The notes below the pieces were generated by a model, which was not told the origin of the DNA, searched no databases, and was given only the letters and a program-made list of their open reading frames with translations. The position numbers and the translations under genes were made by a program. 64,000 nt of DNA from Flavobacterium hercynium. Its GTDB lineage: Bacteria; Bacteroidota; Bacteroidia; Flavobacteriales; Flavobacteriaceae. Shown one piece after another: positions 1 to 64,000 of the stretch. How positions within the stretch are numbered: position 1 is the stretch's first letter; each line of letters starts with the position of its first letter. The stretch spans positions 1-64,000 of the forward strand of contig NZ_MUGW01000036.1 of the NCBI RefSeq assembly GCF_002217285.1, written 5' to 3'.

Positions 1-58
1 AATCCAAAAATCTAAAATCTAAAATCTAAAATCTAAAATCTGAACTCTAAAATCTATT
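1..58. repeat. Short tandem word repeat (7-bp unit)
   Basis: The window opens with about five near-identical copies of a 7-base word (AAAATCT), followed by decayed copies. It lies just upstream of the ppGpp synthetase gene and has no coding potential. The same style of degenerate word repeat, with different words, occurs in at least five other gaps of this window. Confidence 0.75.
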
Positions 59-119
59 ACTCCCATTCCCTTGCGTATATTCAAACTAATTCTTATTTTT
101 AGTACTTGAATATGCCGTT

Positions 120-2342
120 ATGATAGAAATAGATATTGAGAAAGAAAATAAAGCAATTGCACAGGAATACAAGGAGTTACTCCGCATAAGCTACCAGACT
201 TTATCGCCAACTGACAAAAAACTTATTCGTAAGGCTTTTGATGTAGCAGTTGATGCGCATAAAGAACAGCGTCGCAAATCCGGAGAGGCCTATATATTTC
301 ATCCCATTGCGGTTGCAAAAATCGTTGCTTCTGAAATTGGTTTGGGAGCGACTTCTATTGCCGCGGCTTTATTGCATGATGTTGTAGAAGACACACCGTT
401 GACGGTTGAAGATATCGAACGACTATTCAATCCAAAGGTTGCTCAATTGGTTGAGGGACTTACCAAAATTTCATTGGTTCAAAAAGACCTGAATGCTTCG
501 ATGCAGGCAGAGAATTTTAGAAAAATGATTCTGACGCTGAATGATGATGTCCGCGTTATTCTGATAAAATTAGCCGATCGTCTGCACAACATGCAAACCA
601 TGGACTCCATGGCGGAATACAAGCAAACCAAAATTGCCTCCGAAACTTTATACATTTACGCTCCACTCGCCCACCGTTTAGGTTTGTACAACATTAAAAC
701 CAAACTGGAAGATTTAGGATTAAAATACACTGAACCTGCTGTTTACGAAGATATTGTAAGCAAAATTAGAGAAACAAAAGAGGAACAGGATGCTTATATC
801 AAAGATATCTCCGATGTTTTGAAGAAATCGCTTGATGGCGAGCAAATTGATTACATTATCAAAGGACGTCCAAAATCTATTTATTCTATTCGTCGAAAAA
901 TGCGTGCTCAAAACGTAAGCTTCGATGAAGTTTATGATAAGTTTGCGCTTCGAATTGTGTATAAATCAGCTCCACATGATGAGAAATTTGTGGCTTGGAA
1001 AATCTATTCGATCGTAACAGATCATTACAGACCAAGTCCAAGTCGTTTGCGTGACTGGATTTCATCACCAAAATCAACAGGTTACGAAGCACTTCACATT
1101 ACGGTTATGGGACCAAAAGGCCGCTGGGTCGAAGTTCAGGTGCGAAGTGAGCGTATGGATGAAATTGCCGAAAAAGGATATGCAGCGCATTACAAATATA
1201 AAAATGGAGCAACGGAAGAAAGCGGACTTGATGTTTGGCTTAATCTGCTTCGCGAAGCTTTAGAAAATCAGGAAACCAATGCGGTAGATTTTGTTGAAGA
1301 TTTTAAAATGAATTTATATTCTAAAGAAATCTTCGTCTTTACACCCAAAGGAGAAATAAAATCGTTACCCAAAGGAGCGACTTCACTTGATTTTGCCTTT
1401 AGTATTCACTCTGAAATCGGAATTAAAACGAGAGGAACCCGCGTAAACGGACGTCTAGTTCCTTTGAACCACGAACTAAAAAGTGGTGATCAGGTTGAAG
1501 TTATTACGTCTGTTAACCAAAAACCAACTGTAAACTGGCTTGAATACGTAACGACTTCAAGAGCTAAAAATAAGATTAAAAATGTTCTTAACGAGAACAC
1601 CAAAAAAATTGCAGAGGAAGGAAAAGAATTACTTACCAGAAAACTAAAACACCTAAAAATAACCATTAGCGAACAGGTTATCAATGAATTAGTTAACTTC
1701 TTCAAATTAAAAACAAGTCTTGATTTATTTTACAGAGTTGGAATTGGCGCTATCGAAAATCAGCAATTAAAGGATTATGCTGCGCAAAAAAGCAATTCGA
1801 TCATCAACTTCTTCAAAAATAAAATTAAGCGTAACAAAGACACTACGACTCCGGAAGAAATTCACAAGCAAGTTATTAGCAGTAACTACGACATGCTGGT
1901 TTTTGGAACGGAACACGATAAACTTGATTATAAACTTTCGCAATGCTGTAACCCGATTCCGGGTGATGATGTTTTTGGATTCGTAACGATCAACGAAGGA
2001 ATAAAGGTGCACAAGAAAGATTGTCCAAATGCGATAGGAATGCAATCTAACTATGCATACCGAATCATGAGCGCAAAATGGATCGATTCTTCGCAGGAAG
2101 AATTTAAAGCGATCATTAATATTACCGGAATGGATGTCCTTGGACTTACGAACCAATTAACGAAGGTAATTTCGAATAATATGAGTGTAAACATTCAGAG
2201 TATTTCATTGAGTACTGATGCTGGTATTTTTCATGGTCAGGTCGCGGTAATTGTACAGAACAATACAATTTTGAAAAAAATGATAAATGCCATTAAAAAA
2301 ATTGATGGTGTTGATAAAGTAACGAGAGAATACCGAACCTAA
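120..2342 (+). CDS. Bifunctional (p)ppGpp synthetase/hydrolase (RelA/SpoT family)
   Basis: This cytosolic enzyme makes and degrades the stringent-response alarmone (p)ppGpp. At 740 residues it has the full-length Rel architecture. The N-terminal HD hydrolase domain shows an intact HDVVED motif (residues 86-91), so hydrolysis should be functional. The RelA/SpoT synthetase domain lies around residues 240-350, with the sequence RPKSIYSIRRKM. A TGS domain begins near 400 (IFVFTPKGEIKSLPKGATS), and a C-terminal ACT domain covers roughly 660-740. The family assignment is firm. That both activities are present is inferred from the intact HD motif and typical synthetase region. A fur-like gene and purA follow on the same strand; purA is a known target of alarmone control in other bacteria. 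Confidence 0.96.
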   Translation: MIEIDIEKENKAIAQEYKELLRISYQTLSPTDKKLIRKAFDVAVDAHKEQRRKSGEAYIFHPIAVAKIVASEIGLGATSIAAALLHDVVEDTPLTVEDIERLFNPKVAQLVEGLTKISLVQKDLNASMQAENFRKMILTLNDDVRVILIKLADRLHNMQTMDSMAEYKQTKIASETLYIYAPLAHRLGLYNIKTKLEDLGLKYTEPAVYEDIVSKIRETKEEQDAYIKDISDVLKKSLDGEQIDYIIKGRPKSIYSIRRKMRAQNVSFDEVYDKFALRIVYKSAPHDEKFVAWKIYSIVTDHYRPSPSRLRDWISSPKSTGYEALHITVMGPKGRWVEVQVRSERMDEIAEKGYAAHYKYKNGATEESGLDVWLNLLREALENQETNAVDFVEDFKMNLYSKEIFVFTPKGEIKSLPKGATSLDFAFSIHSEIGIKTRGTRVNGRLVPLNHELKSGDQVEVITSVNQKPTVNWLEYVTTSRAKNKIKNVLNENTKKIAEEGKELLTRKLKHLKITISEQVINELVNFFKLKTSLDLFYRVGIGAIENQQLKDYAAQKSNSIINFFKNKIKRNKDTTTPEEIHKQVISSNYDMLVFGTEHDKLDYKLSQCCNPIPGDDVFGFVTINEGIKVHKKDCPNAIGMQSNYAYRIMSAKWIDSSQEEFKAIINITGMDVLGLTNQLTKVISNNMSVNIQSISLSTDAGIFHGQVAVIVQNNTILKKMINAIKKIDGVDKVTREYRT

Positions 2343-2555
2343 ATTTCGATATCTTAGAAAATAGAGTTAAGAAAAACACGGTACAGAAATTGTTAGTTTT
2401 ATCTTAAATAAAAACAAATATGTTAATTAAGTTTTAAGTGTGTTGAAGCAAAAAAAACAGCGCAAAAGCCCTAAACAAGACTATTTACAGGTTACAAACT
2501 GAGAATTGAAAGTTAAACTTTGAACTTTAAACTTTTATTCATTAAAATAAAAAAT

Positions 2556-2563
2556 TATCTTTG
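2556..2563 (+). promoter_or_regulatory. -7 promoter element (TATCTTTG) for the Fur-family gene
   Basis: This matches the Bacteroidota housekeeping -7 consensus TAnnTTTG. Only 7 bases separate it from the ATG at 2571. The transcript would therefore be leaderless or almost so, and the position favours 2571 over an upstream in-frame start. Confidence 0.65.
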
Positions 2564-2570
2564 CCAGATT

Positions 2571-3029
2571 ATGACACTAATTTCAACTGACAACACTAAG
2601 AATCAAGAAATTGTAAAAAATGTTTTTACAATGTATCTTGAGCAAAAAGGGCATCGCAAAACTCCTGAGCGTTATGCTATACTTCAGGAAATTTACGATA
2701 GTGAAGAGCATTTTGATATAGAAAATCTTTATATCAAAATGAAAAATAAAAACTATCGTGTGAGTAGAGCAACATTATACAATACTATTGAGTTATTGTT
2801 AGACTGCGCTTTGGTTAGAAAACATCAATTTGGTCAAAATCAGGCTTATTACGAGAAATCATACTTCGACAAACAACATGATCACATTATCATGACGGAT
2901 TCTGGCGAAGTAATTGAATTTTGTGATCCCCGAATTCAGACCATTAAAAAAACAATCGAAGAAATATTTGATATCGAGATCACGAATCATTCTTTATATT
3001 TTTACGGAAACAAAAAGCAAAAACAATAG
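2571..3029 (+). CDS. Fur-family transcriptional regulator
   Basis: This is a metal- or peroxide-responsive repressor of the Fur/PerR superfamily, 152 residues from the chosen start. The N-terminal winged helix (about residues 12-85) includes the segment [15 protein letters not shown]. The dimerisation region has the histidine-rich sequence [10 protein letters not shown]. The two CxxC pairs that bind structural zinc in canonical Fur are absent: the first position reads [10 protein letters not shown] and the protein ends YGNKKQKQ. An upstream in-frame start at 2520 would add 17 residues, but it would include the promoter, so I chose 2571. The gene sits between the ppGpp synthetase and purA. Which metal or signal it senses cannot be told from the sequence. 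Confidence 0.9.
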
Positions 3030-3128
3030 TTCCTGAACGGGAATTATTAAAAGATAAAAAAAAAGAAAAATTAACTACATTAATCAGTAGGGCAATTGAA
3101 ATTGTCTAAACGCAAATTTAAAAACAGA

Positions 3129-4400
3129 ATGACCGTAGATTTATTACTAGGATTACAATGGGGAGATGAAGGTAAAGGGAAAATTGTTGACGTTCTTACC
3201 TCAAATTATGATATTATTGCACGTTTTCAAGGAGGACCAAATGCTGGACATACATTAGAATTTGACGGAATTAAACATGTTCTTAGAACTATCCCTTCAG
3301 GAATTTTTCATAAAAAATCAGTAAATATCATCGGAAATGGTGTTGTTATAGATCCTGTAGTTTTTCAAAAAGAAATTGAAGGTTTAGAAAAATTTAATCT
3401 TGACATCAAAAGCAAATTAATCATTTCAAGAAAAGCACACTTAATTTTACCTACACACCGTTTATTAGACGCAGCTTCTGAAGCATCTAAAGGAAAAGCT
3501 AAAATTGGTTCTACTCTTAAAGGAATTGGTCCAACTTACATGGATAAAACCGGAAGAAATGGTTTACGTGTTGGAGATATCGAATTAGAAGATTTTAAAG
3601 AGCGTTACAGAGCATTAGCTGACAAGCATGAAGCTATGATTGCTTTTTATGATGTTGCTATTCAATACAACTTAGCGGAACTTGAAAAAGAGTTTTTTGA
3701 AGCTATCGAAGAATTAAAAAAATTAGATTTTATTGACAGTGAAGAATACATGCACCAAGCTCAAAAAGCGGGTAAATCTATTCTATGTGAAGGAGCTCAG
3801 GGTTCTTTGTTAGATGTTGATTTTGGAACTTATCCATTCGTAACATCTTCAAATACTACTGCAGCCGGAGCTTGTACTGGTTTAGGAATTGCTCCTAATA
3901 AAATCAAAGAAGTATATGGAATTTTTAAAGCGTATGTTACACGTGTTGGTAGCGGACCTTTCCCAACTGAACTTTTTGACGAAGTTGGTGCTACAATGGC
4001 AAGAGTTGGAAACGAATTTGGATCTGTTACAGGAAGACAAAGACGTTGTGGATGGTTAGACTTAGTAGCTTTAAAATATGCTATTCAAGTTAACGGTGTT
4101 ACACAACTTATGATGATGAAAGGCGATGTTCTTTCTGGATTCGAAACTTTAAAAGTTTGTACAGAGTACAACTACAAAGGTCAAAACATTTCTCACTTTC
4201 CTTACAACATCGAGCCGGAAAACGTAACTCCTGTTTACAAAGAATTTAAAGGGTGGCAAGCTGACTTAACTGGAATGACTAGTTATGATCAATTGCCAAT
4301 CGAGCTAAAAGAATATATTGAGTTTATTGAAAAAGAAGTTGAAGTGCCAATCAAAATTGTATCGGTTGGACCAGACAGAAAACAAACAATCACAAAATAA
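3129..4400 (+). CDS. purA: Adenylosuccinate synthase
   Basis: It catalyses the GTP-dependent joining of IMP and aspartate, the first committed step from IMP to AMP. The protein has 423 residues from the ATG at 3129. The N-terminal WGDEGKGK loop (residues 11-18) contains the catalytic Asp13. The GGPNAGHT motif contains His41, at the same number as the E. coli catalytic histidine. The segment GSTLKGIGPTY is the usual IMP-binding stretch. A TTG 33 bases upstream would extend the frame, but that start would place a non-conserved basic tail ahead of the invariant N-terminus. The gene begins 99 bases after the Fur-family gene and ends at a strong terminator. guaB, the GMP branch enzyme, lies 2.8 kb further on the other strand. 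Confidence 0.98.
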   Translation: MTVDLLLGLQWGDEGKGKIVDVLTSNYDIIARFQGGPNAGHTLEFDGIKHVLRTIPSGIFHKKSVNIIGNGVVIDPVVFQKEIEGLEKFNLDIKSKLIISRKAHLILPTHRLLDAASEASKGKAKIGSTLKGIGPTYMDKTGRNGLRVGDIELEDFKERYRALADKHEAMIAFYDVAIQYNLAELEKEFFEAIEELKKLDFIDSEEYMHQAQKAGKSILCEGAQGSLLDVDFGTYPFVTSSNTTAAGACTGLGIAPNKIKEVYGIFKAYVTRVGSGPFPTELFDEVGATMARVGNEFGSVTGRQRRCGWLDLVALKYAIQVNGVTQLMMMKGDVLSGFETLKVCTEYNYKGQNISHFPYNIEPENVTPVYKEFKGWQADLTGMTSYDQLPIELKEYIEFIEKEVEVPIKIVSVGPDRKQTITK

Positions 4401-4407
4401 GAATACT

Positions 4408-4438
4408 AAACGCTCTGATAAACAGAGCGTTTTTTTTT
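4408..4438 (+). terminator. Rho-independent terminator after purA
   Basis: A stem of CGCTCTG/CAGAGCG (4411-4417 and 4423-4429), extended by A-T pairs and with a 5-base loop, is followed by nine T residues. Confidence 0.9.
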
Positions 4439-4528
4439 GTAAAATATTTTGCATTTATTTTTTTAATAACGGAGATAAAAAGATTCTCTTTTGTAAATTA
4501 GATTAACATAGAACACCTTAGCTTAATT

Positions 4529-5110
4529 ATGAAAAATCCTGAGATTGAAATAAAAGAAACTCAATTATTATCAGACAACTGGTATACCTTAAATAAAGTA
4601 ACTTTTACTTATAAAACAGAAAAAGAAAGGGCAGAAACTCATATTCGCGAAGTTTATGATCGAGGAAACGGAGCGGCTATTTTATTATACAACAAGGCTA
4701 AAAAGACGGTTATCCTAACGAGACAATTTCGTTTACCAACGTATCTTAACGGAAATAAAACCGGAATGCTTATCGAAGTTTGTGCAGGACTTCTTGATCA
4801 GGATAATGCTGAAGAAGCTGTTATTCGAGAAACTGAAGAAGAAACAGGTTATCGCTTAAACAAAGTTCAAAAAGTAATTGAAACCTATATGTCTCCGGGC
4901 TCTGTTACTGAAATCTTGTATCTTTTTGTTGGAGAATATGACGAAAGCATGAAAGTTAATGCCGGCGGAGGATTAGATGAAGAACAAGAAAACATTGAAG
5001 TTCTGGAATTTACTTTTGATGAAGCGTATGCAATGATCGAATCAGGAGAAATTTTAGATGCTAAAACAATTATGTTACTCCAACATGCAAAAATAAAAGG
5101 GCTAATCTAA
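4529..5110 (+). CDS. nudK: NUDIX hydrolase, GDP-mannose pyrophosphatase-like (NudK-like)
   Basis: This NUDIX-family hydrolase of 193 residues probably cleaves a nucleoside diphosphate linked to a sugar. The Nudix box is visible around residues 90-115 and contains the core RETEEETGY, which supplies the Mg-binding glutamates. Ahead of it, RQFRLPTYLNGNKTGMLIE resembles the substrate-binding strand region of the NudK/ADP-ribose pyrophosphatase group. Similarity to NudK rests on the overall pattern and length, so GDP-mannose is the best guess. ADP-ribose pyrophosphatase is the main alternative. It is transcribed separately, after the purA terminator. Confidence 0.85.
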   Translation: MKNPEIEIKETQLLSDNWYTLNKVTFTYKTEKERAETHIREVYDRGNGAAILLYNKAKKTVILTRQFRLPTYLNGNKTGMLIEVCAGLLDQDNAEEAVIRETEEETGYRLNKVQKVIETYMSPGSVTEILYLFVGEYDESMKVNAGGGLDEEQENIEVLEFTFDEAYAMIESGEILDAKTIMLLQHAKIKGLI

Positions 5111-5135
5111 GCATTAAGCAATAATCAATATATTT

Positions 5136-5165
5136 TTGACCTTGTTCCCAATGGAATAAGGTCAA
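5136..5165. terminator. Hairpin downstream of the NUDIX gene
   Basis: A stem of about 13 pairs (one G-T) with a CAAT loop lies 26 bases after the stop codon. It lacks a clear T-tract, so it may be a processing or stabilising hairpin and not a true terminator. Confidence 0.5.
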
Positions 5166-5261
5166 ATATCTGAAATGATAATCCAATAAATAATTCAAGA
5201 AATTATGTAATTCGATTGGAGGCTAAAAAAATAACTTTACTAAACTAAAAAAAACCAGTTT

Positions 5262-6140
5262 ATGAGAAAGTTATACTATACATCAAATGCTCTTTTGCTA
5301 ATTTTTCTAGTTTTTTCTTCTTGCAAAAAGAACGAAACAAAAGAAACTAAAGAAATAGCTGCAACAAAAAAAACAGTTGAATACAAAAAACCGCAATCAA
5401 TTGGATTTCATTTTGAAAAAACAAAAGAATGGTTAGAAGCTAATAAAAGTGATTCAACCAAACTAGATATCGCTTACGCTGTAAACAGAACTGATAAAGC
5501 CAACTTTGCTAAATTGGATTCTGTTGTAATTCCGTCTGATTTTAGTGGTGATTTACCTTATTATCTTTCGTTTCCTATTCACGTTTCAAATTTGAAGGAA
5601 GTAAGCAAGGTTATTATCTTTTCTTATCCTTCTCAGACTTTTGCTGCGTATGAGAATGGTGATTTAGTATATACGGGACCAACAAACATGGGACGTAAGA
5701 AAGACCAAACGCCTACCGGATTGTTTTTTACGAACTGGAAAGCAGAAAAAACAACAAGTACTTTTAATGATGAGTGGGAATTGAAATGGAATTTTAACAT
5801 CGAAAACAAACTTGGTGTTGGGTTTCATCAATATGAGTTACCTGGATATCCTGCTTCGCATTCATGTCTTCGTTTGCTGGAAAAAGATGCAAAATTTTTA
5901 TACAAATTTGCTGATGAATGGATTCTGAAGGATAAAGAGAATGTAAAAGTAAAAGGAACTCCTGTTATTGTTTTTGGACAATATCCTTTTGATGGCCCAA
6001 AACCGTGGTATGCATTAGTGCAAGATCCAAAGGCTTTGAACATTTCTGAAGAAGAAGTAGAAAGTCAAACGCAGGGTTTTATACAAGAAATATTAGAAAA
6101 TCAAAAAGTTAGAGAAGCTGAATCCAATACAGCATCGTAA
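5262..6140 (+). CDS. L,D-transpeptidase (YkuD domain) lipoprotein
   Basis: This is a predicted lipoprotein of 292 residues. The signal peptide ends in the lipobox FSSC, giving a lipidated Cys21. The YkuD domain occupies the C-terminal half. It carries a histidine at 189 and the catalytic stretch SHSCLRL (199-205), with nucleophile Cys202 and Arg204. The usual form is SHGC, so the glycine before the cysteine is replaced by serine. Such enzymes make 3-3 peptidoglycan cross-links or attach proteins to the wall in the periplasm. The specific role here is unknown. A lysine- and threonine-rich linker follows the lipidated cysteine. It is transcribed alone and ends at a strong hairpin. Confidence 0.88.
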   Translation: MRKLYYTSNALLLIFLVFSSCKKNETKETKEIAATKKTVEYKKPQSIGFHFEKTKEWLEANKSDSTKLDIAYAVNRTDKANFAKLDSVVIPSDFSGDLPYYLSFPIHVSNLKEVSKVIIFSYPSQTFAAYENGDLVYTGPTNMGRKKDQTPTGLFFTNWKAEKTTSTFNDEWELKWNFNIENKLGVGFHQYELPGYPASHSCLRLLEKDAKFLYKFADEWILKDKENVKVKGTPVIVFGQYPFDGPKPWYALVQDPKALNISEEEVESQTQGFIQEILENQKVREAESNTAS

Positions 6141-6162
6141 ACTACTTTTTATATAGCATATT

Positions 6163-6209
6163 GCAGCTGACACAAATTTGAAACTTTGGTGTTGGCTGCT
6201 TTCTTTTTT
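6163..6209 (+). terminator. Terminator after the L,D-transpeptidase gene
   Basis: The outer stem GCAGC/GCTGC (6163-6167 and 6195-6199) continues inward with GACAC/GTGTT pairing and is followed by a T-rich run. Confidence 0.75.
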
Positions 6210-6330
6210 AGCCAATTTTACTTTTAAAAAATCGCTTTTTATTTTAGCGTAAGTCGATTAAATTTTTATACTTTCGCTTTCGAAATAACTTCTTTTTGAC
6301 TAAAAAAAAGAATGTAAAATAACGTAAACG

Positions 6331-6837
6331 ATGGTAAAAAAACTAGCCCTCCTTTTTATGCTGTCCAGCTTTGTAGCGATAGGACAAACCAAAAAAAAAC
6401 CTACTTTAGAATCGTACACCAGCCGAAAAGGAATTTATGAGTTAAAATATAATCCTGCTAACTGGATTAAAAACGAAGAAACAACCGGCTGGGATGCTGA
6501 ATTTCATGACAAATACAATTTGATTAATGCGTATTTTATTGAATATGATTATTTCATTACTGAGAAAAATCTAAAAAGCACAATCGAAGAGCAATACAAA
6601 GAGTTTGGAACTATTGCAAACCTTAAAATTGCTAAAAAGAAAATTAATGATCTTACCGTTAATTACTACACTTGCGAGTTAGACTACAACGATTATTTAT
6701 ATAAATATCAAGGTTTTTTCTACAGCGGAAAAGGTGGCTCTATACAATTACAATATGGTGCACAGGCTGAAGCAATAGAACCTAATCAGGGTATTATTGA
6801 TGAGCTGAATAATGGTCTTGTTGTTATTCCTAATTAA
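6331..6837 (+). CDS. Exported protein of unknown function
   Basis: I do not recognise this 168-residue protein. It starts with a clear Sec signal peptide (MVKKLALLFMLSSFVAIGQ), with cleavage probably after the AIG before Gln19. The mature part is rich in Tyr, Asn and Lys and has no cysteine motif or membrane segment. It looks like a small soluble periplasmic or surface protein with mixed alpha/beta character. The upstream gap contains a terminator and an AT-rich stretch. No partner is evident; the next feature is the palindrome cluster. Confidence 0.8.
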   Translation: MVKKLALLFMLSSFVAIGQTKKKPTLESYTSRKGIYELKYNPANWIKNEETTGWDAEFHDKYNLINAYFIEYDYFITEKNLKSTIEEQYKEFGTIANLKIAKKKINDLTVNYYTCELDYNDYLYKYQGFFYSGKGGSIQLQYGAQAEAIEPNQGIIDELNNGLVVIPN

Positions 6838-6867
6838 GCTAACTGCCTAATTTATCTATTTATAGAT

Positions 6868-6895
6868 ACCTACAAGGTTTTGAAAACCTTGCAGG
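6868..6895. repeat. REP-like palindrome, type A copy 1
   Basis: An imperfect 28-base inverted repeat centred on GGTTTTGAAAACC. The outer arms are of the CAAGG/CCTTG type. It is the first of four units that alternate in type. Confidence 0.8.
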
Positions 6896-6930
6896 AAAGC
6901 TAAATTAATATAGATTCTTATAAATAAAAT

Positions 6931-6958
6931 ACCTAACAGGTTTTGGAAACCTGTTAGG
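6931..6958. repeat. REP-like palindrome, type B copy 1
   Basis: A 28-base inverted repeat with CCTAACAGG/CCTGTTAGG arms around TTTTGGAAA. It starts 63 bases after the first unit and differs from it in the outer arm words. Confidence 0.8.
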
Positions 6959-6987
6959 AGAGCTAACTAAATATTATTTATTACTTG

Positions 6988-7016
6988 ACCTGCAAGGTTT
7001 TCGAAACCTTGTAGGT
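6988..7016. repeat. REP-like palindrome, type A copy 2
   Basis: A 29-base inverted repeat with ACCTGCAAGG/CCTTGTAGGT arms around a TTTTCGAAA centre. It is type A, like the first unit, and starts 57 bases after the second. Confidence 0.8.
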
Positions 7017-7039
7017 CTTTTTCTTTAAACATCGACAAT

Positions 7040-7067
7040 ACCTAATAGGTTTTGGAAACCTGTCAGG
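7040..7067. repeat. REP-like palindrome, type B copy 2
   Basis: A 28-base imperfect inverted repeat with CCTAATAGG/CCTGTCAGG arms. It is type B, like the second unit, and starts 52 bases after the third. Confidence 0.8.
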
Positions 7068-7100
7068 AGAATTAAAAATAATAGCTAAATTATTTAACTA

Positions 7101-7138
7101 GAAAAACAAAAAGGCATAAGAAGCGAATCTTATGCCTT
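7101..7138 (-). terminator. Terminator of guaB
   Basis: The stem AAGGCATAAG/CTTATGCCTT has an 8-base loop. Read on the minus strand it is followed by a T-rich tract, just after the guaB stop. Confidence 0.85.
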
Positions 7139-7162
7139 TTGTTTTATAGAAAAAACTAAAAA

Positions 7163-8635
7163 TTATCTTGAATAATTTGGAGCTTCTTTTGTGATTGTAA
7201 CGTTATGTGGGTGACTTTCTGTAATTCCGCTTGATGTAATTCTAACGAAACGTCCTGATTCCTGTAATGTTGGAATATCTTTTGATCCGCAGTATCCCAT
7301 TCCGGCACGAAGACCACCAATGAATTGTAACATACTTTCGTTTAATTCTCCTTTGTAAGGAACACGTCCTACGATTCCTTCCGGAACTAGTTTTTTAACG
7401 TCGTCTTCAACATCTTGGAAGTAACGGTCTTTTGAACCTCCTTGCATTGCTTCTACAGAACCCATTCCGCGGTATGATTTGAATTTTCTTCCTTCGAAGA
7501 TAATTGTTTCTCCTGGAGATTCTTTTGTTCCTGCTAGTAATGATCCTAACATTACACAGTCTGCACCTGCTGCAATTGCTTTAGGAATATCTCCTGTGTA
7601 ACGAATTCCACCATCTGCAATAACGGGAACTCCTGTTCCTTTGATAGCAGCAGCTACTTCTAGAACTGCTGAAAATTGAGGAAAACCAACACCTGCAACA
7701 ATACGTGTTGTACAGATAGAACCAGGTCCGATTCCAACTTTTACACCGTCTGCTCCATTGTCTACTAAATATTTAGCAGCTTCCGGAGTTGCAATGTTAC
7801 CTACAATTACATCTATTTTTGGGAATTTTGATTTTACTTCTTTCAATACATTCACTACACCTTCTGTATGTCCGTGTGCTGTATCGATAATAATAGCGTC
7901 TACACCTGCTGCAACTAAAGCTTCTGCTCTTTGTACTGCATCGCCTGTAACTCCAATGGCTGCAGCTACTCTTAAACGTCCGAAGATGTCTTTGTTTGCG
8001 ATTGGTTTTTGAGTTAATTTGGTAATATCTCTAAAGGTAATTAACCCAACTAATTCATTGTTAGCGTTTACAACTGGTAATTTTTCGATTTTATGTCCTT
8101 GTAAAACTACTTCTGCTTGTTCTAATGATGTTCCCTCAGCTACTGTTACTAAGTTTGAACTTGTCATTACTTCTGCAATTGGTTTTGATCCGTCTTTTTC
8201 GAAACGTAAATCGCGGTTGGTTACGATTCCTTTTAAGATTCTGTTTTCATCAACGATTGGAATTCCGCCAATTCCGAATTCTTTCATGGCATTTTTTGCG
8301 TCTGCAATTGTTGAGTTCATTGGTAATGTTACCGGATCGATAATCATTCCTGCCTCAGCACGCTTTACTTTTCTAACTTTCGCAGCTTGTTGCTCGATTG
8401 TCATGTTTTTATGTAAAACACCTATTCCACCTTCTTGAGCCATAGCAATTGCCATTGCACTTTCGGTAACGGTATCCATAGCAGCTGATACTATTGGAAC
8501 GTTTAGTGTTATATTTCTTGAAAATTTTGATTGGATACTCACTTCGCGAGGAAGCACATTCGAGTAGTTAGGTACTAATAATACATCGTCGTAAGTTAAA
8601 CCTTCGCCGATAATCTTGGTGTTGTGTGCTATCAT
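7163..8635 (-). CDS. guaB: IMP dehydrogenase
   Basis: It oxidises IMP to XMP with NAD, the committed step towards GMP. The protein is 490 residues, the usual length. A TIM barrel is split by a tandem CBS pair at about residues 100-210. The catalytic loop [15 protein letters not shown] places the nucleophile Cys at 308. The C-terminal flap and the monovalent-cation region (GMGYCGSKD) are intact. A TATATTTG promoter lies upstream on the minus strand and a terminator follows. The CBS pair is the regulatory module that binds purine nucleotides in this family; whether it senses ppGpp or ATP here is not visible. Confidence 0.98.
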
Positions 8636-8661
8636 GTTGCAATTTCTAGTTGAATTGCGTG

Positions 8662-8669
8662 CAAATATA
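8662..8669 (-). promoter_or_regulatory. -7 promoter element (TATATTTG) for guaB
   Basis: It matches TAnnTTTG on the minus strand, about 26 bases ahead of the guaB ATG. Confidence 0.7.
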
Positions 8670-8743
8670 GTGAATAAATTGCAAACTTAAATACTAACTT
8701 ATTCATAAATTTAATTTTACAGGAAAAGCATTATCTTTTTGAT

Positions 8744-8892
8744 GAGCTCTAGCCCTGATGGAAAAGGAAAGCCACGAGAAGTAAAACTGCATTTTTTTTT
8801 GGGTTTAAAAAGCGACCAGCGGAAGCTCTTTTAAAGCCTTAAAAAAAGTGGTTTTGCCCAAGTGCTTGTATTGGACAGCAGGAATAGCTTCT
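8744..8892. repeat. Candidate conserved structured intergenic element
   Basis: The element fills most of the gap between guaB and the DUF5723 gene. It opens with AGCTCTAGCCCTGATGGAAA and closes with GGACAGCAGGAATAGCTTC; these ends are partly complementary. The middle contains a T-rich run and internal complementary words. It has no reading frame and its composition is more mixed than the flanks. From memory, strings of the form GCCCTGAT...GGAtAGCAGGA...AGCT recur in Flavobacterium intergenic regions, but I cannot check this here. It abuts the 3' end of the DUF5723 gene, so it could act in that mRNA's tail. Confidence 0.5.
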
Positions 8893-8894
8893 AA

Positions 8895-10304
8895 TTATTT
8901 TTCTGCATCCTGAAAAACAAAATTGAAACCTAATTGAAATGCCATACTATTGGCTTTCGTAACATCTTTGAGTTCTAAAAGATTATTGACCATAGCATAA
9001 ACATTGAATTTACCGACGGTTCCTGAAAATCCCAATCCTATGTTTTTACTCGAAAAGGCATCGACGGTATAGGTTGCTTTTAAATCTAGACCATCTGAAA
9101 TACTCCGTTTGTAATAAGCGGTGAGTGCTGCAAATGGGGTTCTGGGTGTGCTCATGAGAAATAATTGTCCTCCAACGGCATTGGCATATTTTCGTTTTGC
9201 AGAGGTTTTGCAATTACAATCTTCTGATGATCTCGATTCACCAAAGGAATATTGAAGTGATGTGTAGAATTTTGTGGGCCTCCATGTGGTGTATTTATTG
9301 TAGGTTGTGTCACGCGGAATTGCTTTTTCGAAATCGTCGATGATGTTTCCGGGTTCATCGGTTTGGGAGAAATTTGGTTTTACGCCATCATAACGGTATT
9401 GTCCTTTGTAGGTTAGGGTTTCGATGTCTTTGGTCTGATTGATAAATCCTAAATCGACGATACTGGCGGTAAATTGCAGGTTTTCTTTGAAATAATACGT
9501 TATTCCGGCATCGATTCCCAAACCTAAGCTTCCGTCTAAAAAAGTGTTGCGGGCGATATCGCTTGCTATACTTCGATCGTATTCGTCTTTGGTAAAGCTG
9601 GAGATACCAGATGTTTTAAGTTCTAAATGCGAGGCAATTACCTGAGTATAAAGATTGGGTGTTCCTTCGGTTTGTTGTGTCCAGATGAATCCGGAATTTT
9701 TTGTGGATGTTGCATTTGCTCCGCTGGAATACAATTTTGCACGTCCTCCGACTACTAATTTCTTATTGATCTTTTTGTGAAATCCGATATGAAATACAGA
9801 CAATACTTCGGCCTTGACACTTAAGTCGGCTAAATCGAATGATTTTCCGATGTAATTTTGATTACCATACATTGCCAGTATGGCGGGGTCTTTGGGCATG
9901 TACATAAAGAAGTCGAATTCCTGATAAGCACCAAATGAAATGTAAGATTGGCTTTTTTCTCCTCCTATTCTAAATCCGCCTGAAAATAATTCTAGTTGTT
10001 GATTGACCTGTACACGATCATTGTTTGATGTTTTATTGATTACGCTTCGTACTTTATCATTGAAGTCAACGCCATTGTCTGCAAATAAATCATAGGCAGA
10101 AAAACCGCTTGAACCTATATTTGCTGAAATTCCGGAGAGTAACGGAACGCCAAAATAAAAATTATACGAAACATCGGCTCCTGGATTTAGCATAGACGAT
10201 TGTGGAATGCTGGTAAAATTATACAGGATTTCTTTGTTTTGAGCAAAACAAGTGAGCTGAATAGCACTAATCAATACTAGATATACTTTTCTTATTTGTC
10301 TCAT
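8895..10304 (-). CDS. DUF5723-like outer-membrane beta-barrel protein
   Basis: A 469-residue exported protein whose signal peptide ends near CFAQ. After it comes YNFTSIPQSSMLNPGADVSY, the N-terminal hallmark I associate with DUF5723 proteins of Bacteroidota. The rest is an alternating, Gly- and aromatic-rich pattern typical of transmembrane beta-strands. A short cysteine pair (EDCNCK) sits in a probable loop. Function is unknown. Its ATG overlaps the stop of the upstream lipoprotein gene by four bases (ATGA), implying translational coupling and a shared complex or pathway at the outer membrane. Confidence 0.75.
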   Translation of the reverse strand: MRQIRKVYLVLISAIQLTCFAQNKEILYNFTSIPQSSMLNPGADVSYNFYFGVPLLSGISANIGSSGFSAYDLFADNGVDFNDKVRSVINKTSNNDRVQVNQQLELFSGGFRIGGEKSQSYISFGAYQEFDFFMYMPKDPAILAMYGNQNYIGKSFDLADLSVKAEVLSVFHIGFHKKINKKLVVGGRAKLYSSGANATSTKNSGFIWTQQTEGTPNLYTQVIASHLELKTSGISSFTKDEYDRSIASDIARNTFLDGSLGLGIDAGITYYFKENLQFTASIVDLGFINQTKDIETLTYKGQYRYDGVKPNFSQTDEPGNIIDDFEKAIPRDTTYNKYTTWRPTKFYTSLQYSFGESRSSEDCNCKTSAKRKYANAVGGQLFLMSTPRTPFAALTAYYKRSISDGLDLKATYTVDAFSSKNIGLGFSGTVGKFNVYAMVNNLLELKDVTKANSMAFQLGFNFVFQDAEK

Positions 10305-10852
10305 TGAATCTCAAAATAAACGGTTCCGCCGGAACGTAATTTTATATTCCCTGTACTATTTTGATCTAGTGGTGTTCCGGGTAACATTCTGACCACGAAA
10401 CCTACTTGTGCGGTTTGCTTAAGAAGATCTAAACGTTGATTTTGAAATACTTCAGTTGGATATTTTATGATATTTGTACTTCCTGAGTTAGCAGGTATAT
10501 CGAACCTAAGAGTTTCTAAAATTTGACTGTTGGCATCTAAAAGCTGAAGATCTACAATAAAGGCACGTGGAATTGTATTTTCGAGTTCAAAATCGATATC
10601 AGTTCTTACGATATTTTCTCTTAGAAATTTTTGTTTAAAGACTTCAAATTCTTTTGCATCAAATGCTATTTCACCTCCTCCTCCGTAACCAAAATCGGAA
10701 ACGGGAAGATCAAAATAGGCAAAATTAGCTACAACAACCGGCTCTAATTTCAGGTCTTTGGTCTGATCAAAATCGAGATCACTCGCGCATGAAAAAAACA
10801 ACGATGCGGCAATTAAAATTCTGAAAATTCTATTACTGGAGTTTATTTTCAT
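10301..10852 (-). CDS. Lipoprotein of unknown function coupled to the DUF5723 barrel
   Basis: A 183-residue predicted lipoprotein. The signal peptide ends in FFSC with lipidation at Cys22, followed by an Asp-rich stretch. A glycine run (YGGGGE) lies near residue 57. The remainder looks like a beta-sandwich, with no catalytic motif that I can see. It is the first gene of a two-gene operon with the barrel protein, sharing ATGA. I do not recognise the family. Confidence 0.8.
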   Translation of the reverse strand: MKINSSNRIFRILIAASLFFSCASDLDFDQTKDLKLEPVVVANFAYFDLPVSDFGYGGGGEIAFDAKEFEVFKQKFLRENIVRTDIDFELENTIPRAFIVDLQLLDANSQILETLRFDIPANSGSTNIIKYPTEVFQNQRLDLLKQTAQVGFVVRMLPGTPLDQNSTGNIKLRSGGTVYFEIQ

Positions 10853-10932
10853 GACTAAATATCTAAAGTATAATAAGATACAACGTCAATAAATCAAAGC
10901 TTATTATGACGCTATACTAAAATTAATACTTT

Positions 10933-11799
10933 TTAGTGATATTTACCAAATAATTTTGAAGCCTCATTATAAGCACTTTCAAAACTAAGCGAGTTGAGTC
11001 CTGTTGTTTTTTTGTTTGATGTAAAGTAGGAAATTAGTTTTTCAGTAGGCATATTTCCGGTTAGTTTGTCGGTTGCCATAGGACAGCCGCCAAACCCCTG
11101 AATAGCACCATCGAATCGAAGGCAGCCGGCTTTTGATGCTGCATCAATTTTTTCGAACCAGCTTGTTGGTGTGGTATGCAAATGCGCACCAAACTCTATT
11201 TGAGGATATTTTGGAATTAAATTTGAAAAAAGATAGGTAATCACTTCTGGTGTAGAACTTCCCACGGTATCTGAAAGCGACAGGATTTTGACCCCCATTG
11301 TAGACAATTTTTCTGTCCACTCGCCTACTATTTCAACATTCCACGGATCACCATACGGATTTCCAAAACCCATTGAAAGGTAGGTCACTACTTCTTTGTC
11401 TTTTTTAGCTGCAATTTCGAGAATCTCTTGTAAGGTAACTAATGATTCTGCAATGGTTTTATGGGTGTTTCGCATCTGAAAATTTTCGGATATCGAAAAT
11501 GGAAAACCTAAATATTGTATGGCTTCGTGCTCTGATGCTGTTGCTGCTCCTTGTGTATTGGCAATAATCGCCAATAGTTTACTGGTAGTTTGCGAAAGAT
11601 CTAATTCAGCCAAAACCTCGGCTGTGTCCTGCATTTGAGGAATTGCTTTGGGTGAGACAAAACTTCCAACATCGATGGTATCAAATCCTACTCTAAGCAA
11701 AGCCTGGATGTACGAAACCTTGTTTTTAGTCGGAATAAAAGTTTTGATACCTTGCATGGCATCACGTGGACATTCGATAATTTTGATTTCTTTACTCAA
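10933..11799 (-). CDS. Hydroxymethylglutaryl-CoA lyase
   Basis: It cleaves HMG-CoA to acetyl-CoA and acetoacetate, the last step of leucine degradation. The 288-residue TIM barrel has the substrate and metal motif PRDAMQG (Arg12, Asp13), the metal pair HLH (206-208), and the signature GFGGCPMATDKLTGN with active-site Cys239. Length is normal for bacterial HMG-CoA lyase. The related isopropylmalate and citramalate synthases are larger and lack the GGCP cysteine loop. It sits alone, head-to-head with the SatD gene. Leucine dehydrogenase, the first step of the same pathway, is elsewhere in the window at 20.2-21.3 kb. Confidence 0.95.
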   Translation of the reverse strand: MSKEIKIIECPRDAMQGIKTFIPTKNKVSYIQALLRVGFDTIDVGSFVSPKAIPQMQDTAEVLAELDLSQTTSKLLAIIANTQGAATASEHEAIQYLGFPFSISENFQMRNTHKTIAESLVTLQEILEIAAKKDKEVVTYLSMGFGNPYGDPWNVEIVGEWTEKLSTMGVKILSLSDTVGSSTPEVITYLFSNLIPKYPQIEFGAHLHTTPTSWFEKIDAASKAGCLRFDGAIQGFGGCPMATDKLTGNMPTEKLISYFTSNKKTTGLNSLSFESAYNEASKLFGKYH

Positions 11800-11870
11800 A
11801 GCTTATTCTTTTGTGAAGGCTAAGTTAGTTTCTTTTTTAAAGAAATAAAAGTTATAATTTTCTAAATTAA

Positions 11871-11892
11871 TTATTACACAATAACGTAATAA
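11871..11892. promoter_or_regulatory. Operator-like inverted repeat, site 1 (TTATTAC-N8-GTAATAA)
   Basis: A perfect 7+7 inverted repeat with an 8-base spacer lies in the gap between HMG-CoA lyase and SatD. Site 2 has the same core and spacer with its centre 28 bases away. SatD carries a C-terminal HTH, so autoregulation is the simplest inference. Confidence 0.65.
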
Positions 11893-11899
11893 AAAACAA

Positions 11900-11919
11900 T
11901 ATTACATATAAACGTAATA
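11900..11919. promoter_or_regulatory. Operator-like inverted repeat, site 2 (TATTAC-N8-GTAATA)
   Basis: A perfect 6+6 inverted repeat with an 8-base spacer, ending 15 bases ahead of the -7 element of SatD. A further half-site GTAATA overlaps the end of that -7 element at 11942-11947. Confidence 0.65.
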
Positions 11920-11934
11920 ATAATAAAAATTCCT

Positions 11935-11942
11935 TATATTTG
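11935..11942 (+). promoter_or_regulatory. -7 promoter element (TATATTTG) for SatD
   Basis: It matches TAnnTTTG about 39 bases before the SatD ATG and directly downstream of the paired operator-like sites. Confidence 0.65.
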
Positions 11943-11981
11943 TAATAAACTACTTTAATAATTTTTAATTATATTTGAATT

Positions 11982-12596
11982 ATGACTAGCGTAATTACAG
12001 GTGATATCATTGGTTCGAGACAACAAAAGTCCGAACATTGGGTAGAGGGTTTAAAAAAAATCCTGTCTCCGTTTGGTACTACACCAAGCAACTGGGAGGT
12101 TTACAGAGGTGATGAATTTCAAATTGAAATAAAAAATCCTGAAGATGCGTTATTGACTGCTATTTTAATAAAAGCGCATTTAAGAGCCGTAAAATCAGAT
12201 GCGAGAATGAGTATTGGTTTTGGAGATAAAACGTATAATGCGGAAAGAATTTCTGAAAGCAACGGATCTGCCTTTATCAATTCGGGTGAACTTTTTGAAA
12301 CTTTAAAAAAACAAAAAGTGACTTTGGCAATGCGAATGGGCGATGTTGCATTCGACGATACGCTGAACCTGATGTTGCGACTAGCCTTGACTTTTATGGA
12401 CAGCTGGCTAATACAGTCTGCTGAATTTGTTGCTCTTGCTATTGAAAATCCTGATTTATCGCAGGAGGAATTAGGTCAAAAACTGGGCATTAATCAAGCT
12501 GCTGTGAGCAGACGACAAAAGCGGGCTCAATTTGATTTGGTTATGAATTTAGATCGTTATTTTAGAACTCAGATAAAACAACTTACGACATTATGA
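11982..12596 (+). CDS. SatD-family protein with C-terminal HTH
   Basis: A 204-residue cytosolic protein that I place in the SatD family (named after a streptococcal secretion and acid-tolerance locus). The N-terminal motif ITGDIIGSR (5-13) and a second motif YRGDEFQ (41-47) are spaced like the two metal-binding aspartate strands of palm-fold cyclases. This resemblance is my inference and not established. Residues 159-182 (LSQEELGQKLGINQAAVSRR) form a helix-turn-helix. The stop overlaps the start of the DUF3307 gene by four bases. Two ATTAC-N8-GTAAT repeats lie just upstream. A sensor-repressor controlling itself and its membrane partner is a reasonable model, unproven. Confidence 0.8.
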   Translation: MTSVITGDIIGSRQQKSEHWVEGLKKILSPFGTTPSNWEVYRGDEFQIEIKNPEDALLTAILIKAHLRAVKSDARMSIGFGDKTYNAERISESNGSAFINSGELFETLKKQKVTLAMRMGDVAFDDTLNLMLRLALTFMDSWLIQSAEFVALAIENPDLSQEELGQKLGINQAAVSRRQKRAQFDLVMNLDRYFRTQIKQLTTL

Positions 12597-13306
12597 TTTT
12601 ATTTATAAAACTTCTTTTAGCACATTTACTTGGTGATTTTATCTGGCAGCCCAATTCATGGGTTACCGACAAGGAAGTCAAAAAACATAAAAGCATTTAT
12701 TTATACCTTCACATTCTACTTCACGGAACATTAGCAGCAATTCTGGTTAGAGAAATTAAGTTTATACCGTATGCCATTTTAATTGCCGTTACGCATGGCG
12801 CTGTTGATCTTGTAAAACTGAATTTTCAAAAAAGCAAAACAAAACGTACCTGGTTTGTCGTAGACCAGATAGCGCATGTTCTTATTTTAATTGGTATTGT
12901 TTTGCTATATGAAAATAAAGCCGTGAGTTTTTCGTGGATCAACAATCAATTTTGGATTTTACTAACTGGTATTTTACTGATTACGAAACCTACTTCTATC
13001 TTTATTAAAACAATTATCTCGATATGGACTCCTGATAATGAAACAAGCAGCGACGATTCTCTCGCTAGTGCAGGTAACTACATTGGGATACTGGAACGAT
13101 TATTTATTTTCTGCTTTATCCTAATTGGACATTTTGAAGCAATCGGTTTTTTGCTGGGTGCTAAATCTGTTTTTAGATTTGGAGACCTGAAAATAGCCAA
13201 AGACAGAAAACTTACTGAGTATGTTTTAATTGGTACTTTAATAAGTTTTGGAATTGCTATTGCAGTCGGACTTATTGTTCAGGCGCTGCTTTTACAGTTG
13301 CTTTAA
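12593..13306 (+). CDS. DUF3307 integral membrane protein
   Basis: A 237-residue membrane protein with about six hydrophobic segments. The first contains the DUF3307 hallmark [13 protein letters not shown]. Polar residues in helices ([23 protein letters not shown]) suggest a buried histidine/aspartate site. Function is unknown. It is translationally coupled to SatD (ATGA overlap). Its 3' end overlaps the end of the convergent pyrD by 15 bases. Confidence 0.82.
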
Positions 13307-14326
13307 AATTTCTTTATTAATGGCTTTGATCAAGGCTGGCCCTTCGTAAATAAAACCTGTATACAATTGTACTAAACTTGCTCCTGCATTTAATTTTTCG
13401 ATAGCATCCTCCGCAGTATGAATTCCTCCTACTCCAATAATTGGAAATGCTTTGTTGCTTTTTTCAGATAAAAAACGAATTACTTCTGTAGATCGTTTTG
13501 TTAACGGTTTTCCTGAGAGACCACCCATTTCTGCCTGATTTGGAGATTCTAATCCGTCACGCGAAATGGTTGTATTGGTAGCAATTACTCCTGCAATTTG
13601 AGTTGTTTTTACAATATCGATGATATCCAATAATTGCTCGTCTGTAAGATCCGGAGCGATTTTTAATAAAATTGGTTTTACTTTCTGAGTGCTTGTTTTT
13701 TGCTTTTCTACGTTGGCATCCTGCAATGTCTGCAATAAGGCTGTTAGTGGCTCTTTATCCTGTAATGCTCTTAAATTGGGTGTGTTTGGTGAACTTACGT
13801 TTACCACAAAATAATCTACGTGATCGAACAAAGCATCAAAACAAAGTAAATAATCTTCTACGGCATTTTCGTTTGGCGTAACTTTATTTTTACCAATATT
13901 TCCTCCAATTAATACTCCTGAATTACTCTGCAAACGTCTTACAGCATCAATAACACCTCCGTTATTGAATCCCATTCGGTTTACAATTGCCTGGTCTTCT
14001 TTTAATCTGAACAAACGTTTTTTTGGATTTCCTTCCTGACCTACCGGCGTTACAGTTCCTATTTCGATAAAACCAAATCCAAAGTCTGAAAGCTCTTTGT
14101 ACAACTTAGCGTCTTTATCAAATCCTGCAGCAAGTCCAACCGGATTTTTGAATTTAATTCCGAATACTTCACGCTCTAAACGAGGGTCTTTTACTTCGTA
14201 AACTAATTTAACTATTGATGAAACTCCCGGTATTTTTGAAATGAATTTAAGAAATGAAAAAGTAAAATAATGAACTTTTTCAGGATCAAAACAAAAAAGA
14301 ATCGGACGAATTATCAATTTATACAT
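13292..14326 (-). CDS. pyrD: Dihydroorotate dehydrogenase (quinone), class 2
   Basis: It oxidises dihydroorotate to orotate in pyrimidine synthesis, passing electrons to membrane quinone through FMN. At 344 residues, with an N-terminal membrane-association helix segment ([21 protein letters not shown]), it fits class 2. The active-site loop [14 protein letters not shown] provides the catalytic serine. [11 protein letters not shown] and the C-terminal [13 protein letters not shown] bind FMN phosphate. Its stop codon region overlaps the end of the convergent DUF3307 gene. A TACATTTG promoter lies upstream. Confidence 0.97.
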
Positions 14327-14357
14327 AAAAGTTTTGTGTTGTAGTTGTTATTGCGTG

Positions 14358-14365
14358 CAAATGTA
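14358..14365 (-). promoter_or_regulatory. -7 promoter element (TACATTTG) for pyrD
   Basis: It matches TAnnTTTG on the minus strand about 31 bases ahead of the pyrD ATG. Confidence 0.7.
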
Positions 14366-14499
14366 ATTATTCATACTTTAAAATGCTTCATTTTTACAAA
14401 AAACTGTTTTTTGTGATTTATTTCTCCTCTAAATCAAGAATAAGCTTCTAAATCCTATCCACTGTTTATTACATACTTTTAAACCCCTGAAATATTGTT

Positions 14500-14507
14500 T
14501 ATATTTG
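14500..14507 (+). promoter_or_regulatory. -7 promoter element (TATATTTG) for pepT
   Basis: It matches TAnnTTTG 16 bases before the pepT ATG, giving a very short leader. Confidence 0.7.
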
Positions 14508-14523
14508 CCTAAAAATTAGAAAA

Positions 14524-15801
14524 ATGCAACATATCATAGATCGCTTCATCAGTTATGTAACAATTGATACAGAATCTGACCCAAATTCACAAACTACACC
14601 AAGTACTGCTAAACAATGGAACCTTGCCAATAAATTAGTCGAAGAGCTAAAAGCAATTGGCTTAGACGATGTTACAATCGATGATAAAGCGTATATCATG
14701 GCTACTTTGCCAAGTAATGTGGAACATGAAGTGCCTACAATTGGTTTTGTTTCGCATTTTGATACTTCGCCTGATTTTAGCGGAGCGAATGTAAAACCTC
14801 AGATTGTTGAAAATTACGATGGAAAAGACATTATTCTAAATGCTGAAAAAAATATCGTTTTATCTCCAAGCTATTTCAAAGATTTACTGCAATATAAAGG
14901 GCAAACGATTATTACGACTGACGGAACTACCTTATTAGGTGCCGATGATAAAGCCGGAATTACAGAAATTGTATCGGCAATGGAATATTTAGTTCAGCAT
15001 CCTGAAATTAAACACGGAAAAATCAGAATAGGTTTTACTCCTGATGAAGAAATTGGCCGCGGAGCGCATCATTTTGACGTTGAAAAGTTTGGCGCACAAT
15101 GGGCGTACACGATGGACGGAAGTCAGATTGGTGAATTAGAATATGAAAATTTTAATGCTGCAGGAGCTAAAATTACTTTTAAAGGAAAAAGTGTTCATCC
15201 TGGTTATGCTAAAGGAAAAATGATTAACTCAATGCTGATTGCAAATGAATTTATCAACGAACTTCCAAAAGGCGAAACACCACAGGAAACTAAAGGTTAC
15301 GAAGGTTTCTTTCACGTACACCACTTAACAGGAAGTATCGAAGAAACGGTTTTAGAACTGATTATTAGAGATCACAACAAGATTAAATTCGAAAAGCGAA
15401 AAGACCTAATTGGAAAAATTGCTAAAAAAATAAATAAAAAATTCGCTAAACAATTTGGAGAAGATATTGTAACCACTGAAATAAAAGATCAGTATTACAA
15501 TATGAAGGAAAAAGTGCTTCCGGTAAAACATATTGTTGATATTGCTGAAAAAGCAATGAGAGAATTAAACATTAAACCGATCATTAAGCCTATTCGTGGC
15601 GGTACTGACGGATCTCAATTATCTTTTATGGGATTACCTTGCCCGAATATCTTTGCAGGAGGACACAATTTTCACGGAAAATACGAGTATGTTCCGGCAG
15701 AAAGCATTCAGAAAGCAACTGATGTAATTGTGAAAATCGCTGAATTGACTGCTATACCGGGTATTTTTGATGTAACAGAAAAACCGAAAAGAAAAAAGTA
15801 A
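14524..15801 (+). CDS. pepT: Peptidase T (tripeptide aminopeptidase)
   Basis: A cytosolic M20-family zinc aminopeptidase that releases N-terminal residues from tripeptides. The 425-residue protein has the expected metal ligands: His78 and Asp80 in SHFDTSP, the bridging aspartate in LGADDKAG (about 141), and the catalytic glutamate region DEEIGRG (174-180). The C-terminal half holds the lid/dimerisation domain and GGTDGSQLS. It is slightly longer than E. coli PepT because of a lysine-rich tail (EKPKRKK). It is transcribed alone and ends at a strong terminator. Confidence 0.96.
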
Positions 15802-15830
15802 GGAATGTAATCTGTCCAAAAATACATTTA

Positions 15831-15869
15831 AAAAAATCCCAAATTCTATTTCAGAATTTGGGATTTTTT
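15831..15869 (+). terminator. Terminator after pepT
   Basis: A 17-pair stem whose core is ATCCCAAATTCT/AGAATTTGGGAT, with a 5-base loop and flanking A and T tracts. A nearly identical hairpin is found at 18657-18693. Confidence 0.9.
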
Positions 15870-16012
15870 ATGCTTATATAATTTGTGCAATTGCTTTTTT
15901 TACTGCGAAATTTGTTGTTAAATTTTAAACTTAACATTTGTTTTGTTTGAGAACAAAAACTTACATTTACGCTCGAAAAAAATAACAAACCTTTTCTTAA
16001 TATCAATATTCA

Positions 16013-16081
16013 AAAGATGTCATCAACCTGACATTAGAAAAATATGGACTAAATGGGAAGGTGATTTTAAAGAAAAAATAA
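16013..16081 (+). pseudogene. Remnant of a paralogue of the 16680 gene
   Basis: Bases 16013-16064 match 16794-16845, inside the next exported-protein gene, at 47 of 52 positions by eye. In frame the fragment reads DVINLTLEKYGLNGKV, compared with DDINLTLEKYGLNGKV in the intact gene, then runs into a stop at 16079. Most differences are at third codon positions, so the copy drifted as coding sequence before it was lost. The remainder of the 15.87-16.11 kb gap shows no other gene. Confidence 0.65.
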
Positions 16082-16114
16082 AAACAATTATAAACCCCTA
16101 AAAAAAATTAAACA

Positions 16115-16555
16115 ATGGAAAAAGAAAAAAGTAAAGCAGGAAGGATAATGCTAATAATAAGTATCATTTTTTTAGCAATAACTTTATACGTTACTTATTA
16201 CAGATATACAAAAATTCAAAGAGCGATTTTTACTACGGGCAAAATTGTTCGTTTTGAAAAGAAAATTGAAGAAAAACGGGAAAATAATAGAACAAAAAAA
16301 ACAACTTTTTATTATCCTGAATTTGAGTTTAAAGATAAAACAGGGCGATTAGTAAATGTAAAATCAAATGCAGGTAAAGGAAATTCTCCTGCTTACAATG
16401 TTGGCGAAGAAATTGAAATTATGTATAGTCCCGACGATAGCAGCGATGCACAAATAAACGATTTTGCAAGTTTATGGTTACCAACTTTTGTCTTAGGTAT
16501 TTTTACTTTAATCTTTTCATTCGTTACTTATATCATAAGAAAAAAAGAACTTTAA
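16115..16555 (+). CDS. DUF3592 membrane protein
   Basis: A 146-residue protein with two transmembrane helices (about 11-30 and 122-142) flanking a soluble domain of about 90 residues. The pattern FTTGKIVRFEKK ... YYPEFEFKDKTGR ... YNVGEEIEIMYSPDDSSDAQI is typical of DUF3592, a beta-rich domain found in many bacteria and of unknown function. A charged linker (EEKRENNRTKKT) may be a loop. It lies between the paralogue remnant and the first YD-like gene. Confidence 0.8.
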   Translation: MEKEKSKAGRIMLIISIIFLAITLYVTYYRYTKIQRAIFTTGKIVRFEKKIEEKRENNRTKKTTFYYPEFEFKDKTGRLVNVKSNAGKGNSPAYNVGEEIEIMYSPDDSSDAQINDFASLWLPTFVLGIFTLIFSFVTYIIRKKEL

Positions 16556-16679
16556 TAGTTCTTTTTTTCTTATCCCTTTTATCCTTAACAGAATTTTCAA
16601 ACCTATATGTTTATCGGATCATGAAATTAAACTATAATTTTTCTATTATTACTTTTAGAAAATCCTTTCATAAAACAGT

Positions 16680-17561
16680 ATGAAGATCACTACCCTATTC
16701 TCATTTCTATTTATCTTTTCATCCCTACAAAGTTTTGCTCAAAGAAGCGAAAACAAAAGTAATCCTAAAACGAAAAATATTTACGAAGTAATTAAAGATG
16801 ATATTAATCTGACATTAGAAAAGTATGGACTAAATGGGAAGGTGAAAACAGTAGAACAAAAAACCCATTCTCTTCCTAAAGATTCTATAATTAATTTTAG
16901 TAATTATGAATTAATCGATCTAAATAAAGAGCACGAATATTCTAACCTTGCGGAAATGGATAATGATTGCAGAGTAACTTTTAATGAAAATGGTTTTCTA
17001 ACAAACAGAATTTCATTTGGAAACAGATTTGGCAGTAAGTCTGTAGTAACAGATGCCTTATTTTATGACAAAAACAATCAACTTATTATTAGTAAAAATA
17101 ATTTACTAGGCGATGATTTTTCATTTTCTGGCGACATAAAATTTGAGTATACTAAAACCGGACATCTTATTAAGCAACATGTAAAAAAGCAGGTATGGCT
17201 TTACAGTTATTTTGAAGATAAAAATCAGGTAAAAATTCTGCATCATGAAGATAATGAGTTCTGGTACGAGAATTTATATACTTATAATCAATTAGGACAA
17301 AAAATTGAAACTTTAAGGTATAAAAAGGACAAAACTATAGAAAGCCGTATCGTATATGAATATGATGATCAAGGAGAAATAGCAAAAGAGATACTCTTTA
17401 ATCCTGATGGTACATCTCAAGAATATTACAAGCACAAGTACGACCAAAACATAAAGGTTTATCAACAACTTGACAAAAATCAGAATTGCATAACAAGGAT
17501 TACAATTAACCCAAAATACACACCAACTATCAGAATAAGGAAAATTGAATATTATCAATAA
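16680..17561 (+). CDS. Exported YD/RHS-like repeat protein
   Basis: A 293-residue protein with a Sec signal peptide ending at SFAQ. The mature part has several short beta-hairpin units of the YEYDDQGEIAKE / YTYNQLGQKIET type, as in YD (RHS-like) repeats. It carries no toxin or core domain. A remnant of a close paralogue lies 0.7 kb upstream, and a related lipoprotein gene follows. Function is unknown; a surface or periplasmic binding role is possible but not shown. Confidence 0.75.
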   Translation: MKITTLFSFLFIFSSLQSFAQRSENKSNPKTKNIYEVIKDDINLTLEKYGLNGKVKTVEQKTHSLPKDSIINFSNYELIDLNKEHEYSNLAEMDNDCRVTFNENGFLTNRISFGNRFGSKSVVTDALFYDKNNQLIISKNNLLGDDFSFSGDIKFEYTKTGHLIKQHVKKQVWLYSYFEDKNQVKILHHEDNEFWYENLYTYNQLGQKIETLRYKKDKTIESRIVYEYDDQGEIAKEILFNPDGTSQEYYKHKYDQNIKVYQQLDKNQNCITRITINPKYTPTIRIRKIEYYQ

Positions 17562-17750
17562 AACTAAAAAAGAAAAAACTATGATCATTTAAATACTCTT
17601 TATCTAAGTGCTAATGTTGAATAACATCAATCAGAATCCTTTTCGAAAAATGTTATTAAAAATCATCAATCAAAAAGCTCAAAACAATTAGAAATAATAC
17701 ATTAAACAAAAGTACACACCAAACAAAACCAATATATAATCAATACCTTA

Positions 17751-18620
17751 ATGAAAAAAAATAATCTGATAAGCTTTTTACTTTTACTTTTTCTTGTGAG
17801 TTGCAACTCACAAGAAAAAGTAAAAGTAAAAAAAGGACATATAAAATCTACAAAAGAAATTGAGTACAATCTAGTTAACAATATTGTGACATATTCTAAA
17901 GGTGAGCGAGTAAGCTTGACAGGATTTGGTCAGGATCATATTGAAAATTTTGATTCTTTAGGAAATTTAAAAGAAACTTATAGCATATCCAATCTATCAC
18001 CAGACCTAAAGTTTGTTTTAAGATCTAAATATGAATACAACAAAAAAAATCAGCTGGTTTCGGAAATCCGTTACACAGATAAAAACACTGTTTTTTCAAC
18101 AACAACATGTAAATATGACAAGAAAAACAGATTAGAAAAAGAAGAATATATAGTAAGTAAAAACAGAGCTGGTTATCAAAGTTCTTTACAGGTTTACATG
18201 TACGATAAAAATCCAATTTTAAAGGCTGATCTTTTATTAGATACAATTACAAACAAGTATGAAGTCAATCATTATGAATTAATTAAAAAAGATAAAAACA
18301 ACAATATTTTAGAAACCATTTATCAAGATGCTGACGATAAAACATATCGGGAAGAATATCACAAATATGATAAAAACAATAATTGTATTAGTACCACTTT
18401 TGTAGAACAAAGATTTGAAGAAGAAAAAGAAAAGTCCACATTTGATTACGAATACAACAGTCATAATGATATTGTAAAATCTCTTTATAAAACAAAAAAA
18501 TACGAGTCTGTAACAAAATATCAATACGAATATGATAAATACGGAAACTGGATCATCAAAAAAGTTATAAAAGACGATGGTACTGGCAGCTATTTTGAAA
18601 GAGAAATTTCATATTACTAA
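17751..18620 (+). CDS. YD/RHS-like repeat lipoprotein
   Basis: A 289-residue predicted lipoprotein (lipobox LVSC, Cys18). It contains successive YD-type units such as YEYNKKNQLVSE, CKYDKKNRLEKE, YEYNSHNDIVKS and YEYDKYGNWIIK. It shares this architecture with the preceding exported protein, so the two are probably old paralogues. The signal-peptide codons lie in a perfect 58-base palindrome (17775-17832). Function is not known. Codon use is A-rich, like its neighbour. Confidence 0.75.
   Translation: MKKNNLISFLLLLFLVSCNSQEKVKVKKGHIKSTKEIEYNLVNNIVTYSKGERVSLTGFGQDHIENFDSLGNLKETYSISNLSPDLKFVLRSKYEYNKKNQLVSEIRYTDKNTVFSTTTCKYDKKNRLEKEEYIVSKNRAGYQSSLQVYMYDKNPILKADLLLDTITNKYEVNHYELIKKDKNNNILETIYQDADDKTYREEYHKYDKNNNCISTTFVEQRFEEEKEKSTFDYEYNSHNDIVKSLYKTKKYESVTKYQYEYDKYGNWIIKKVIKDDGTGSYFEREISYY
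17775..17832. repeat. Perfect 58-bp palindrome inside a coding sequence
   Basis: Two 29-base arms meet without a loop at GTTG|CAAC (17803/17804). It covers codons 9-28 of the lipoprotein gene, including the lipobox cysteine. The mRNA could fold into a long hairpin beginning about 24 bases after the start codon. Confidence 0.95.
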
Positions 18621-18656
18621 CTTAAATCAAGTTGCAATTCAAAATTTTAAAATAAA

Positions 18657-18693
18657 AAAAATCCCAAATTCTAAATTAGAATTTGGGATTTAT
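18657..18693. terminator. Bidirectional terminator between the YD lipoprotein gene and yajC
   Basis: The stem ATCCCAAATTCTA/TAGAATTTGGGAT has a 3-base loop, with A and T tracts on its flanks. It serves the convergent genes and repeats the hairpin found after pepT. Confidence 0.85.
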
Positions 18694-18713
18694 ATTTTAT
18701 AGTAATCTAAAAA

Positions 18714-18989
18714 TTATACTTTTTTGTTTAAAGCAGCACTCATTTCCATAGAAATAGCTGAACGCTCTAATTTTAATTTTCCAGACATTGTTTCAATAAT
18801 AACTGTTGTCTCAGCAAGCTCTGCCACTCTACCGTGAAAACCGCTTTTAGTAATTATTTTGTCCCCTACTTTTAGGCTGCTTTCAAATTCTTTTTCGTTT
18901 TTCGCTCTTTTTTGTTGTGGTCTGATCATGAAGAAATAGATTACCACGAACATTAATAGAAATGGCGCAAATTGAGTTAATTGTCCCAT
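18714..18989 (-). CDS. yajC: Preprotein translocase accessory subunit YajC
   Basis: A 91-residue single-pass membrane protein associated with SecDF. The N-terminal helix (FAPFLLMFVVIYFFMI) is followed by RPQQKRAKNEKEFE, the family hallmark, and by the soluble segment KVGDKIITKSGFHGRVAEL. It lies 43 bases downstream of nusB and is probably cotranscribed with it. Confidence 0.96.
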   Translation of the reverse strand: MGQLTQFAPFLLMFVVIYFFMIRPQQKRAKNEKEFESSLKVGDKIITKSGFHGRVAELAETTVIIETMSGKLKLERSAISMEMSAALNKKV

Positions 18990-19032
18990 AATTTAAATTC
19001 TGTTTTTGATTTATTATTATTTTTTTGAAATC

Positions 19033-19977
19033 TTACATTAAACCTCTTCCAACTTTTACCAGTTTTTTATTGGCTTCAAGTTCTTTTACAAGGTTATCTA
19101 AAATCCCGTTGATAAAAATACTACTTTTTGGTGTAGAATACTCTTTTGCAATTTCTAAATATTCGTTAAGAGTTACTTTTACAGGAATTGAAGGGAATTT
19201 TAAAAACTCACAAATTGCCATTTTTAAAATAATCGTGTCAATTTCAGCAATTCTTTCGCTATCCCAGTTTGGCGTTTTATCATCGTATTCTTTTGCTAAT
19301 ACTGATTCGTTTAAAACTGTTCTTCTGAATAAATCTTTTGCAAAATCCTTATCTTCAACGTCCTTATACAATTTAGGCACTCTAAACTCGTCAGGATTGT
19401 TGTTTTTTATTGCTTTTAATTGTTTAATGATATGTGTATTAACAACAGGAATATCATCAACCCAAGTTAACTTATCATCTTCAAGGTATTCGTATAACTT
19501 TTCGTTAGGAACGATTACTTCTGAAAACAAATCAATTATAAATTGTCTGTCTTCTTCAAATGTATTCGCAGTATTGCTCATGTATTTTGCATACACATCG
19601 CTTGCTTTAATATCATTTAAAAGCAAAATGATATAATCGTCATTTAAAGACCAATTGTTGATTTTACGGTTTTCTAAAGCGATGCTTAAGGAATTGCTTT
19701 CGGCAAGAAGCTGAAAAATTTTATTGTTTATAAATTTTTCATTAGGATTACGTTCTGCAGCAGTCGCAAGATGTTTTTTACTTGATAAATGCAAAAATAC
19801 AGATTCTTTTTTGCAAATTTCGATCAATGAAGAAACCATTATAAGATATAAGTCCTGAATATTATCAATACTATAAAAAAGAAACTTCTCTTCTTTTTCC
19901 ATATTATCAGAACCGCTTTGGTGCATTGCATAAATGGATTGCATTACTTTAACGCGTATGTGTCTTCTGTTTACCAC
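19033..19977 (-). CDS. nusB: Transcription antitermination factor NusB (long form)
   Basis: An RNA-binding factor that works with NusE (S10) in antitermination of rRNA operons. At 314 residues it is about twice the E. coli length. The N-terminus RRHIRVKVMQSIYAMHQSG is the usual NusB start, and the helical NusB core continues at the C-terminus (ILKMAICEFLKFPSIPVKVTLNEYLEIAKEYS, read in two parts, followed by FINGILDNL). The extra helical middle is normal for Bacteroidota NusB. The start is GTG at 19977 because the conserved RRHIR block begins at residue 4. Confidence 0.92.
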   Translation of the reverse strand: MVNRRHIRVKVMQSIYAMHQSGSDNMEKEEKFLFYSIDNIQDLYLIMVSSLIEICKKESVFLHLSSKKHLATAAERNPNEKFINNKIFQLLAESNSLSIALENRKINNWSLNDDYIILLLNDIKASDVYAKYMSNTANTFEEDRQFIIDLFSEVIVPNEKLYEYLEDDKLTWVDDIPVVNTHIIKQLKAIKNNNPDEFRVPKLYKDVEDKDFAKDLFRRTVLNESVLAKEYDDKTPNWDSERIAEIDTIILKMAICEFLKFPSIPVKVTLNEYLEIAKEYSTPKSSIFINGILDNLVKELEANKKLVKVGRGLM

Positions 19978-20005
19978 CTTGTAAGAACATTTAAAAATTA
20001 GTCTG

Positions 20006-20013
20006 CAAAAATA
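20006..20013 (-). promoter_or_regulatory. -7 promoter element (TATTTTTG) for nusB-yajC
   Basis: It matches TAnnTTTG on the minus strand about 28 bases before the GTG start. Confidence 0.6.
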
Positions 20014-20100
20014 AGTATTTCACACGTCAAATTAAAATTTATATCCATTAATTTTTTAAGACTCAAAAATCAAGTATAATTTCTGCCAAAATTTATTTTT

Positions 20101-20166
20101 ACAAAAAAAAATCCCAGTATTCACTTCCTGTTTACATGGTAAAACGGGATTGAATACTGGGATTGT
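20101..20166 (-). terminator. Terminator after leucine dehydrogenase
   Basis: A 14-pair outer stem AATCCCAGTATTCA/TGAATACTGGGATT encloses a smaller inner hairpin and is followed on the minus strand by a run of T. Confidence 0.85.
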
Positions 20167-20183
20167 AAAATAATAGTTTTTAC

Positions 20184-21290
20184 TTATTTTTTGCTGTTTT
20201 CAATTTTTCTCAAATCAATACGATTTTGAGCGATTGTTAAAGCAGCTTTATGTGTCGTCATGTTGTTTGCAACAGCATAATCAATAATTTCTAAAGTTGT
20301 ATTATAGATATTTTCTGTTTTGCTCATGATTTCTGCTTTACCATAATGCTCTAATTCAGCATAAACGTTGATAATTCCACCAGCGTTGATTAAGAAATCA
20401 GGTGCGTATAAAATACCTCTTTCCTGTAATCTTGCTCCGTGAACATTTTCATCTGCTAATTGGTTGTTGGCAGCACCAGCAATTACTTTAGCTTTGATTT
20501 TGTTTACTGTATTGTCATTGATTGTAGCTCCCATTGCACATGGTGCGTAAATATCAACATCAGCAGTATATAAATCTTCGCCTGTATAAATTGTAGCGTT
20601 GTATTTTGAAGCTACTTCATATAATTTTTCTTCGTTGATGTCTGCAATAGTAACTACTGCTCCTTCTTTAGTTAAATATTCTACTAAAGCTTCTCCAACG
20701 TGACCAATTCCCTGAACTAAAACTTTTTTACCATCTAAAACATCAGAACCAAACTGGCTTTTAGCAGCCGCTTTCATTCCTAAGTAAACACCATAAGCTG
20801 TAATAGGAGAAGGATTTCCTGAACCACCTCTTTCTTCAGAGATACCTGTAACGTAAGGTGTTACATCTCTAACAGTGTCCATATCTTTAGTTTCCATTCC
20901 AACATCTTCTGCTGTAATATATCTTCCACTTAGAGAGTGAACAAACTCACCAAATTTACGCATTAATTCAGGCGTTTTTTGTGTTTTTGCATCTCCAATA
21001 ATTACTGCTTTACCTCCACCAATATTAAGTCCGGTAATTGCAGATTTATAAGTCATACCTCTTGAAAGACGCAAAACATCGTTTAATGCTTCCCATTCGG
21101 TATTATAATTCCACATTCTAGTACCTCCTAAAGCTGGCCCCATAACTGAATTATGAATACCAATAATTGCTTTTAAACCCGTATCTTTGTCGTTGCAAAA
21201 TACAATTTGTTCGTGATCGTCAAAAGATAATTGACCAAAAACGGGATCCATTTTTTGAAGTTCCTTTCCAGTTGCGAAAGTTGCATCCAT
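20184..21290 (-). CDS. Leucine dehydrogenase (Glu/Leu/Phe/Val dehydrogenase family)
   Basis: It catalyses NAD-dependent oxidative deamination of branched-chain amino acids, the entry step of leucine catabolism. The 368-residue protein has the substrate-binding segment ALGGTRMW, the catalytic lysines in MTYKSAITGLNIGGGKAV (Lys82 and Lys94), and a Rossmann fingerprint VQGIGHVGEALVEYL. Length and the GGGKAV loop favour leucine over glutamate dehydrogenase, which is longer. HMG-CoA lyase of the same pathway is encoded 8.4 kb away. Confidence 0.93.
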   Translation of the reverse strand: MDATFATGKELQKMDPVFGQLSFDDHEQIVFCNDKDTGLKAIIGIHNSVMGPALGGTRMWNYNTEWEALNDVLRLSRGMTYKSAITGLNIGGGKAVIIGDAKTQKTPELMRKFGEFVHSLSGRYITAEDVGMETKDMDTVRDVTPYVTGISEERGGSGNPSPITAYGVYLGMKAAAKSQFGSDVLDGKKVLVQGIGHVGEALVEYLTKEGAVVTIADINEEKLYEVASKYNATIYTGEDLYTADVDIYAPCAMGATINDNTVNKIKAKVIAGAANNQLADENVHGARLQERGILYAPDFLINAGGIINVYAELEHYGKAEIMSKTENIYNTTLEIIDYAVANNMTTHKAALTIAQNRIDLRKIENSKK

Positions 21291-21494
21291 AGCGTTACTA
21301 TTTATTTGTTAAATATTATGAATTTGTCAAAAAGACATCTCAAACTTAAACAAAAAATATACATGTGCTAATTTTTTATCCTTTTAATAACAATTTTACA
21401 ATCGAATTGTTTTGACATAATTATAAATTCTATTACCTTTAATTGAGAATAATTTATAAAATCAAATCAATTTAATATTGAATCTCTTAAAAAA

Positions 21495-23273
21495 ATGAAA
21501 GAATTAAGCTATTTAAACAAATATTTCATTAAATATAAATACAGTTTTTCAGCCGGAATTTTAATCACCATTATCGCACAAATATTTTCTTTGTTTACAC
21601 CAAAGCTTATTAGTAAGTCGCTAAACGCTATTGAAAAGTTCGATAATTTACCTGAATCTCAAAAAGTTTCAGAAGCAATTATCGATTCTTATCGCCAGGA
21701 TTTAATCCATAACGTACTGCTAATCATAGCCACTACAATTGTTGCAGGATTTTTAACCTTCTTAATGCGTCAGACTTTGATTGTAATGTCACGTCATATT
21801 GAGTTTGATTTAAAAAATGAAGTTTTTAAGCAATACGAAAATTTGTCTCAAAATTTCTACAAACAAAACAGAACTGGAGATTTAATGAATCGTATTAGCG
21901 AAGATGTTTCAAAAGTGCGTATGTATGTAGGTCCGGCCGTAATGTACACGATCAACACTTGTATACGTTTTGCTATCGTTATTATATATATGTATAGTGT
22001 TTCACCATTATTGACTTTGTATACAATTTTACCATTGCCTATTCTTTCGTATTGTATTTTCAAACTTAGCTCAGAAATCAATAAGCGAAGTACCACCTTT
22101 CAGCAATATTTATCTAAAGTATCAAGCTTCTCACAGGAAATATTTTCAGGAATCAGAGTCATTAAAGCTTATTCTTTAGAAAACCAGCATCAGAACAATA
22201 TGGTGATGCTTGCTGACGAAAGCAAAAAAAAGAGTTTGGATTTAGCCAAAGTACAATCGCTGTTTGGTCCTCTCATGATTGCCTTAATCGGAATTAGTAA
22301 TTTGGTGGTAATTTATTTTGGAGGTGTTATATACATCAACGGTACTATTCCTAACATTGGTACGATTGCTGAATTTATTTTATATGTAAACATGCTAACA
22401 TGGCCGGTAGCGTCTTTAGGTTGGGTTTCTTCTATGGTTCAGGAGGCAGAAGCTTCTCAAAAACGTTTGAATGAATTTTTGAAAATCGAACCGGAAATCA
22501 AAAACAATAATGAAAACCCTTCTGATATTCAAGGTTCAATTGCTTTCGAAAATGTAAGTTATACGTATGAAGATACTAATATTGAGGCGCTAAAAAATAT
22601 AAGCTTTACTGTAAAGAAAGGAGAAACTTTAGCTATTCTTGGAAAAACAGGTTCCGGAAAATCTACAATATTATCATTGCTTTCGCGTTTATATGATGTT
22701 AGCCATGGAAAAATAACAATAGATGAGAATGAAATAAGCGCTTTAAACTTAAACGATCTGCGCAATAATATTGGAATTGTACCGCAAGACGCTTTTTTAT
22801 TTTCTGATACTATTAAAAACAACATTAAATTTGGTAATCAGCATGCAACTGACGAGGAAGTAATAGAAGCTGCTAAAAATGCTGTTGTACACGACAATAT
22901 TATTGCTTTCAACAAACAATACGATACTGTTCTGGGAGAAAGAGGTATTACACTTTCGGGAGGACAAAAGCAGCGTGTATCTATTGCAAGGGCAATAATT
23001 AAAAACCCTGCTATTCTATTATTTGACGATTGTCTGTCTGCAGTTGATACGGAAACAGAAGAAACTATTTTAAATAATTTATTTGAAATCTGTAAAGATA
23101 AAACTACTATAATTGTAAGTCATCGTATTTCATCGGCTAAAAATGCCGATAAAATAATCATTCTGGAAGACGGCAGAATTATTCAACAAGGGTCTCATAA
23201 TCAATTAATAAATCAGGAAGGTTATTATTCATCATTATATTTAAAGCAACTTTCGGAAAAAGAATTACTTTAA
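21495..23273 (+). CDS. ABC exporter, fused permease-ATPase
   Basis: A 592-residue half-transporter with six transmembrane helices (about 15-310) and a C-terminal nucleotide-binding domain. The Walker A motif GKTGSGKST is at 383-391 and the signature LSGGQ at 487-491. Walker B is LLFDD with Asp511-Asp512, so the usual catalytic glutamate is aspartate, as in the degenerate site of some heterodimeric exporters. No second half-transporter is encoded nearby. The MdlB/MsbA-like family exports lipids, drugs or peptides; the substrate here is unknown. Confidence 0.9.
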   Translation: MKELSYLNKYFIKYKYSFSAGILITIIAQIFSLFTPKLISKSLNAIEKFDNLPESQKVSEAIIDSYRQDLIHNVLLIIATTIVAGFLTFLMRQTLIVMSRHIEFDLKNEVFKQYENLSQNFYKQNRTGDLMNRISEDVSKVRMYVGPAVMYTINTCIRFAIVIIYMYSVSPLLTLYTILPLPILSYCIFKLSSEINKRSTTFQQYLSKVSSFSQEIFSGIRVIKAYSLENQHQNNMVMLADESKKKSLDLAKVQSLFGPLMIALIGISNLVVIYFGGVIYINGTIPNIGTIAEFILYVNMLTWPVASLGWVSSMVQEAEASQKRLNEFLKIEPEIKNNNENPSDIQGSIAFENVSYTYEDTNIEALKNISFTVKKGETLAILGKTGSGKSTILSLLSRLYDVSHGKITIDENEISALNLNDLRNNIGIVPQDAFLFSDTIKNNIKFGNQHATDEEVIEAAKNAVVHDNIIAFNKQYDTVLGERGITLSGGQKQRVSIARAIIKNPAILLFDDCLSAVDTETEETILNNLFEICKDKTTIIVSHRISSAKNADKIIILEDGRIIQQGSHNQLINQEGYYSSLYLKQLSEKELL

Positions 23274-23326
23274 TTGTTGTATAATCGATAAATTTTTATG
23301 ATTTTTGAGTTCTATTAATTCCAAAA

Positions 23327-23710
23327 ATGACAGAACGTATTATGAGAGAAAATGACATGCTAGAAAAAGAAGAGATTTTTTCTAAAGTTTTACGAGCAGG
23401 AAGAAGAACTTATTTCTTTGATGTAAGAGCTACTAAAGCTGATGATTACTATATCACGATTACCGAAAGTAAAAAATTCACTGAAGAAGATGGTTCTTTT
23501 CATTTTAAGAAGCACAAAATCTACCTATATAAAGAAGATTTCAGCGCTTTTGGCGAAATATTAGACGAAATGACTTCGTACGTCTTAAACCACAAAGGCG
23601 AAGAAGTAATTTCTGAGAGACACCAAAGAGATTTTAAAAAAGAATACGGTTCTGAAAAACTTGAAGTACAAAGAACTAGTTTCACTGATATTGATTTTGA
23701 CGATATTTAG
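23327..23710 (+). CDS. PUR-family DNA/RNA-binding protein (DUF3276)
   Basis: A small protein of 127 residues from the first ATG, or 122 from the ATG at 23342. The core KVLRAGRRTYFFDVRATKAD and YYITITESKKF form the beta-sheet face of the PUR repeat, which binds purine-rich single-stranded nucleic acid in the few characterised members. Bacteroidota carry one such protein near-universally; its cellular role is unclear. It follows the ABC exporter by 53 bases and ends at a terminator. Confidence 0.88.
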   Translation: MTERIMRENDMLEKEEIFSKVLRAGRRTYFFDVRATKADDYYITITESKKFTEEDGSFHFKKHKIYLYKEDFSAFGEILDEMTSYVLNHKGEEVISERHQRDFKKEYGSEKLEVQRTSFTDIDFDDI

Positions 23711-23739
23711 TCCAACCTACATAGCTTTTTAAAAAGTAT

Positions 23740-23773
23740 AAGTCCAACATGTCCCGCATCTTGGACTTTTTTT
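23740..23773 (+). terminator. Terminator after the PUR-family gene
   Basis: The stem AAGTCCAA/TTGGACTT has a 13-base loop and is followed by a T run. Confidence 0.75.
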
Positions 23774-23807
23774 ATATATTTAAATTTCTATTTTTAAAAA
23801 ATATAAA

Positions 23808-24650
23808 ATGAAAAACCTATTTCTTTTATTAAGTATCTGCCTAATCGGAATTTCTTCTTTTGCCCAAAAGTTAGATTACGATACTAAATCAAATATTCAA
23901 TACTACAATTCGGCTGTAAACAAAACCGACAGCTATATCAACGAACGCTGCGTTTTGGATATCTATTACCCAAAAAATTCTAAAGGCTTTGCTACGATTG
24001 TTTGGTTTCACGGTGGAGGATTAACTGGCGGCAGCAAAGAAATTCCTGAAGCGCTGAAAAATAAAGGCGTGGCTATCATTGGCGTAAATTACAGATTGTC
24101 TCCAAAAGCAAAAGCCGCAAAAGCGATTGATGATGCAGCCGCCGCAGTTGCCTGGGTCTTTAATAATATTTCCAATTATGGAGGTGACCCTTCCTTAATT
24201 TTTGTTTCCGGACATTCTGCAGGCGGTTATTTAGACTTAATGATTGGCTTAGATAAGAAATATTTACAAAAAGAAGGAATTGATGCCAATGCTATCGCGG
24301 GACTAATTCCGTTTAGCGCTCAATGCATTACTCATTTTGAAATTAGACGAGAAAACGGAATCCCGGAAACTCAGCCAACAATAGATGCTTTCGCTCCACT
24401 ATTTTTTGTTCGTGCTGATGCACCTCCTCTTTTATTGATTACTGGAGATCGCGAATTGGAAATGTTGGGACGCTATGAAGAAAATGCTTATCTCATGCGC
24501 ATGATGAAATTAAAAGGTCATAAACAAACGCGCCTTTTTGAATTAGACGGTTACAATCATGGTATGACGGAACCTGCTTTTCCATTACTTTTAAACGAAG
24601 TAAACCGAATAATTAAAGAAAAGAATAAAGATAAAACACCCCAAAAATAG
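23808..24650 (+). CDS. Secreted alpha/beta hydrolase (esterase/lipase-like)
   Basis: A 280-residue exported hydrolase; the signal peptide ends at SSFAQ (residue 20). The oxyanion loop HGGG is at 68-71, as in the hormone-sensitive-lipase group. The nucleophile elbow GHSAGG places Ser137. A late Asp (GDRELE region) and the histidine in GYNHGM complete the triad. Substrate is unknown; carboxylesters or xylan/cell-wall acetyl groups are possible. It is followed after 21 bases by a second, unrelated-looking hydrolase gene, probably in one transcript. Confidence 0.85.
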   Translation: MKNLFLLLSICLIGISSFAQKLDYDTKSNIQYYNSAVNKTDSYINERCVLDIYYPKNSKGFATIVWFHGGGLTGGSKEIPEALKNKGVAIIGVNYRLSPKAKAAKAIDDAAAAVAWVFNNISNYGGDPSLIFVSGHSAGGYLDLMIGLDKKYLQKEGIDANAIAGLIPFSAQCITHFEIRRENGIPETQPTIDAFAPLFFVRADAPPLLLITGDRELEMLGRYEENAYLMRMMKLKGHKQTRLFELDGYNHGMTEPAFPLLLNEVNRIIKEKNKDKTPQK

Positions 24651-24671
24651 TTCCTTAACCAAGACATCAAA

Positions 24672-25217
24672 ATGAATACACATTTATTAATTTTACCCGG
24701 ACTTGGTAATTCCGGAGAGAAACACTGGCAAACTTTCTGGCATGAAAAATTCAAAAATTCAACACGTGTAGTACACGACAATTGGGATGAGCCTGTACGC
24801 GAAGAATGGATTGCACGATTAAACGAAGAAATTTCTAAACTTGAAGAACCTACTGTTTTAGTTGCTCACAGTCTTGCCGTTTCACTCGTTTTGCATTGGA
24901 CAGCCTTGTATACTAACAAACACATTGTTGGAGCTCTATTAGTTGCTCCCGCCGATGTAGATTCACCGGAACATACTCCTGAATGTATTCGGAATTTCGC
25001 ACCTATGCCAACGCAAAAGCTACCATTTCCATCTATTGTTGTAGCTAGCGAAAATGATCCTTATGCTTCTTTCGAAAGAAAAAAATATTTTGCCGAAACA
25101 TGGGGAAGTGATTTGGTAAATGTTGGTAAACAAGGACACATCAACTCTGATTCTGATTTAAAATATTGGGAAGAAGGGCAAGTTATTTTGCAGCAGCTGA
25201 TCAAACGTATAGGATAG
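24672..25217 (+). CDS. RBBP9/YdeN-family alpha/beta hydrolase
   Basis: A small 181-residue hydrolase without a signal peptide. The sequence begins LLILPGLGNSGEKHWQ, typical of RBBP9/YdeN proteins, and has the nucleophile elbow VAHSLAV (Ser67). The C-terminal histidine lies in KQGHINSDS. These are serine hydrolases of uncertain physiological substrate. The gene follows the secreted esterase closely on the same strand. Confidence 0.88.
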   Translation: MNTHLLILPGLGNSGEKHWQTFWHEKFKNSTRVVHDNWDEPVREEWIARLNEEISKLEEPTVLVAHSLAVSLVLHWTALYTNKHIVGALLVAPADVDSPEHTPECIRNFAPMPTQKLPFPSIVVASENDPYASFERKKYFAETWGSDLVNVGKQGHINSDSDLKYWEEGQVILQQLIKRIG

Positions 25218-25430
25218 TGGTCAGTTTGTTAGTGGTCAGTGTTCAGTTTCTTTTAGTGTTCAGTTTTTTAGTATTTCACTGATTTTATTTTAGCCAATGA
25301 AATTCTAAACCAAAAACATTAAAAAAAGGAGTCCTTGGCGCTAAATACTAAGTACTAAGAACTAAGTACTAAGTACTAAAAAACTAAGAACTAAGAACTG
25401 ATCACTAACAAGCTGAACACTGAATACTAA
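25218..25430. repeat. Degenerate short-word repeats (GTTCAGT and AAGTACTA families)
   Basis: The convergent gap is filled with reiterated words: TTAGTG/GTTCAGTTT on the left, and ACTAAGTACTAAGAACTAAG on the right. The two halves are roughly complementary in word type (AGTGTTCAG and CTGAACACT), so the region could pair with itself. No reading frame is evident. Confidence 0.75.
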
Positions 25431-25434
25431 GTAA

Positions 25435-25770
25435 CTATCCTATTCGAAGTCCGTTTTCTACTTTAAAGTCGGGTGCTAATAATATAACGTCTCCCTCCTC
25501 GCCTACTGCGCCAAGAACAAGGCATTCACTCATAAATTTCCCGATTTGTTTTTTAGGAAAGTTAACTACTGAAACGATCTGGCGATTTACTAAATCTTCT
25601 TTTTGATAACGTTTGGTAATTTGAGCCGAAGATTTTCTGATTCCAATTTCGGCACCAAAGTCTATTGTAAGTTGATAGGCAGGTTTTCTGGCTTCAGGAA
25701 AATCATTTACTTCGATAATTGTACCTACACGCATATCTGTTCTTTCGAATTCACTCCAGGTTAAATCCAT
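25435..25770 (-). CDS. csaA: tRNA-binding-domain protein CsaA
   Basis: A 111-residue protein consisting of a single OB-fold EMAP/tRNA-binding domain. The sequence has FERTDMRVGTIIEVNDFPEARKP, read as FERTDMRVGTI plus EVNDFPEARKP, and ends with VENGLRIG. CsaA homologues are homodimers reported to bind tRNA and to have chaperone-like export activity. Length is exactly that of the family. It is transcribed alone. Confidence 0.93.
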   Translation of the reverse strand: MDLTWSEFERTDMRVGTIIEVNDFPEARKPAYQLTIDFGAEIGIRKSSAQITKRYQKEDLVNRQIVSVVNFPKKQIGKFMSECLVLGAVGEEGDVILLAPDFKVENGLRIG

Positions 25771-25898
25771 ATTATATTTTTAATTTTTAAATATTTTAAT
25801 GTTATAAATATTCTTACTAATTCTATAACATATTTTATTGGTTCCGTTTCTACTTTTACAAATGTAAATGAACAAGTTAACATTTAAAAATTTATAAA

Positions 25899-26792
25899 AT
25901 GGAAAATAACGTACTAAATACCGACCAATCGCTTAGAGATTCTCAATTTGATATTCAGCATCCCAATACAGATAAATTTATAGAGACTGCACATAATGTC
26001 AAATTATATGTAAAAGATTATGGTAAAGGAAAACCGGTTATTTTAATTCATGGCTGGCCGCTTTCGAATGAAATGTGGGAATACCAAATCGATTTTCTGG
26101 TTCAAAACAATTACAGAGTAATTGCTTACGATCGTCGTGGATTTGGTAAATCTTCGCAACCTTGGGACGGATACGATTACGATACGTTAACAGATGACCT
26201 GAAAGAAATTATCGAACAGCTTCAATTAGAAAACGCAACGCTTGTTGGTTTCTCAATGGGAGGTGGTGAAGTAGTTCGTTATTTTAGCCGTTATGGTGGA
26301 AAAGGCGTTACGAAAGCAGCTTTAATTTCCTCAATTATTCCATTTTTATTAAAAACAACTGACAATCCTGAAGGACATCCAAAAGAAAAAAGCGACGGAA
26401 CTGCCACAGCTATTGCAGAGGACAGAATTGGATTTGTAGATAACTTTGGAAAAACCTTTTTTGGGATTAACATTATCAACAAACCATTGAGTACTCCTTT
26501 ATTGGAATATTACAGAATGTTATGTTCTTTTGCTTCGCCAAGAGCTACACAAAAATGTGCTGAATCTTTTTCTTATACTGATTTTAGAGATGAATTAGAT
26601 TTTATCAAAGTTCCTACTTTAATTATTCACGGTGATGATGACAAGATTGTACCGATCGATCTTACTTCTAAAAAAGCAGCCGAAGGTATTCGTAACAATA
26701 CGTATATTGTTTATGAAGGCGCACCACACGGCTTATTTTACACAGATAAAGATAAATTAAACAATGATTTATTGAGTTTTTTAAATTCGTAA
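25899..26792 (+). CDS. Alpha/beta hydrolase, non-haem haloperoxidase/arylesterase type
   Basis: A 297-residue protein without a signal peptide. It has ILIHGWPLSNEMWEYQ (oxyanion hole), the nucleophile elbow GFSMGGGE with Ser119, an acid in HGDDDKIVP, and the histidine in GAPHGLF. This pattern is that of cofactor-free haloperoxidases and related arylesterases. The first 25 residues are a variable extension. The physiological substrate is unknown. It ends at a strong terminator. Confidence 0.9.
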   Translation: MENNVLNTDQSLRDSQFDIQHPNTDKFIETAHNVKLYVKDYGKGKPVILIHGWPLSNEMWEYQIDFLVQNNYRVIAYDRRGFGKSSQPWDGYDYDTLTDDLKEIIEQLQLENATLVGFSMGGGEVVRYFSRYGGKGVTKAALISSIIPFLLKTTDNPEGHPKEKSDGTATAIAEDRIGFVDNFGKTFFGINIINKPLSTPLLEYYRMLCSFASPRATQKCAESFSYTDFRDELDFIKVPTLIIHGDDDKIVPIDLTSKKAAEGIRNNTYIVYEGAPHGLFYTDKDKLNNDLLSFLNS

Positions 26793-26816
26793 ACATTTCC
26801 ATATAAAATCAATAGA

Positions 26817-26871
26817 AACATCCAAGGAGCAAAATACAATTAAAGTAAAATGCTCTTTGGATGTTTTTTTA
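26817..26871 (+). terminator. Terminator after the haloperoxidase-type hydrolase
   Basis: A 16-pair stem (26817-26832 and 26852-26867, one G-T pair) with a 19-base loop is followed by a T run. Confidence 0.85.
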
Positions 26872-26929
26872 TTACTGATGCTCTTTTTTATCCGGAATTT
26901 AAATTTAAATTTGAATTAAAGAATATAAA

Positions 26930-27484
26930 ATGGCACGAACTTCTTCAAACATGTTACCTCTCGGAACAATTGCTCCAAACTTTAAATTAAAAGATACGAA
27001 TTCTAATAATACGTATTCTTTTGAAGATTTAAAGGGATCAAAAGGTACACTGGTTGTTTTTATGTGCAATCATTGTCCGTTTGTACTTCATGTACTTAGC
27101 GAAATCATCATGATTGCTAATGATTATCGTGTTCAAGGACTTGGTGTTATTGCAATTTCAAGCAATGATATCGAGAAATATCCACAAGACGCTCCCGAGA
27201 TCATGACGGAATTTGCTTTTCAGAACAAAATAGACTTCCCTTATTTATTCGACGAAAGTCAGGAAGTAGCCAAAAGTTATGACGCTGCCTGCACACCTGA
27301 TTTTTACTTGTTCGACAATCAGGATCGTTTGTTTTACAGAGGTCAATTAGACGATTCCAGACCTAATAACGGAATACCTTTAAGTGGAAGCGATTTGCGA
27401 AGCGCTATTGATGCTTTAATCTACAACAGAACGCTTAAAGACCCGCAAAAACCAAGTTTAGGGTGTAATATTAAATGGAAATAA
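26930..27484 (+). CDS. Thioredoxin-fold (peroxiredoxin-like) protein
   Basis: A 184-residue cytosolic redoxin of the AhpC/TSA type. The active-site region is FMCNHCPFV with a CxxC pair (Cys46, Cys49), and a third cysteine lies in DAACTPDFYLF. The family is annotated as thioredoxin-like and resembles ResA/peroxiredoxins, but here without a signal peptide or membrane anchor. Probably a thiol oxidoreductase; the substrate is unknown. Confidence 0.88.
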   Translation: MARTSSNMLPLGTIAPNFKLKDTNSNNTYSFEDLKGSKGTLVVFMCNHCPFVLHVLSEIIMIANDYRVQGLGVIAISSNDIEKYPQDAPEIMTEFAFQNKIDFPYLFDESQEVAKSYDAACTPDFYLFDNQDRLFYRGQLDDSRPNNGIPLSGSDLRSAIDALIYNRTLKDPQKPSLGCNIKWK

Positions 27485-27525
27485 TCTCCTAAAAATAACA
27501 TTACTATCCTTTAAAAAAGTTTAGT

Positions 27526-27533
27526 TATCTTTG
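27526..27533 (+). promoter_or_regulatory. -7 promoter element (TATCTTTG) for the GreA/GreB-like gene
   Basis: It matches TAnnTTTG and lies about 310 bases ahead of the GreA/GreB-like gene, so it predicts an unusually long leader. Confidence 0.6.
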
Positions 27534-27556
27534 TAGATCATCAAAAAAATAAAATT

Positions 27557-27700
27557 GTGAACAATCTATTATTTACAGCATCTTGTCATGCGTTTTCTTT
27601 TACAGGAAAACCGCTTACGGCTGTATTTGTTTCACATAGCAAGGCCTTTATCAATTAGGCCTCCGTCTATTTCATTTTCTCTTTCAGGCGGAGGATTTCT
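27557..27700 (+). other. Leader with a 33-codon ORF and two GC-rich hairpins
   Basis: Downstream of the promoter, a GTG opens a 33-codon frame (27557-27658) that starts MNNLLFTASCHAF. Its stop codon falls inside a hairpin made by two copies of the self-complementary word AGGCCT (27642-27647 and 27657-27662). A second possible stem, CCTCCG/CGGAGG (27660-27665 and 27689-27694), shares bases with the first, so the two are mutually exclusive. This arrangement resembles an attenuator, but no T-tract terminator is clear. I do not know any regulatory RNA of this form. The rest of the 27485-27842 gap is AT-rich. Confidence 0.3.
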
Positions 27701-27842
27701 TTACGTTTACCGATTCATTTTTACTTAGCGGAACTTCCTCCTCTAAATAGTTTTTTATTTAAATCATTTTTCAAACAATAAATTGTTTCTCCATTAGAAC
27801 CGGGAAACAGAACTACTTTTTATAAACTTTAATTCATTACTT

Positions 27843-28223
27843 ATGAAACCAACACCTATTTTTAGTAAAACAGATTATACTCTTTTAAGAGAATTGATCC
27901 TTAAAAGTAAAAATTCAACCAACGCAAAAGAAGCGGGACAACTTTCGCACGAATTAGACAGAGCTATAATTAGTAAAGAAAATAATCTTGAAGATTCAAT
28001 TATTAGAATTAACTCGTTTGTAACTGTTGAGGATGTAAAAGCCAATAAGCAAATGAAGATTCAAATTGTATTGCCATCGATATCTGACGTAAAGGAAGGA
28101 AAAATATCTGTTCTCGCTCCCTTAAGCGTTGCTATAATTGGGTTTAAAGAGAATGATATCGTAGACTGGGAATTGCCTGCGGGAATAAAAACTTTAAAAA
28201 TAGTTGCTGTCAGCAATATCTAA
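27843..28223 (+). CDS. GreA/GreB-family (Rnk-like) protein
   Basis: A 126-residue protein with a short helical N-terminus (1-50) and the C-terminal FKBP-like domain of GreA/GreB/Rnk (SFVTVEDVKANKQMKIQIVL ... VLAPLSVAIIGFKENDIVDW). It lacks the full antiparallel coiled-coil of Gre factors, so it should bind RNA polymerase without transcript-cleavage activity, as Rnk does. The long leader ahead of it (27534-27842) suggests post-transcriptional control. Confidence 0.82.
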   Translation: MKPTPIFSKTDYTLLRELILKSKNSTNAKEAGQLSHELDRAIISKENNLEDSIIRINSFVTVEDVKANKQMKIQIVLPSISDVKEGKISVLAPLSVAIIGFKENDIVDWELPAGIKTLKIVAVSNI

Positions 28224-28229
28224 TTTTAT

Positions 28230-28258
28230 AAACACCTCCATTGCGAAGGTGTTTTTTT
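28230..28258 (+). terminator. Terminator after the GreA/GreB-like gene
   Basis: The stem AACACCT/AGGTGTT with a 9-base loop is followed by a T tract. Confidence 0.75.
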
Positions 28259-28299
28259 ATATACTATTGTAAAAAAAGCTTATATCGTTACCTTGAACA

Positions 28300-28629
28300 T
28301 CACAATTGTGAGTCGATATAATTTGAAACAAAGACCATTTCTGCGTCTTCTAAATTGGTAAACTTTTGCATTTTTACTAAAATAGGCTTCCACTCTTCTT
28401 TTGTAAATGTCTTAGGCTGAAATAATTTATGGCAGCCTGCACAATTCTTTTCATACAAACTCTTTCCTTTTACTAATTCCGGTGCTAACTCCGTAACTTT
28501 GACTTCTGCTGCAGAGGAAGATACTGTAGAAGCAACCGGCGCCACAGGAGTTGTTGCTACTATTTTTGGAGTTCCACACGAAAAGGCAAATAAAACTATA
28601 ACAGCTGCGAATATGATTTTTAATTTCAT
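28300..28629 (-). CDS. Cytochrome c-like lipoprotein
   Basis: A 109-residue lipoprotein (lipobox FSC, Cys18) with an Ala/Val/Thr/Pro linker and one haem-binding CxxCH motif, CAGCH at 63-67. Met87 in VKMQKF is a possible axial ligand. It is a minimal mono-haem domain anchored in a membrane. It could be an electron carrier, but the domain is very short. It lies downstream of the cyclophilin-FKBP gene on the same strand, beyond that gene's terminator. Confidence 0.82.
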   Translation of the reverse strand: MKLKIIFAAVIVLFAFSCGTPKIVATTPVAPVASTVSSSAAEVKVTELAPELVKGKSLYEKNCAGCHKLFQPKTFTKEEWKPILVKMQKFTNLEDAEMVFVSNYIDSQL

Positions 28630-28654
28630 TAATGTTTTTTTTAATGGCGTAAAT

Positions 28655-28690
28655 ATAAAAAAAATCCCATTCGGCCAGCGAATGGGATTG
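28655..28690 (-). terminator. Terminator after the cyclophilin-FKBP gene
   Basis: The 11-pair stem AATCCCATTCG/CGAATGGGATT has a 5-base loop and is followed on the minus strand by a T run. Confidence 0.85.
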
Positions 28691-28724
28691 TATAGTAGAA
28701 ATAATTAAAAATTTTAGTTTTTAA

Positions 28725-29657
28725 TTATTTTACGTCCATTAATTCAACATCAAAAATCAAGGTAGCGTTTGGTGGAATTACTCCTCCAGCACCTGAAGCT
28801 CCGTATCCTAAATCAGATGGAATTACAAAACGAGCTTTGTCTCCAACTTGTAATAATGCGATACCTTCATCCCATCCTTCGATAACCTGACCTTGACCTA
28901 ATCTAAATTCGATTGGTTTTTTACGTGGGTAAGAAGAATCAAAAACTTTTCCGTTTTCTAATGAACCTTCGTAATGTACTGAAACTGTTTTACCTGCTTC
29001 CGCTTTTTTACCATCACCTTTTTGAATCATTTTGTAACGTAATCCGCTTTCTGTTTTATCAAAACCAGCAGCAAGTTGCTCCATTTTAGCTTCAGATTCT
29101 GCTTTTAAAGCTGCATCACGCTTCAAACGAGCACCTTTTAAAGCAATAAAAGCCTCAATTGCATTCCATTTTTCAGCTTCTTCACCAACTCTAATAATTT
29201 CTAAAGTCTGAAGTGTATCACCTTGTGCAACAGCATCAACAATATCCTGACCTTCGATCACGTGACCAAAAACAGTGTGTTTTCCGTCTAACCAAGAAGT
29301 TGGAACGTGTGTAATATAGAATTGAGAACCATTACTTGCAGGTCCTGAATTTGCCATTGCTAAAACTCCCGGACGATCGTGTTTTAAACTTGGGTGAAAT
29401 TCATCATCAAATTTATATCCTGGGTCTCCAGTTCCAGTTCCTTTTGGGCAACCTCCCTGAATCATAAAATCAGGTATTACTCTGTGAAATGATAAACCAT
29501 CATAGAATTTTTGTCCTTGTGGTTTAACTTTATTCTCCATATTTCCTTCTGCAAGCGCTACAAAATTACCTACAGTTCCAGGAGCTAAATCGTGTGCCAA
29601 TTTTACTAAAATTGAACCTTTGCTAGTGTTGAATTTAGCGTATATTCCGTTTTCCAT
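28725..29657 (-). CDS. Cyclophilin-FKBP fused peptidylprolyl isomerase
   Basis: A 310-residue protein carrying two unrelated prolyl-isomerase folds. Residues 1-155 form a cyclophilin (HRVIPDFMIQGGCPKGTG, ASNGSQFYIT). A helical, charged linker (about 160-205) leads to a C-terminal FKBP domain (VSVHYEGSLENGKVFDSS, GQVIEGWDEGIALLQVGD). No signal peptide is visible, so it probably acts in the cytosol as a folding chaperone. The fusion is uncommon in bacteria at large but known in Bacteroidota. Confidence 0.94.
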   Translation of the reverse strand: MENGIYAKFNTSKGSILVKLAHDLAPGTVGNFVALAEGNMENKVKPQGQKFYDGLSFHRVIPDFMIQGGCPKGTGTGDPGYKFDDEFHPSLKHDRPGVLAMANSGPASNGSQFYITHVPTSWLDGKHTVFGHVIEGQDIVDAVAQGDTLQTLEIIRVGEEAEKWNAIEAFIALKGARLKRDAALKAESEAKMEQLAAGFDKTESGLRYKMIQKGDGKKAEAGKTVSVHYEGSLENGKVFDSSYPRKKPIEFRLGQGQVIEGWDEGIALLQVGDKARFVIPSDLGYGASGAGGVIPPNATLIFDVELMDVK

Positions 29658-29680
29658 TATTGTTATTTTAAATTTTAATG

Positions 29681-29688
29681 CAAATTTA
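29681..29688 (-). promoter_or_regulatory. -7 promoter element (TAAATTTG) for the cyclophilin-FKBP gene
   Basis: It matches TAnnTTTG on the minus strand, about 23 bases before the ATG. Confidence 0.6.
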
Positions 29689-29717
29689 CAAATTAATTTT
29701 TTATCAATTTGTGGTTT

Positions 29718-30884
29718 CTATTTTTTAGAAGAAGACTTAAATGTAACACCGTAAACCACCAAAGATAATAGTGATAAAGCAGCACATCCGATCGTTACAG
29801 CATGCCATCCGCCTAATTTCCATAATAATAATCCGTATGCTGTACCAGCTGCCGTTCCTAAAAAACTAAATGACATAAATACAGTATTTAATCTGTTTCG
29901 TGCTTCCGGTAATAAAGAGTAAACTCTTGTTTGATTGGAGATATGAACACCCTGAATTCCAATGTCTATTAGAACAATCCCAATAACTATTCCTGCGATA
30001 CTTTCTATTGAAAAGTAAAATACGATAAAGCTAATCAGCATTAACAAGCAACCATAACCTACGGCAACTCTTGGACTTCCTTTATCTCCCATTTTACCTA
30101 CCAAAGGCGCTGCCAAAGCTCCTGAAGCTCCTACAATTCCAAAAAGTCCAATGTGAGAACTATTCAAATTAAAAGGAGATTCCGAAAGCAACAATACCAT
30201 TGTAGTCCAGAAAGCGCCAAACTGAGCAAAACAGAAAACATTGATTAAAGTAGCTTCACGCAAAAGTGGCTGTGTTTTTATTAATGTAAAAAGCGATTTA
30301 ATTAATTGCCCGTAGGTTCCCTGAAATTGAGGTCTGTTTACCGGAAATTTATTTTGAATTACAAAAAAGATCAGCGTACAAATTCCGGCGGCAATCAAAA
30401 ACATAGATCTCCATCCCAGAATCTGACCAACAAATCCGCTTAATGTTCTGGAAAGCAAAACTCCAAGAAGTAATCCACTCATGATGGTTCCGACAACCTT
30501 CCCTCGTTCTTCCGGTGCAGTTAATGAAGCAGCCAGAGGCAAAATAAGCTGTGGAACAATAGAGGTGATTCCTATAAGTAAAGAGGCTATTTGCAAAACT
30601 AAGAAACTCTTTGCCGTAGCTGCAATTATCAAAGCGACGACAGAGGCTAAAGTCGTAATTAGAATTTGCTTTTTTCGCTCAATTTTATCACCTAACGGAA
30701 CCATAAAAAACAGTCCGATGGCATAACCTCCCTGAGTCAGATAAGCTATTGTTCCGGCATTGGCTTCGGGAATATTAAATTCTTTGGCAATTAAAACAAT
30801 TAAAGGCTGGCAGTAATACAGGTTTGCAACTATAAGACCAGTGCAAGCTGCCATAAACAAGACATTCGTTTTAGTTAAATTCAT
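29718..30884 (-). CDS. MFS transporter (drug:H+ antiporter-1 type)
   Basis: A 388-residue permease with about 12 transmembrane helices. Loop 2-3 carries the MFS motif A, PLGDKIERKKQI. The first helix region (LIVANLYYCQPLIVLIA) is the usual start of the YnfM/AraJ-like DHA1 group, which exports drugs, sugars or amino acids. The substrate is unknown. A -7 element lies only 4 bases before the ATG, so the mRNA may be leaderless. Confidence 0.9.
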   Translation of the reverse strand: MNLTKTNVLFMAACTGLIVANLYYCQPLIVLIAKEFNIPEANAGTIAYLTQGGYAIGLFFMVPLGDKIERKKQILITTLASVVALIIAATAKSFLVLQIASLLIGITSIVPQLILPLAASLTAPEERGKVVGTIMSGLLLGVLLSRTLSGFVGQILGWRSMFLIAAGICTLIFFVIQNKFPVNRPQFQGTYGQLIKSLFTLIKTQPLLREATLINVFCFAQFGAFWTTMVLLLSESPFNLNSSHIGLFGIVGASGALAAPLVGKMGDKGSPRVAVGYGCLLMLISFIVFYFSIESIAGIVIGIVLIDIGIQGVHISNQTRVYSLLPEARNRLNTVFMSFSFLGTAAGTAYGLLLWKLGGWHAVTIGCAALSLLSLVVYGVTFKSSSKK

Positions 30885-30888
30885 GTTG

Positions 30889-30896
30889 CAAAAATA
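30889..30896 (-). promoter_or_regulatory. -7 promoter element (TATTTTTG) for the MFS gene
   Basis: It matches TAnnTTTG on the minus strand. It ends 4 bases before the ATG, so transcription would begin at or next to the start codon. Confidence 0.5.
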
Positions 30897-30999
30897 CTAT
30901 TCTAATTAGTACCTGAACTTAAAAAAGAATACAAAATTTTCTAATTAGCGTATCTAATTTTTACTTTACTGCTAAAAATTATTGATTTCCAAGTCGTTA

Positions 31000-31347
31000 T
31001 TATTTCAAAAAATCTTCTCTCATCGGACTAAATACATCTGTCAAAAGTCCACTTTCTAAACAAACCACACCATGAACAGCATGAGGCGGGATATAAAAAC
31101 TATCTCCTTCTTTTAAGGTTTGTGTAACACCACTGATTGTAACATCGAATGTACCACTCGAAATATAGGTTACCTGAGAATGATAGTGTTCGTGCAAAAC
31201 GCCAACACCACCTTTTTCAAAAGCAACATTTACCAGCATAACTTTATCATCGTAGGCGAGAATTTTGCGTTTGATTCCTTCCCCAACCACTTCCCACTCA
31301 ATATCATCTCCTTTTATAAACTCTTTACTTGTTCCCAAACTTTGCAT
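31000..31347 (-). CDS. Cupin-domain protein
   Basis: A 115-residue single-domain cupin. The metal-binding motif reads GVLHEHYHSQ (His52, His54, Gln58 or His56), with a final ligand His92 in PPHAVHG. Small cupins of this type bind a divalent metal and act as isomerases, dioxygenases or sensors. The exact reaction is not deducible. Its own -7 element lies just upstream. Confidence 0.88.
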   Translation of the reverse strand: MQSLGTSKEFIKGDDIEWEVVGEGIKRKILAYDDKVMLVNVAFEKGGVGVLHEHYHSQVTYISSGTFDVTISGVTQTLKEGDSFYIPPHAVHGVVCLESGLLTDVFSPMREDFLK

Positions 31348-31369
31348 ATCCGTTATTTTATAATTTTTA

Positions 31370-31377
31370 CAAAAATA
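31370..31377 (-). promoter_or_regulatory. -7 promoter element (TATTTTTG) for the cupin gene
   Basis: It matches TAnnTTTG on the minus strand, 22 bases before the ATG. Confidence 0.55.
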
Positions 31378-31455
31378 AGATTTTTAGACGATTATCTTTT
31401 AGACCTGTTTTTTGAAATGAAAATAAAATCAGGTAACAGAATTTCATTTCTGTTA

Positions 31456-31815
31456 TTACAAATTAATTCCGACTAACTTTTTAATATCAACTTCCTGAGG
31501 AGGCGATTGATCTTTTTCCGTTTTTATGGCATTGACCTGACCATCTTTGCCTACATATACATAGGTAAGATCCCAATGATTAGAACCTGCAATCCCTGTA
31601 TTATTACTGGAACCATTGCCAGAATTCGTATAAATCTGATCTCCATAAATTAATACTTCGCCGTCTTTATAATTTTCGATAGTTCGTACAGGAGGTCCCC
31701 AACTCTTAACAAGATCTTGCTTTGGTTTTCCTACCCATTGTGCGGTTGTACTTTTTGTGCCTGAACATGATAGATGAAAAATCAGTATCAATGTGACTAA
31801 AAATATTTTTCTCAT
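31456..31815 (-). CDS. Small lipoprotein, BamE/SmpA-like in outline
   Basis: A 119-residue lipoprotein (lipobox LSC, Cys17). The mature sequence begins AQWVGKPKQDLVKSWGPPV and later has ENYKDGEVLIYG, the strand pattern seen in small BamE/SmpA-fold lipoproteins. A Gly/Ser/Asn-rich loop (TNSGNGSSNNTG) interrupts it. I cannot assign a function. The similarity to BamE is only in general pattern. Confidence 0.75.
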   Translation of the reverse strand: MRKIFLVTLILIFHLSCSGTKSTTAQWVGKPKQDLVKSWGPPVRTIENYKDGEVLIYGDQIYTNSGNGSSNNTGIAGSNHWDLTYVYVGKDGQVNAIKTEKDQSPPQEVDIKKLVGINL

Positions 31816-32024
31816 AAGACTGTGGTATTATTTTAGAAATCGAATTCCTATAAAAGTAGAGGTTATTTCTTAAAAAACAGCAGAAAATACAAATGAAAAG
31901 GTTAAATTAACATTAAGAAAAGCACCATCATCTAAATATTTCTTAAAAAAAATAATTATCTCCCAACATCAAGTTAGTTTACTTTCCATTTTTAAAATCT
32001 TTAATTTCTCAACTTTTAACTTTG

Positions 32025-32032
32025 TATCTTTG
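32025..32032 (+). promoter_or_regulatory. -7 promoter element (TATCTTTG) for trmD
   Basis: It matches TAnnTTTG 24 bases before the trmD ATG. Confidence 0.7.
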
Positions 32033-32056
32033 CCTTTAAAATTTTGAAAAAATAAA

Positions 32057-32734
32057 ATGCGAATTGATATAATAACGATTTTGCCGGAATTACTCCGAAG
32101 CCCTTTTGAAGCTTCGATTATGAAACGTGCTATAGATAAAGGTTTAGTCGAAGTACATTTTCATAATTTAAGAGATTACACAACCAACAAACAAAAAAGT
32201 GTTGATGATTATCCTTTTGGCGGAGGTGCCGGAATGGTTATGACCGTACAGCCAATTGATGCTTGTATTACACATTTAAAAAGCGAACGCGAATACGACG
32301 AAATCATTTATATGTCGCCAGACGGAGAAACGCTTAATCAAAAGATGGCGAATACCATGTCTATGTATGAAAACATCATTATTTTATGCGGACATTATAA
32401 AGGAGTCGATCAGCGTGTTAGAGATCATTTTATTACTAAAGAAATATCTATTGGAGATTACGTTTTATCCGGAGGAGAATTAGGTGCTTTGGTTTTATCT
32501 GACGCCTTAATACGATTGATTCCAGGTGTTTTAAGCGACGAAACTTCGGCATTGACTGACAGCTTTCAGGATAATCTGCTTTCCGGACCAATATATACAA
32601 GACCAGCCGACTACAAAGGATGGAAAGTCCCTGAGGTTTTAACAAGCGGTCATTTTGCCAAAATCGACAAATGGAGAGAAGATATGGCATACGAACATAC
32701 CAAAAATAGACGCCCGGATTTGCTTGAAGAGTAA
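32057..32734 (+). CDS. trmD: tRNA (guanine-N1)-methyltransferase
   Basis: It methylates G37 of tRNAs to prevent frameshifting, using S-adenosylmethionine bound in a trefoil knot. The 225-residue protein contains the knot sequence [20 protein letters not shown] and the N-terminal [10 protein letters not shown] loop. Length is normal for the shorter TrmD forms. It lies just ahead of rplS, the widespread trmD-rplS order, though each gene here has its own promoter. Confidence 0.97.
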
Positions 32735-32737
32735 TTT

Positions 32738-32835
32738 GTGGTTTGTTGTTTTGAGTTTATTGTTTATTGTTTTTGCTTTTGAGTTTCAGGTTTCAGGCCT
32801 AAAGCTTAAAGCCTATCGCGTAAAGCTTAAAAAAA
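32738..32835. repeat. Degenerate short-word repeats between trmD and rplS
   Basis: Reiterated words GTTTATTGTTTATTGTTTTTG, TTTCAGGTTTCAGGC and AAAGCTTAAAGCC... AAAGCTTAAA follow one another. No reading frame is evident. Confidence 0.65.
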
Positions 32836-32870
32836 AAGCAATTTACAATTTATAATTCATAATTATTTTC

Positions 32871-32878
32871 TACATTTG
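32871..32878 (+). promoter_or_regulatory. -7 promoter element (TACATTTG) for rplS
   Basis: It matches TAnnTTTG and predicts a leader of about 65 bases before the rplS ATG. Confidence 0.7.
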
Positions 32879-32881
32879 CAC

Positions 32882-32950
32882 CCGAATTAGACTAACCTCT
32901 GGCGAAATCCGTGAATGTTGCTCTATATAAAAACAAAATTATAAGATACC
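32882..32950 (+). other. rplS 5' leader, candidate r-protein autoregulatory region
   Basis: The predicted leader contains an unusually GC-rich block for this genome (CTAACCTCTGGCGAAATCCG), with a small possible hairpin GG(CGAAAT)CC. Ribosomal protein leaders in Flavobacteria have been proposed from comparative work; whether this is one I cannot check. Confidence 0.35.
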
Positions 32951-33301
32951 ATGGCAGATTTAATGAAATTCGTTCAAACCGAATTAGTTGCTAAAAAAGA
33001 TTTCCCTGTTTTCGGAGCTGGAGATACTATCACAGTTTACTACGAAATTAAAGAGGGTGAAAAAACAAGAACTCAGTTTTTTAAAGGAGTTGTTATTCAA
33101 AGAAGAGGTTCTGGAAACACAGAAACTTTTACTATTCGTAAAATGTCTGGAGCTATTGGAGTTGAGCGTATCTTCCCAGTAAACTTACCAGCTTTACAAA
33201 AAATTGAAATCAACAAAAAAGGAGCTGTACGTAGAGCTAGAATTTTCTACTTCAGAGAACTTACTGGTAAAAAAGCTAAGATTAAAGATAAAAGAAGATA
33301 A
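32951..33301 (+). CDS. rplS: 50S ribosomal protein L19
   Basis: A component of the large ribosomal subunit at the interface with the 30S subunit. The 116-residue protein shows the L19 core FGAGDTITVYYEIKEGEKTR, QFFKGVVIQRRGSG and FTIRKMSGAIGVERIFPVNL, then a basic C-terminal tail (KLRDKRR-like, here KAKIKDKRR). It ends at a strong terminator. Confidence 0.98.
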   Translation: MADLMKFVQTELVAKKDFPVFGAGDTITVYYEIKEGEKTRTQFFKGVVIQRRGSGNTETFTIRKMSGAIGVERIFPVNLPALQKIEINKKGAVRRARIFYFRELTGKKAKIKDKRR

Positions 33302-33320
33302 TCATTTATCACTTTATTAT

Positions 33321-33358
33321 AAAAAACTCGTTTCATGTATTGTGAAACGAGTTTTTTT
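33321..33358 (+). terminator. Terminator after rplS
   Basis: A 15-pair stem with core ACTCGTTTCA/TGAAACGAGT and a 7-base loop is followed by a T tract. Confidence 0.92.
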
Positions 33359-33429
33359 ATGCCTTATTTTTCAAAATGACAAAACTGTAATATTTTAATA
33401 TCAAAATCACCAATTTCTCAATATAATGA

Positions 33430-35805
<2,376 letters not shown>

Positions 35806-35881
35806 CATAATATTTTATTAAAATTTTTAACAAAACATTTTAATAAAATCCTATTTGACGTCAAAATGTCATAAAAAACAG

Positions 35882-35913
35882 AAAAAGACAACGTAAATGT
35901 TGTCTTTTTTTTT
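35882..35913 (+). terminator. Terminator after icd
   Basis: The 11-pair stem AAAAAGACAAC/GTTGTCTTTTT with loop GTAAAT is followed by T. The same hairpin, with loop GTAAAA, is found at 39427-39458. Confidence 0.88.
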
Positions 35914-36136
35914 ACCCTTAAATGACAAAATAGTGTCTTTCATATACCACATATCTTACTATTTATCAAACATTAGAGCAACATAAAAAAAATAAATTTA
36001 AACTTATTTTACGATTAAAGGTCTTTAATATATTAATTAGAGACAACATTCAACACAACACAATACTCTTTAACAAATATTTAACAGTTGACGTTAATTA
36101 GAATAGGTAATTATGCATAATCAAAAAAATAATGTT
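35914..36136. other. AT-rich gap ahead of the first TonB-dependent receptor
   Basis: No gene is visible. There is no TAnnTTTG element close to the receptor start, so its promoter may be of another sigma type. The DNA is very A/T-rich, with several TTAA and ATTTAAC words. Confidence 0.4.
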
Positions 36137-38515
36137 ATGCTTATAAAAAAAATTACTCTATTGATTTTTCTTACATTTACAAGTCTTGCGACCTACGCGC
36201 AGCAAAAGTTTACTGTAAGTGGTACTATTAGCGATTCTAAAAGTAATGAAACCTTAATTGGTGTCAATATCTATGTTCCAGCACTAAAAATTGGTACAAC
36301 AACTAATGAATATGGATTTTATTCCTTGACAATGCCTGAGGGAGAACATGAAGTTGAAATTTCGTATGTTGGATATGAATCCATTCAGGAAATGATCGTT
36401 TTAAATGATAACTCTAAAAACAATTTTTCATTAAAAGAAAGCGGTCAGGAACTTCAGGAAGTTGTTATTTCCAGCAAAAAAGGAAAACTTAATATTAGAA
36501 CTGCTGAAATGAGTACCAACAAACTTTCTATTACTGCCATTAAAAAAATGCCGGTTGTTATGGGAGAAGTTGATATTTTAAAATCACTTTTATTACTTCC
36601 GGGTGTTACCAATGCAGGAGAAGGTGCTTCTGGCTTTAATGTTCGAGGAGGAGGTGCTGATCAAAATTTAATTTTACTGGATGAAGCGCCGGTATTTAGC
36701 ACTTCACATTTATTTGGATTTTTCTCTGTTTTTAATCCGGATGTTATTAAAGATTTGAAATTATATAAAGGCGGAATTCCTGCAAAATTCGGAGGAAGAG
36801 CTTCTTCAGTATTAGACATTCATCAAAAAGACGGAAACAGTAAAGGTTTTCATGCTAGTGGCGGAATCGGATTAATTTCCAGCAGACTCTTGGTAGAAGG
36901 TCCTTTAGTAAAAGACAAAGCTTCATTCCTGATTGGAGGAAGAGCTTCTTACCTGCATTTGTTTCTCAAGTTATCAGAAGAAACTAAAAATACCGGTCTT
37001 TATTTTTATGATTTAAATACTAAATTTAACTACAAAATAAACGATGATAATAGCTTATATCTTTCTGGTTATTTTGGACGTGACGTTTTAAACTTAAACA
37101 ATGTATTCAATAATACTTACGGAAATTCAACACTAAACCTTCGTTGGAATCATCTGTTTTCTGATAAATTATTTTCTAATCTGTCTCTTGTATACGGTGA
37201 TTATAATTTTGGATTAGGCCTCAAAGCTACCAATTATCAATGGGATTCCGGAATCAAGAATTACAATATTAAATATGACCTTAAAAATTACATTTCAGAT
37301 AGTTTCAAGCTGAACTATGGTTTAAATGGCATTTATTACGAATTTAATCCGGGAACCATAACCGGAAGCGGAAATTCTACTATTAATCTGCAACAGTTAG
37401 ATAAAAAATATGCTTTTGAGCCAGCTGCTTATGTAGATGCAGAAACTAAAATCTCTGAAAAAATTACTGCTTCATACGGATTACGTTACAGTTTGTTTTA
37501 TCGTTTAGGAGGTTCTACAATCAATTATTATGACAATAACAACCCTCTAATTTTCAATTCTGATTTGCAGATTTATGAAAAAGCAAAACCTGTTGCGACA
37601 AAATATTTTAACCGAAATGAAGTTGTTCAAAATTATAACAACTTAGAACCTCGATTTGGTGTTTCATATCAGTTAAGTGATGATGCAGCTATAAAAGCCA
37701 ACTATAACAGAATGGCACAATATCTTCAATTAATTTCGAATACCTCATCTCCTACTCCTCTTGATGTATGGATGCCAAGTGATACTTACATTAAACCTCA
37801 GATTGCGGATCAGGTGGCGTTAGGTTATTTTAAAAACATAAACGACGGAACTTACACTCTTGAGGTGGAAAGCTATTACAAAAAAATTAAAAACAGGCTG
37901 GATTACATTGATGGAGCCAATTTAATTGCTAACAATGCGATCGAACAAATTGTTTTAAATGGACAAATGCGATCTTATGGTGTTGAATTCTTACTTAAAA
38001 AGAACGAAGGTAAACTGAACGGATGGATTTCTTATACCTTATCAAAATCAGAACAGCAAACTCCGGGAAGAACTGCCGAAGAAATAGGAATTAATGACGG
38101 AAAATGGTATAATTCTGTTTACGATAAAAGACATAACTTAGCTATTACATCATCTTATACACTAAATGAAAAGTGGTCTTTTGGAACTAACTTTGTTCTG
38201 CAATCAGGGCAGCCTGTCACGTATCCTACAGCTAAATATGAGTATATCGGAGAAACCGTTCCGGATTACAGTTTAAGAAATCAATACCGTTTGCCAGCGT
38301 ATCATCATTTAGATATTTCGGCTACTTTAACACCAACCAAAAATAAATACAGAAACTGGAAAGGAGAATGGGTTTTTAGTATCTATAATCTATACGGCAG
38401 AAAAAATGCCGCTTCTGTTCATTTCGCTGATAATCCAAGAACCGGTGATGGTGAAGCAGTTAGAACTTCTATATATGGAATAGTTCCTTCTATTACTTAT
38501 AATTTTAAATTCTAA
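36137..38515 (+). CDS. TonB-dependent outer-membrane receptor, copy 1
   Basis: A 792-residue receptor from the start that aligns with its paralogue; an upstream ATG at 36113 would add 8 residues. The signal peptide ends at TYAQQ. An N-terminal carboxypeptidase-like regulatory domain follows (FTVSGTISDSKSNETLIGVN, about 25-105). The plug contains GFNVRGGGADQNLILLDE and YKGGIPAKFGGRASSVLD. The rest is a beta-barrel ending NFKF with a terminal phenylalanine. It imports a ligand across the outer membrane with energy from TonB. The partner gene downstream is a DUF4249 lipoprotein, and no SusD is present. The substrate is unknown. Confidence 0.92.
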   Translation: MLIKKITLLIFLTFTSLATYAQQKFTVSGTISDSKSNETLIGVNIYVPALKIGTTTNEYGFYSLTMPEGEHEVEISYVGYESIQEMIVLNDNSKNNFSLKESGQELQEVVISSKKGKLNIRTAEMSTNKLSITAIKKMPVVMGEVDILKSLLLLPGVTNAGEGASGFNVRGGGADQNLILLDEAPVFSTSHLFGFFSVFNPDVIKDLKLYKGGIPAKFGGRASSVLDIHQKDGNSKGFHASGGIGLISSRLLVEGPLVKDKASFLIGGRASYLHLFLKLSEETKNTGLYFYDLNTKFNYKINDDNSLYLSGYFGRDVLNLNNVFNNTYGNSTLNLRWNHLFSDKLFSNLSLVYGDYNFGLGLKATNYQWDSGIKNYNIKYDLKNYISDSFKLNYGLNGIYYEFNPGTITGSGNSTINLQQLDKKYAFEPAAYVDAETKISEKITASYGLRYSLFYRLGGSTINYYDNNNPLIFNSDLQIYEKAKPVATKYFNRNEVVQNYNNLEPRFGVSYQLSDDAAIKANYNRMAQYLQLISNTSSPTPLDVWMPSDTYIKPQIADQVALGYFKNINDGTYTLEVESYYKKIKNRLDYIDGANLIANNAIEQIVLNGQMRSYGVEFLLKKNEGKLNGWISYTLSKSEQQTPGRTAEEIGINDGKWYNSVYDKRHNLAITSSYTLNEKWSFGTNFVLQSGQPVTYPTAKYEYIGETVPDYSLRNQYRLPAYHHLDISATLTPTKNKYRNWKGEWVFSIYNLYGRKNAASVHFADNPRTGDGEAVRTSIYGIVPSITYNFKF

Positions 38516-38549
38516 AAATTACATTCTATTAAGAAATAAAAAATAAATC

Positions 38550-39368
38550 ATGAAAAATATAACTTTTTTAATCGTATTTCTTACATCGCTTTTTTTGACA
38601 AGCTGTGAAGATGTCATTGATGTTAATTTAGAAACTGCTGCGCCAAAATTAGTAATCGAAGCATCTATCAATTGGGAAAAAGGAACAAGTGGTGAAGAGC
38701 AAATCATAAAATTATCGACCACAACAGGTTATTTCGATAAAGTAATACCGAAGGTTTCCGGAGCTGTAGTATTCATAACCAATAGTCTAAATGAGCAATT
38801 TGACTTTGTTGAAATACCTTTAACCGGACAGTACGTTTGTTCTAATTTTGAACCTGTAATCGACGAAAAGTATACACTAACAGTTATTAATAACGGAAAC
38901 ACGTATACTTCAACCGAAACTTTGCAGGCTGTTACTCCTATTACACGCATAGAACAAAATAACAATGGCGGACTTTTGGGTGACGAAATAGAAGTGAAAG
39001 CTTTCTTTAATGATCCTGCAGATCAGGATAATTTTTATATGTTCACACATAAATATTCAAATAAAATTTTAGATGATGTTTATGTAATCGAAGATAAATT
39101 CAATCAAGGTAGTGAACTTTCAAGTAATTCAGATAATGCTGATCTAGAAACCGGGGTAGAAGTTCAAATTACCCATACCGGAATTTCAGAACGATACTAT
39201 AATTACATAAGAACTTTCCTTAGCACTACCGATACTGGTGGTGGACCTTTTCAATCGCCTCCTGTAAAACTGAAAGGAAATATCGTTAATACAACTGACA
39301 AAAATAATTATCCTTTAGGCTATTTCTCAATTGGAGAAACAAAAACAGTAACCTATATCATTGAATAA
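38550..39368 (+). CDS. DUF4249 lipoprotein, copy 1
   Basis: A 272-residue lipoprotein (lipobox LTSC, Cys19). It has the DUF4249 N-terminus CEDVIDVNLETAAPKLVIEA, a beta-sandwich pattern with YTLTVINNGNTYTSTETLQ, and the C-terminal signature TGISERYYNYIRTFL ... GNIVNTTDKNNYPLGYFSIGE, read in separate parts. The family pairs with TonB receptors in Bacteroidota and is probably a surface-exposed or periplasmic accessory subunit; its ligand is not known. It is 34 bases downstream of receptor copy 1. Confidence 0.9.
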   Translation: MKNITFLIVFLTSLFLTSCEDVIDVNLETAAPKLVIEASINWEKGTSGEEQIIKLSTTTGYFDKVIPKVSGAVVFITNSLNEQFDFVEIPLTGQYVCSNFEPVIDEKYTLTVINNGNTYTSTETLQAVTPITRIEQNNNGGLLGDEIEVKAFFNDPADQDNFYMFTHKYSNKILDDVYVIEDKFNQGSELSSNSDNADLETGVEVQITHTGISERYYNYIRTFLSTTDTGGGPFQSPPVKLKGNIVNTTDKNNYPLGYFSIGETKTVTYIIE

Positions 39369-39426
39369 TTACAGTTAATTTAAAACTATCATCTTTTTGA
39401 CGTATAAACGTTAATCCTTCTATTGT

Positions 39427-39458
39427 AAAAAAGACAACGTAAAAGTTGTCTTTTTTTT
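39427..39458 (+). terminator. Terminator between the duplicated receptor units
   Basis: The 12-pair stem AAAAAAGACAAC/GTTGTCTTTTTT has a GTAAAA loop. It is nearly the same as the hairpin after icd, so matching hairpins flank the first receptor unit on both sides. Confidence 0.88.
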
Positions 39459-39479
39459 CCTCAGCAAAAAAACAATATT

Positions 39480-41840
39480 ATGCATATGAAAAAAAATACT
39501 CTATTGATTTTTCTAATATTTACAAGTCTGGTGACTTACGCTCAACAAAAATTTACGGTAAGCGGTACTATTAGCGATTCTAAAAATAATGAAACCTTGA
39601 TTGGTGTAAATATATATGTACCAAATTTAAAAATTGGTACTACTACTAATGAATATGGTTTTTATTCTTTAACAATTCCGGAAGGAGAACATGAATTTGA
39701 AATTTCGTATGTTGGATATGAATCCATTCTGGAAATGATTATTTTAAATGATGACTCCAAAAACAATTTTTCACTAAAAGAAATTGGTCAGGAACTTCAG
39801 GAAATTGTTGTTTCCGGTAAAAAAGGAAGACTTAACATCAAAACTGCAGAAATGAGCATTAATAAACTTTCTATTACTGCCATTAAAAAAATGCCTGTTG
39901 TTATGGGAGAAGTTGATATCTTAAAATCCCTTTTATTACTTCCGGGTGTTACCAATGCAGGAGATGGTGCTTCAGGCTTTAACGTCCGTGGAGGCGGTGC
40001 TGATCAGAATTTAATTTTACTGGACGAATCTCCTCTATTTAATACTTCTCACTTATTTGGTTATTTATCTGTTTTTAATCCCGACGTTATTAAAGATTTG
40101 AAATTATACAAAGGAGGAATTCCTGCCAGATTTGGAGGAAGAGCTTCTTCTGTATTAGATATTCATCAAAAAGACGGAAACAGTAAAGGTTTTCACGTAA
40201 GCGGAGGAATTGGATTAATTTCAAGCAGACTTCTTGTTGAAGGCCCTATAGTAAAAGATAAAGCTTCATTTTTGATTGGAGGAAGAATTTCTTACTTAAA
40301 ACCATTACTTGAATTATCACAAGAAACTGCAGACACCTCTCTTTCTTTTTACGACCTAAACAGTAAATTCAACTATAAAATTAATGATGAAAACAGCTTG
40401 TTTCTTTCCGGTTATTTTGGTCGTGACGCCTTTGCCCTAAATAAGCATTTCAGTAACAATTACGGAAATACAACTTTAAATCTTCGCTGGAATCATTTAT
40501 ATTCTGATCAGTTATTCTCCAATCTGTCTCTTGTATACAGCGATTATTATTACAGACTGGGTATGAACGTAAGAAAATATGCCTGGGATTCCGGAATCAA
40601 AAATTATAATATTAAATATGATTTTAAAAATTATATATCAGATACCTTCACCCTTAATTATGGTTTAAACGGAATCTACTACGATTTTAATCCGGGAACT
40701 ATCAATGGGATTGGAGCATCTACTATTGATTTTAAGCAATTAGATAAAAAATATGCTTTTGAACCTGCGGTTTATGTAGACGCTGAAAGTCAAATATCTG
40801 AAAAAATCAGAATTTCATATGGCTTACGTTACAGTTTATTTTATCGTTTAGGAAATTCAACCGTAAATTATTATGCGAATGACAATCCTGTAATTTTCAA
40901 TTCTGACTTACAGATTTATGAAAAAGCAAAACCTGTTTCCACAAAACAATTTGGACGAAATGAAGTTATAAAAAATTACAACAATTTAGAGCCACGATTT
41001 GGTATTTCATATCAATTAAATGATGATGCTGCTATAAAAGCCAACTACAACAGGATGGTTCAATATCTTCAACTCATTTCAAACACCACATCTCCTACTC
41101 CTATCGATATCTGGACGCCTAGTGATAATTATATCAAACCTCAGATTGCAGATCAGGTTGCATTAGGTTACTTTAAAAACATAAGCGACGGAGATTACTC
41201 TGTTGAAGTTGAAAGTTATTACAAAAAAATTCAGAACAGACTGGATTACATTGATGGAGCTGATTTAATTGCTAACGATGCAGTTGAACAAATCATTTTA
41301 AATGGCCAGATGAGATCTTATGGAGTTGAATTTATGCTTAAAAAGAATGAAGGTAAACTGAACGGATGGATTTCTTATACTTTATCAAAATCAGAACAAC
41401 AAACTCCTGGAAGAACTCCTGAAGAAATAGGAATTAATGACGGAAAATGGTATAATTCTGCTTATGATAAAACGCACAATTTAGCTGTTACAACAGCGTA
41501 CAATGTAAACGATAAGTGGTCTTTTGGAGCTAACTTTATTCTGCAATCGGGACAACCGGCTACTTACGCTACATCATCATATCAGTATGGTGACAACTTA
41601 ATTCCTGATTACAGCTTACGAAACCAACACCGTTTACCGCTTTATCATCATTTAGATATTTCGGCAACTTTAACACCTCGAAAAAATAAAAACAGAAACT
41701 GGAAAGGAGAATGGGTATTTAGCATTTATAACCTCTACAACAGACACAATTCTAATTATATTGAGTTTAGATATCATAATACTTACTCAACCTATACATA
41801 CGGCATAGTACCGTCTGTTAACTATAACTTCAAATTCTAA
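39480..41840 (+). CDS. TonB-dependent outer-membrane receptor, copy 2
   Basis: A 786-residue receptor clearly duplicated from copy 1. Long stretches are identical, for example MPVVMGEVDILKSLLLLPGV and GGRASSVLDIHQKDGNSKGF. The domain order is the same: signal peptide (TYAQQ), carboxypeptidase-like domain, plug, barrel ending NFKF. Differences cluster in extracellular-loop-like segments of the barrel and in the last 70 residues (for example GKNAASVHFAD-type sequence replaced by RHNSNYIEFRY). This suggests that binding specificity has diverged. It starts 21 bases after a terminator and is followed by its own DUF4249 gene. Confidence 0.92.
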   Translation: MHMKKNTLLIFLIFTSLVTYAQQKFTVSGTISDSKNNETLIGVNIYVPNLKIGTTTNEYGFYSLTIPEGEHEFEISYVGYESILEMIILNDDSKNNFSLKEIGQELQEIVVSGKKGRLNIKTAEMSINKLSITAIKKMPVVMGEVDILKSLLLLPGVTNAGDGASGFNVRGGGADQNLILLDESPLFNTSHLFGYLSVFNPDVIKDLKLYKGGIPARFGGRASSVLDIHQKDGNSKGFHVSGGIGLISSRLLVEGPIVKDKASFLIGGRISYLKPLLELSQETADTSLSFYDLNSKFNYKINDENSLFLSGYFGRDAFALNKHFSNNYGNTTLNLRWNHLYSDQLFSNLSLVYSDYYYRLGMNVRKYAWDSGIKNYNIKYDFKNYISDTFTLNYGLNGIYYDFNPGTINGIGASTIDFKQLDKKYAFEPAVYVDAESQISEKIRISYGLRYSLFYRLGNSTVNYYANDNPVIFNSDLQIYEKAKPVSTKQFGRNEVIKNYNNLEPRFGISYQLNDDAAIKANYNRMVQYLQLISNTTSPTPIDIWTPSDNYIKPQIADQVALGYFKNISDGDYSVEVESYYKKIQNRLDYIDGADLIANDAVEQIILNGQMRSYGVEFMLKKNEGKLNGWISYTLSKSEQQTPGRTPEEIGINDGKWYNSAYDKTHNLAVTTAYNVNDKWSFGANFILQSGQPATYATSSYQYGDNLIPDYSLRNQHRLPLYHHLDISATLTPRKNKNRNWKGEWVFSIYNLYNRHNSNYIEFRYHNTYSTYTYGIVPSVNYNFKF

Positions 41841-41877
41841 AATTACTTTTTGTTTAAGGAATAAAAAATAATAAATC

Positions 41878-42888
41878 ATGAAAAAAATATTTTTTTTAGT
41901 ATTACTTTTAACACCAATTTTGTTTACTAACTGTACAGAACCTATTGATTTGGAATTAGATAATGACACTCCAAAATTAGTTGTCGATGCCTTTATCGAT
42001 TGGAAAAAAGGAACTTCCGGTGAGATACAAGTCATAAATCTAACAAGAACATCGGCTTTTTACGATAAAGAAATACACGCTGTTTCCGGAGCAACAGTTT
42101 TTATAAAAAACAGTTTAAACGAACAATTTGATTTTTTTGAAACAGAAAAAAAAGGCAAATATCTTTGTACAAGTTTCAAACCTGCTACTGATGAAACATA
42201 TACATTAACCGTAATTAACAATGGGCAAACTTATGTTGGTACGGAGACTATGACATCAGTAACACCTGTAACACGTGTAGAAAGAAAAACAGGTCCGGTT
42301 GAAAAAGAATATGCTTCAGTTGAAGTCAAAGCTTATTTTAATGATCCAAAAGATGTTGATAATTTTTATATGCTAAAAGTAAGTCCTATACATGAAGGTG
42401 ATCCATCGTTTACCTTAATTTCGGATGAGCTCTTTAAAGGCAAAGAATATTTTAATATCCATTCTGACAGTTACTATGTATCAAATGATGCTGGAAGTAA
42501 AGATAAAAGAAAATCAGAATCTTCCTCTAAAATTTCAGCTGATTTGTTTAAAAACAAAAAACATTTCAATAAAAACTCAAAAAAGTTCTTTGAAGACGGA
42601 GATGAAGATGAAAATCAAGATGATGAGAACCAAGACGACGAAGATCAAAATCAAGGACCATTCTTTAGTCACAAAGTTACACTTACGAATACCGGAATTT
42701 CAGAGCGATATTACAACTATCTTAAAAAGCTGCAAAGTATTGTGGATAATATAGATGATAAATTTAAAGCACCCTCTGTAAGACTGAAGGGAAACATGAA
42801 AAATATAACCGAAAAAGGTAATTATCCGTTAGGTTATTTTTCAGTGAACGAATCGGAAGAAATAGTACACGAATTTAATATAGAATAA
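41878..42888 (+). CDS. DUF4249 lipoprotein, copy 2 with an acidic insertion
   Basis: A 336-residue lipoprotein (lipobox FTNC, Cys19), paralogous to the DUF4249 copy upstream (GATVFIKNSLNEQFDFFE, NTGISERYYNYLKK, NYPLGYFSVNE). It is 64 residues longer because of an insertion at about 183-260. The insertion contains an internal duplication (ELFKGKEYFNIHSDSYY versus DLFKNKKHFNKNSKKFF). It ends in an Asp/Glu/Asn/Gln-rich tract (EDGDEDENQDDENQDDEDQN). The acidic tract might bind calcium, but that is only a guess. The next gene starts 8 bases after the stop. Confidence 0.9.
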   Translation: MKKIFFLVLLLTPILFTNCTEPIDLELDNDTPKLVVDAFIDWKKGTSGEIQVINLTRTSAFYDKEIHAVSGATVFIKNSLNEQFDFFETEKKGKYLCTSFKPATDETYTLTVINNGQTYVGTETMTSVTPVTRVERKTGPVEKEYASVEVKAYFNDPKDVDNFYMLKVSPIHEGDPSFTLISDELFKGKEYFNIHSDSYYVSNDAGSKDKRKSESSSKISADLFKNKKHFNKNSKKFFEDGDEDENQDDENQDDEDQNQGPFFSHKVTLTNTGISERYYNYLKKLQSIVDNIDDKFKAPSVRLKGNMKNITEKGNYPLGYFSVNESEEIVHEFNIE

Positions 42889-42896
42889 AAAAAAAT

Positions 42897-43379
42897 ATGA
42901 TAAACAGGATTGAAACTTTAGCTAAAAAAAAGCTTATTGGCAAACATCTTACAATGTCTTATCTCGAAAATAAAACTTTTGAGCTTTGGTGTGGTTTCAT
43001 GCCACGCCGCAAAGAAATTACTAACAATGTAAACGCTAATTTGTATTCGCTGGAAGTATATCCTGTTGGTCATTTTGATAATTTTGAAGCAGCAGATGAA
43101 TTTGAAAAATGGGCCGCAGTTGAAGTTGATGATTTTAATGCAATCCCGGCTGAAATGGAAGCACTTACAATTCCTTCCGGATTGTATGCTGTTTTTATTC
43201 ATAAAGGAGCGGCAGCTGAAGCACACAAAACCTATCATTCGATATTTGTAGAATGGCTGCCCAATTCGCCCTATACAGTTGATGACAGACCTCATTTCGC
43301 TGTTATGGAACGTCATTATAAAAAAGATGATCCCCAATCTGAAGAAGAAATCTGGATTCCGATAAAAAACAAAAACTAA
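42897..43379 (+). CDS. GyrI-like / effector-binding domain protein
   Basis: A 160-residue soluble protein consisting of a single GyrI-like (AraC effector-binding, SOUL-type) domain. Features are LWCGFMPRRKEITN near the N-terminus, YSLEVYPVGHF, IPSGLYAVFIHKGAAAEAHK, and WLPNSPYTVDDRPHFAVMERH near the end. Stand-alone domains of this type bind small hydrophobic molecules or cationic drugs. It is 8 bases after the DUF4249 gene and 3 bases before the DinB gene, so all are likely one transcript. Confidence 0.87.
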   Translation: MINRIETLAKKKLIGKHLTMSYLENKTFELWCGFMPRRKEITNNVNANLYSLEVYPVGHFDNFEAADEFEKWAAVEVDDFNAIPAEMEALTIPSGLYAVFIHKGAAAEAHKTYHSIFVEWLPNSPYTVDDRPHFAVMERHYKKDDPQSEEEIWIPIKNKN

Positions 43380-43382
43380 ACT

Positions 43383-43829
43383 ATGCTGATCGAAATACTA
43401 AAATCACTTTATAATCGAGATCTTAACAAACTAAAAGTAGAAATAGAATCGTATCAAAATGAAAATCAACTTTGGGCAATAGACAAAAATATTTCTAATG
43501 CCGGAGGTAATTTGTGTTTGCATCTTATCGGAAATCTTAATACTTATATTGGAGCACAACTTGGTAAAACAGGTTATATCAGAAACCGTCCTTTAGAATT
43601 TTCGTCGAAAGATATTCCAAAATCAGAATTAATCAAGAAAATTGAAGATACCATTGTAGTTGTAAATAAGGTGCTGGATATTTTAACCGAAGAAGAATTA
43701 AATCAAATATATCCTGAGATCATATTTGAAAAAGAAATGACTACGGGTTATTTCCTTGTTCATCTATCTACTCATTTAGCATATCATTTAGGGCAAATCA
43801 ATTATCATCGAAGATTAGTAGAGGCTTAA
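43383..43829 (+). CDS. DinB-family (DUF1572-like) protein
   Basis: A 148-residue four-helix-bundle protein with the metal triad expected in DinB: His47 (LCLHLIGN), His131 and His135 (STHLAYHLGQ). The family includes thiol-dependent S-transferases and many uncharacterised proteins. The start lies 3 bases after the GyrI-like gene, so the two are probably cotranscribed. Function is unknown. Confidence 0.88.
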   Translation: MLIEILKSLYNRDLNKLKVEIESYQNENQLWAIDKNISNAGGNLCLHLIGNLNTYIGAQLGKTGYIRNRPLEFSSKDIPKSELIKKIEDTIVVVNKVLDILTEEELNQIYPEIIFEKEMTTGYFLVHLSTHLAYHLGQINYHRRLVEA

Positions 43830-43872
43830 ATATTAAAATACAAAATGGTAGCATTGGCATTTTATCCTTTTG

Positions 43873-43880
43873 TACATTTG
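43873..43880 (+). promoter_or_regulatory. -7 promoter element (TACATTTG) for thiamine diphosphokinase
   Basis: It matches TAnnTTTG 22 bases before the ATG at 43903. It overlaps the longer reading frame upstream, supporting 43903 as the start. Confidence 0.7.
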
Positions 43881-43902
43881 CAACTCATTCAAAAAAATAA
43901 GC

Positions 43903-44565
43903 ATGTCATCACATCATATTGTTCGCGACGATCAGGAACCCGCTTTAATTATTGCTAACGGCGCTGCCTGCAATCCTGAACTACTCGGACAATTACTTGA
44001 ATGGTCTCCACTGGTTATTGTTCTGGACTCCGCAATTGAACGTGTAATTGAACTTGGAATAAAAATAGATGTTCTGCTGGGCGATTTTGATCGTGGCTTC
44101 GATCCTGAAATATACCGAACTTCCCAATATCCTATCGAAATTGTACAAACACCCGATCAAAACAAAACAGATTTAGAAAAAGCATTTGATTATTTAATCG
44201 ACAGAAAAATTCCGGCTGTAAATGTCGTTTGGGCTACTGGTAAACGCGCAGATCACACGATTACTAACCTTACCAACATCGTTCGATACCGCGATTTACT
44301 CAAAATCGTTATTCTTGACGATCATTCTAAAATATTCTTATTGCCTAATAAATTCGAAAAATGGTATACGGCTAAAACGCCTATTTCTTTAATTCCAATT
44401 GGTATCGTAAATGGCATTAATTCGGACAACTTAGAATATCCTTTAGAAAATGATACGCTCACCATTGGTTATAGAACAGGCAGCAGCAATGCCGTTGCAA
44501 AAGATGGAATTGTATCTATTACTCATACTGACGGCGATTTGTTGATGATGGAATGTATGGATTAA
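43903..44565 (+). CDS. Thiamine diphosphokinase
   Basis: It transfers pyrophosphate from ATP to thiamine, forming the active cofactor. The 220-residue protein shows the family motifs GDFD (60-63), DQNKTDLEKA (85-94) and GKRADHTITNL (113-123). A start at 43870 would lie over the promoter, so 43903 is preferred. It stands alone, away from other thiamine genes; a salvage role is possible. Confidence 0.9.
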   Translation: MSSHHIVRDDQEPALIIANGAACNPELLGQLLEWSPLVIVLDSAIERVIELGIKIDVLLGDFDRGFDPEIYRTSQYPIEIVQTPDQNKTDLEKAFDYLIDRKIPAVNVVWATGKRADHTITNLTNIVRYRDLLKIVILDDHSKIFLLPNKFEKWYTAKTPISLIPIGIVNGINSDNLEYPLENDTLTIGYRTGSSNAVAKDGIVSITHTDGDLLMMECMD

Positions 44566-44569
44566 TTTA

Positions 44570-44757
44570 GATTGCTGGATTTTTAGATTGTTAGATTGTT
44601 AGACTAGGACTGTTGAATCTTTAGATTGTTGGATCCTTAGAATCTTAGATAGTTTATCGCTTAGATTCTAAAAAACTTTGCTACTTAAACTCTTAGTACC
44701 TTAGAAACTTAGCCCCTTAGAGACTTAGCTAGAAACTTAGAAGCTCAGATAAAAAAT
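44570..44757. repeat. Degenerate short-word repeats (TTAGATTG/CTTAG families)
   Basis: About 190 bases of TTTAGATTGTTAGATTGTTAG-type words grade into CTTAGAAACTTAGCC-type words. No reading frame is present. The tract ends directly at the rlmF promoter. Confidence 0.8.
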
Positions 44758-44760
44758 GAC

Positions 44761-44768
44761 TATCTTTG
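44761..44768 (+). promoter_or_regulatory. -7 promoter element (TATCTTTG) for rlmF
   Basis: It matches TAnnTTTG 16 bases before the rlmF ATG, right at the end of a word-repeat tract. Confidence 0.7.
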
Positions 44769-44784
44769 CACGGAAATTTATAAA

Positions 44785-45735
44785 ATGGAAACAATCGACA
44801 ATTCTGAAAAAACCAACTTACATCCTCGAAATCTGCATCGTTCACGTTATGATTTTGAACTACTTATTACGAATTGTCCTGAATTAAAAGAACATGTTGC
44901 GATAAATCATCACAACATCGAAACTATAGATTTCAGCAATCCCTTGTCTGTAAGAGCGCTTAATAAAGCTTTATTAAAAACATATTACAACATTCAAAAC
45001 TGGGATATACCTAAAGATTACCTTTGTCCTCCTATTCCGGGAAGAGCAGATTACATTCATTATCTGGCTGACTTACTGGCAACCGGCAACAATGGAGTTA
45101 TTCCTGAAGGAGCATCTGTTGCAGGATTAGACATTGGTACGGGATCAAATTGTATCTATCCTATTTTAGGAAATGCTATTTACGGCTGGGATTTTGTGGG
45201 TACCGATATCGATGAAAAAGCTATTGCAAATTGCAGTAAAATCATTGAAGCTAATTCCAATTTAATTGATGCTATCAGCTTACAGCAACAAATTGAGTCA
45301 CGCTTTATTTTCAAAAATATAATTACACCCGAAGATCGTTTTACTTTTACAATCTGTAATCCTCCTTTTCATTCTTCAGCAGAAGATGCTAATAAGAGTG
45401 CATCAAGAAAAGTGTCTAACTTAAATCCGAAAGAAAAGAGAAAAACAAATCTTGTTCTGAATTTTGGCGGTCAGAATTCGGAATTATGGTGTGATGGCGG
45501 CGAAAGCGGTTTCGTAACCCAAATGATTTATGAAAGTGCTAAATTTGCCACACAATGTTTGTGGTTTACTACTTTAGTATCTAAAAGAGAAAATCTCGCT
45601 AGTTTCTACAAAACATTAAATAAAGTAAATGCTGCTACTGTACGAACCATTGACATGGCACAAGGACAAAAAAACAGCCGAATTCTTGCCTGGACTTTTT
45701 TGAATGAAAGTCAGCAGAAAAACTGGAAATTCTAA
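44785..45735 (+). CDS. rlmF: 23S rRNA (adenine-1618-N6)-methyltransferase
   Basis: It methylates A1618 of 23S rRNA. The 316-residue protein starts with the typical LHPRNLHRSRYDF segment. It has the SAM-binding motif LDIGTGSN (115-122) and the N6-adenine catalytic motif NPPF (192-195), and ends with a conserved TLVSKRENLASFYKTL. Its own promoter precedes it. Confidence 0.95.
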   Translation: METIDNSEKTNLHPRNLHRSRYDFELLITNCPELKEHVAINHHNIETIDFSNPLSVRALNKALLKTYYNIQNWDIPKDYLCPPIPGRADYIHYLADLLATGNNGVIPEGASVAGLDIGTGSNCIYPILGNAIYGWDFVGTDIDEKAIANCSKIIEANSNLIDAISLQQQIESRFIFKNIITPEDRFTFTICNPPFHSSAEDANKSASRKVSNLNPKEKRKTNLVLNFGGQNSELWCDGGESGFVTQMIYESAKFATQCLWFTTLVSKRENLASFYKTLNKVNAATVRTIDMAQGQKNSRILAWTFLNESQQKNWKF

Positions 45736-45839
45736 GTTGTCATCAAATCTGGTTTCATTGTAATTATGATACTTTAGATTAAAATTCTATTACTTTATCG
45801 GCATGTCATTTTCATACCTTTAAAAGTAAATTGAGTTTT

Positions 45840-46784
45840 ATGACAGCGAAAAAATTACTTTTTAAATTAATGCTTTGCCTTTTATTTGTGGGTTGTGCTT
45901 CTTCCAAAAAAGCCAAATATGATGATTATATCTTTCACACTAAAAAAGAAAAAGCAACTTACATTAGCTCCTATAATAATTCCCTGAAACTTTGGGGTGT
46001 TCCTTATATAGAAGAAGATATAAAAACCAGTTATGGAACTGCACATGTTGTAATTGCCGGTCCAAAAAATGGTAAAGAACTTGTTTTGCTTCACGGAATG
46101 GATGCGAGCTCAACGATGTGGTATCCTAATATAAAATCCTTAGCAAAAAATCATCGGGTTTATGCGATTGATTTTTTAATGGAACCCGGAAAATCAACCT
46201 TAACTTCAAAACCACTTTCTTCAAAAGAGATTGTGATTTGGTACAATGAAATTTTCTCTCACTATAAATTAAAAAACTTCGATATTGTGGCTGCTTCACG
46301 TGGCGGATGGATTGCTACATTACTGGCAAGTCAAAAACAAAATTCAATTGATAAAATAGTTTTACTAAGTCCTGCTCAAACTTTTAAGTTTATTGATAAA
46401 GTAGGCAAAACTACTTCGGCATTAATGCTTAAATTATTCCCTAGTGAAAAGAAATTCGGTAAAACACTGAACACGTTTTCGAGTCATCCTGAAAAAATCA
46501 GTCCTGTTTACAAAAGACAATTTTACTTAGCCAACAAATACGCAAAATCAAATTCGACTATGCTTAAAATGCATCCTTTTTCCGATGATGAACTAAAAGC
46601 GATCGACAATCCTGTTTTAGTTTTAATAGGCGATCACGATGTTATAAACTCCGAAGAAAGTCTGGAAAGAGCCGATAAATACCTTAGAAAAGGCAAAACA
46701 AAAATTATAAAAGATGCCGGGCACTTTCTGACCATTGACCAATATCAGCATATTAATGAAGAAATAGTGGCATTTCTAAAATAA
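45840..46784 (+). CDS. Lipoprotein alpha/beta hydrolase
   Basis: A 314-residue lipoprotein (lipobox FVGC, Cys19) from the ATG at 45840; a TTG nine bases upstream is a weaker start. The hydrolase fold shows LLHGMDASSTMW (oxyanion hole), the nucleophile elbow AASRGGW with Ser153, an acid in IGDHDVINS, and a histidine in AGHFLTI. The elbow A-S-R-G-G differs from the usual G-x-S-x-G at the first position. Substrate is unknown; membrane anchoring suggests action in the periplasm or at the surface. Confidence 0.85.
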   Translation: MTAKKLLFKLMLCLLFVGCASSKKAKYDDYIFHTKKEKATYISSYNNSLKLWGVPYIEEDIKTSYGTAHVVIAGPKNGKELVLLHGMDASSTMWYPNIKSLAKNHRVYAIDFLMEPGKSTLTSKPLSSKEIVIWYNEIFSHYKLKNFDIVAASRGGWIATLLASQKQNSIDKIVLLSPAQTFKFIDKVGKTTSALMLKLFPSEKKFGKTLNTFSSHPEKISPVYKRQFYLANKYAKSNSTMLKMHPFSDDELKAIDNPVLVLIGDHDVINSEESLERADKYLRKGKTKIIKDAGHFLTIDQYQHINEEIVAFLK

Positions 46785-46807
46785 GAAAACAATCTCTATC
46801 TTTCTCG

Positions 46808-46815
46808 TATCTTTG
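46808..46815 (+). promoter_or_regulatory. -7 promoter element (TATCTTTG) for uvrB
   Basis: It matches TAnnTTTG 26 bases before the uvrB ATG. No LexA-like box is evident nearby. Confidence 0.7.
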
Positions 46816-46841
46816 TAACTAAGAACTTTTACTTTTCCAAA

Positions 46842-48833
46842 ATGAATTTCCAAGTATCCTCAGAATATAGTCCAAAAGGAGACCAGCCGCAAGCTATTGA
46901 AAAACTTGCTCAAGGTATCGTAGATGGTGAAAAATATCAAACTTTATTAGGTGTAACGGGTTCAGGTAAAACTTTTACCGTTGCCAATGTTATTCAGGAA
47001 GTTCAGAGACCCACCTTGGTCTTGGCACATAACAAAACGCTGGCAGCACAATTGTATTCAGAATTCAAACAATTCTTTCCTAATAATGCTGTAGAGTATT
47101 TTGTATCGTACTACGATTATTATCAACCGGAAGCTTTTATGCCTGTAACAGGTGTTTTTATTGAAAAAGATTTATCTATCAATGAAGAGCTTGAAAAGAT
47201 GCGTTTAAGCACCACCTCTTCCCTGCTTTCAGGACGAAGAGATATTTTGGTTGTGGCTTCTGTTTCTTGTTTGTATGGTATTGGAAATCCCGTAGAATTT
47301 AAGAAAAACGTAATCGAAGTTGCAAGAGATCAGGTTATCTCGCGAACAAAATTATTGCATAGCTTAGTGCAAAGTTTGTATTCCAGAACTGAAGCTGACT
47401 TTACTCCGGGAACTTTTAGAATAAAAGGTGACACAGTCGAAGTATATCCGAGTTATGCTGATGACGCGTATCGTATTCATTTTTTTGGAGATGAAATTGA
47501 GGAAATAGAATCGTTTGATGCGAAGACTTCACAAGTTATTGAGAAATTTAAAAAACTGACCATTTATCCCGCCAATATGTTTGTGACTTCTCCTGAAGTT
47601 TTACAAGGTGCTATTTGGGAGATTCAGCAGGATTTAGTAAAACAAGTAGATTATTTTAAAGAAACCGGAAAACATCTGGAAGCAAAACGTTTGGAAGAAC
47701 GTACCAATTTCGATTTAGAAATGATTCGCGAATTAGGTTATTGCTCCGGAATCGAAAATTATTCAAGATACCTTGACGGACGTTTACCCGGAACAAGACC
47801 TTTCTGCTTATTAGATTATTTTCCAAGTGACTTTTTAATGGTAGTTGACGAAAGTCACGTAACGGTTTCGCAGGTACACGCTATGTATGGAGGTGACCGA
47901 AGCCGAAAAGAAAATCTGGTAGAATATGGTTTCCGATTACCTGCGGCAATGGACAACAGACCTTTGAAATTTGAAGAATTTGAGGCTTTACAAAATCAGG
48001 TTATTTATGTATCTGCAACGCCGGCTGATTATGAATTACAAAAAACAGATGGTGTATATGTGGAACAAATTATACGTCCTACAGGTTTATTAGATCCTAT
48101 TATTGAGGTTCGGCCAAGTTTAAATCAGATTGATGATTTAATCGAAGAAATTCAGGTGCGATGCGAGTTAGACGAAAGAGTTCTGGTTACTACCTTAACC
48201 AAAAGAATGGCCGAAGAACTGGCGAAATATTTAACTAAAGTTAATGTTCGTTGCCGCTATATTCACTCTGAAGTAGATACTTTGGAACGTATTGAAATTA
48301 TGCAGGATTTACGAAAAGGTATTTTCGATGTACTAATTGGAGTAAACTTACTGCGCGAAGGTTTAGATTTACCCGAAGTTTCTCTGGTTGCTATTCTGGA
48401 TGCTGATAAAGAAGGTTTTCTTCGTAACCACAGATCGTTGACACAAACTATTGGTCGTGCCGCAAGGAACCTAAACGGAAAAGCCATTTTGTATGCCGAC
48501 AAAATTACGGCGAGCATGCAAAGAACTATTGACGAAACCGATTATCGCAGAACAAAGCAAATTAATTATAATACGGAACATGGCGTTGTTCCGCAGGCAT
48601 TAAATAAGAAAATCGAAAGTGCTTTTACCAAAAATCCTTTGGTAGAATACGAATTAGGACATACACTACCTGCCGCTGCAGAACCGGAAACGGCTTATTT
48701 ATCTAAAGCAGAATTAGAAAAAATGATTCGCGAAAAACGCAAAACAATGGAAAAAGCAGCAAAAGAATTAGACTTTTTACAAGCGGCTAAATTGCGTGAT
48801 GATATTAAAAAATTACAGGAACAACTGCCTTAA
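46842..48833 (+). CDS. uvrB: Excinuclease ABC subunit B
   Basis: The damage-verification helicase of nucleotide excision repair. The 663-residue protein has Walker A GVTGSGKTFT (37-46), the beta-hairpin region YYDYYQPEAF that clamps DNA, a DEAD-like VVDESHVT, helicase motif VI QTIGRAARN, and a C-terminal UVR domain (KELDFLQAAKLRDDIKKLQ) that binds UvrC. Complete. Confidence 0.98.
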   Translation: MNFQVSSEYSPKGDQPQAIEKLAQGIVDGEKYQTLLGVTGSGKTFTVANVIQEVQRPTLVLAHNKTLAAQLYSEFKQFFPNNAVEYFVSYYDYYQPEAFMPVTGVFIEKDLSINEELEKMRLSTTSSLLSGRRDILVVASVSCLYGIGNPVEFKKNVIEVARDQVISRTKLLHSLVQSLYSRTEADFTPGTFRIKGDTVEVYPSYADDAYRIHFFGDEIEEIESFDAKTSQVIEKFKKLTIYPANMFVTSPEVLQGAIWEIQQDLVKQVDYFKETGKHLEAKRLEERTNFDLEMIRELGYCSGIENYSRYLDGRLPGTRPFCLLDYFPSDFLMVVDESHVTVSQVHAMYGGDRSRKENLVEYGFRLPAAMDNRPLKFEEFEALQNQVIYVSATPADYELQKTDGVYVEQIIRPTGLLDPIIEVRPSLNQIDDLIEEIQVRCELDERVLVTTLTKRMAEELAKYLTKVNVRCRYIHSEVDTLERIEIMQDLRKGIFDVLIGVNLLREGLDLPEVSLVAILDADKEGFLRNHRSLTQTIGRAARNLNGKAILYADKITASMQRTIDETDYRRTKQINYNTEHGVVPQALNKKIESAFTKNPLVEYELGHTLPAAAEPETAYLSKAELEKMIREKRKTMEKAAKELDFLQAAKLRDDIKKLQEQLP

Positions 48834-48942
48834 AAATAGTAAATTACCAATAAAAGTAAATATATTAATAGCTGCCATCTATCAAATAAATGAGCAGCTA
48901 TTAATTAAAAATCTTTCTATTTGATATCTATTTAAGATCGTT

Positions 48943-49104
48943 TTAATCTCCTCCACTTCCTATTTCATATTCATCATTTTGATTCGTACGATCTTTTGCT
49001 GCATCCCCTTGTGTTTGCCCATGTTCATCATCAGGGTTAACGTTTAAATTTTGCACCAAAAACCAAGGTGCTCTTCTGTCTGAAATTGGATTTCCTGAAT
49101 TCAT
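48943..49104 (-). CDS. Small protein of 53 residues, unknown function
   Basis: An open frame on the minus strand encodes 53 residues beginning MNSGNPISDRRAPWFLVQNL and ending DEYEIGSGGD. It is acidic, very hydrophilic and rich in Asn, Asp, Gly and Gln, with no signal peptide or membrane segment, so it is probably disordered. The coding look is supported by a clean start-stop frame, an A-rich upstream region and amino-acid composition unlike random AT-rich translation. Its low-complexity QTQGDAAKDRTNQND tract recalls short stress- or hydrophilin-like proteins, which is only an analogy. Confidence 0.6.
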   Translation of the reverse strand: MNSGNPISDRRAPWFLVQNLNVNPDDEHGQTQGDAAKDRTNQNDEYEIGSGGD

Positions 49105-49508
49105 AATTTCTAATTTTTAAGTTAATTTTTGATTCTATTCATTATTCCTCTTTACGGCTTTTGTAAATACCGATTTGCTCTATTTTTTTAAGGGTCATAA
49201 AAACAGCTGTAGCAATCCCTTATAATTACGTAATTTTAAAAAACAGTTTTCGGGCTATATTATGACCTGAAAACCATATTTTTTCAGTTGCTAAAATAAT
49301 AAAAAAAATCATACAAATAAAAATTTTACATATTTTAACAAAAAATAAACCGCTTAAAATCAATAAGTTAAAACAAAATATCAACTTTACGAAGTCCCAT
49401 ATAATGACTATTTTTTAAAATTCTAATCTAAAAAAAAGATTAATAAATTGAATCTTTAATTTAAATCTTAAAATTCATTAGTTTTATTAAAAATTTATAA
49501 ATCCCGAA
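49105..49508. other. AT-rich gap between the small protein and the barrel gene
   Basis: About 400 bases without a credible gene. They contain long A and T runs, and I saw no clear -7 element close to the barrel gene. It should hold the divergent promoters of the small minus-strand gene and the barrel gene. Confidence 0.4.
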
Positions 49509-50738
49509 ATGAAATATTATTTCCTCTTTTTATTTTTTTTAATTTTCACTTTTCCTTCTCTGGCACAATTGTCTAAAGATGATTTTTGGAATGCAGAAAT
49601 AGAGAATTCTTCTGACATTGTAAAACCCTATCTTCTTTCTACACATCCGTTAGGGATTTATATTTCGCGGTTACATCACAATTTTAATGTTCGATCTCCT
49701 GATAAATATTCCTTTTCATTTGATGTTTCAAGTGGAAACGTTGTTTTGCCTTATGTAAAATCATACGAACTAACCAATCCTGAAGATCGCGAAGCCTCCG
49801 AAAATTTACCTTGGTACAACCGAGAATATGCATTCAATTTAAATCAAGTGCCTTCTAAAATTAAAGAGTTTTCTGCTGATGGCGTTATACGATCATACCG
49901 ATTTACTTTTACCTTACCTATTACCACTTATCATGAACTGAATTTTAGTCTTCGTGCTAACTCTCTGGATCGTGGTAAATATCCGTTCTCTGTTTTTACT
50001 TCGGATGCATCGATAGAATGGTTTCACCGAAATATTGCCGGCGGAAAAGATCCGTTTTCCCGTTATCATTATGGGATCAACAAAGCCGGAATAGCGTATA
50101 AGGACGAAAACGGAAAAGTTATTACCATGAATAATAATGACTTTATAATTCCGGGAATTGATATTAATTACAATTTTTATCCCAAATTAGAAATGAACAA
50201 AAAGCATCATATCTATCTTAATTTTGGTGCTCAGCTGGGTATTAATACTTCAAAGTATAATCCTTCTACAGATCTTGGTATTTCTTCGTCTATTCTAAAA
50301 AAAATGATCTTCAAAGATAAAAATATATTGAGCTTTGGTTTTAGCGCAGGAGCACTTCGTCAGCATTTTATAGAATATGGAGACCGGGTAAATATTAGCA
50401 ATCAAAAATTTCTATATAGTTTTGAAGGTCTTGTCAATTACCAAGTTAAACTCAAAAATAGTAACCGCATTTCATACAGCATCAATTACAATTTTCAGAG
50501 CGCTTACAACAACAAAAAAGATGCTGATTATCTTGTTTTAACCGGAGAAAGAGTAAAAACGCATTGGCAGACTGCGCTATCACATTTATATGAAGATTTA
50601 GAAGGATGGAATTTTATGTGCACCTACTCGACTAAGCGATTCTCCTATTTTGTATATTTAAGAGAAGATATAAAAGTAGACAATGCACCTGATCTTCAAA
50701 CGGGTATAGGTGTAAAAATGTCCATCAAAAAAAGTTAG
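49509..50738 (+). CDS. Outer-membrane beta-barrel protein of unknown function
   Basis: A 409-residue exported protein; the signal peptide ends at SLAQ (residue 19). The mature part is rich in alternating aromatic and polar strands (YSFSFDVSSGNVV, SYRFTFTLPITTYHELNFSL, ISYSINYNF) and resembles DUF3187-type outer-membrane proteins in outline. It ends MSIKKS without a terminal aromatic residue. Function is unknown. The next gene, 63 bases away on the same strand, is a dipeptide epimerase, so a role in uptake of wall peptides is conceivable. Confidence 0.78.
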   Translation: MKYYFLFLFFLIFTFPSLAQLSKDDFWNAEIENSSDIVKPYLLSTHPLGIYISRLHHNFNVRSPDKYSFSFDVSSGNVVLPYVKSYELTNPEDREASENLPWYNREYAFNLNQVPSKIKEFSADGVIRSYRFTFTLPITTYHELNFSLRANSLDRGKYPFSVFTSDASIEWFHRNIAGGKDPFSRYHYGINKAGIAYKDENGKVITMNNNDFIIPGIDINYNFYPKLEMNKKHHIYLNFGAQLGINTSKYNPSTDLGISSSILKKMIFKDKNILSFGFSAGALRQHFIEYGDRVNISNQKFLYSFEGLVNYQVKLKNSNRISYSINYNFQSAYNNKKDADYLVLTGERVKTHWQTALSHLYEDLEGWNFMCTYSTKRFSYFVYLREDIKVDNAPDLQTGIGVKMSIKKS

Positions 50739-50801
50739 GAAAGCTTGGTTTATTAATTCGTTTATTAAAAAAAAAACAATTTCACCCGGAATCTCATTAC
50801 T

Positions 50802-51812
50802 ATGGAACTAATTTTAAGAGAATACAATCTTAAACTAAAACACACTTTTAGAATATCCAGAAAAACAATCGATTTTCAGCCTTCGCTTATTGTGGAGCTA
50901 AAAGACGGTTCTTTTTCAGGTTATGGCGAAGCAACGTCGAATCCCTATTACGATATTACGATTGAAATTCTTCAGAATGATATTGAAAACATTCGAGCTG
51001 TTATCGAGAATACAAGCAACGAAACTCCTGATGAATTCTGGAACAAAATAAGTCCTTTGCTTGCAGACAATCCTTTTGCCTTGTGTGCGCTCGATAATGC
51101 ATATCACGATTTGTACGCCCGCAAAAAAGGAAAAAAACTATATCAATTATGGAATTCTAATATTAATACTAATCCGCTAACCAATTACACAATTGGCATA
51201 GGAAGTATTGAAAATATGATTACCAAAATGAAAGAACGTCCGTGGCCTATTTACAAAATAAAACTGGGAACTCCTGAGGACATTGCAATCGTTACAGAAC
51301 TGCGTAAACATAGCGATGCCATTTTTAGAGTCGATGCCAATTGTGCCTGGACTGCTGACGAAACCATATCGTATGCTCCAATTTTAAAAAAATTAGGCGT
51401 AGAATTTATCGAGCAGCCTCTTAAAGCAAGCGATTGGGAAGGACAAAAAGAAGTTTTCAAAAACTCCGTTTTACCAATTGTTGCAGACGAAAGCTGTATT
51501 ACCGAAACTGATGTAGCAAAATGCCACGAACATTTTCATGGTATTAATATCAAATTGATGAAATGTGGCGGAATCACACCGGGCAGAAGAATGCTTGCAG
51601 AAGCCAAAAAACTGGGTTTAAAAACGATGATAGGCTGTATGACCGAATCTACGGTTGGTATTTCGGCAATTGCGCACCTATTACCGGAACTGGATTACGT
51701 AGATATGGATGGTCCGCTTTTATTGGCTGAGGATATTGCCAACGGTGTAACAATCGTAAATGGTAAAACCTATTATCCGGAAAGAACCGGAACTGGTGTA
51801 ATTTTGTTGTAA
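50802..51812 (+). CDS. Dipeptide epimerase (L-Ala-D/L-Glu epimerase type)
   Basis: An enolase-superfamily enzyme of 336 residues that probably epimerises the second residue of Ala-Glu-type dipeptides released from peptidoglycan. Catalytic Lys152-x-Lys154 (YKIKLG) and Lys251 (IKLMKCGG) flank the metal ligands Asp178 (VDAN), Glu204 (EQP) and Asp229 (ADE). A late acidic motif (MDGPLLLAEDI) completes the site. The exact dipeptide preference cannot be read from sequence. It follows an outer-membrane barrel gene. Confidence 0.9.
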   Translation: MELILREYNLKLKHTFRISRKTIDFQPSLIVELKDGSFSGYGEATSNPYYDITIEILQNDIENIRAVIENTSNETPDEFWNKISPLLADNPFALCALDNAYHDLYARKKGKKLYQLWNSNINTNPLTNYTIGIGSIENMITKMKERPWPIYKIKLGTPEDIAIVTELRKHSDAIFRVDANCAWTADETISYAPILKKLGVEFIEQPLKASDWEGQKEVFKNSVLPIVADESCITETDVAKCHEHFHGINIKLMKCGGITPGRRMLAEAKKLGLKTMIGCMTESTVGISAIAHLLPELDYVDMDGPLLLAEDIANGVTIVNGKTYYPERTGTGVILL

Positions 51813-51832
51813 CATTTCCTTCTAAAATAATG

Positions 51833-51840
51833 TACCTTTG
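51833..51840 (+). promoter_or_regulatory. -7 promoter element (TACCTTTG) for the DUF1456 gene
   Basis: It matches TAnnTTTG 14 bases before the ATG. Confidence 0.65.
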
Positions 51841-51854
51841 TAAAAAATTAAACA

Positions 51855-52313
51855 ATGACAAACAACGATATACTAAAAAAACTTCGCGTGGCTTTGATGC
51901 TCCGTGATGACCAAATAGTTGAAATTTTAGAATTAGTAGATTTTAGAATTACAAAATCAGAATTAGGTGCTTTTTTTAGAGCTGAAGATCACCCAAATTA
52001 TATGGAATGTGGCGATCAGGTTTTACGCAACTTCTTAAACGGTTTAGTTATTCATTTAAGAGGGACGAAGGAAAATCCTAAAAACCCTACTGATGTATTA
52101 TCAAAGCACAAAGCAGAAATTCCAAAGAAAGATACAACCGACAGACCGGAATTTAAAGCAGCTCCAAAAGATGCTGAAAGAGCAAGAGGTGATCAAAAAC
52201 CTTCTAAGTCAGCGGCTGCAACTAAAAAACCTTTCAAGAAAAAACCGGCTACTCCAAAAATTCAGGTGGTAGAAAAGGTAGTTTACAAAAACGGAAAGAA
52301 TAAAAAATCATAA
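51855..52313 (+). CDS. DUF1456 family protein (YehS-like)
   Basis: A 152-residue protein. The first 75 residues carry two DUF1456 helical units (MTNNDILKKLRVALMLRDDQ, ITKSELGAFFRAEDHPNY, and CGDQVLRNFLNGLVIHLRG). The remaining half is a lysine-, proline- and alanine-rich tail that looks disordered (KPFKKKPATPK), suggesting nucleic-acid contact. Function is unknown. It ends at a terminator that abuts the convergent response-regulator gene. Confidence 0.88.
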   Translation: MTNNDILKKLRVALMLRDDQIVEILELVDFRITKSELGAFFRAEDHPNYMECGDQVLRNFLNGLVIHLRGTKENPKNPTDVLSKHKAEIPKKDTTDRPEFKAAPKDAERARGDQKPSKSAAATKKPFKKKPATPKIQVVEKVVYKNGKNKKS

Positions 52314-52317
52314 TATC

Positions 52318-52350
52318 AAAAATCCATTCCTACGTTGAATGGATTTTTTT
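52318..52350 (+). terminator. Terminator after the DUF1456 gene
   Basis: The 12-pair stem AAAAATCCATTC/GAATGGATTTTT has a 7-base loop and a T tract that runs into the end of the convergent response-regulator gene. Confidence 0.88.
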
Positions 52351-53055
52351 TTACATTTTATTCTGGTCGATTCTTTCAAAGAAAACATCTTTATACGTAG
52401 CGCCAATTGGCAATTCTTTGCTATTTACAAAAACCGAAAAGTTATCTGTCGATTCCACATGTTTTAACGCAACAACATACGATTTATGTATTTGAATAAA
52501 ATCATTTTGCGGCAGCGACTCAACAACATTCTTTAAGGAGGAATGCGTGATAATTTGCTGTTTAGAAGTATTAACGCAAACATAATTTTGTAAACTTTCT
52601 ACGTATAAGATATCGTTCAGCATTACTTTCTGAAACTTATTCTTTCCATCTGTTTTTACAAAAATAAATTCAACTGGATTCGTCGCTACTATTTCTGTTT
52701 TAACCTCTGTATTCAATTTAGAGACAGCCTGATAAAAACGTTCAAATGCAATTGGTTTTAATAAATAATCAACAGCATTTAACTCAAAACCTTCTAAAGC
52801 AAAATCAGAATAAGCGGTTGTAAAGATGATTTTTACGTCTTTTGAAATGATTTTTGAAAGTTGTAGTCCCGTTAATTGTGGCATTTGAATATCGAGAAAA
52901 ACGACATCAACTTTATTCGAATTCAAAAACTCCAATGCTTTCAGCGAATCATTAAAAATGCCTGTCTCTTCCAGAAAAGAAACTTTCTCAACATAGCTTT
53001 TTAATATTCGGGTTGCAGGCGGTTCATCGTCTACAATAATACATTTATATTTCAT
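52351..53055 (-). CDS. LytTR-family response regulator
   Basis: A 234-residue regulator. The receiver domain (1-120) has the acidic pocket DDEPP and phospho-acceptor Asp55 in VFLDIQMPQ. The DNA-binding LytTR domain (about 135-234) contains DILYVESLQNYVCVN and the typical HKSYVVALKHVES. It is encoded 3 bases after its histidine kinase, so the two form one operon. Target genes are not evident. Confidence 0.93.
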   Translation of the reverse strand: MKYKCIIVDDEPPATRILKSYVEKVSFLEETGIFNDSLKALEFLNSNKVDVVFLDIQMPQLTGLQLSKIISKDVKIIFTTAYSDFALEGFELNAVDYLLKPIAFERFYQAVSKLNTEVKTEIVATNPVEFIFVKTDGKNKFQKVMLNDILYVESLQNYVCVNTSKQQIITHSSLKNVVESLPQNDFIQIHKSYVVALKHVESTDNFSVFVNSKELPIGATYKDVFFERIDQNKM

Positions 53056-53058
53056 GAA

Positions 53059-54099
53059 TTATTTGTTTAATGGAATTTTCAGATAGGTTTTAAATATATT
53101 ATTTTCCTTCGTTTTTTCAAGTACAAACTGGTCTTTATACTGGTACGCTAGTCTTTTGGTTACGTTTTCAAAACCAATTCCCGTAGAAGAATAATTTTCT
53201 CCTTCTGTTACATAATTGAAGGTTGAAATCTCCAGAAAATTTTCATTTATCTGAATCAAAATACGCGCTCTTTCTTCCGGATTATTCAATTTCCCATGTT
53301 TAAAAACATTTTCTACAAAATGAATTAATGTTGAAGAAAGTATTTTCTCTTTTGAATAATCACCTTCTACCGTAAAATCCAAGTACAGCTGATCTTCAAA
53401 TCTTTTTTTCTGTAAATGAATATAATTCTGAATGAACTGAATATCGCTCGAAAGCAGCGTTTCATTTTTATCTGTCTCCGTAATTACATACCGAAGCAAA
53501 TCGGACAAAACCAAGATATCATCCGCCATTTTATCTTCCTTTAGAACGAGTTGGCTATAAAAAGAATTCAACGTATTAAATAAAAAATGCGGACTCACTT
53601 GCGCTTTCAACATCTGAAATTCAGCTTTTTTATTCTCTAATAACAATTCCTGATTTTGTTTGTGCGCGTTTTGAAATTGCCAATAAAAATAACTTACTGC
53701 ACTTAAAATAACAGCCGGTAATCCAAAGAAAAAATTATCACCGATATAATTGGTTATTTCTCTTGATTTTGCTGTATAATTATGAATTCCTGTGATTTCA
53801 AAAACAATAACTTCCTGCAAAAAATAACGTACTCCGGCAAAAATCAATAAGGAAACCGGAATGCTCAACAAGTATAAAAAAAATTTCTTTTTATTTAAAA
53901 ACCAATTGCAAAATGTATAGAAATTAAGAATATAAACAAGGTAAACTGACAGAAAAAAACTGATATTGAACAGAAAATACATGCTGCTAAAAATGTAATC
54001 TAATCCACGGTTATTAACTCCTATATCCACAATATAAAAAAGAAGAAAAACCCCAAGAAAAAGAAAAACATGAAAAGAGAACGGAATTTTTAGCTTCAT
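53059..54099 (-). CDS. Sensor histidine kinase, LytS/YehU type
   Basis: A 346-residue membrane kinase with four predicted transmembrane helices (about 8-26, 38-63, 74-94, 124-141) and little periplasmic loop. The phospho-acceptor is His171 in QVSPHFLFNTLNSF. The C-terminal ATPase domain has a reduced but recognisable form (LIHFVENVFKHGKL; GIGFENVTKRL). It is the first gene of the operon with the LytTR regulator. The signal is unknown. Confidence 0.92.
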   Translation of the reverse strand: MKLKIPFSFHVFLFLGVFLLFYIVDIGVNNRGLDYIFSSMYFLFNISFFLSVYLVYILNFYTFCNWFLNKKKFFLYLLSIPVSLLIFAGVRYFLQEVIVFEITGIHNYTAKSREITNYIGDNFFFGLPAVILSAVSYFYWQFQNAHKQNQELLLENKKAEFQMLKAQVSPHFLFNTLNSFYSQLVLKEDKMADDILVLSDLLRYVITETDKNETLLSSDIQFIQNYIHLQKKRFEDQLYLDFTVEGDYSKEKILSSTLIHFVENVFKHGKLNNPEERARILIQINENFLEISTFNYVTEGENYSSTGIGFENVTKRLAYQYKDQFVLEKTKENNIFKTYLKIPLNK

Positions 54100-54118
54100 A
54101 ATACTATTGTTATGATTT

Positions 54119-54126
54119 CAAAAATA
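54119..54126 (-). promoter_or_regulatory. -7 promoter element (TATTTTTG) for the kinase-regulator operon
   Basis: It matches TAnnTTTG on the minus strand, 19 bases before the kinase ATG. Confidence 0.55.
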
Positions 54127-54320
54127 CAACTATGCAATAAAATGAATACTATATTTCTATAAAATAGCTGTTTTCTGTGATGAACTATTAAAAAGGATAC
54201 ACGAATTTTTTTGCTCCTTACTTTTTAATGTTTGTAATTTGAAATTTGACGTTCATCAAAAACTAAAATATTAGGAAAAATACTGAGATACATTTGTTAT
54301 GAATTTAAAAACAAACCATC

Positions 54321-55121
54321 ATGCAAAAAATCATTTTATTACTAGTGTTAACTACCTTAAATCTTACTTTTTCCCAAACAAAAAAGAAACAAATTTTATT
54401 AATCGGAACATTTCACTTTCAAAATCCGGGGCTTGATGTTGCGCAAATAAACGCGTTTAATGTTATGTCTGATAAAAGCCAAAAAGAACTGGAAAACATT
54501 GCCAATAAAATTAAAAAGTTTGGACCTGATAAAATTTTTGTTGAATGGAACTATCAAAAACAAGACAAATTGGATCAATTCTACAGTAAAAACACAGATA
54601 GTTTACTTCAGAAAAAGGTGGATGAAATAACGCAATTAGCCTTAAGAGCTGCCAAAAAATTAGGTCATACAAAATTGTTTGCAATTGATTATAAAAATAC
54701 TGTTTTTCCTTATGACAGTTTGGTAAAAGGAATGACAGCAGCCGGTCAGCTTGATTTAATCACGAAGGATGAGGAAGACATGAAACAATTTGAAGCAAAT
54801 CAAAATAAAAAAATTGCCAAATTTTCTCTAACTGAATTAATTTTAGATTTTAACACAAAAGTATCTAATGAACAGAATATTGGCTGGTATATTGAAACAG
54901 CGCTTAAGGGAGGAAAAACAGACAATTTTGTGGGTGCTTTTTTAGTTTCCGAATGGTATAAAAGAAATCTTTATATGTATGCTTTAATTAAAAAACTGAC
55001 TGAAAGTAAAGATGATAAAGTAATGGTTTTATTAGGTGCCGGTCATGCTGCGATGCTTAGAGAATTTATAGCACATGATCCTACGTTTGAAATTGTAGAA
55101 TTAGCGACGGTTTTAAAATAA
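54321..55121 (+). CDS. DUF5694 exported protein (TraB-like)
   Basis: A 266-residue exported protein; the signal peptide ends at TFSQ (residue 19). It begins with ILLIGTFHFQNPG (25-37), has KIFVEWNYQ, and near the end LLGAGHAAML. These G-T-F-H, E-x-N and G-x-G-H elements recall the TraB/PrgY/GumN fold, which may be a metalloprotease-like hydrolase. Catalysis is not proven. A hairpin follows. Confidence 0.82.
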   Translation: MQKIILLLVLTTLNLTFSQTKKKQILLIGTFHFQNPGLDVAQINAFNVMSDKSQKELENIANKIKKFGPDKIFVEWNYQKQDKLDQFYSKNTDSLLQKKVDEITQLALRAAKKLGHTKLFAIDYKNTVFPYDSLVKGMTAAGQLDLITKDEEDMKQFEANQNKKIAKFSLTELILDFNTKVSNEQNIGWYIETALKGGKTDNFVGAFLVSEWYKRNLYMYALIKKLTESKDDKVMVLLGAGHAAMLREFIAHDPTFEIVELATVLK

Positions 55122-55143
55122 TTTTTTAATCGAAAAGTTTCTT

Positions 55144-55207
55144 TAGCCACGAATTCACGAATTATTTTTTATCTCAAAGATTATCAAATTAATTCGTGGC
55201 TATTTTT
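55144..55207 (+). terminator. Inverted repeat after the DUF5694 gene
   Basis: The 12-pair arms TAGCCACGAATT/AATTCGTGGCTA surround a 35-base AT-rich loop and are followed by a T run. They may function as a terminator. Confidence 0.6.
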
Positions 55208-55240
55208 AAAGACAAAGCATTACAGTTAAAATAATTCACA

Positions 55241-55273
55241 AAAAAAACCTTCCGAATGATCGGAAGGTTTTTC
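55241..55273 (-). terminator. Terminator after sucC
   Basis: The 12-pair stem AAAACCTTCCGA/TCGGAAGGTTTT with an ATGA loop lies just after the sucC stop, with a T run on the minus strand. Confidence 0.9.
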
Positions 55274-55296
55274 TATATAATTGATTTCTTATTTAA

Positions 55297-56490
55297 TTAA
55301 GAAAGAGCAGCTTTAACTTGATCAGCAGCTTCTTGAAATTGAACTGCAGATAAGATTGGCATACCTGAATTGTCAATTAATTCTTTTGCAATTTCAGCAT
55401 TTGTTCCTTGCAAACGAACGATAATTGGCACATTGATAGCGTCACCCATATTTTTGTAAGCATCAACAACTCCTTGCGCCACACGGTCACAACGAACGAT
55501 TCCACCAAAAATATTAATTAAAATAGCTTTTACGTTAGGATCTTTTAAGATAATACGGAAAGCAGTTTCAACACGTTTAGCATCAGCAGTTCCACCAACG
55601 TCTAAGAAGTTAGCAGGCTCAAAACCAGCGTATTTAATTAAATCCATAGTTGCCATAGCAAGTCCGGCACCATTTACCATACATCCAACTGTACCGTCAA
55701 GATCTACGTAATTTAAACCTACTTCTTTAGCTTCAACTTCGATTGGATTCTCTTCACGTACATCACGCATTTCAGCATACTTTGGTTGTCTGTATAAAGC
55801 ATTATCATCGATATTTACTTTAGCATCAACAGCCATAATTTTATTGTCTGAAGTTTTCAAAACCGGGTTGATTTCAAACATAGAAGCATCAGAACCAATG
55901 TAAGCATTGTATAATGAATCGATGAATTTAACCATTTCTTTGAAAGCATTTCCAGAAAGACCTAAGTTAAAAGCAATTCTTCTTGCCTGAAAACCTTGTA
56001 ATCCAACAGTAGGATCAACTTCTTCAGTAAAAATTAAATGAGGAGTGTGCTCAGCAACTTCTTCGATATCCATTCCACCTTCAGTAGAATACATAATCAT
56101 GTTACGACCTGTTGCTCTATTCAATAAAACAGAAACATAAAATTCAGAAGTTTCACTTTCACCAGGATAGTAAACATCTTCAGCTACTAAAACTTTGTTT
56201 ACTTTTTTACCCTCAGCAGAAGTTTGAGGTGTAATCAATTGCATTCCGATAATTTGTCCTGCAATTTCTTCAACTTGTTGTAAATTTTTAGCAAGTTTAA
56301 CTCCACCACCTTTTCCACGACCACCTGCGTGAATTTGTGCTTTTATTACGTGCCATCCTGTACCAGTCTCGGCAGTTAATTGTTTTGCAGCAGCAACAGC
56401 TTCAACTGCATTGTTAGCCACAATTCCGCGTTGAATGCGTACTCCGTAACTCGCTAGAATTTCTTTTCCTTGATATTCGTGTATGTTCAT
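55297..56490 (-). CDS. sucC: Succinyl-CoA ligase (ADP-forming), beta subunit
   Basis: It forms the citrate-cycle step that converts succinyl-CoA to succinate with substrate-level phosphorylation. The 397-residue protein from the ATG at 56490 starts MNIHEYQGKEILASYG, the invariant N-terminus. ATP-grasp elements (GGRGKGGGVKLAKN) and the CoA-ligase domain (DVGGTADAKRVETAF, INIFGGIVRCDRVAQG) are present. An upstream extension to 56550 would cross the promoter. The alpha subunit is not in this window. Confidence 0.97.
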   Translation of the reverse strand: MNIHEYQGKEILASYGVRIQRGIVANNAVEAVAAAKQLTAETGTGWHVIKAQIHAGGRGKGGGVKLAKNLQQVEEIAGQIIGMQLITPQTSAEGKKVNKVLVAEDVYYPGESETSEFYVSVLLNRATGRNMIMYSTEGGMDIEEVAEHTPHLIFTEEVDPTVGLQGFQARRIAFNLGLSGNAFKEMVKFIDSLYNAYIGSDASMFEINPVLKTSDNKIMAVDAKVNIDDNALYRQPKYAEMRDVREENPIEVEAKEVGLNYVDLDGTVGCMVNGAGLAMATMDLIKYAGFEPANFLDVGGTADAKRVETAFRIILKDPNVKAILINIFGGIVRCDRVAQGVVDAYKNMGDAINVPIIVRLQGTNAEIAKELIDNSGMPILSAVQFQEAADQVKAALS

Positions 56491-56538
56491 AATATAGAAT
56501 TTGTCTGGTTCTGAATTTGTTTCAGAATAAAAGTGGGA

Positions 56539-56546
56539 CAAAAATA
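56539..56546 (-). promoter_or_regulatory. -7 promoter element (TATTTTTG) for sucC
   Basis: It matches TAnnTTTG on the minus strand, 48 bases before the ATG at 56490. Confidence 0.6.
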
Positions 56547-56550
56547 GCAA

Positions 56551-56917
56551 AATTCAACTGAAAAGTAAAATCTTTTTCAATTAAAAAAATCAGTATAACT
56601 TCAGTACAATCCAGATTAAAACTTTATTCTTTTTCAAAGAAAAGTAATCGTTAGGTTATTGTGTGTAAATTGTTAACTAAAAACAGTGATTCTGTTTGAA
56701 ATTTAACAAAAACACTAGTGTTATCAATAGCTAAGCACCGAGTTTTCCTAATATTATTTAGAACATATTGTGATTTTATCATTTCACAATACCTTCTATA
56801 AAATTATTATCATTTAAGAATCATTTTTCTAGTATTACAATAAAAATGAAAGCCAAAATAGAATTTCACTACATTATATTCAACGAAATAGCTATTTTTG
56901 AAGAAAAAATATCAAGA
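56551..56917. other. Divergent gap between sucC and gltB
   Basis: An AT-rich region with several TTAACAAA-like words. I see no gene and no clear -7 element for gltB. Regulation of gltB by nitrogen status cannot be read from it. Confidence 0.4.
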
Positions 56918-59900
56918 ATGAAAGTTAAAGAACAAGGGCTTTATTTGCCTGAATTTGAACACGACAATTGTGGTGCAGGATTTATTTGTAATTTGAATGG
57001 TATTAAATCTAACGATATTATTCACAAAGCATTGGACATCTTAATAAAATTGGAACATCGTGGTGCAGTGAGTTCTGATGGAAGAACTGGTGACGGAGCT
57101 GGAATTTTATTCGACATTCCACACGCTTTTTTTAAAAAAGTGTGTGATTTTGAAATCCCTGAAACACGCGAGTATGCAGTAGGAATGGTTTTTTTACCAA
57201 AAAGCAAAAACCAGGTTTCTTTTTGTATTAACGCATTCGAAGCAACTATTAAGGATCAGAACTTAAAAATCCTTGGTTGGAGAGATGTGCCTGTTGAAGT
57301 TGAAAATTTAGGGCAGATTGCCGCAGAAAAAGAACCAACAGTTAAACAAGTTTTTGTTAGCAAAAACGGTCAGGATTTAACTGAACAAGAATTTAATGCA
57401 AAACTTTTTGCAGCTAGAAAAATTGCTGAACATGCTGTCAGAGGATCAAAAACTTCTGAAAGCCACATGTTTTATTTCTCTAGTTTATCGACAACTACTA
57501 TAATATATAAAGGTCTATTGATGCCGGAAGACATCAGCCGATATTATATTGACTTAAAAGATCCCGAAGTAGTAACACGTCTGGCGTTAGTTCACCAGCG
57601 TTTCTCTACCAATACTTTTCCTTCATGGGAATTAGCTCAGCCATTTAGATACATGTGTCATAATGGTGAAATCAATACGCTTCGTGGAAACGTAAGCCGT
57701 ATGCGTGCCCGTGAAGAATTAATGGAAAGCAAAATTTTTGGTGACGACATCAAAAAATTATTCCCTATCATCTTAGAAGGAAAATCAGATTCTGCTTCTA
57801 TGGATATGGTAATTGAGCTTTTATTAATGACCGGACGTTCTTTGCCGGAAGCGATGATGATGGTGGTTCCTGAAGCTTGGGAAAAACACCAAAACATGTC
57901 TCCTGAAAAAAGAGCTTTCTACGAATTTAACTCTTGCATCATGGAGCCTTGGGATGGTCCGGCTTCTATTCCGTTTACAGACGGAAACGTAATTGGTGCA
58001 TTGTTAGACAGAAACGGTTTACGTCCTTCTCGTTATACTTTAACAAAAAGTGGTTTTGTAATCATGTCATCAGAAATTGGTGTACTTGATGTAGAACCGG
58101 AAGATGTAGTACAACACGGTCGTTTAGAGCCTGGAAAAATGTTCCTGGTTGACATGAACGAAGGACGTATTATTGAAGACGACGAAATTAAAACGTCTAT
58201 TGTGACAAAACGTCCGTATCAGGAATGGGTGGATGCTAATTTGTTGCCGTTGGCTAAAATTCCATACACGAATAACCCTACTCCTGTTGAAAAATTAGAT
58301 TTTCAAACAAGACAGCGTTTATTTGGTTATACTATTGAGGATTTAAAAACAATCATTAATCCAATGGGAGCTCAGGGTGCAGAAGCCATTAGTTCTATGG
58401 GTAACGATACGCCTTTGGCCGTTTTATCAGATCAGCCTCAATTATTATACAACTATTTTAAACAATTATTTGCTCAGGTTACCAATCCGCCTTTGGATGG
58501 TATTCGTGAAGAAATCATTACAGATATTAGTTTAGCAATTGGAGGTGATTTCAATATTTTCGAAATTGAATCTAAACAATGTAAAAAACTAAAAATCCAG
58601 AATCCGGTTATCTCTAATGAAGATTTGGATAAAGTAAGAAACATAGATCATGCAGATTTTAAATCGGCTACTATTTCTACTTTGTACAAAATAGAAAAAG
58701 GAGTTAATGGTTTAGAGCGCGCGTTGGAAAAATGTGTTCAGGCTACTTTCAAAGCCGTTTCTGAAGGATGCAATATCATTATTTTATCAGACAGAGGTGT
58801 AAGCGAACAAATGGCTCCAATTCCTATGTTATTGGCTTGTTCTTATATTCACCACTCTTTAAACATTTTACAGGTTCGTTCTAAATTCGGAATCATTATC
58901 GAATCTGCTGAACCTCGTGAACCTCATCATTTTGCTTTACTATTCGGATACGGTGCAAGTGCTATCAATCCATACATGGTAAACGAAATTATTCACGATC
59001 AGGTAAACCAAGGATTTATTACTGGTGTAAAAGCTGATTATGCGATCGTAAATTACAACAAAGCCATTGCAAAAGGAATTCTTAAAATCATGAACAAAAT
59101 TGGTATCTCTACATTACACTCGTACAGAGCTGCTCAGATTTTCGAGATTTTAGGTTTAAATAAAACATTTACTTCTAAATATTTCCCATATACACCATCC
59201 AGAATTGAAGGAATTGGTTTAATGGAAGTAGAAAAAGAAGTTAAAAAGAGATTCCAAAAAGCGTTTCCAAATTCAAAAATCGCCAACTTATTGCCTTTAG
59301 AAATTGGAGGTATTTACAGATGGAGAAGATCTGGAGAAAAGCACATGTTTAACCCAACTACAATTGCTAAATTACAGCAAGCAGTTCGTTTAAACAGTCC
59401 GGAAAGCTATAAAGAATACTCGAATATGGTCAATGAGCAAAGCTCAAACCTAATGACAATTAGAGGTTTATTTGAATTTAACAACTTGGATCCAATTTCT
59501 ATTGATGAAGTAGAACCATGGACAGAAATTGTAAAAAAATTCAAAACCGGTGCTATGTCTTATGGTTCTATCAGTAGAGAAGCCCACGAGAATTTAGCTA
59601 TTGCCATGAACAGAATTGGCGGAAAAAGTAATTCAGGAGAAGGTGGAGAAGATCCTAAACGTTTCCAGAAAGAAATTAACGGAGATTCAAGAAACAGTGC
59701 GATCAAACAAGTAGCGTCAGGACGTTTTGGTGTTTCGATCAACTATTTGACGAATGCCAAAGAAATTCAGATCAAAATGGCTCAGGGTGCAAAACCGGGA
59801 GAAGGTGGTCAGTTACCAGGTGAAAAAGTAGTACCGTGGATTGCTGAAACAAGAAACTCTACACCTTATGTAGGTTTAATTTCGCCTCCGCCACACCACG

Positions 59901-61432
59901 ATATTTATTCTATCGAAGATTTATCGCAATTGATTTTTGACTTAAAAAATGCCAATCGTGAAGCGCGTGTAAACGTAAAATTAGTTTCAGAAGTGGGTGT
60001 TGGAACGATCGCTGCCGGTGTTGCTAAAGCAAAAGCTGACGTAATCTTAATTTCCGGTTATGATGGAGGAACAGGTGCTGCACCATTAACCTCTTTACAA
60101 CACACAGGTATTCCGTGGGAACTAGGTTTAGCCGAAGCACAGCAAACACTAATCCTAAACGATTTAAGAAGCCGCGTAGTGCTGGAATGTGACGGACAGT
60201 TAAAAACAGGTCGTGACGTAGCTATCGCTGCTTTATTAGGAGCTGAAGAATTTGGTTTTGCTACTGCTCCGCTTGTAGCATCAGGATGTATCATGATGAG
60301 AGCTTGTCACTTAAACACATGTCCGGTTGGTATTGCAACTCAGGATCCTGAATTGAGAAAAAATTTCAAAGGAACTCCGGAGCACGTTATCAACTTCATG
60401 TATTTTATTGCGGAAGAGTTAAGAGAAATCATGGCGCAGTTAGGTTTCAGAACATTAAAAGAAATGGTTGGTCAGTCACAAAAATTAAATGTGAACAAAG
60501 CAATCAAACATTATAAAGCAAATGGTTTAGACTTGTCTTCTATTCTATACAAACCGGAAAAAGCTAAAACAGAGCCAATTCACAATACAACAGAACAAGA
60601 TCACGCTCTTGAGAATGTATTGGATTTTGATATCATTAAAGAAGCAATTCCATCTATTTACAGAAAAGAAAAAACAAGAGTTACCTTTAAAATTAAAAAT
60701 ACAGACCGTTCTGTAGGTGCTATTTTGAGTAATGAAATCTCAAAAATATATGGCGCACAAGGTTTACCCGAAGACACTATTTTAGTTGATTTTGAAGGTT
60801 CTGCCGGACAAAGTTTTGGTGCATTTGCAACAAACGGATTGTCGTTTAAAATTCACGGAAACTGTAATGATTATTTAGGAAAAGGGTTATCTGGAGGAAA
60901 ACTAATTGTAAAAGTCCCTCCTACTGCCACTTTCAAACCTGAAGAAAACATCATTATTGGAAACGTTGCTCTTTACGGAGCTATTACCGGAGAGGCATAC
61001 ATTAATGGTATTGCCGGCGAGCGTTTTTGTGTGAGAAATTCTGGTGCAACTGCAGTTGTAGAAGGAATTGGAGATCACGGATGCGAGTACATGACAGGAG
61101 GAACTGTTGTAGTTTTAGGAAAAACAGGAAGAAACTTCGCAGCTGGTATGAGCGGTGGTGTTGCTTATGTGTATGATCCTGCTCAGAAATTTGATTCGAA
61201 ATCATGCAACATGGAAATGGTTGCTTTTGATCCGATCGAAGAAGAAGATGTAACAAAACTAAGACGATTGATCAAAAATCACTCCCTGTACACGAACAGC
61301 CCGATAGCAAAAAGAATTTTAGCAGACTGGGAAAATGAGCAAAATCATTTCGTAAAAGTAATGCCAACTGATTACAAAAAAGCATTACAACGAATTGCAG
61401 AAGAGAAAAAAATAGAAGAATTAATAGCTTAA
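56918..61432 (+). CDS. gltB: Glutamate synthase, large (alpha) subunit
   Basis: The glutaminase and synthase subunit, converting glutamine and 2-oxoglutarate to two glutamates. I chose the ATG at 56918 (1504 residues, the family length); a frame from 56846 would add 24 residues. The first domain is a class II glutaminase whose catalytic cysteine, Cys18, would become the mature N-terminus after propeptide removal (EHDNCGAGF). The central FMN-binding synthase domain contains the 3Fe-4S motif [10 protein letters not shown]. The C-terminal beta-helix repeats ([20 protein letters not shown]) are complete. gltD follows 87 bases later. Confidence 0.97.
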
Positions 61433-61439
61433 TTAAAAG

Positions 61440-61498
61440 GTTCTGAGATACAAAGGTGCAGAGGTGCTAAGTTCACCTCTCACCTTTTACAACTCACA
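61440..61498. repeat. Short-word repeats between gltB and gltD
   Basis: Reiterated AAAGGTGCAGAGGTGCTAAG words are followed by a pyrimidine-rich complement (CACCTCTCACCTTTTAC). The AAGGTG and CACCTT words can pair, so a hairpin in the gltB-gltD transcript is possible. Confidence 0.55.
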
Positions 61499-61519
61499 AC
61501 TAAATATATTAATAATGTC

Positions 61520-62974
61520 ATGGGTAAAATAGGCGGATTTAAAGAATATAATAGAGCCGACGAAAGTAATTTAGCAGTTGCAGAACGTGTTTCGAACTAC
61601 AATGAATTTACAATTCCGTTAGCAGAAGATAAGAAAAAAGAACAAGGTTCGAGATGTATGGATTGTGGTATTCCTTTTTGCCACAGTGCTTGTCCGTTAG
61701 GAAATTTAATTCCTGACTTCAACGACATGGTGCATCAGGAAGAATGGCAAAGTGCTTTAGAGATTTTACAATCGACAAACAACTTTCCTGAATTTACAGG
61801 TCGCTTATGCCCTGCTCCATGCGAAAAATCATGTGTATTAGGCATCATCAAAGAACCGGTTGCTATCGAAAACATAGAGAAAAACATTATCGAAAGAGGT
61901 TTTTCTGAAGGATGGATCAAACCACAGACGCCAAAAACAAGAACAGGAAAAACAGTTGCTGTTATTGGTTCGGGTCCTGCAGGTTTAGCGGCAGCACAAC
62001 AATTAAACAGAGCGGGTCACACCGTTACCGTTTTTGAAAGAGACAATGCTATTGGAGGTTTATTACGTTACGGAATTCCAAATTTCAAGTTAGAAAAAGG
62101 CATCATTGACAGACGTGTTGCTATTCTTGAAGCGGAAGGAATTACGTTTAAAACGAATGTAAATGTAGGTGTAAACTTTAGCGTAGCCGAATTAAATGCT
62201 TTTGATTCGATCGTGTTATGTGGTGGAGCAACAGAAAGAAGAAGCTTACCTACAAAAGGAATCGAAAGCAAAGGTGTTGTTCAGGCAATGGATTTCTTAA
62301 CACAACAAACGAAAGTTTTATACGGAGAAACAATTGCAGATCAGGTAAAAGCAACTGGAAAAAATGTAATCGTTATTGGCGGTGGAGACACTGGTTCTGA
62401 CTGTGTTGGAACATCAAACAGACACGGAGCAAAATCGGTTACTAATTTTGAGATTTTACCAAAACCTCCGGTGGGAAGAAGCGAGTCGACTCCTTGGCCT
62501 TTCTGGCCTTTGCAATTGAAAACCTCATCATCTCACGAAGAAGGCTGCGACAGAAACTGGTTAATCAACACTAAAGAATTTATTGCTAACGATAAAGGAG
62601 AACTTACAGGACTAAAAACAGTCGAAGTACAATGGAAAATGACACCAGGTCAACGTCCGGAATTAATCGAAAAAGAAGGTTCTGAAAAAATCTGGCCTTG
62701 TGATTTAGCTTTACTGGCTTTAGGATTTACAGGTCCTGAAAAAACTTTAAGCGAGCAATTAGGTCTTGAAGTTGATATGAGAAGCAACTATAAAGCTAAA
62801 AACTATCAGACTAATGTTCCGCATATATTTACTGCCGGTGATATGAGAAGAGGACAATCGTTAATCGTTTGGGCTATATCAGAAGGACGTGAGGCAGCAA
62901 GAGAAGTAGACTTATTCTTAATGGGTTCTACTAACTTGCCAACTAAAGGAAACGGTGATTTACCGAGTTTATAG
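61520..62974 (+). CDS. gltD: Glutamate synthase, small (beta) subunit
   Basis: It passes electrons from NADPH to GltB through FAD and 4Fe-4S centres. The 484-residue protein has two cysteine clusters near the N-terminus: CMDCGIPFCHSAC (46-58) and CPAPCEKSC (97-105). FAD- and NADPH-binding Rossmann motifs follow: VIGSGPAGLAAAQ (about 148-160) and VIGGGDTGSDC. It is probably cotranscribed with gltB. A hairpin terminator lies beyond the following word repeats. Confidence 0.97.
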   Translation: MGKIGGFKEYNRADESNLAVAERVSNYNEFTIPLAEDKKKEQGSRCMDCGIPFCHSACPLGNLIPDFNDMVHQEEWQSALEILQSTNNFPEFTGRLCPAPCEKSCVLGIIKEPVAIENIEKNIIERGFSEGWIKPQTPKTRTGKTVAVIGSGPAGLAAAQQLNRAGHTVTVFERDNAIGGLLRYGIPNFKLEKGIIDRRVAILEAEGITFKTNVNVGVNFSVAELNAFDSIVLCGGATERRSLPTKGIESKGVVQAMDFLTQQTKVLYGETIADQVKATGKNVIVIGGGDTGSDCVGTSNRHGAKSVTNFEILPKPPVGRSESTPWPFWPLQLKTSSSHEEGCDRNWLINTKEFIANDKGELTGLKTVEVQWKMTPGQRPELIEKEGSEKIWPCDLALLALGFTGPEKTLSEQLGLEVDMRSNYKAKNYQTNVPHIFTAGDMRRGQSLIVWAISEGREAAREVDLFLMGSTNLPTKGNGDLPSL

Positions 62975-62977
62975 TTT

Positions 62978-63045
62978 TCTTTTGAAGGCACTAAGGTTCT
63001 GAGGGACAAAGGTTCTGAGTTTTATCTTTGGAGCTTACATCTTAA
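62978..63045. repeat. Short-word repeats after gltD
   Basis: AAGGCACTAAGGTTCTGAGG and ACAAAGGTTCTGAG words follow one another. A related pyrimidine-rich set of words lies at 63204-63253 and would pair with these. Confidence 0.6.
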
Positions 63046-63079
63046 ACTACTTAAAGAATTATAAATTGATATATTTTAC

Positions 63080-63113
63080 TAAAAGCCCTTGGACTAATGT
63101 CTCAGGGCTTTTA
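63080..63113 (+). terminator. Terminator after gltD
   Basis: The 10-pair stem TAAAAGCCCT/AGGGCTTTTA has a 14-base loop. A T-rich stretch follows after a few bases. Confidence 0.7.
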
Positions 63114-63203
63114 AGATTTTATTTAGTTTCTACGTTTATAAGAAATATTAAGGAATAAAAGCCATTACTCAAAGTCATAAACACTTTTGAGAAAAACTTC
63201 ACA

Positions 63204-63253
63204 ATACTAGAACCTTAGCAACTCTGAACCTTTGAACCTTTGTCCCTAAAAAA
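63204..63253. repeat. Short-word repeats before lysA
   Basis: Words such as CTAGAACCTTAGCAACTCTG and GAACCTTTGAACCTTTGTCC are the approximate complement of the words at 62978-63020 (AGGTTCTGAGG and ACAAAGGTTC). The two tracts sit on either side of the gltD terminator. Confidence 0.6.
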
Positions 63254-63333
63254 GAAAAAATTGTTCAAAAACAAACAATTTGTTACAATTTGTTATTTTT
63301 CTATAAATTATTTGTAGATAGATAAAAGTGTAA

Positions 63334-63341
63334 TAACTTTG
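63334..63341 (+). promoter_or_regulatory. -7 promoter element (TAACTTTG) for lysA
   Basis: It matches TAnnTTTG 17 bases before the lysA ATG. Confidence 0.7.
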
Positions 63342-63358
63342 CTCAAAATGATTTAAAA

Positions 63359-64000
63359 ATGCAAGCAAAAGATTTACTGCAGTTAGCAGACCAATTCGGA
63401 AGTCCATTATATGTTTATGATGCTGAAAAAATTCAAAATCAGTACAGTAGATTAACCAAAGCTTTCTCTAAGGTAGAAAACTTAAGAGTTAATTATGCCA
63501 TGAAGGCATTGTCAAACGTTGCAATTCTTCAGTTGTTAAAGAACATGGGGTCCGGGCTGGATACTGTGTCTATTCAGGAAGTTTTATTAGGACTTCATGC
63601 TGGCTATGAACCAGAAAGAATCTTTTTTACACCAAACGGCGTTTCTCTTGAAGAAATCGAAGAAGTTGCGGCAATGGGTGTTCAAATCAACATTGACAAT
63701 TTATCAATTCTGGAGCAATTCGGAACAAAATATCCTCAAATTCCGGTATGTATTCGTATCAATCCGCACGTAATGGCAGGAGGAAATGCTAATATTTCTG
63801 TAGGTCATATTGATAGTAAATTCGGAATCTCGGTACATCAGTTACCACATATTCTTAGAATTGTAGAAAATACTAAAATGAGTATTGTTGGAATTCACAT
63901 GCACACAGGATCTGATATTTTAGATATCGAAGTGTTCTTGTATGCTGCTGAAATTTTGTTTGATACTGCGAAAAACTTCAAAGATTTAGAATTTTTAGAT
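63359..64000 (+). CDS. lysA: Diaminopimelate decarboxylase (partial, runs off the window)
   Basis: It makes lysine from meso-diaminopimelate with pyridoxal phosphate. The first 214 residues are present and the frame is open to the last base. The PLP-binding lysine is Lys49 in NYAMKAL. The barrel continues with CIRINPHVMAGGNANISVG, FGISVHQLPHI and GIHMHTGSDI, typical of LysA and of related fold III decarboxylases. The GHIDSKFG segment and the family-typical N-terminus favour LysA over arginine or ornithine decarboxylase. Confidence 0.93.
   Translation, partial: MQAKDLLQLADQFGSPLYVYDAEKIQNQYSRLTKAFSKVENLRVNYAMKALSNVAILQLLKNMGSGLDTVSIQEVLLGLHAGYEPERIFFTPNGVSLEEIEEVAAMGVQINIDNLSILEQFGTKYPQIPVCIRINPHVMAGGNANISVGHIDSKFGISVHQLPHILRIVENTKMSIVGIHMHTGSDILDIEVFLYAAEILFDTAKNFKDLEFLD

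Follow-up and report, generated by a model that had tools for sequence, protein, structure and literature searches.

A perfect 58-bp palindrome across a lipoprotein signal peptide of Flavobacterium hercynium, probably kept symmetric by copying between its arms

A lipoprotein gene of Flavobacterium hercynium contains a perfect 58-bp palindrome that is real and inherited, as relatives with matching symmetry in two other species show. We consider it probable that this palindrome arose and stays symmetric by DNA-level copying from arm to arm, i.e., by template switching, and not through any need for symmetry. Position numbers refer to the window, the 64-kb stretch of contig NZ_MUGW01000036.1 (forward strand) that was analysed. 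Gene names combine a label with a start coordinate: C56 is a contig of the window's own genome (locus L028), G004 is Flavobacterium sp. KMS (L037) and G250 is Flavobacterium sp. HSC-32F16 (L069).

17751..18620, + strand: palindrome-bearing lipoprotein gene, 289 aa
17775..17803, + strand: upstream (left) arm, coding for the hydrophobic core and lipobox (FLLLLFLVS, then two bases of the Cys codon)
17802..17804, + strand: lipobox Cys codon TGC, with the palindrome centre between bases 2 and 3
17804..17832, + strand: downstream (right) arm, with the third Cys-codon base, NSQEKVKVK and one further base (polar tether)

The two 29-nt arms at 17775-17832 are 100% complementary and separated by a spacer of 0 nt. 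The symmetry ends at the arm limits, with the first outer bases (17774 and 17833) unpaired. The palindrome begins with codon 9 and ends on the first base of codon 28, and its centre lies inside the lipobox Cys codon, after TG. An inverted-repeat recount confirmed the coordinates, the perfection, the lack of a spacer and the closeness to the cysteine that the first-pass annotation had reported. In this register, codon position 1 faces position 1 and position 2 faces position 3, the arrangement termed phase 1 in PMC6649704. The product starts MKKNNLISFLLLLFLVSC followed by NSQEKVKVKK (also given as MKKNNLISFLLLLFLVSCNSQEKVKVKKG) and is a bacterial lipoprotein with a type II signal peptide (MKKNN..LLLLFLVSC, lipobox judged by eye). 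Its n-region, hydrophobic core and lipobox Cys, also judged by eye, agree with the earlier description as a valid lipoprotein signal.

Chance does not produce such a structure. In 40 first-order Markov simulations of 64 kb each, the longest spacer-free palindrome per simulated window had arms of 8-11 nt; the real window contains arms of 29 nt, followed by 9, 8 and 8 nt. The arms of this lipobox frame are also more alike than coding need allows. Given the peptide and the codon usage, perfect 29-nt arms have an exact probability of 1.9e-8, and none of 200,000 sampled synonymous versions was perfect (highest 28, mean 16.2 of 29 pairs). The simulations, the sampling and the exact value together uphold the earlier claim that chance cannot explain the palindrome. 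For two HSC-32F16 genes, perfection over 23 pairs occurred at frequencies of 0 and 1e-5 among 200,000 synonymous samples, although these genes are related and therefore not independent cases. Another 21 lipobox frames found by motif reach at most 16/29 pairs; the motif misses G004_7704 and C56_9939, and the pairing of both was counted separately. The window and the compared loci (343,625 bases, a non-random sample because many loci were chosen for carrying the palindrome gene family) contain five perfect inverted repeats with arms of at least 20 nt and a spacer of 0-6 nt. Open frames of more than 300 codons contain four of the five, each in a signal peptide of the palindrome type: the window's one, two of L069 and one of L037.

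Codon choice alone could in principle have left the palindrome as a by-product, if FFLVSCNSQEK in an AT-rich genome is near self-complementary and luck supplied the remainder. The average of 16.2 pairs among synonymous versions speaks for this idea, as does a lipoprotein elsewhere in the window, unrelated and with its Cys at 5322, that pairs somewhat above its own synonymous versions. Against it stand the probability of 1.9e-8, two more perfect, albeit related, genes and the ceiling of 16/29 in the other lipobox frames, so that we give it very little credence. The signal at 5322 (LIFLVFSSCKKNETKE) forms 15/23 pairs across its Cys, a value reached by 0.6% of synonymous versions, and 16/29 pairs, a value reached by 11%. 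C56_8893 and L081_8770 show no pairing excess over their synonymous versions.

Fold-back chimeras can make perfect palindromes, and an assembly or chimera error had been raised as a worry. The palindrome is in frame, however, homologues with the same symmetry occur in two other assemblies, and imperfect copies lie elsewhere in the same genome. An artefact is thus very unlikely.

The 289-aa lipoprotein has no match in Pfam (E 0.1) or NCBIfam (E 0.01), and its structure model (mean pLDDT 40.4) is too poor for use. At E 1e-5 its mature part shows no relation to the array lipoprotein family described below. Whole-protein orthologues were rejected as a basis for comparison: there were none among 41 candidate contig stretches, and only partial, weak relatives were found in 2 of 298 other Flavobacterium genomes. 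The comparison was therefore built on the signal peptide and its other carriers.

The signal-peptide DNA has three further matches in its own genome, all imperfect and all on contig C56. HSC-32F16 carries two adjacent array genes with identical perfect 23+23 (46-bp) palindromes at the same place in the signal peptide, and KMS carries one gene (G004_6727) with a 20+20 palindrome around a 2-nt centre.

L028 13014-14036: C56_13014, gene with an imperfect palindrome copy
L028 9939-10880: C56_9939, gene with an imperfect palindrome copy
L028 14047-14103: C56 relic, a stand-alone, non-coding copy of the signal peptide
L069 15408-15453 and 16428-16473: palindromes of G250_15387 and G250_16398

Counted around the same centre, the pairs out of 29 number 29 in the window, 26 in G250_16398, 24 in G250_15387, 23 in G004_6727, 22 in the C56 relic and 20 each in C56_13014 and C56_9939. 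The sister genes G004_7704 and C56_8893 form 13 and 10. Over 23 pairs, C56_13014 scores 19, the C56 relic 18, C56_9939 17, and the sisters G004_7704 and C56_8893 11 and 8; G004_7704 already contains 7 perfect central pairs. The first-pass annotation had asked whether orthologues keep the protein and not the palindrome, and the answer is mixed. Within the clade of carriers the palindrome is perfect over 23+23 twice and over 20+20 once, but one copy is degraded (19/23), and both sister genes keep CNSQEK with the low pairing just given.

A pattern search allowing at most one mismatch placed the palindrome motif in 3 of 398 genus genomes. The fourth genome matched, G382, was rejected as a carrier, since its match is a chance one without a signal peptide. 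A widespread CNSQEK signal was likewise dismissed: a degenerate pattern hit 2 of 150 genus genomes (the own genome and KMS), and the pattern with at most one mismatch hit 4 of 398. L086, one of three matching contig stretches, is a chance match in another frame.

Stand-alone relics of the signal peptide occupy the same place in two genomes, directly behind the last array gene (L028 14047-14103 and L069 17402-17433). The HSC-32F16 relic has lost its right arm, while both coding copies of that genome are perfect. In C56_9939 the lipobox Cys is replaced by Ser (SSYSQEK vs SCNSQEK of its relatives), and a symmetric base pair differs at the palindrome centre.

The C56 island consists of a PAAR-like gene of the DUF4280 family (E 2.7e-16), an effector-like gene that encodes 988 aa and matches nothing in Pfam, and a tandem lipoprotein array. 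By likeness of the translated genes, the same arrangement occurs in KMS (L037) and HSC-32F16 (L069). In all three genomes the array lipoproteins are tandem copies behind a PAAR-like spike and an effector gene, and this gene order suggests that they are putative immunity lipoproteins of a contractile injection system. The array lipoproteins that were scanned match no Pfam or NCBIfam family. A structure model of a clade A array protein is of moderate quality (mean pLDDT 65.4) and has no PDB fold match at E 0.001. VipB (PF05943) was found in none of the three genomes; the Bacteroidetes type may escape PF05943.

The surroundings of the palindrome gene resemble such an island:

15833..16000, + strand: island-leader-like region, 86% identical to the region before the DUF4280 effector island of C56 (L028 4109-4271)
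16680..17561, + strand: neighbour gene with a signal peptide (by eye), whose product aligns globally with that of the palindrome gene at 26% identity
17569..17711, + strand: decayed 3' remnant of an array lipoprotein gene, with a TAA breaking its frame and SKQLEIIH* at its end, homologous to C56_13014
18659..18691, + strand: terminator-like inverted repeat after the palindrome gene, 16+16 with a 1-nt loop

The decayed fragment is of the clade A type and lies directly upstream of the palindrome gene. When the own genome was searched at E 0.01, the product of 16680-17561 did not come up as a relative of the palindrome gene. Among the open reading frames at 14524-21290 there is no PAAR-like spike or effector gene; the leader region and the decayed array gene remain, and the locus looks like a relic of a DUF4280 effector/lipoprotein island. 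Lying behind no such spike and effector, the palindrome gene of the window is not classed as an immunity gene. A short broken remnant at 16013-16077 (KDVINLTLEKYGLNGKVILKKK*) resembles the N-terminal part of the 16680-17561 product (DDINLTLEKYGLNGKVKT), a sign of duplication and decay in the window island.

A tree was built from 46 mature domains, after removal of 8 fragmentary rows from a set of 54. Four palindrome carriers form a single clade in it, G250_16398,(G004_6727,(C56_13014,G250_15387)), with support of 100/99. Relatives of this clade (C56_8893, G004_7704 and G250_14344, the last with its frame broken upstream) start with CNSQ behind a different hydrophobic core. The sister genes C56_8893 and G004_7704 share TCACAAGAAAAA yet pair poorly. 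Because they possess the downstream arm largely without the upstream arm, the downstream arm (CNSQEK) looks older and the upstream arm derived, a direction of copying read from a few sister genes. One transfer adds to this clade: C56_9939 carries the palindrome-type signal FFLVSSYSQEK, without the Cys, although the closest mature domains in the tree follow SCAQN or SCGQN signals.

The two arms have changed together. In an ungapped alignment of six homologous 58-mers from three genomes (the C56 relic was left out on account of its indels), 8 of 29 pairs have changed on both sides, compared with 3.5 ± 1.2 in shuffles, 0 of 500 of which were as high. Six of these eight lie within the inner 23 pairs. 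The covariation score is 0.198, against 0.114 for shuffles, which keep the shared ancestry, and 0.031-0.096 for slid structures, an excess that is partly expected since the copies were found by their likeness to the palindrome. Of the 120 cells at arm positions 3-22, 113 hold Watson-Crick pairs; the remainder are 3 G-T and 4 other combinations. A Ser codon AGT (vs Asn AAT) in the upstream arm of KMS is matched by AAC (vs AAT) downstream. Two G-T mismatches of C56_9939, at arm positions 17 and 20, are C-G and T-A in the window copy; if C56_9939 resembles the ancestor of that copy, these mismatches were resolved in opposite directions. All six aligned copies use the Val codon GTG in the upstream arm, although GTG makes up 9% of Val codons (open reading frames of four sequences). 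This is expected if the codon was copied from TCAC.

Synonymous conservation between orthologues is at most slightly raised in the palindrome, and the numbers are small. G250_15387 and C56_13014 use the same codon at 10/14 same-residue sites inside the palindrome and at 176/250 elsewhere. Other cross-species pairs of the clade give 10/14 vs 80/147, 11/14 vs 110/183, 11/14 vs 90/151 and 9/12 vs 120/177. The two HSC-32F16 copies share 15/15 codons within the palindrome vs 89/156 elsewhere, and this identity, together with the lost right arm of the relic from the same genome, calls for gene conversion between the copies or for selection. The non-coding C56 relic pairs no worse than the imperfect coding copies on the same contig (22 vs 20 and 20 of 29).

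How might such a structure have formed? We propose quasi-palindrome correction by polymerase template switching, possibly also with heteroduplex repair of a hairpin or cruciform. PMC8604942 and PMC8794818 describe template switching between the arms of inverted repeats, both within coding genes and as a source of stems. The ancestor of the clade would have had ...SCNSQEKK..., as the sister genes do. A switch at the Cys codon would then have copied the downstream arm, reverse-complemented, into the place of the hydrophobic core and thereby produced FFLVS. The protein could have kept working, since the hydrophobic codons (second base T) face the polar Lys, Glu and Gln codons (second base A) through wobble positions. 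As the T and the A each face the wobble base of the partner codon, a Lys/Glu/Gln-rich tether reads as a Phe/Leu/Val-rich core when reverse-complemented. Reverse complementation turns polar NAN codons into hydrophobic NTN codons, which would be why arm copying is tolerated, and phase 1 is, according to PMC6649704, the least constraining register for coding palindromes. Later mismatches would have been resolved to perfection in some copies, with the longest result (29) in the window, and recombination may have moved the signal peptide to other genes, the window gene among them. An mRNA hairpin would be a by-product of these events. Of the two mechanisms suggested by the first-pass annotation, template switching is thus the better supported, with covarying arms and a derived-looking upstream arm, but no single switch event can be read. 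Judging by the sister genes, the downstream arm may have served as the template for the upstream one, but the sequences have diverged too far for one clustered change to be isolated.

The other suggestion was an mRNA hairpin that governs translation or export. Such a hairpin, if selected, may slow the ribosome during synthesis of the signal peptide or tune the output of an immunity-like lipoprotein, with compensatory changes maintaining the stem. A 27-bp stem with a UGCA loop is indeed predicted from nucleotide +25 of the coding sequence (centroid -34.7 kcal/mol), and the 151-nt stretch folds with a z score of -6.76 against 200 shuffles, none of which was as stable. Perfect pairing in three coding copies, next to the decayed HSC-32F16 relic, would fit this idea as well. 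Arm covariation is expected from hairpin selection and from template switching alike and does not separate the two. On the other hand, departures from Watson-Crick pairing at arm positions 3-22 show no preference for G-U (3 G-U and 4 others in 120 cells), and codon identity between orthologues is not raised (10/14 vs 176/250). Of 23 pairs, the coding copies C56_13014 and C56_9939 form 19 and 17, on a par with the 18 of the non-coding C56 relic. The sister genes, which belong to the same arrays, do with 8 and 11. Moreover, the symmetric change of C56_9939 at arm position 2 lies inside the predicted RNA loop and costs the lipobox Cys. Template switching accounts equally well for whatever supports the hairpin, and we consider a selected hairpin unlikely.

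Recombination could also be the primary cause. The palindromic signal block would then be a cassette that moves between array genes, with the hairpin or cruciform as a hot spot, and provides new mature domains with an export signal. Identity between copies on different mature proteins does peak within 30 nt on either side of the Cys codon: it amounts to 0.77 and 0.70 between the window and C56_13014 (0.20-0.47 in other 30-nt bins) and to 0.83 and 0.77 between C56_9939 and C56_13014 (0.60 in the next bin downstream, 0.20-0.40 in the others). Three kinds of mature protein carry the block in one genome (clade A, the C56_9939 subfamily and the window gene), and the fourth copy is the stand-alone relic. 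However, a decaying tandem array that undergoes short homologous exchanges or deletions would look alike, and neither an enzyme nor a target site was seen among the listed genes. The three genomes hold no convincing copies elsewhere, and C56_10891 and C56_11864, with different mature parts, share a signal peptide that is not palindromic. This makes the cassette distinctly improbable as the main explanation. In a combined model, the reverse complement of the tether forms the export core, arm copying renews the block, and array genes exchange it at the palindrome, so that new, immunity-like mature domains would obtain a working export signal; we hold this to be marginally less probable still. 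A dispersed repeat or transposon found no support: the four sites in the own genome all lie in the array family or its derivatives, and the further matches listed are short A/T-rich stretches.

Palindromic DNA that is read in frame inside unrelated proteins is known from the palindromic elements of Rickettsia. The Flavobacterium palindrome differs from these elements in that convincing copies occur only in the array family and its derivatives, with no genome-wide dispersal into unrelated genes. Rickettsia elements lose arm identity over time, according to PMC6649704. The same paper describes mitochondrial coding palindromes of nematomorphs that are similar in being perfect repeats with both arms coding and phase 1 favoured; there, too, function is doubtful and arm conversion is suspected. 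Unlike these repeats of up to 284 bp, the Flavobacterium palindromes are 46-58 bp long, reside on a bacterial chromosome in one gene family and commonly have imperfect copies. Quasi-palindrome correction, according to PMC8604942 and PMC8794818, homogenises arms by multi-base and compensatory changes, also within coding sequence. For yeast, arms of 7 to 16 bp are described (PMC8604942). The present case differs by arms of 20-29 bp with almost no spacer or none, by its clade-wide occurrence over a signal peptide and by the lack of a single dated event. Palindromic amphipathic repeats (PARCELs; PMC2996958) share dyad symmetry in coding DNA, occurrence in surface lipoproteins and shuffling from gene to gene; they are tandem 25-residue repeats, whereas the Flavobacterium palindrome is a single unit at the signal peptide. 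A limited search of the literature returned no report of a palindromic lipoprotein signal peptide, which leaves the absence of one unproven.

A known mechanism, slips of replication, has probably acted here in an unusual place, a clear bacterial case of a long coding palindrome with covarying arms that spans species. The case suggests how the polar tether of a signal peptide, once reverse-complemented, can furnish that peptide's hydrophobic core, and it cautions against taking covariation in a coding stem as proof of a selected RNA structure. If the cassette were real, it would offer fast-changing immunity-type lipoproteins a route to export signals, and the hydropathic complementarity of NTN and NAN codons would make signal peptides preferred sites for coding palindromes.

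Other repeats were noted along the way. In another Flavobacterium (L071 573-630), two 28-nt arms form an inverted repeat around a 2-nt loop, away from any long open frame. The window has a cluster of imperfect direct and inverted repeats of the ACTAAGAACTAAGTACT type at 25216-25436 and, at 6868-7067, four REP-like palindromic units of 28 nt (ACCT....AGGTTTT.GAAACCT....AGG) with a start-to-start spacing of 52-63 nt.
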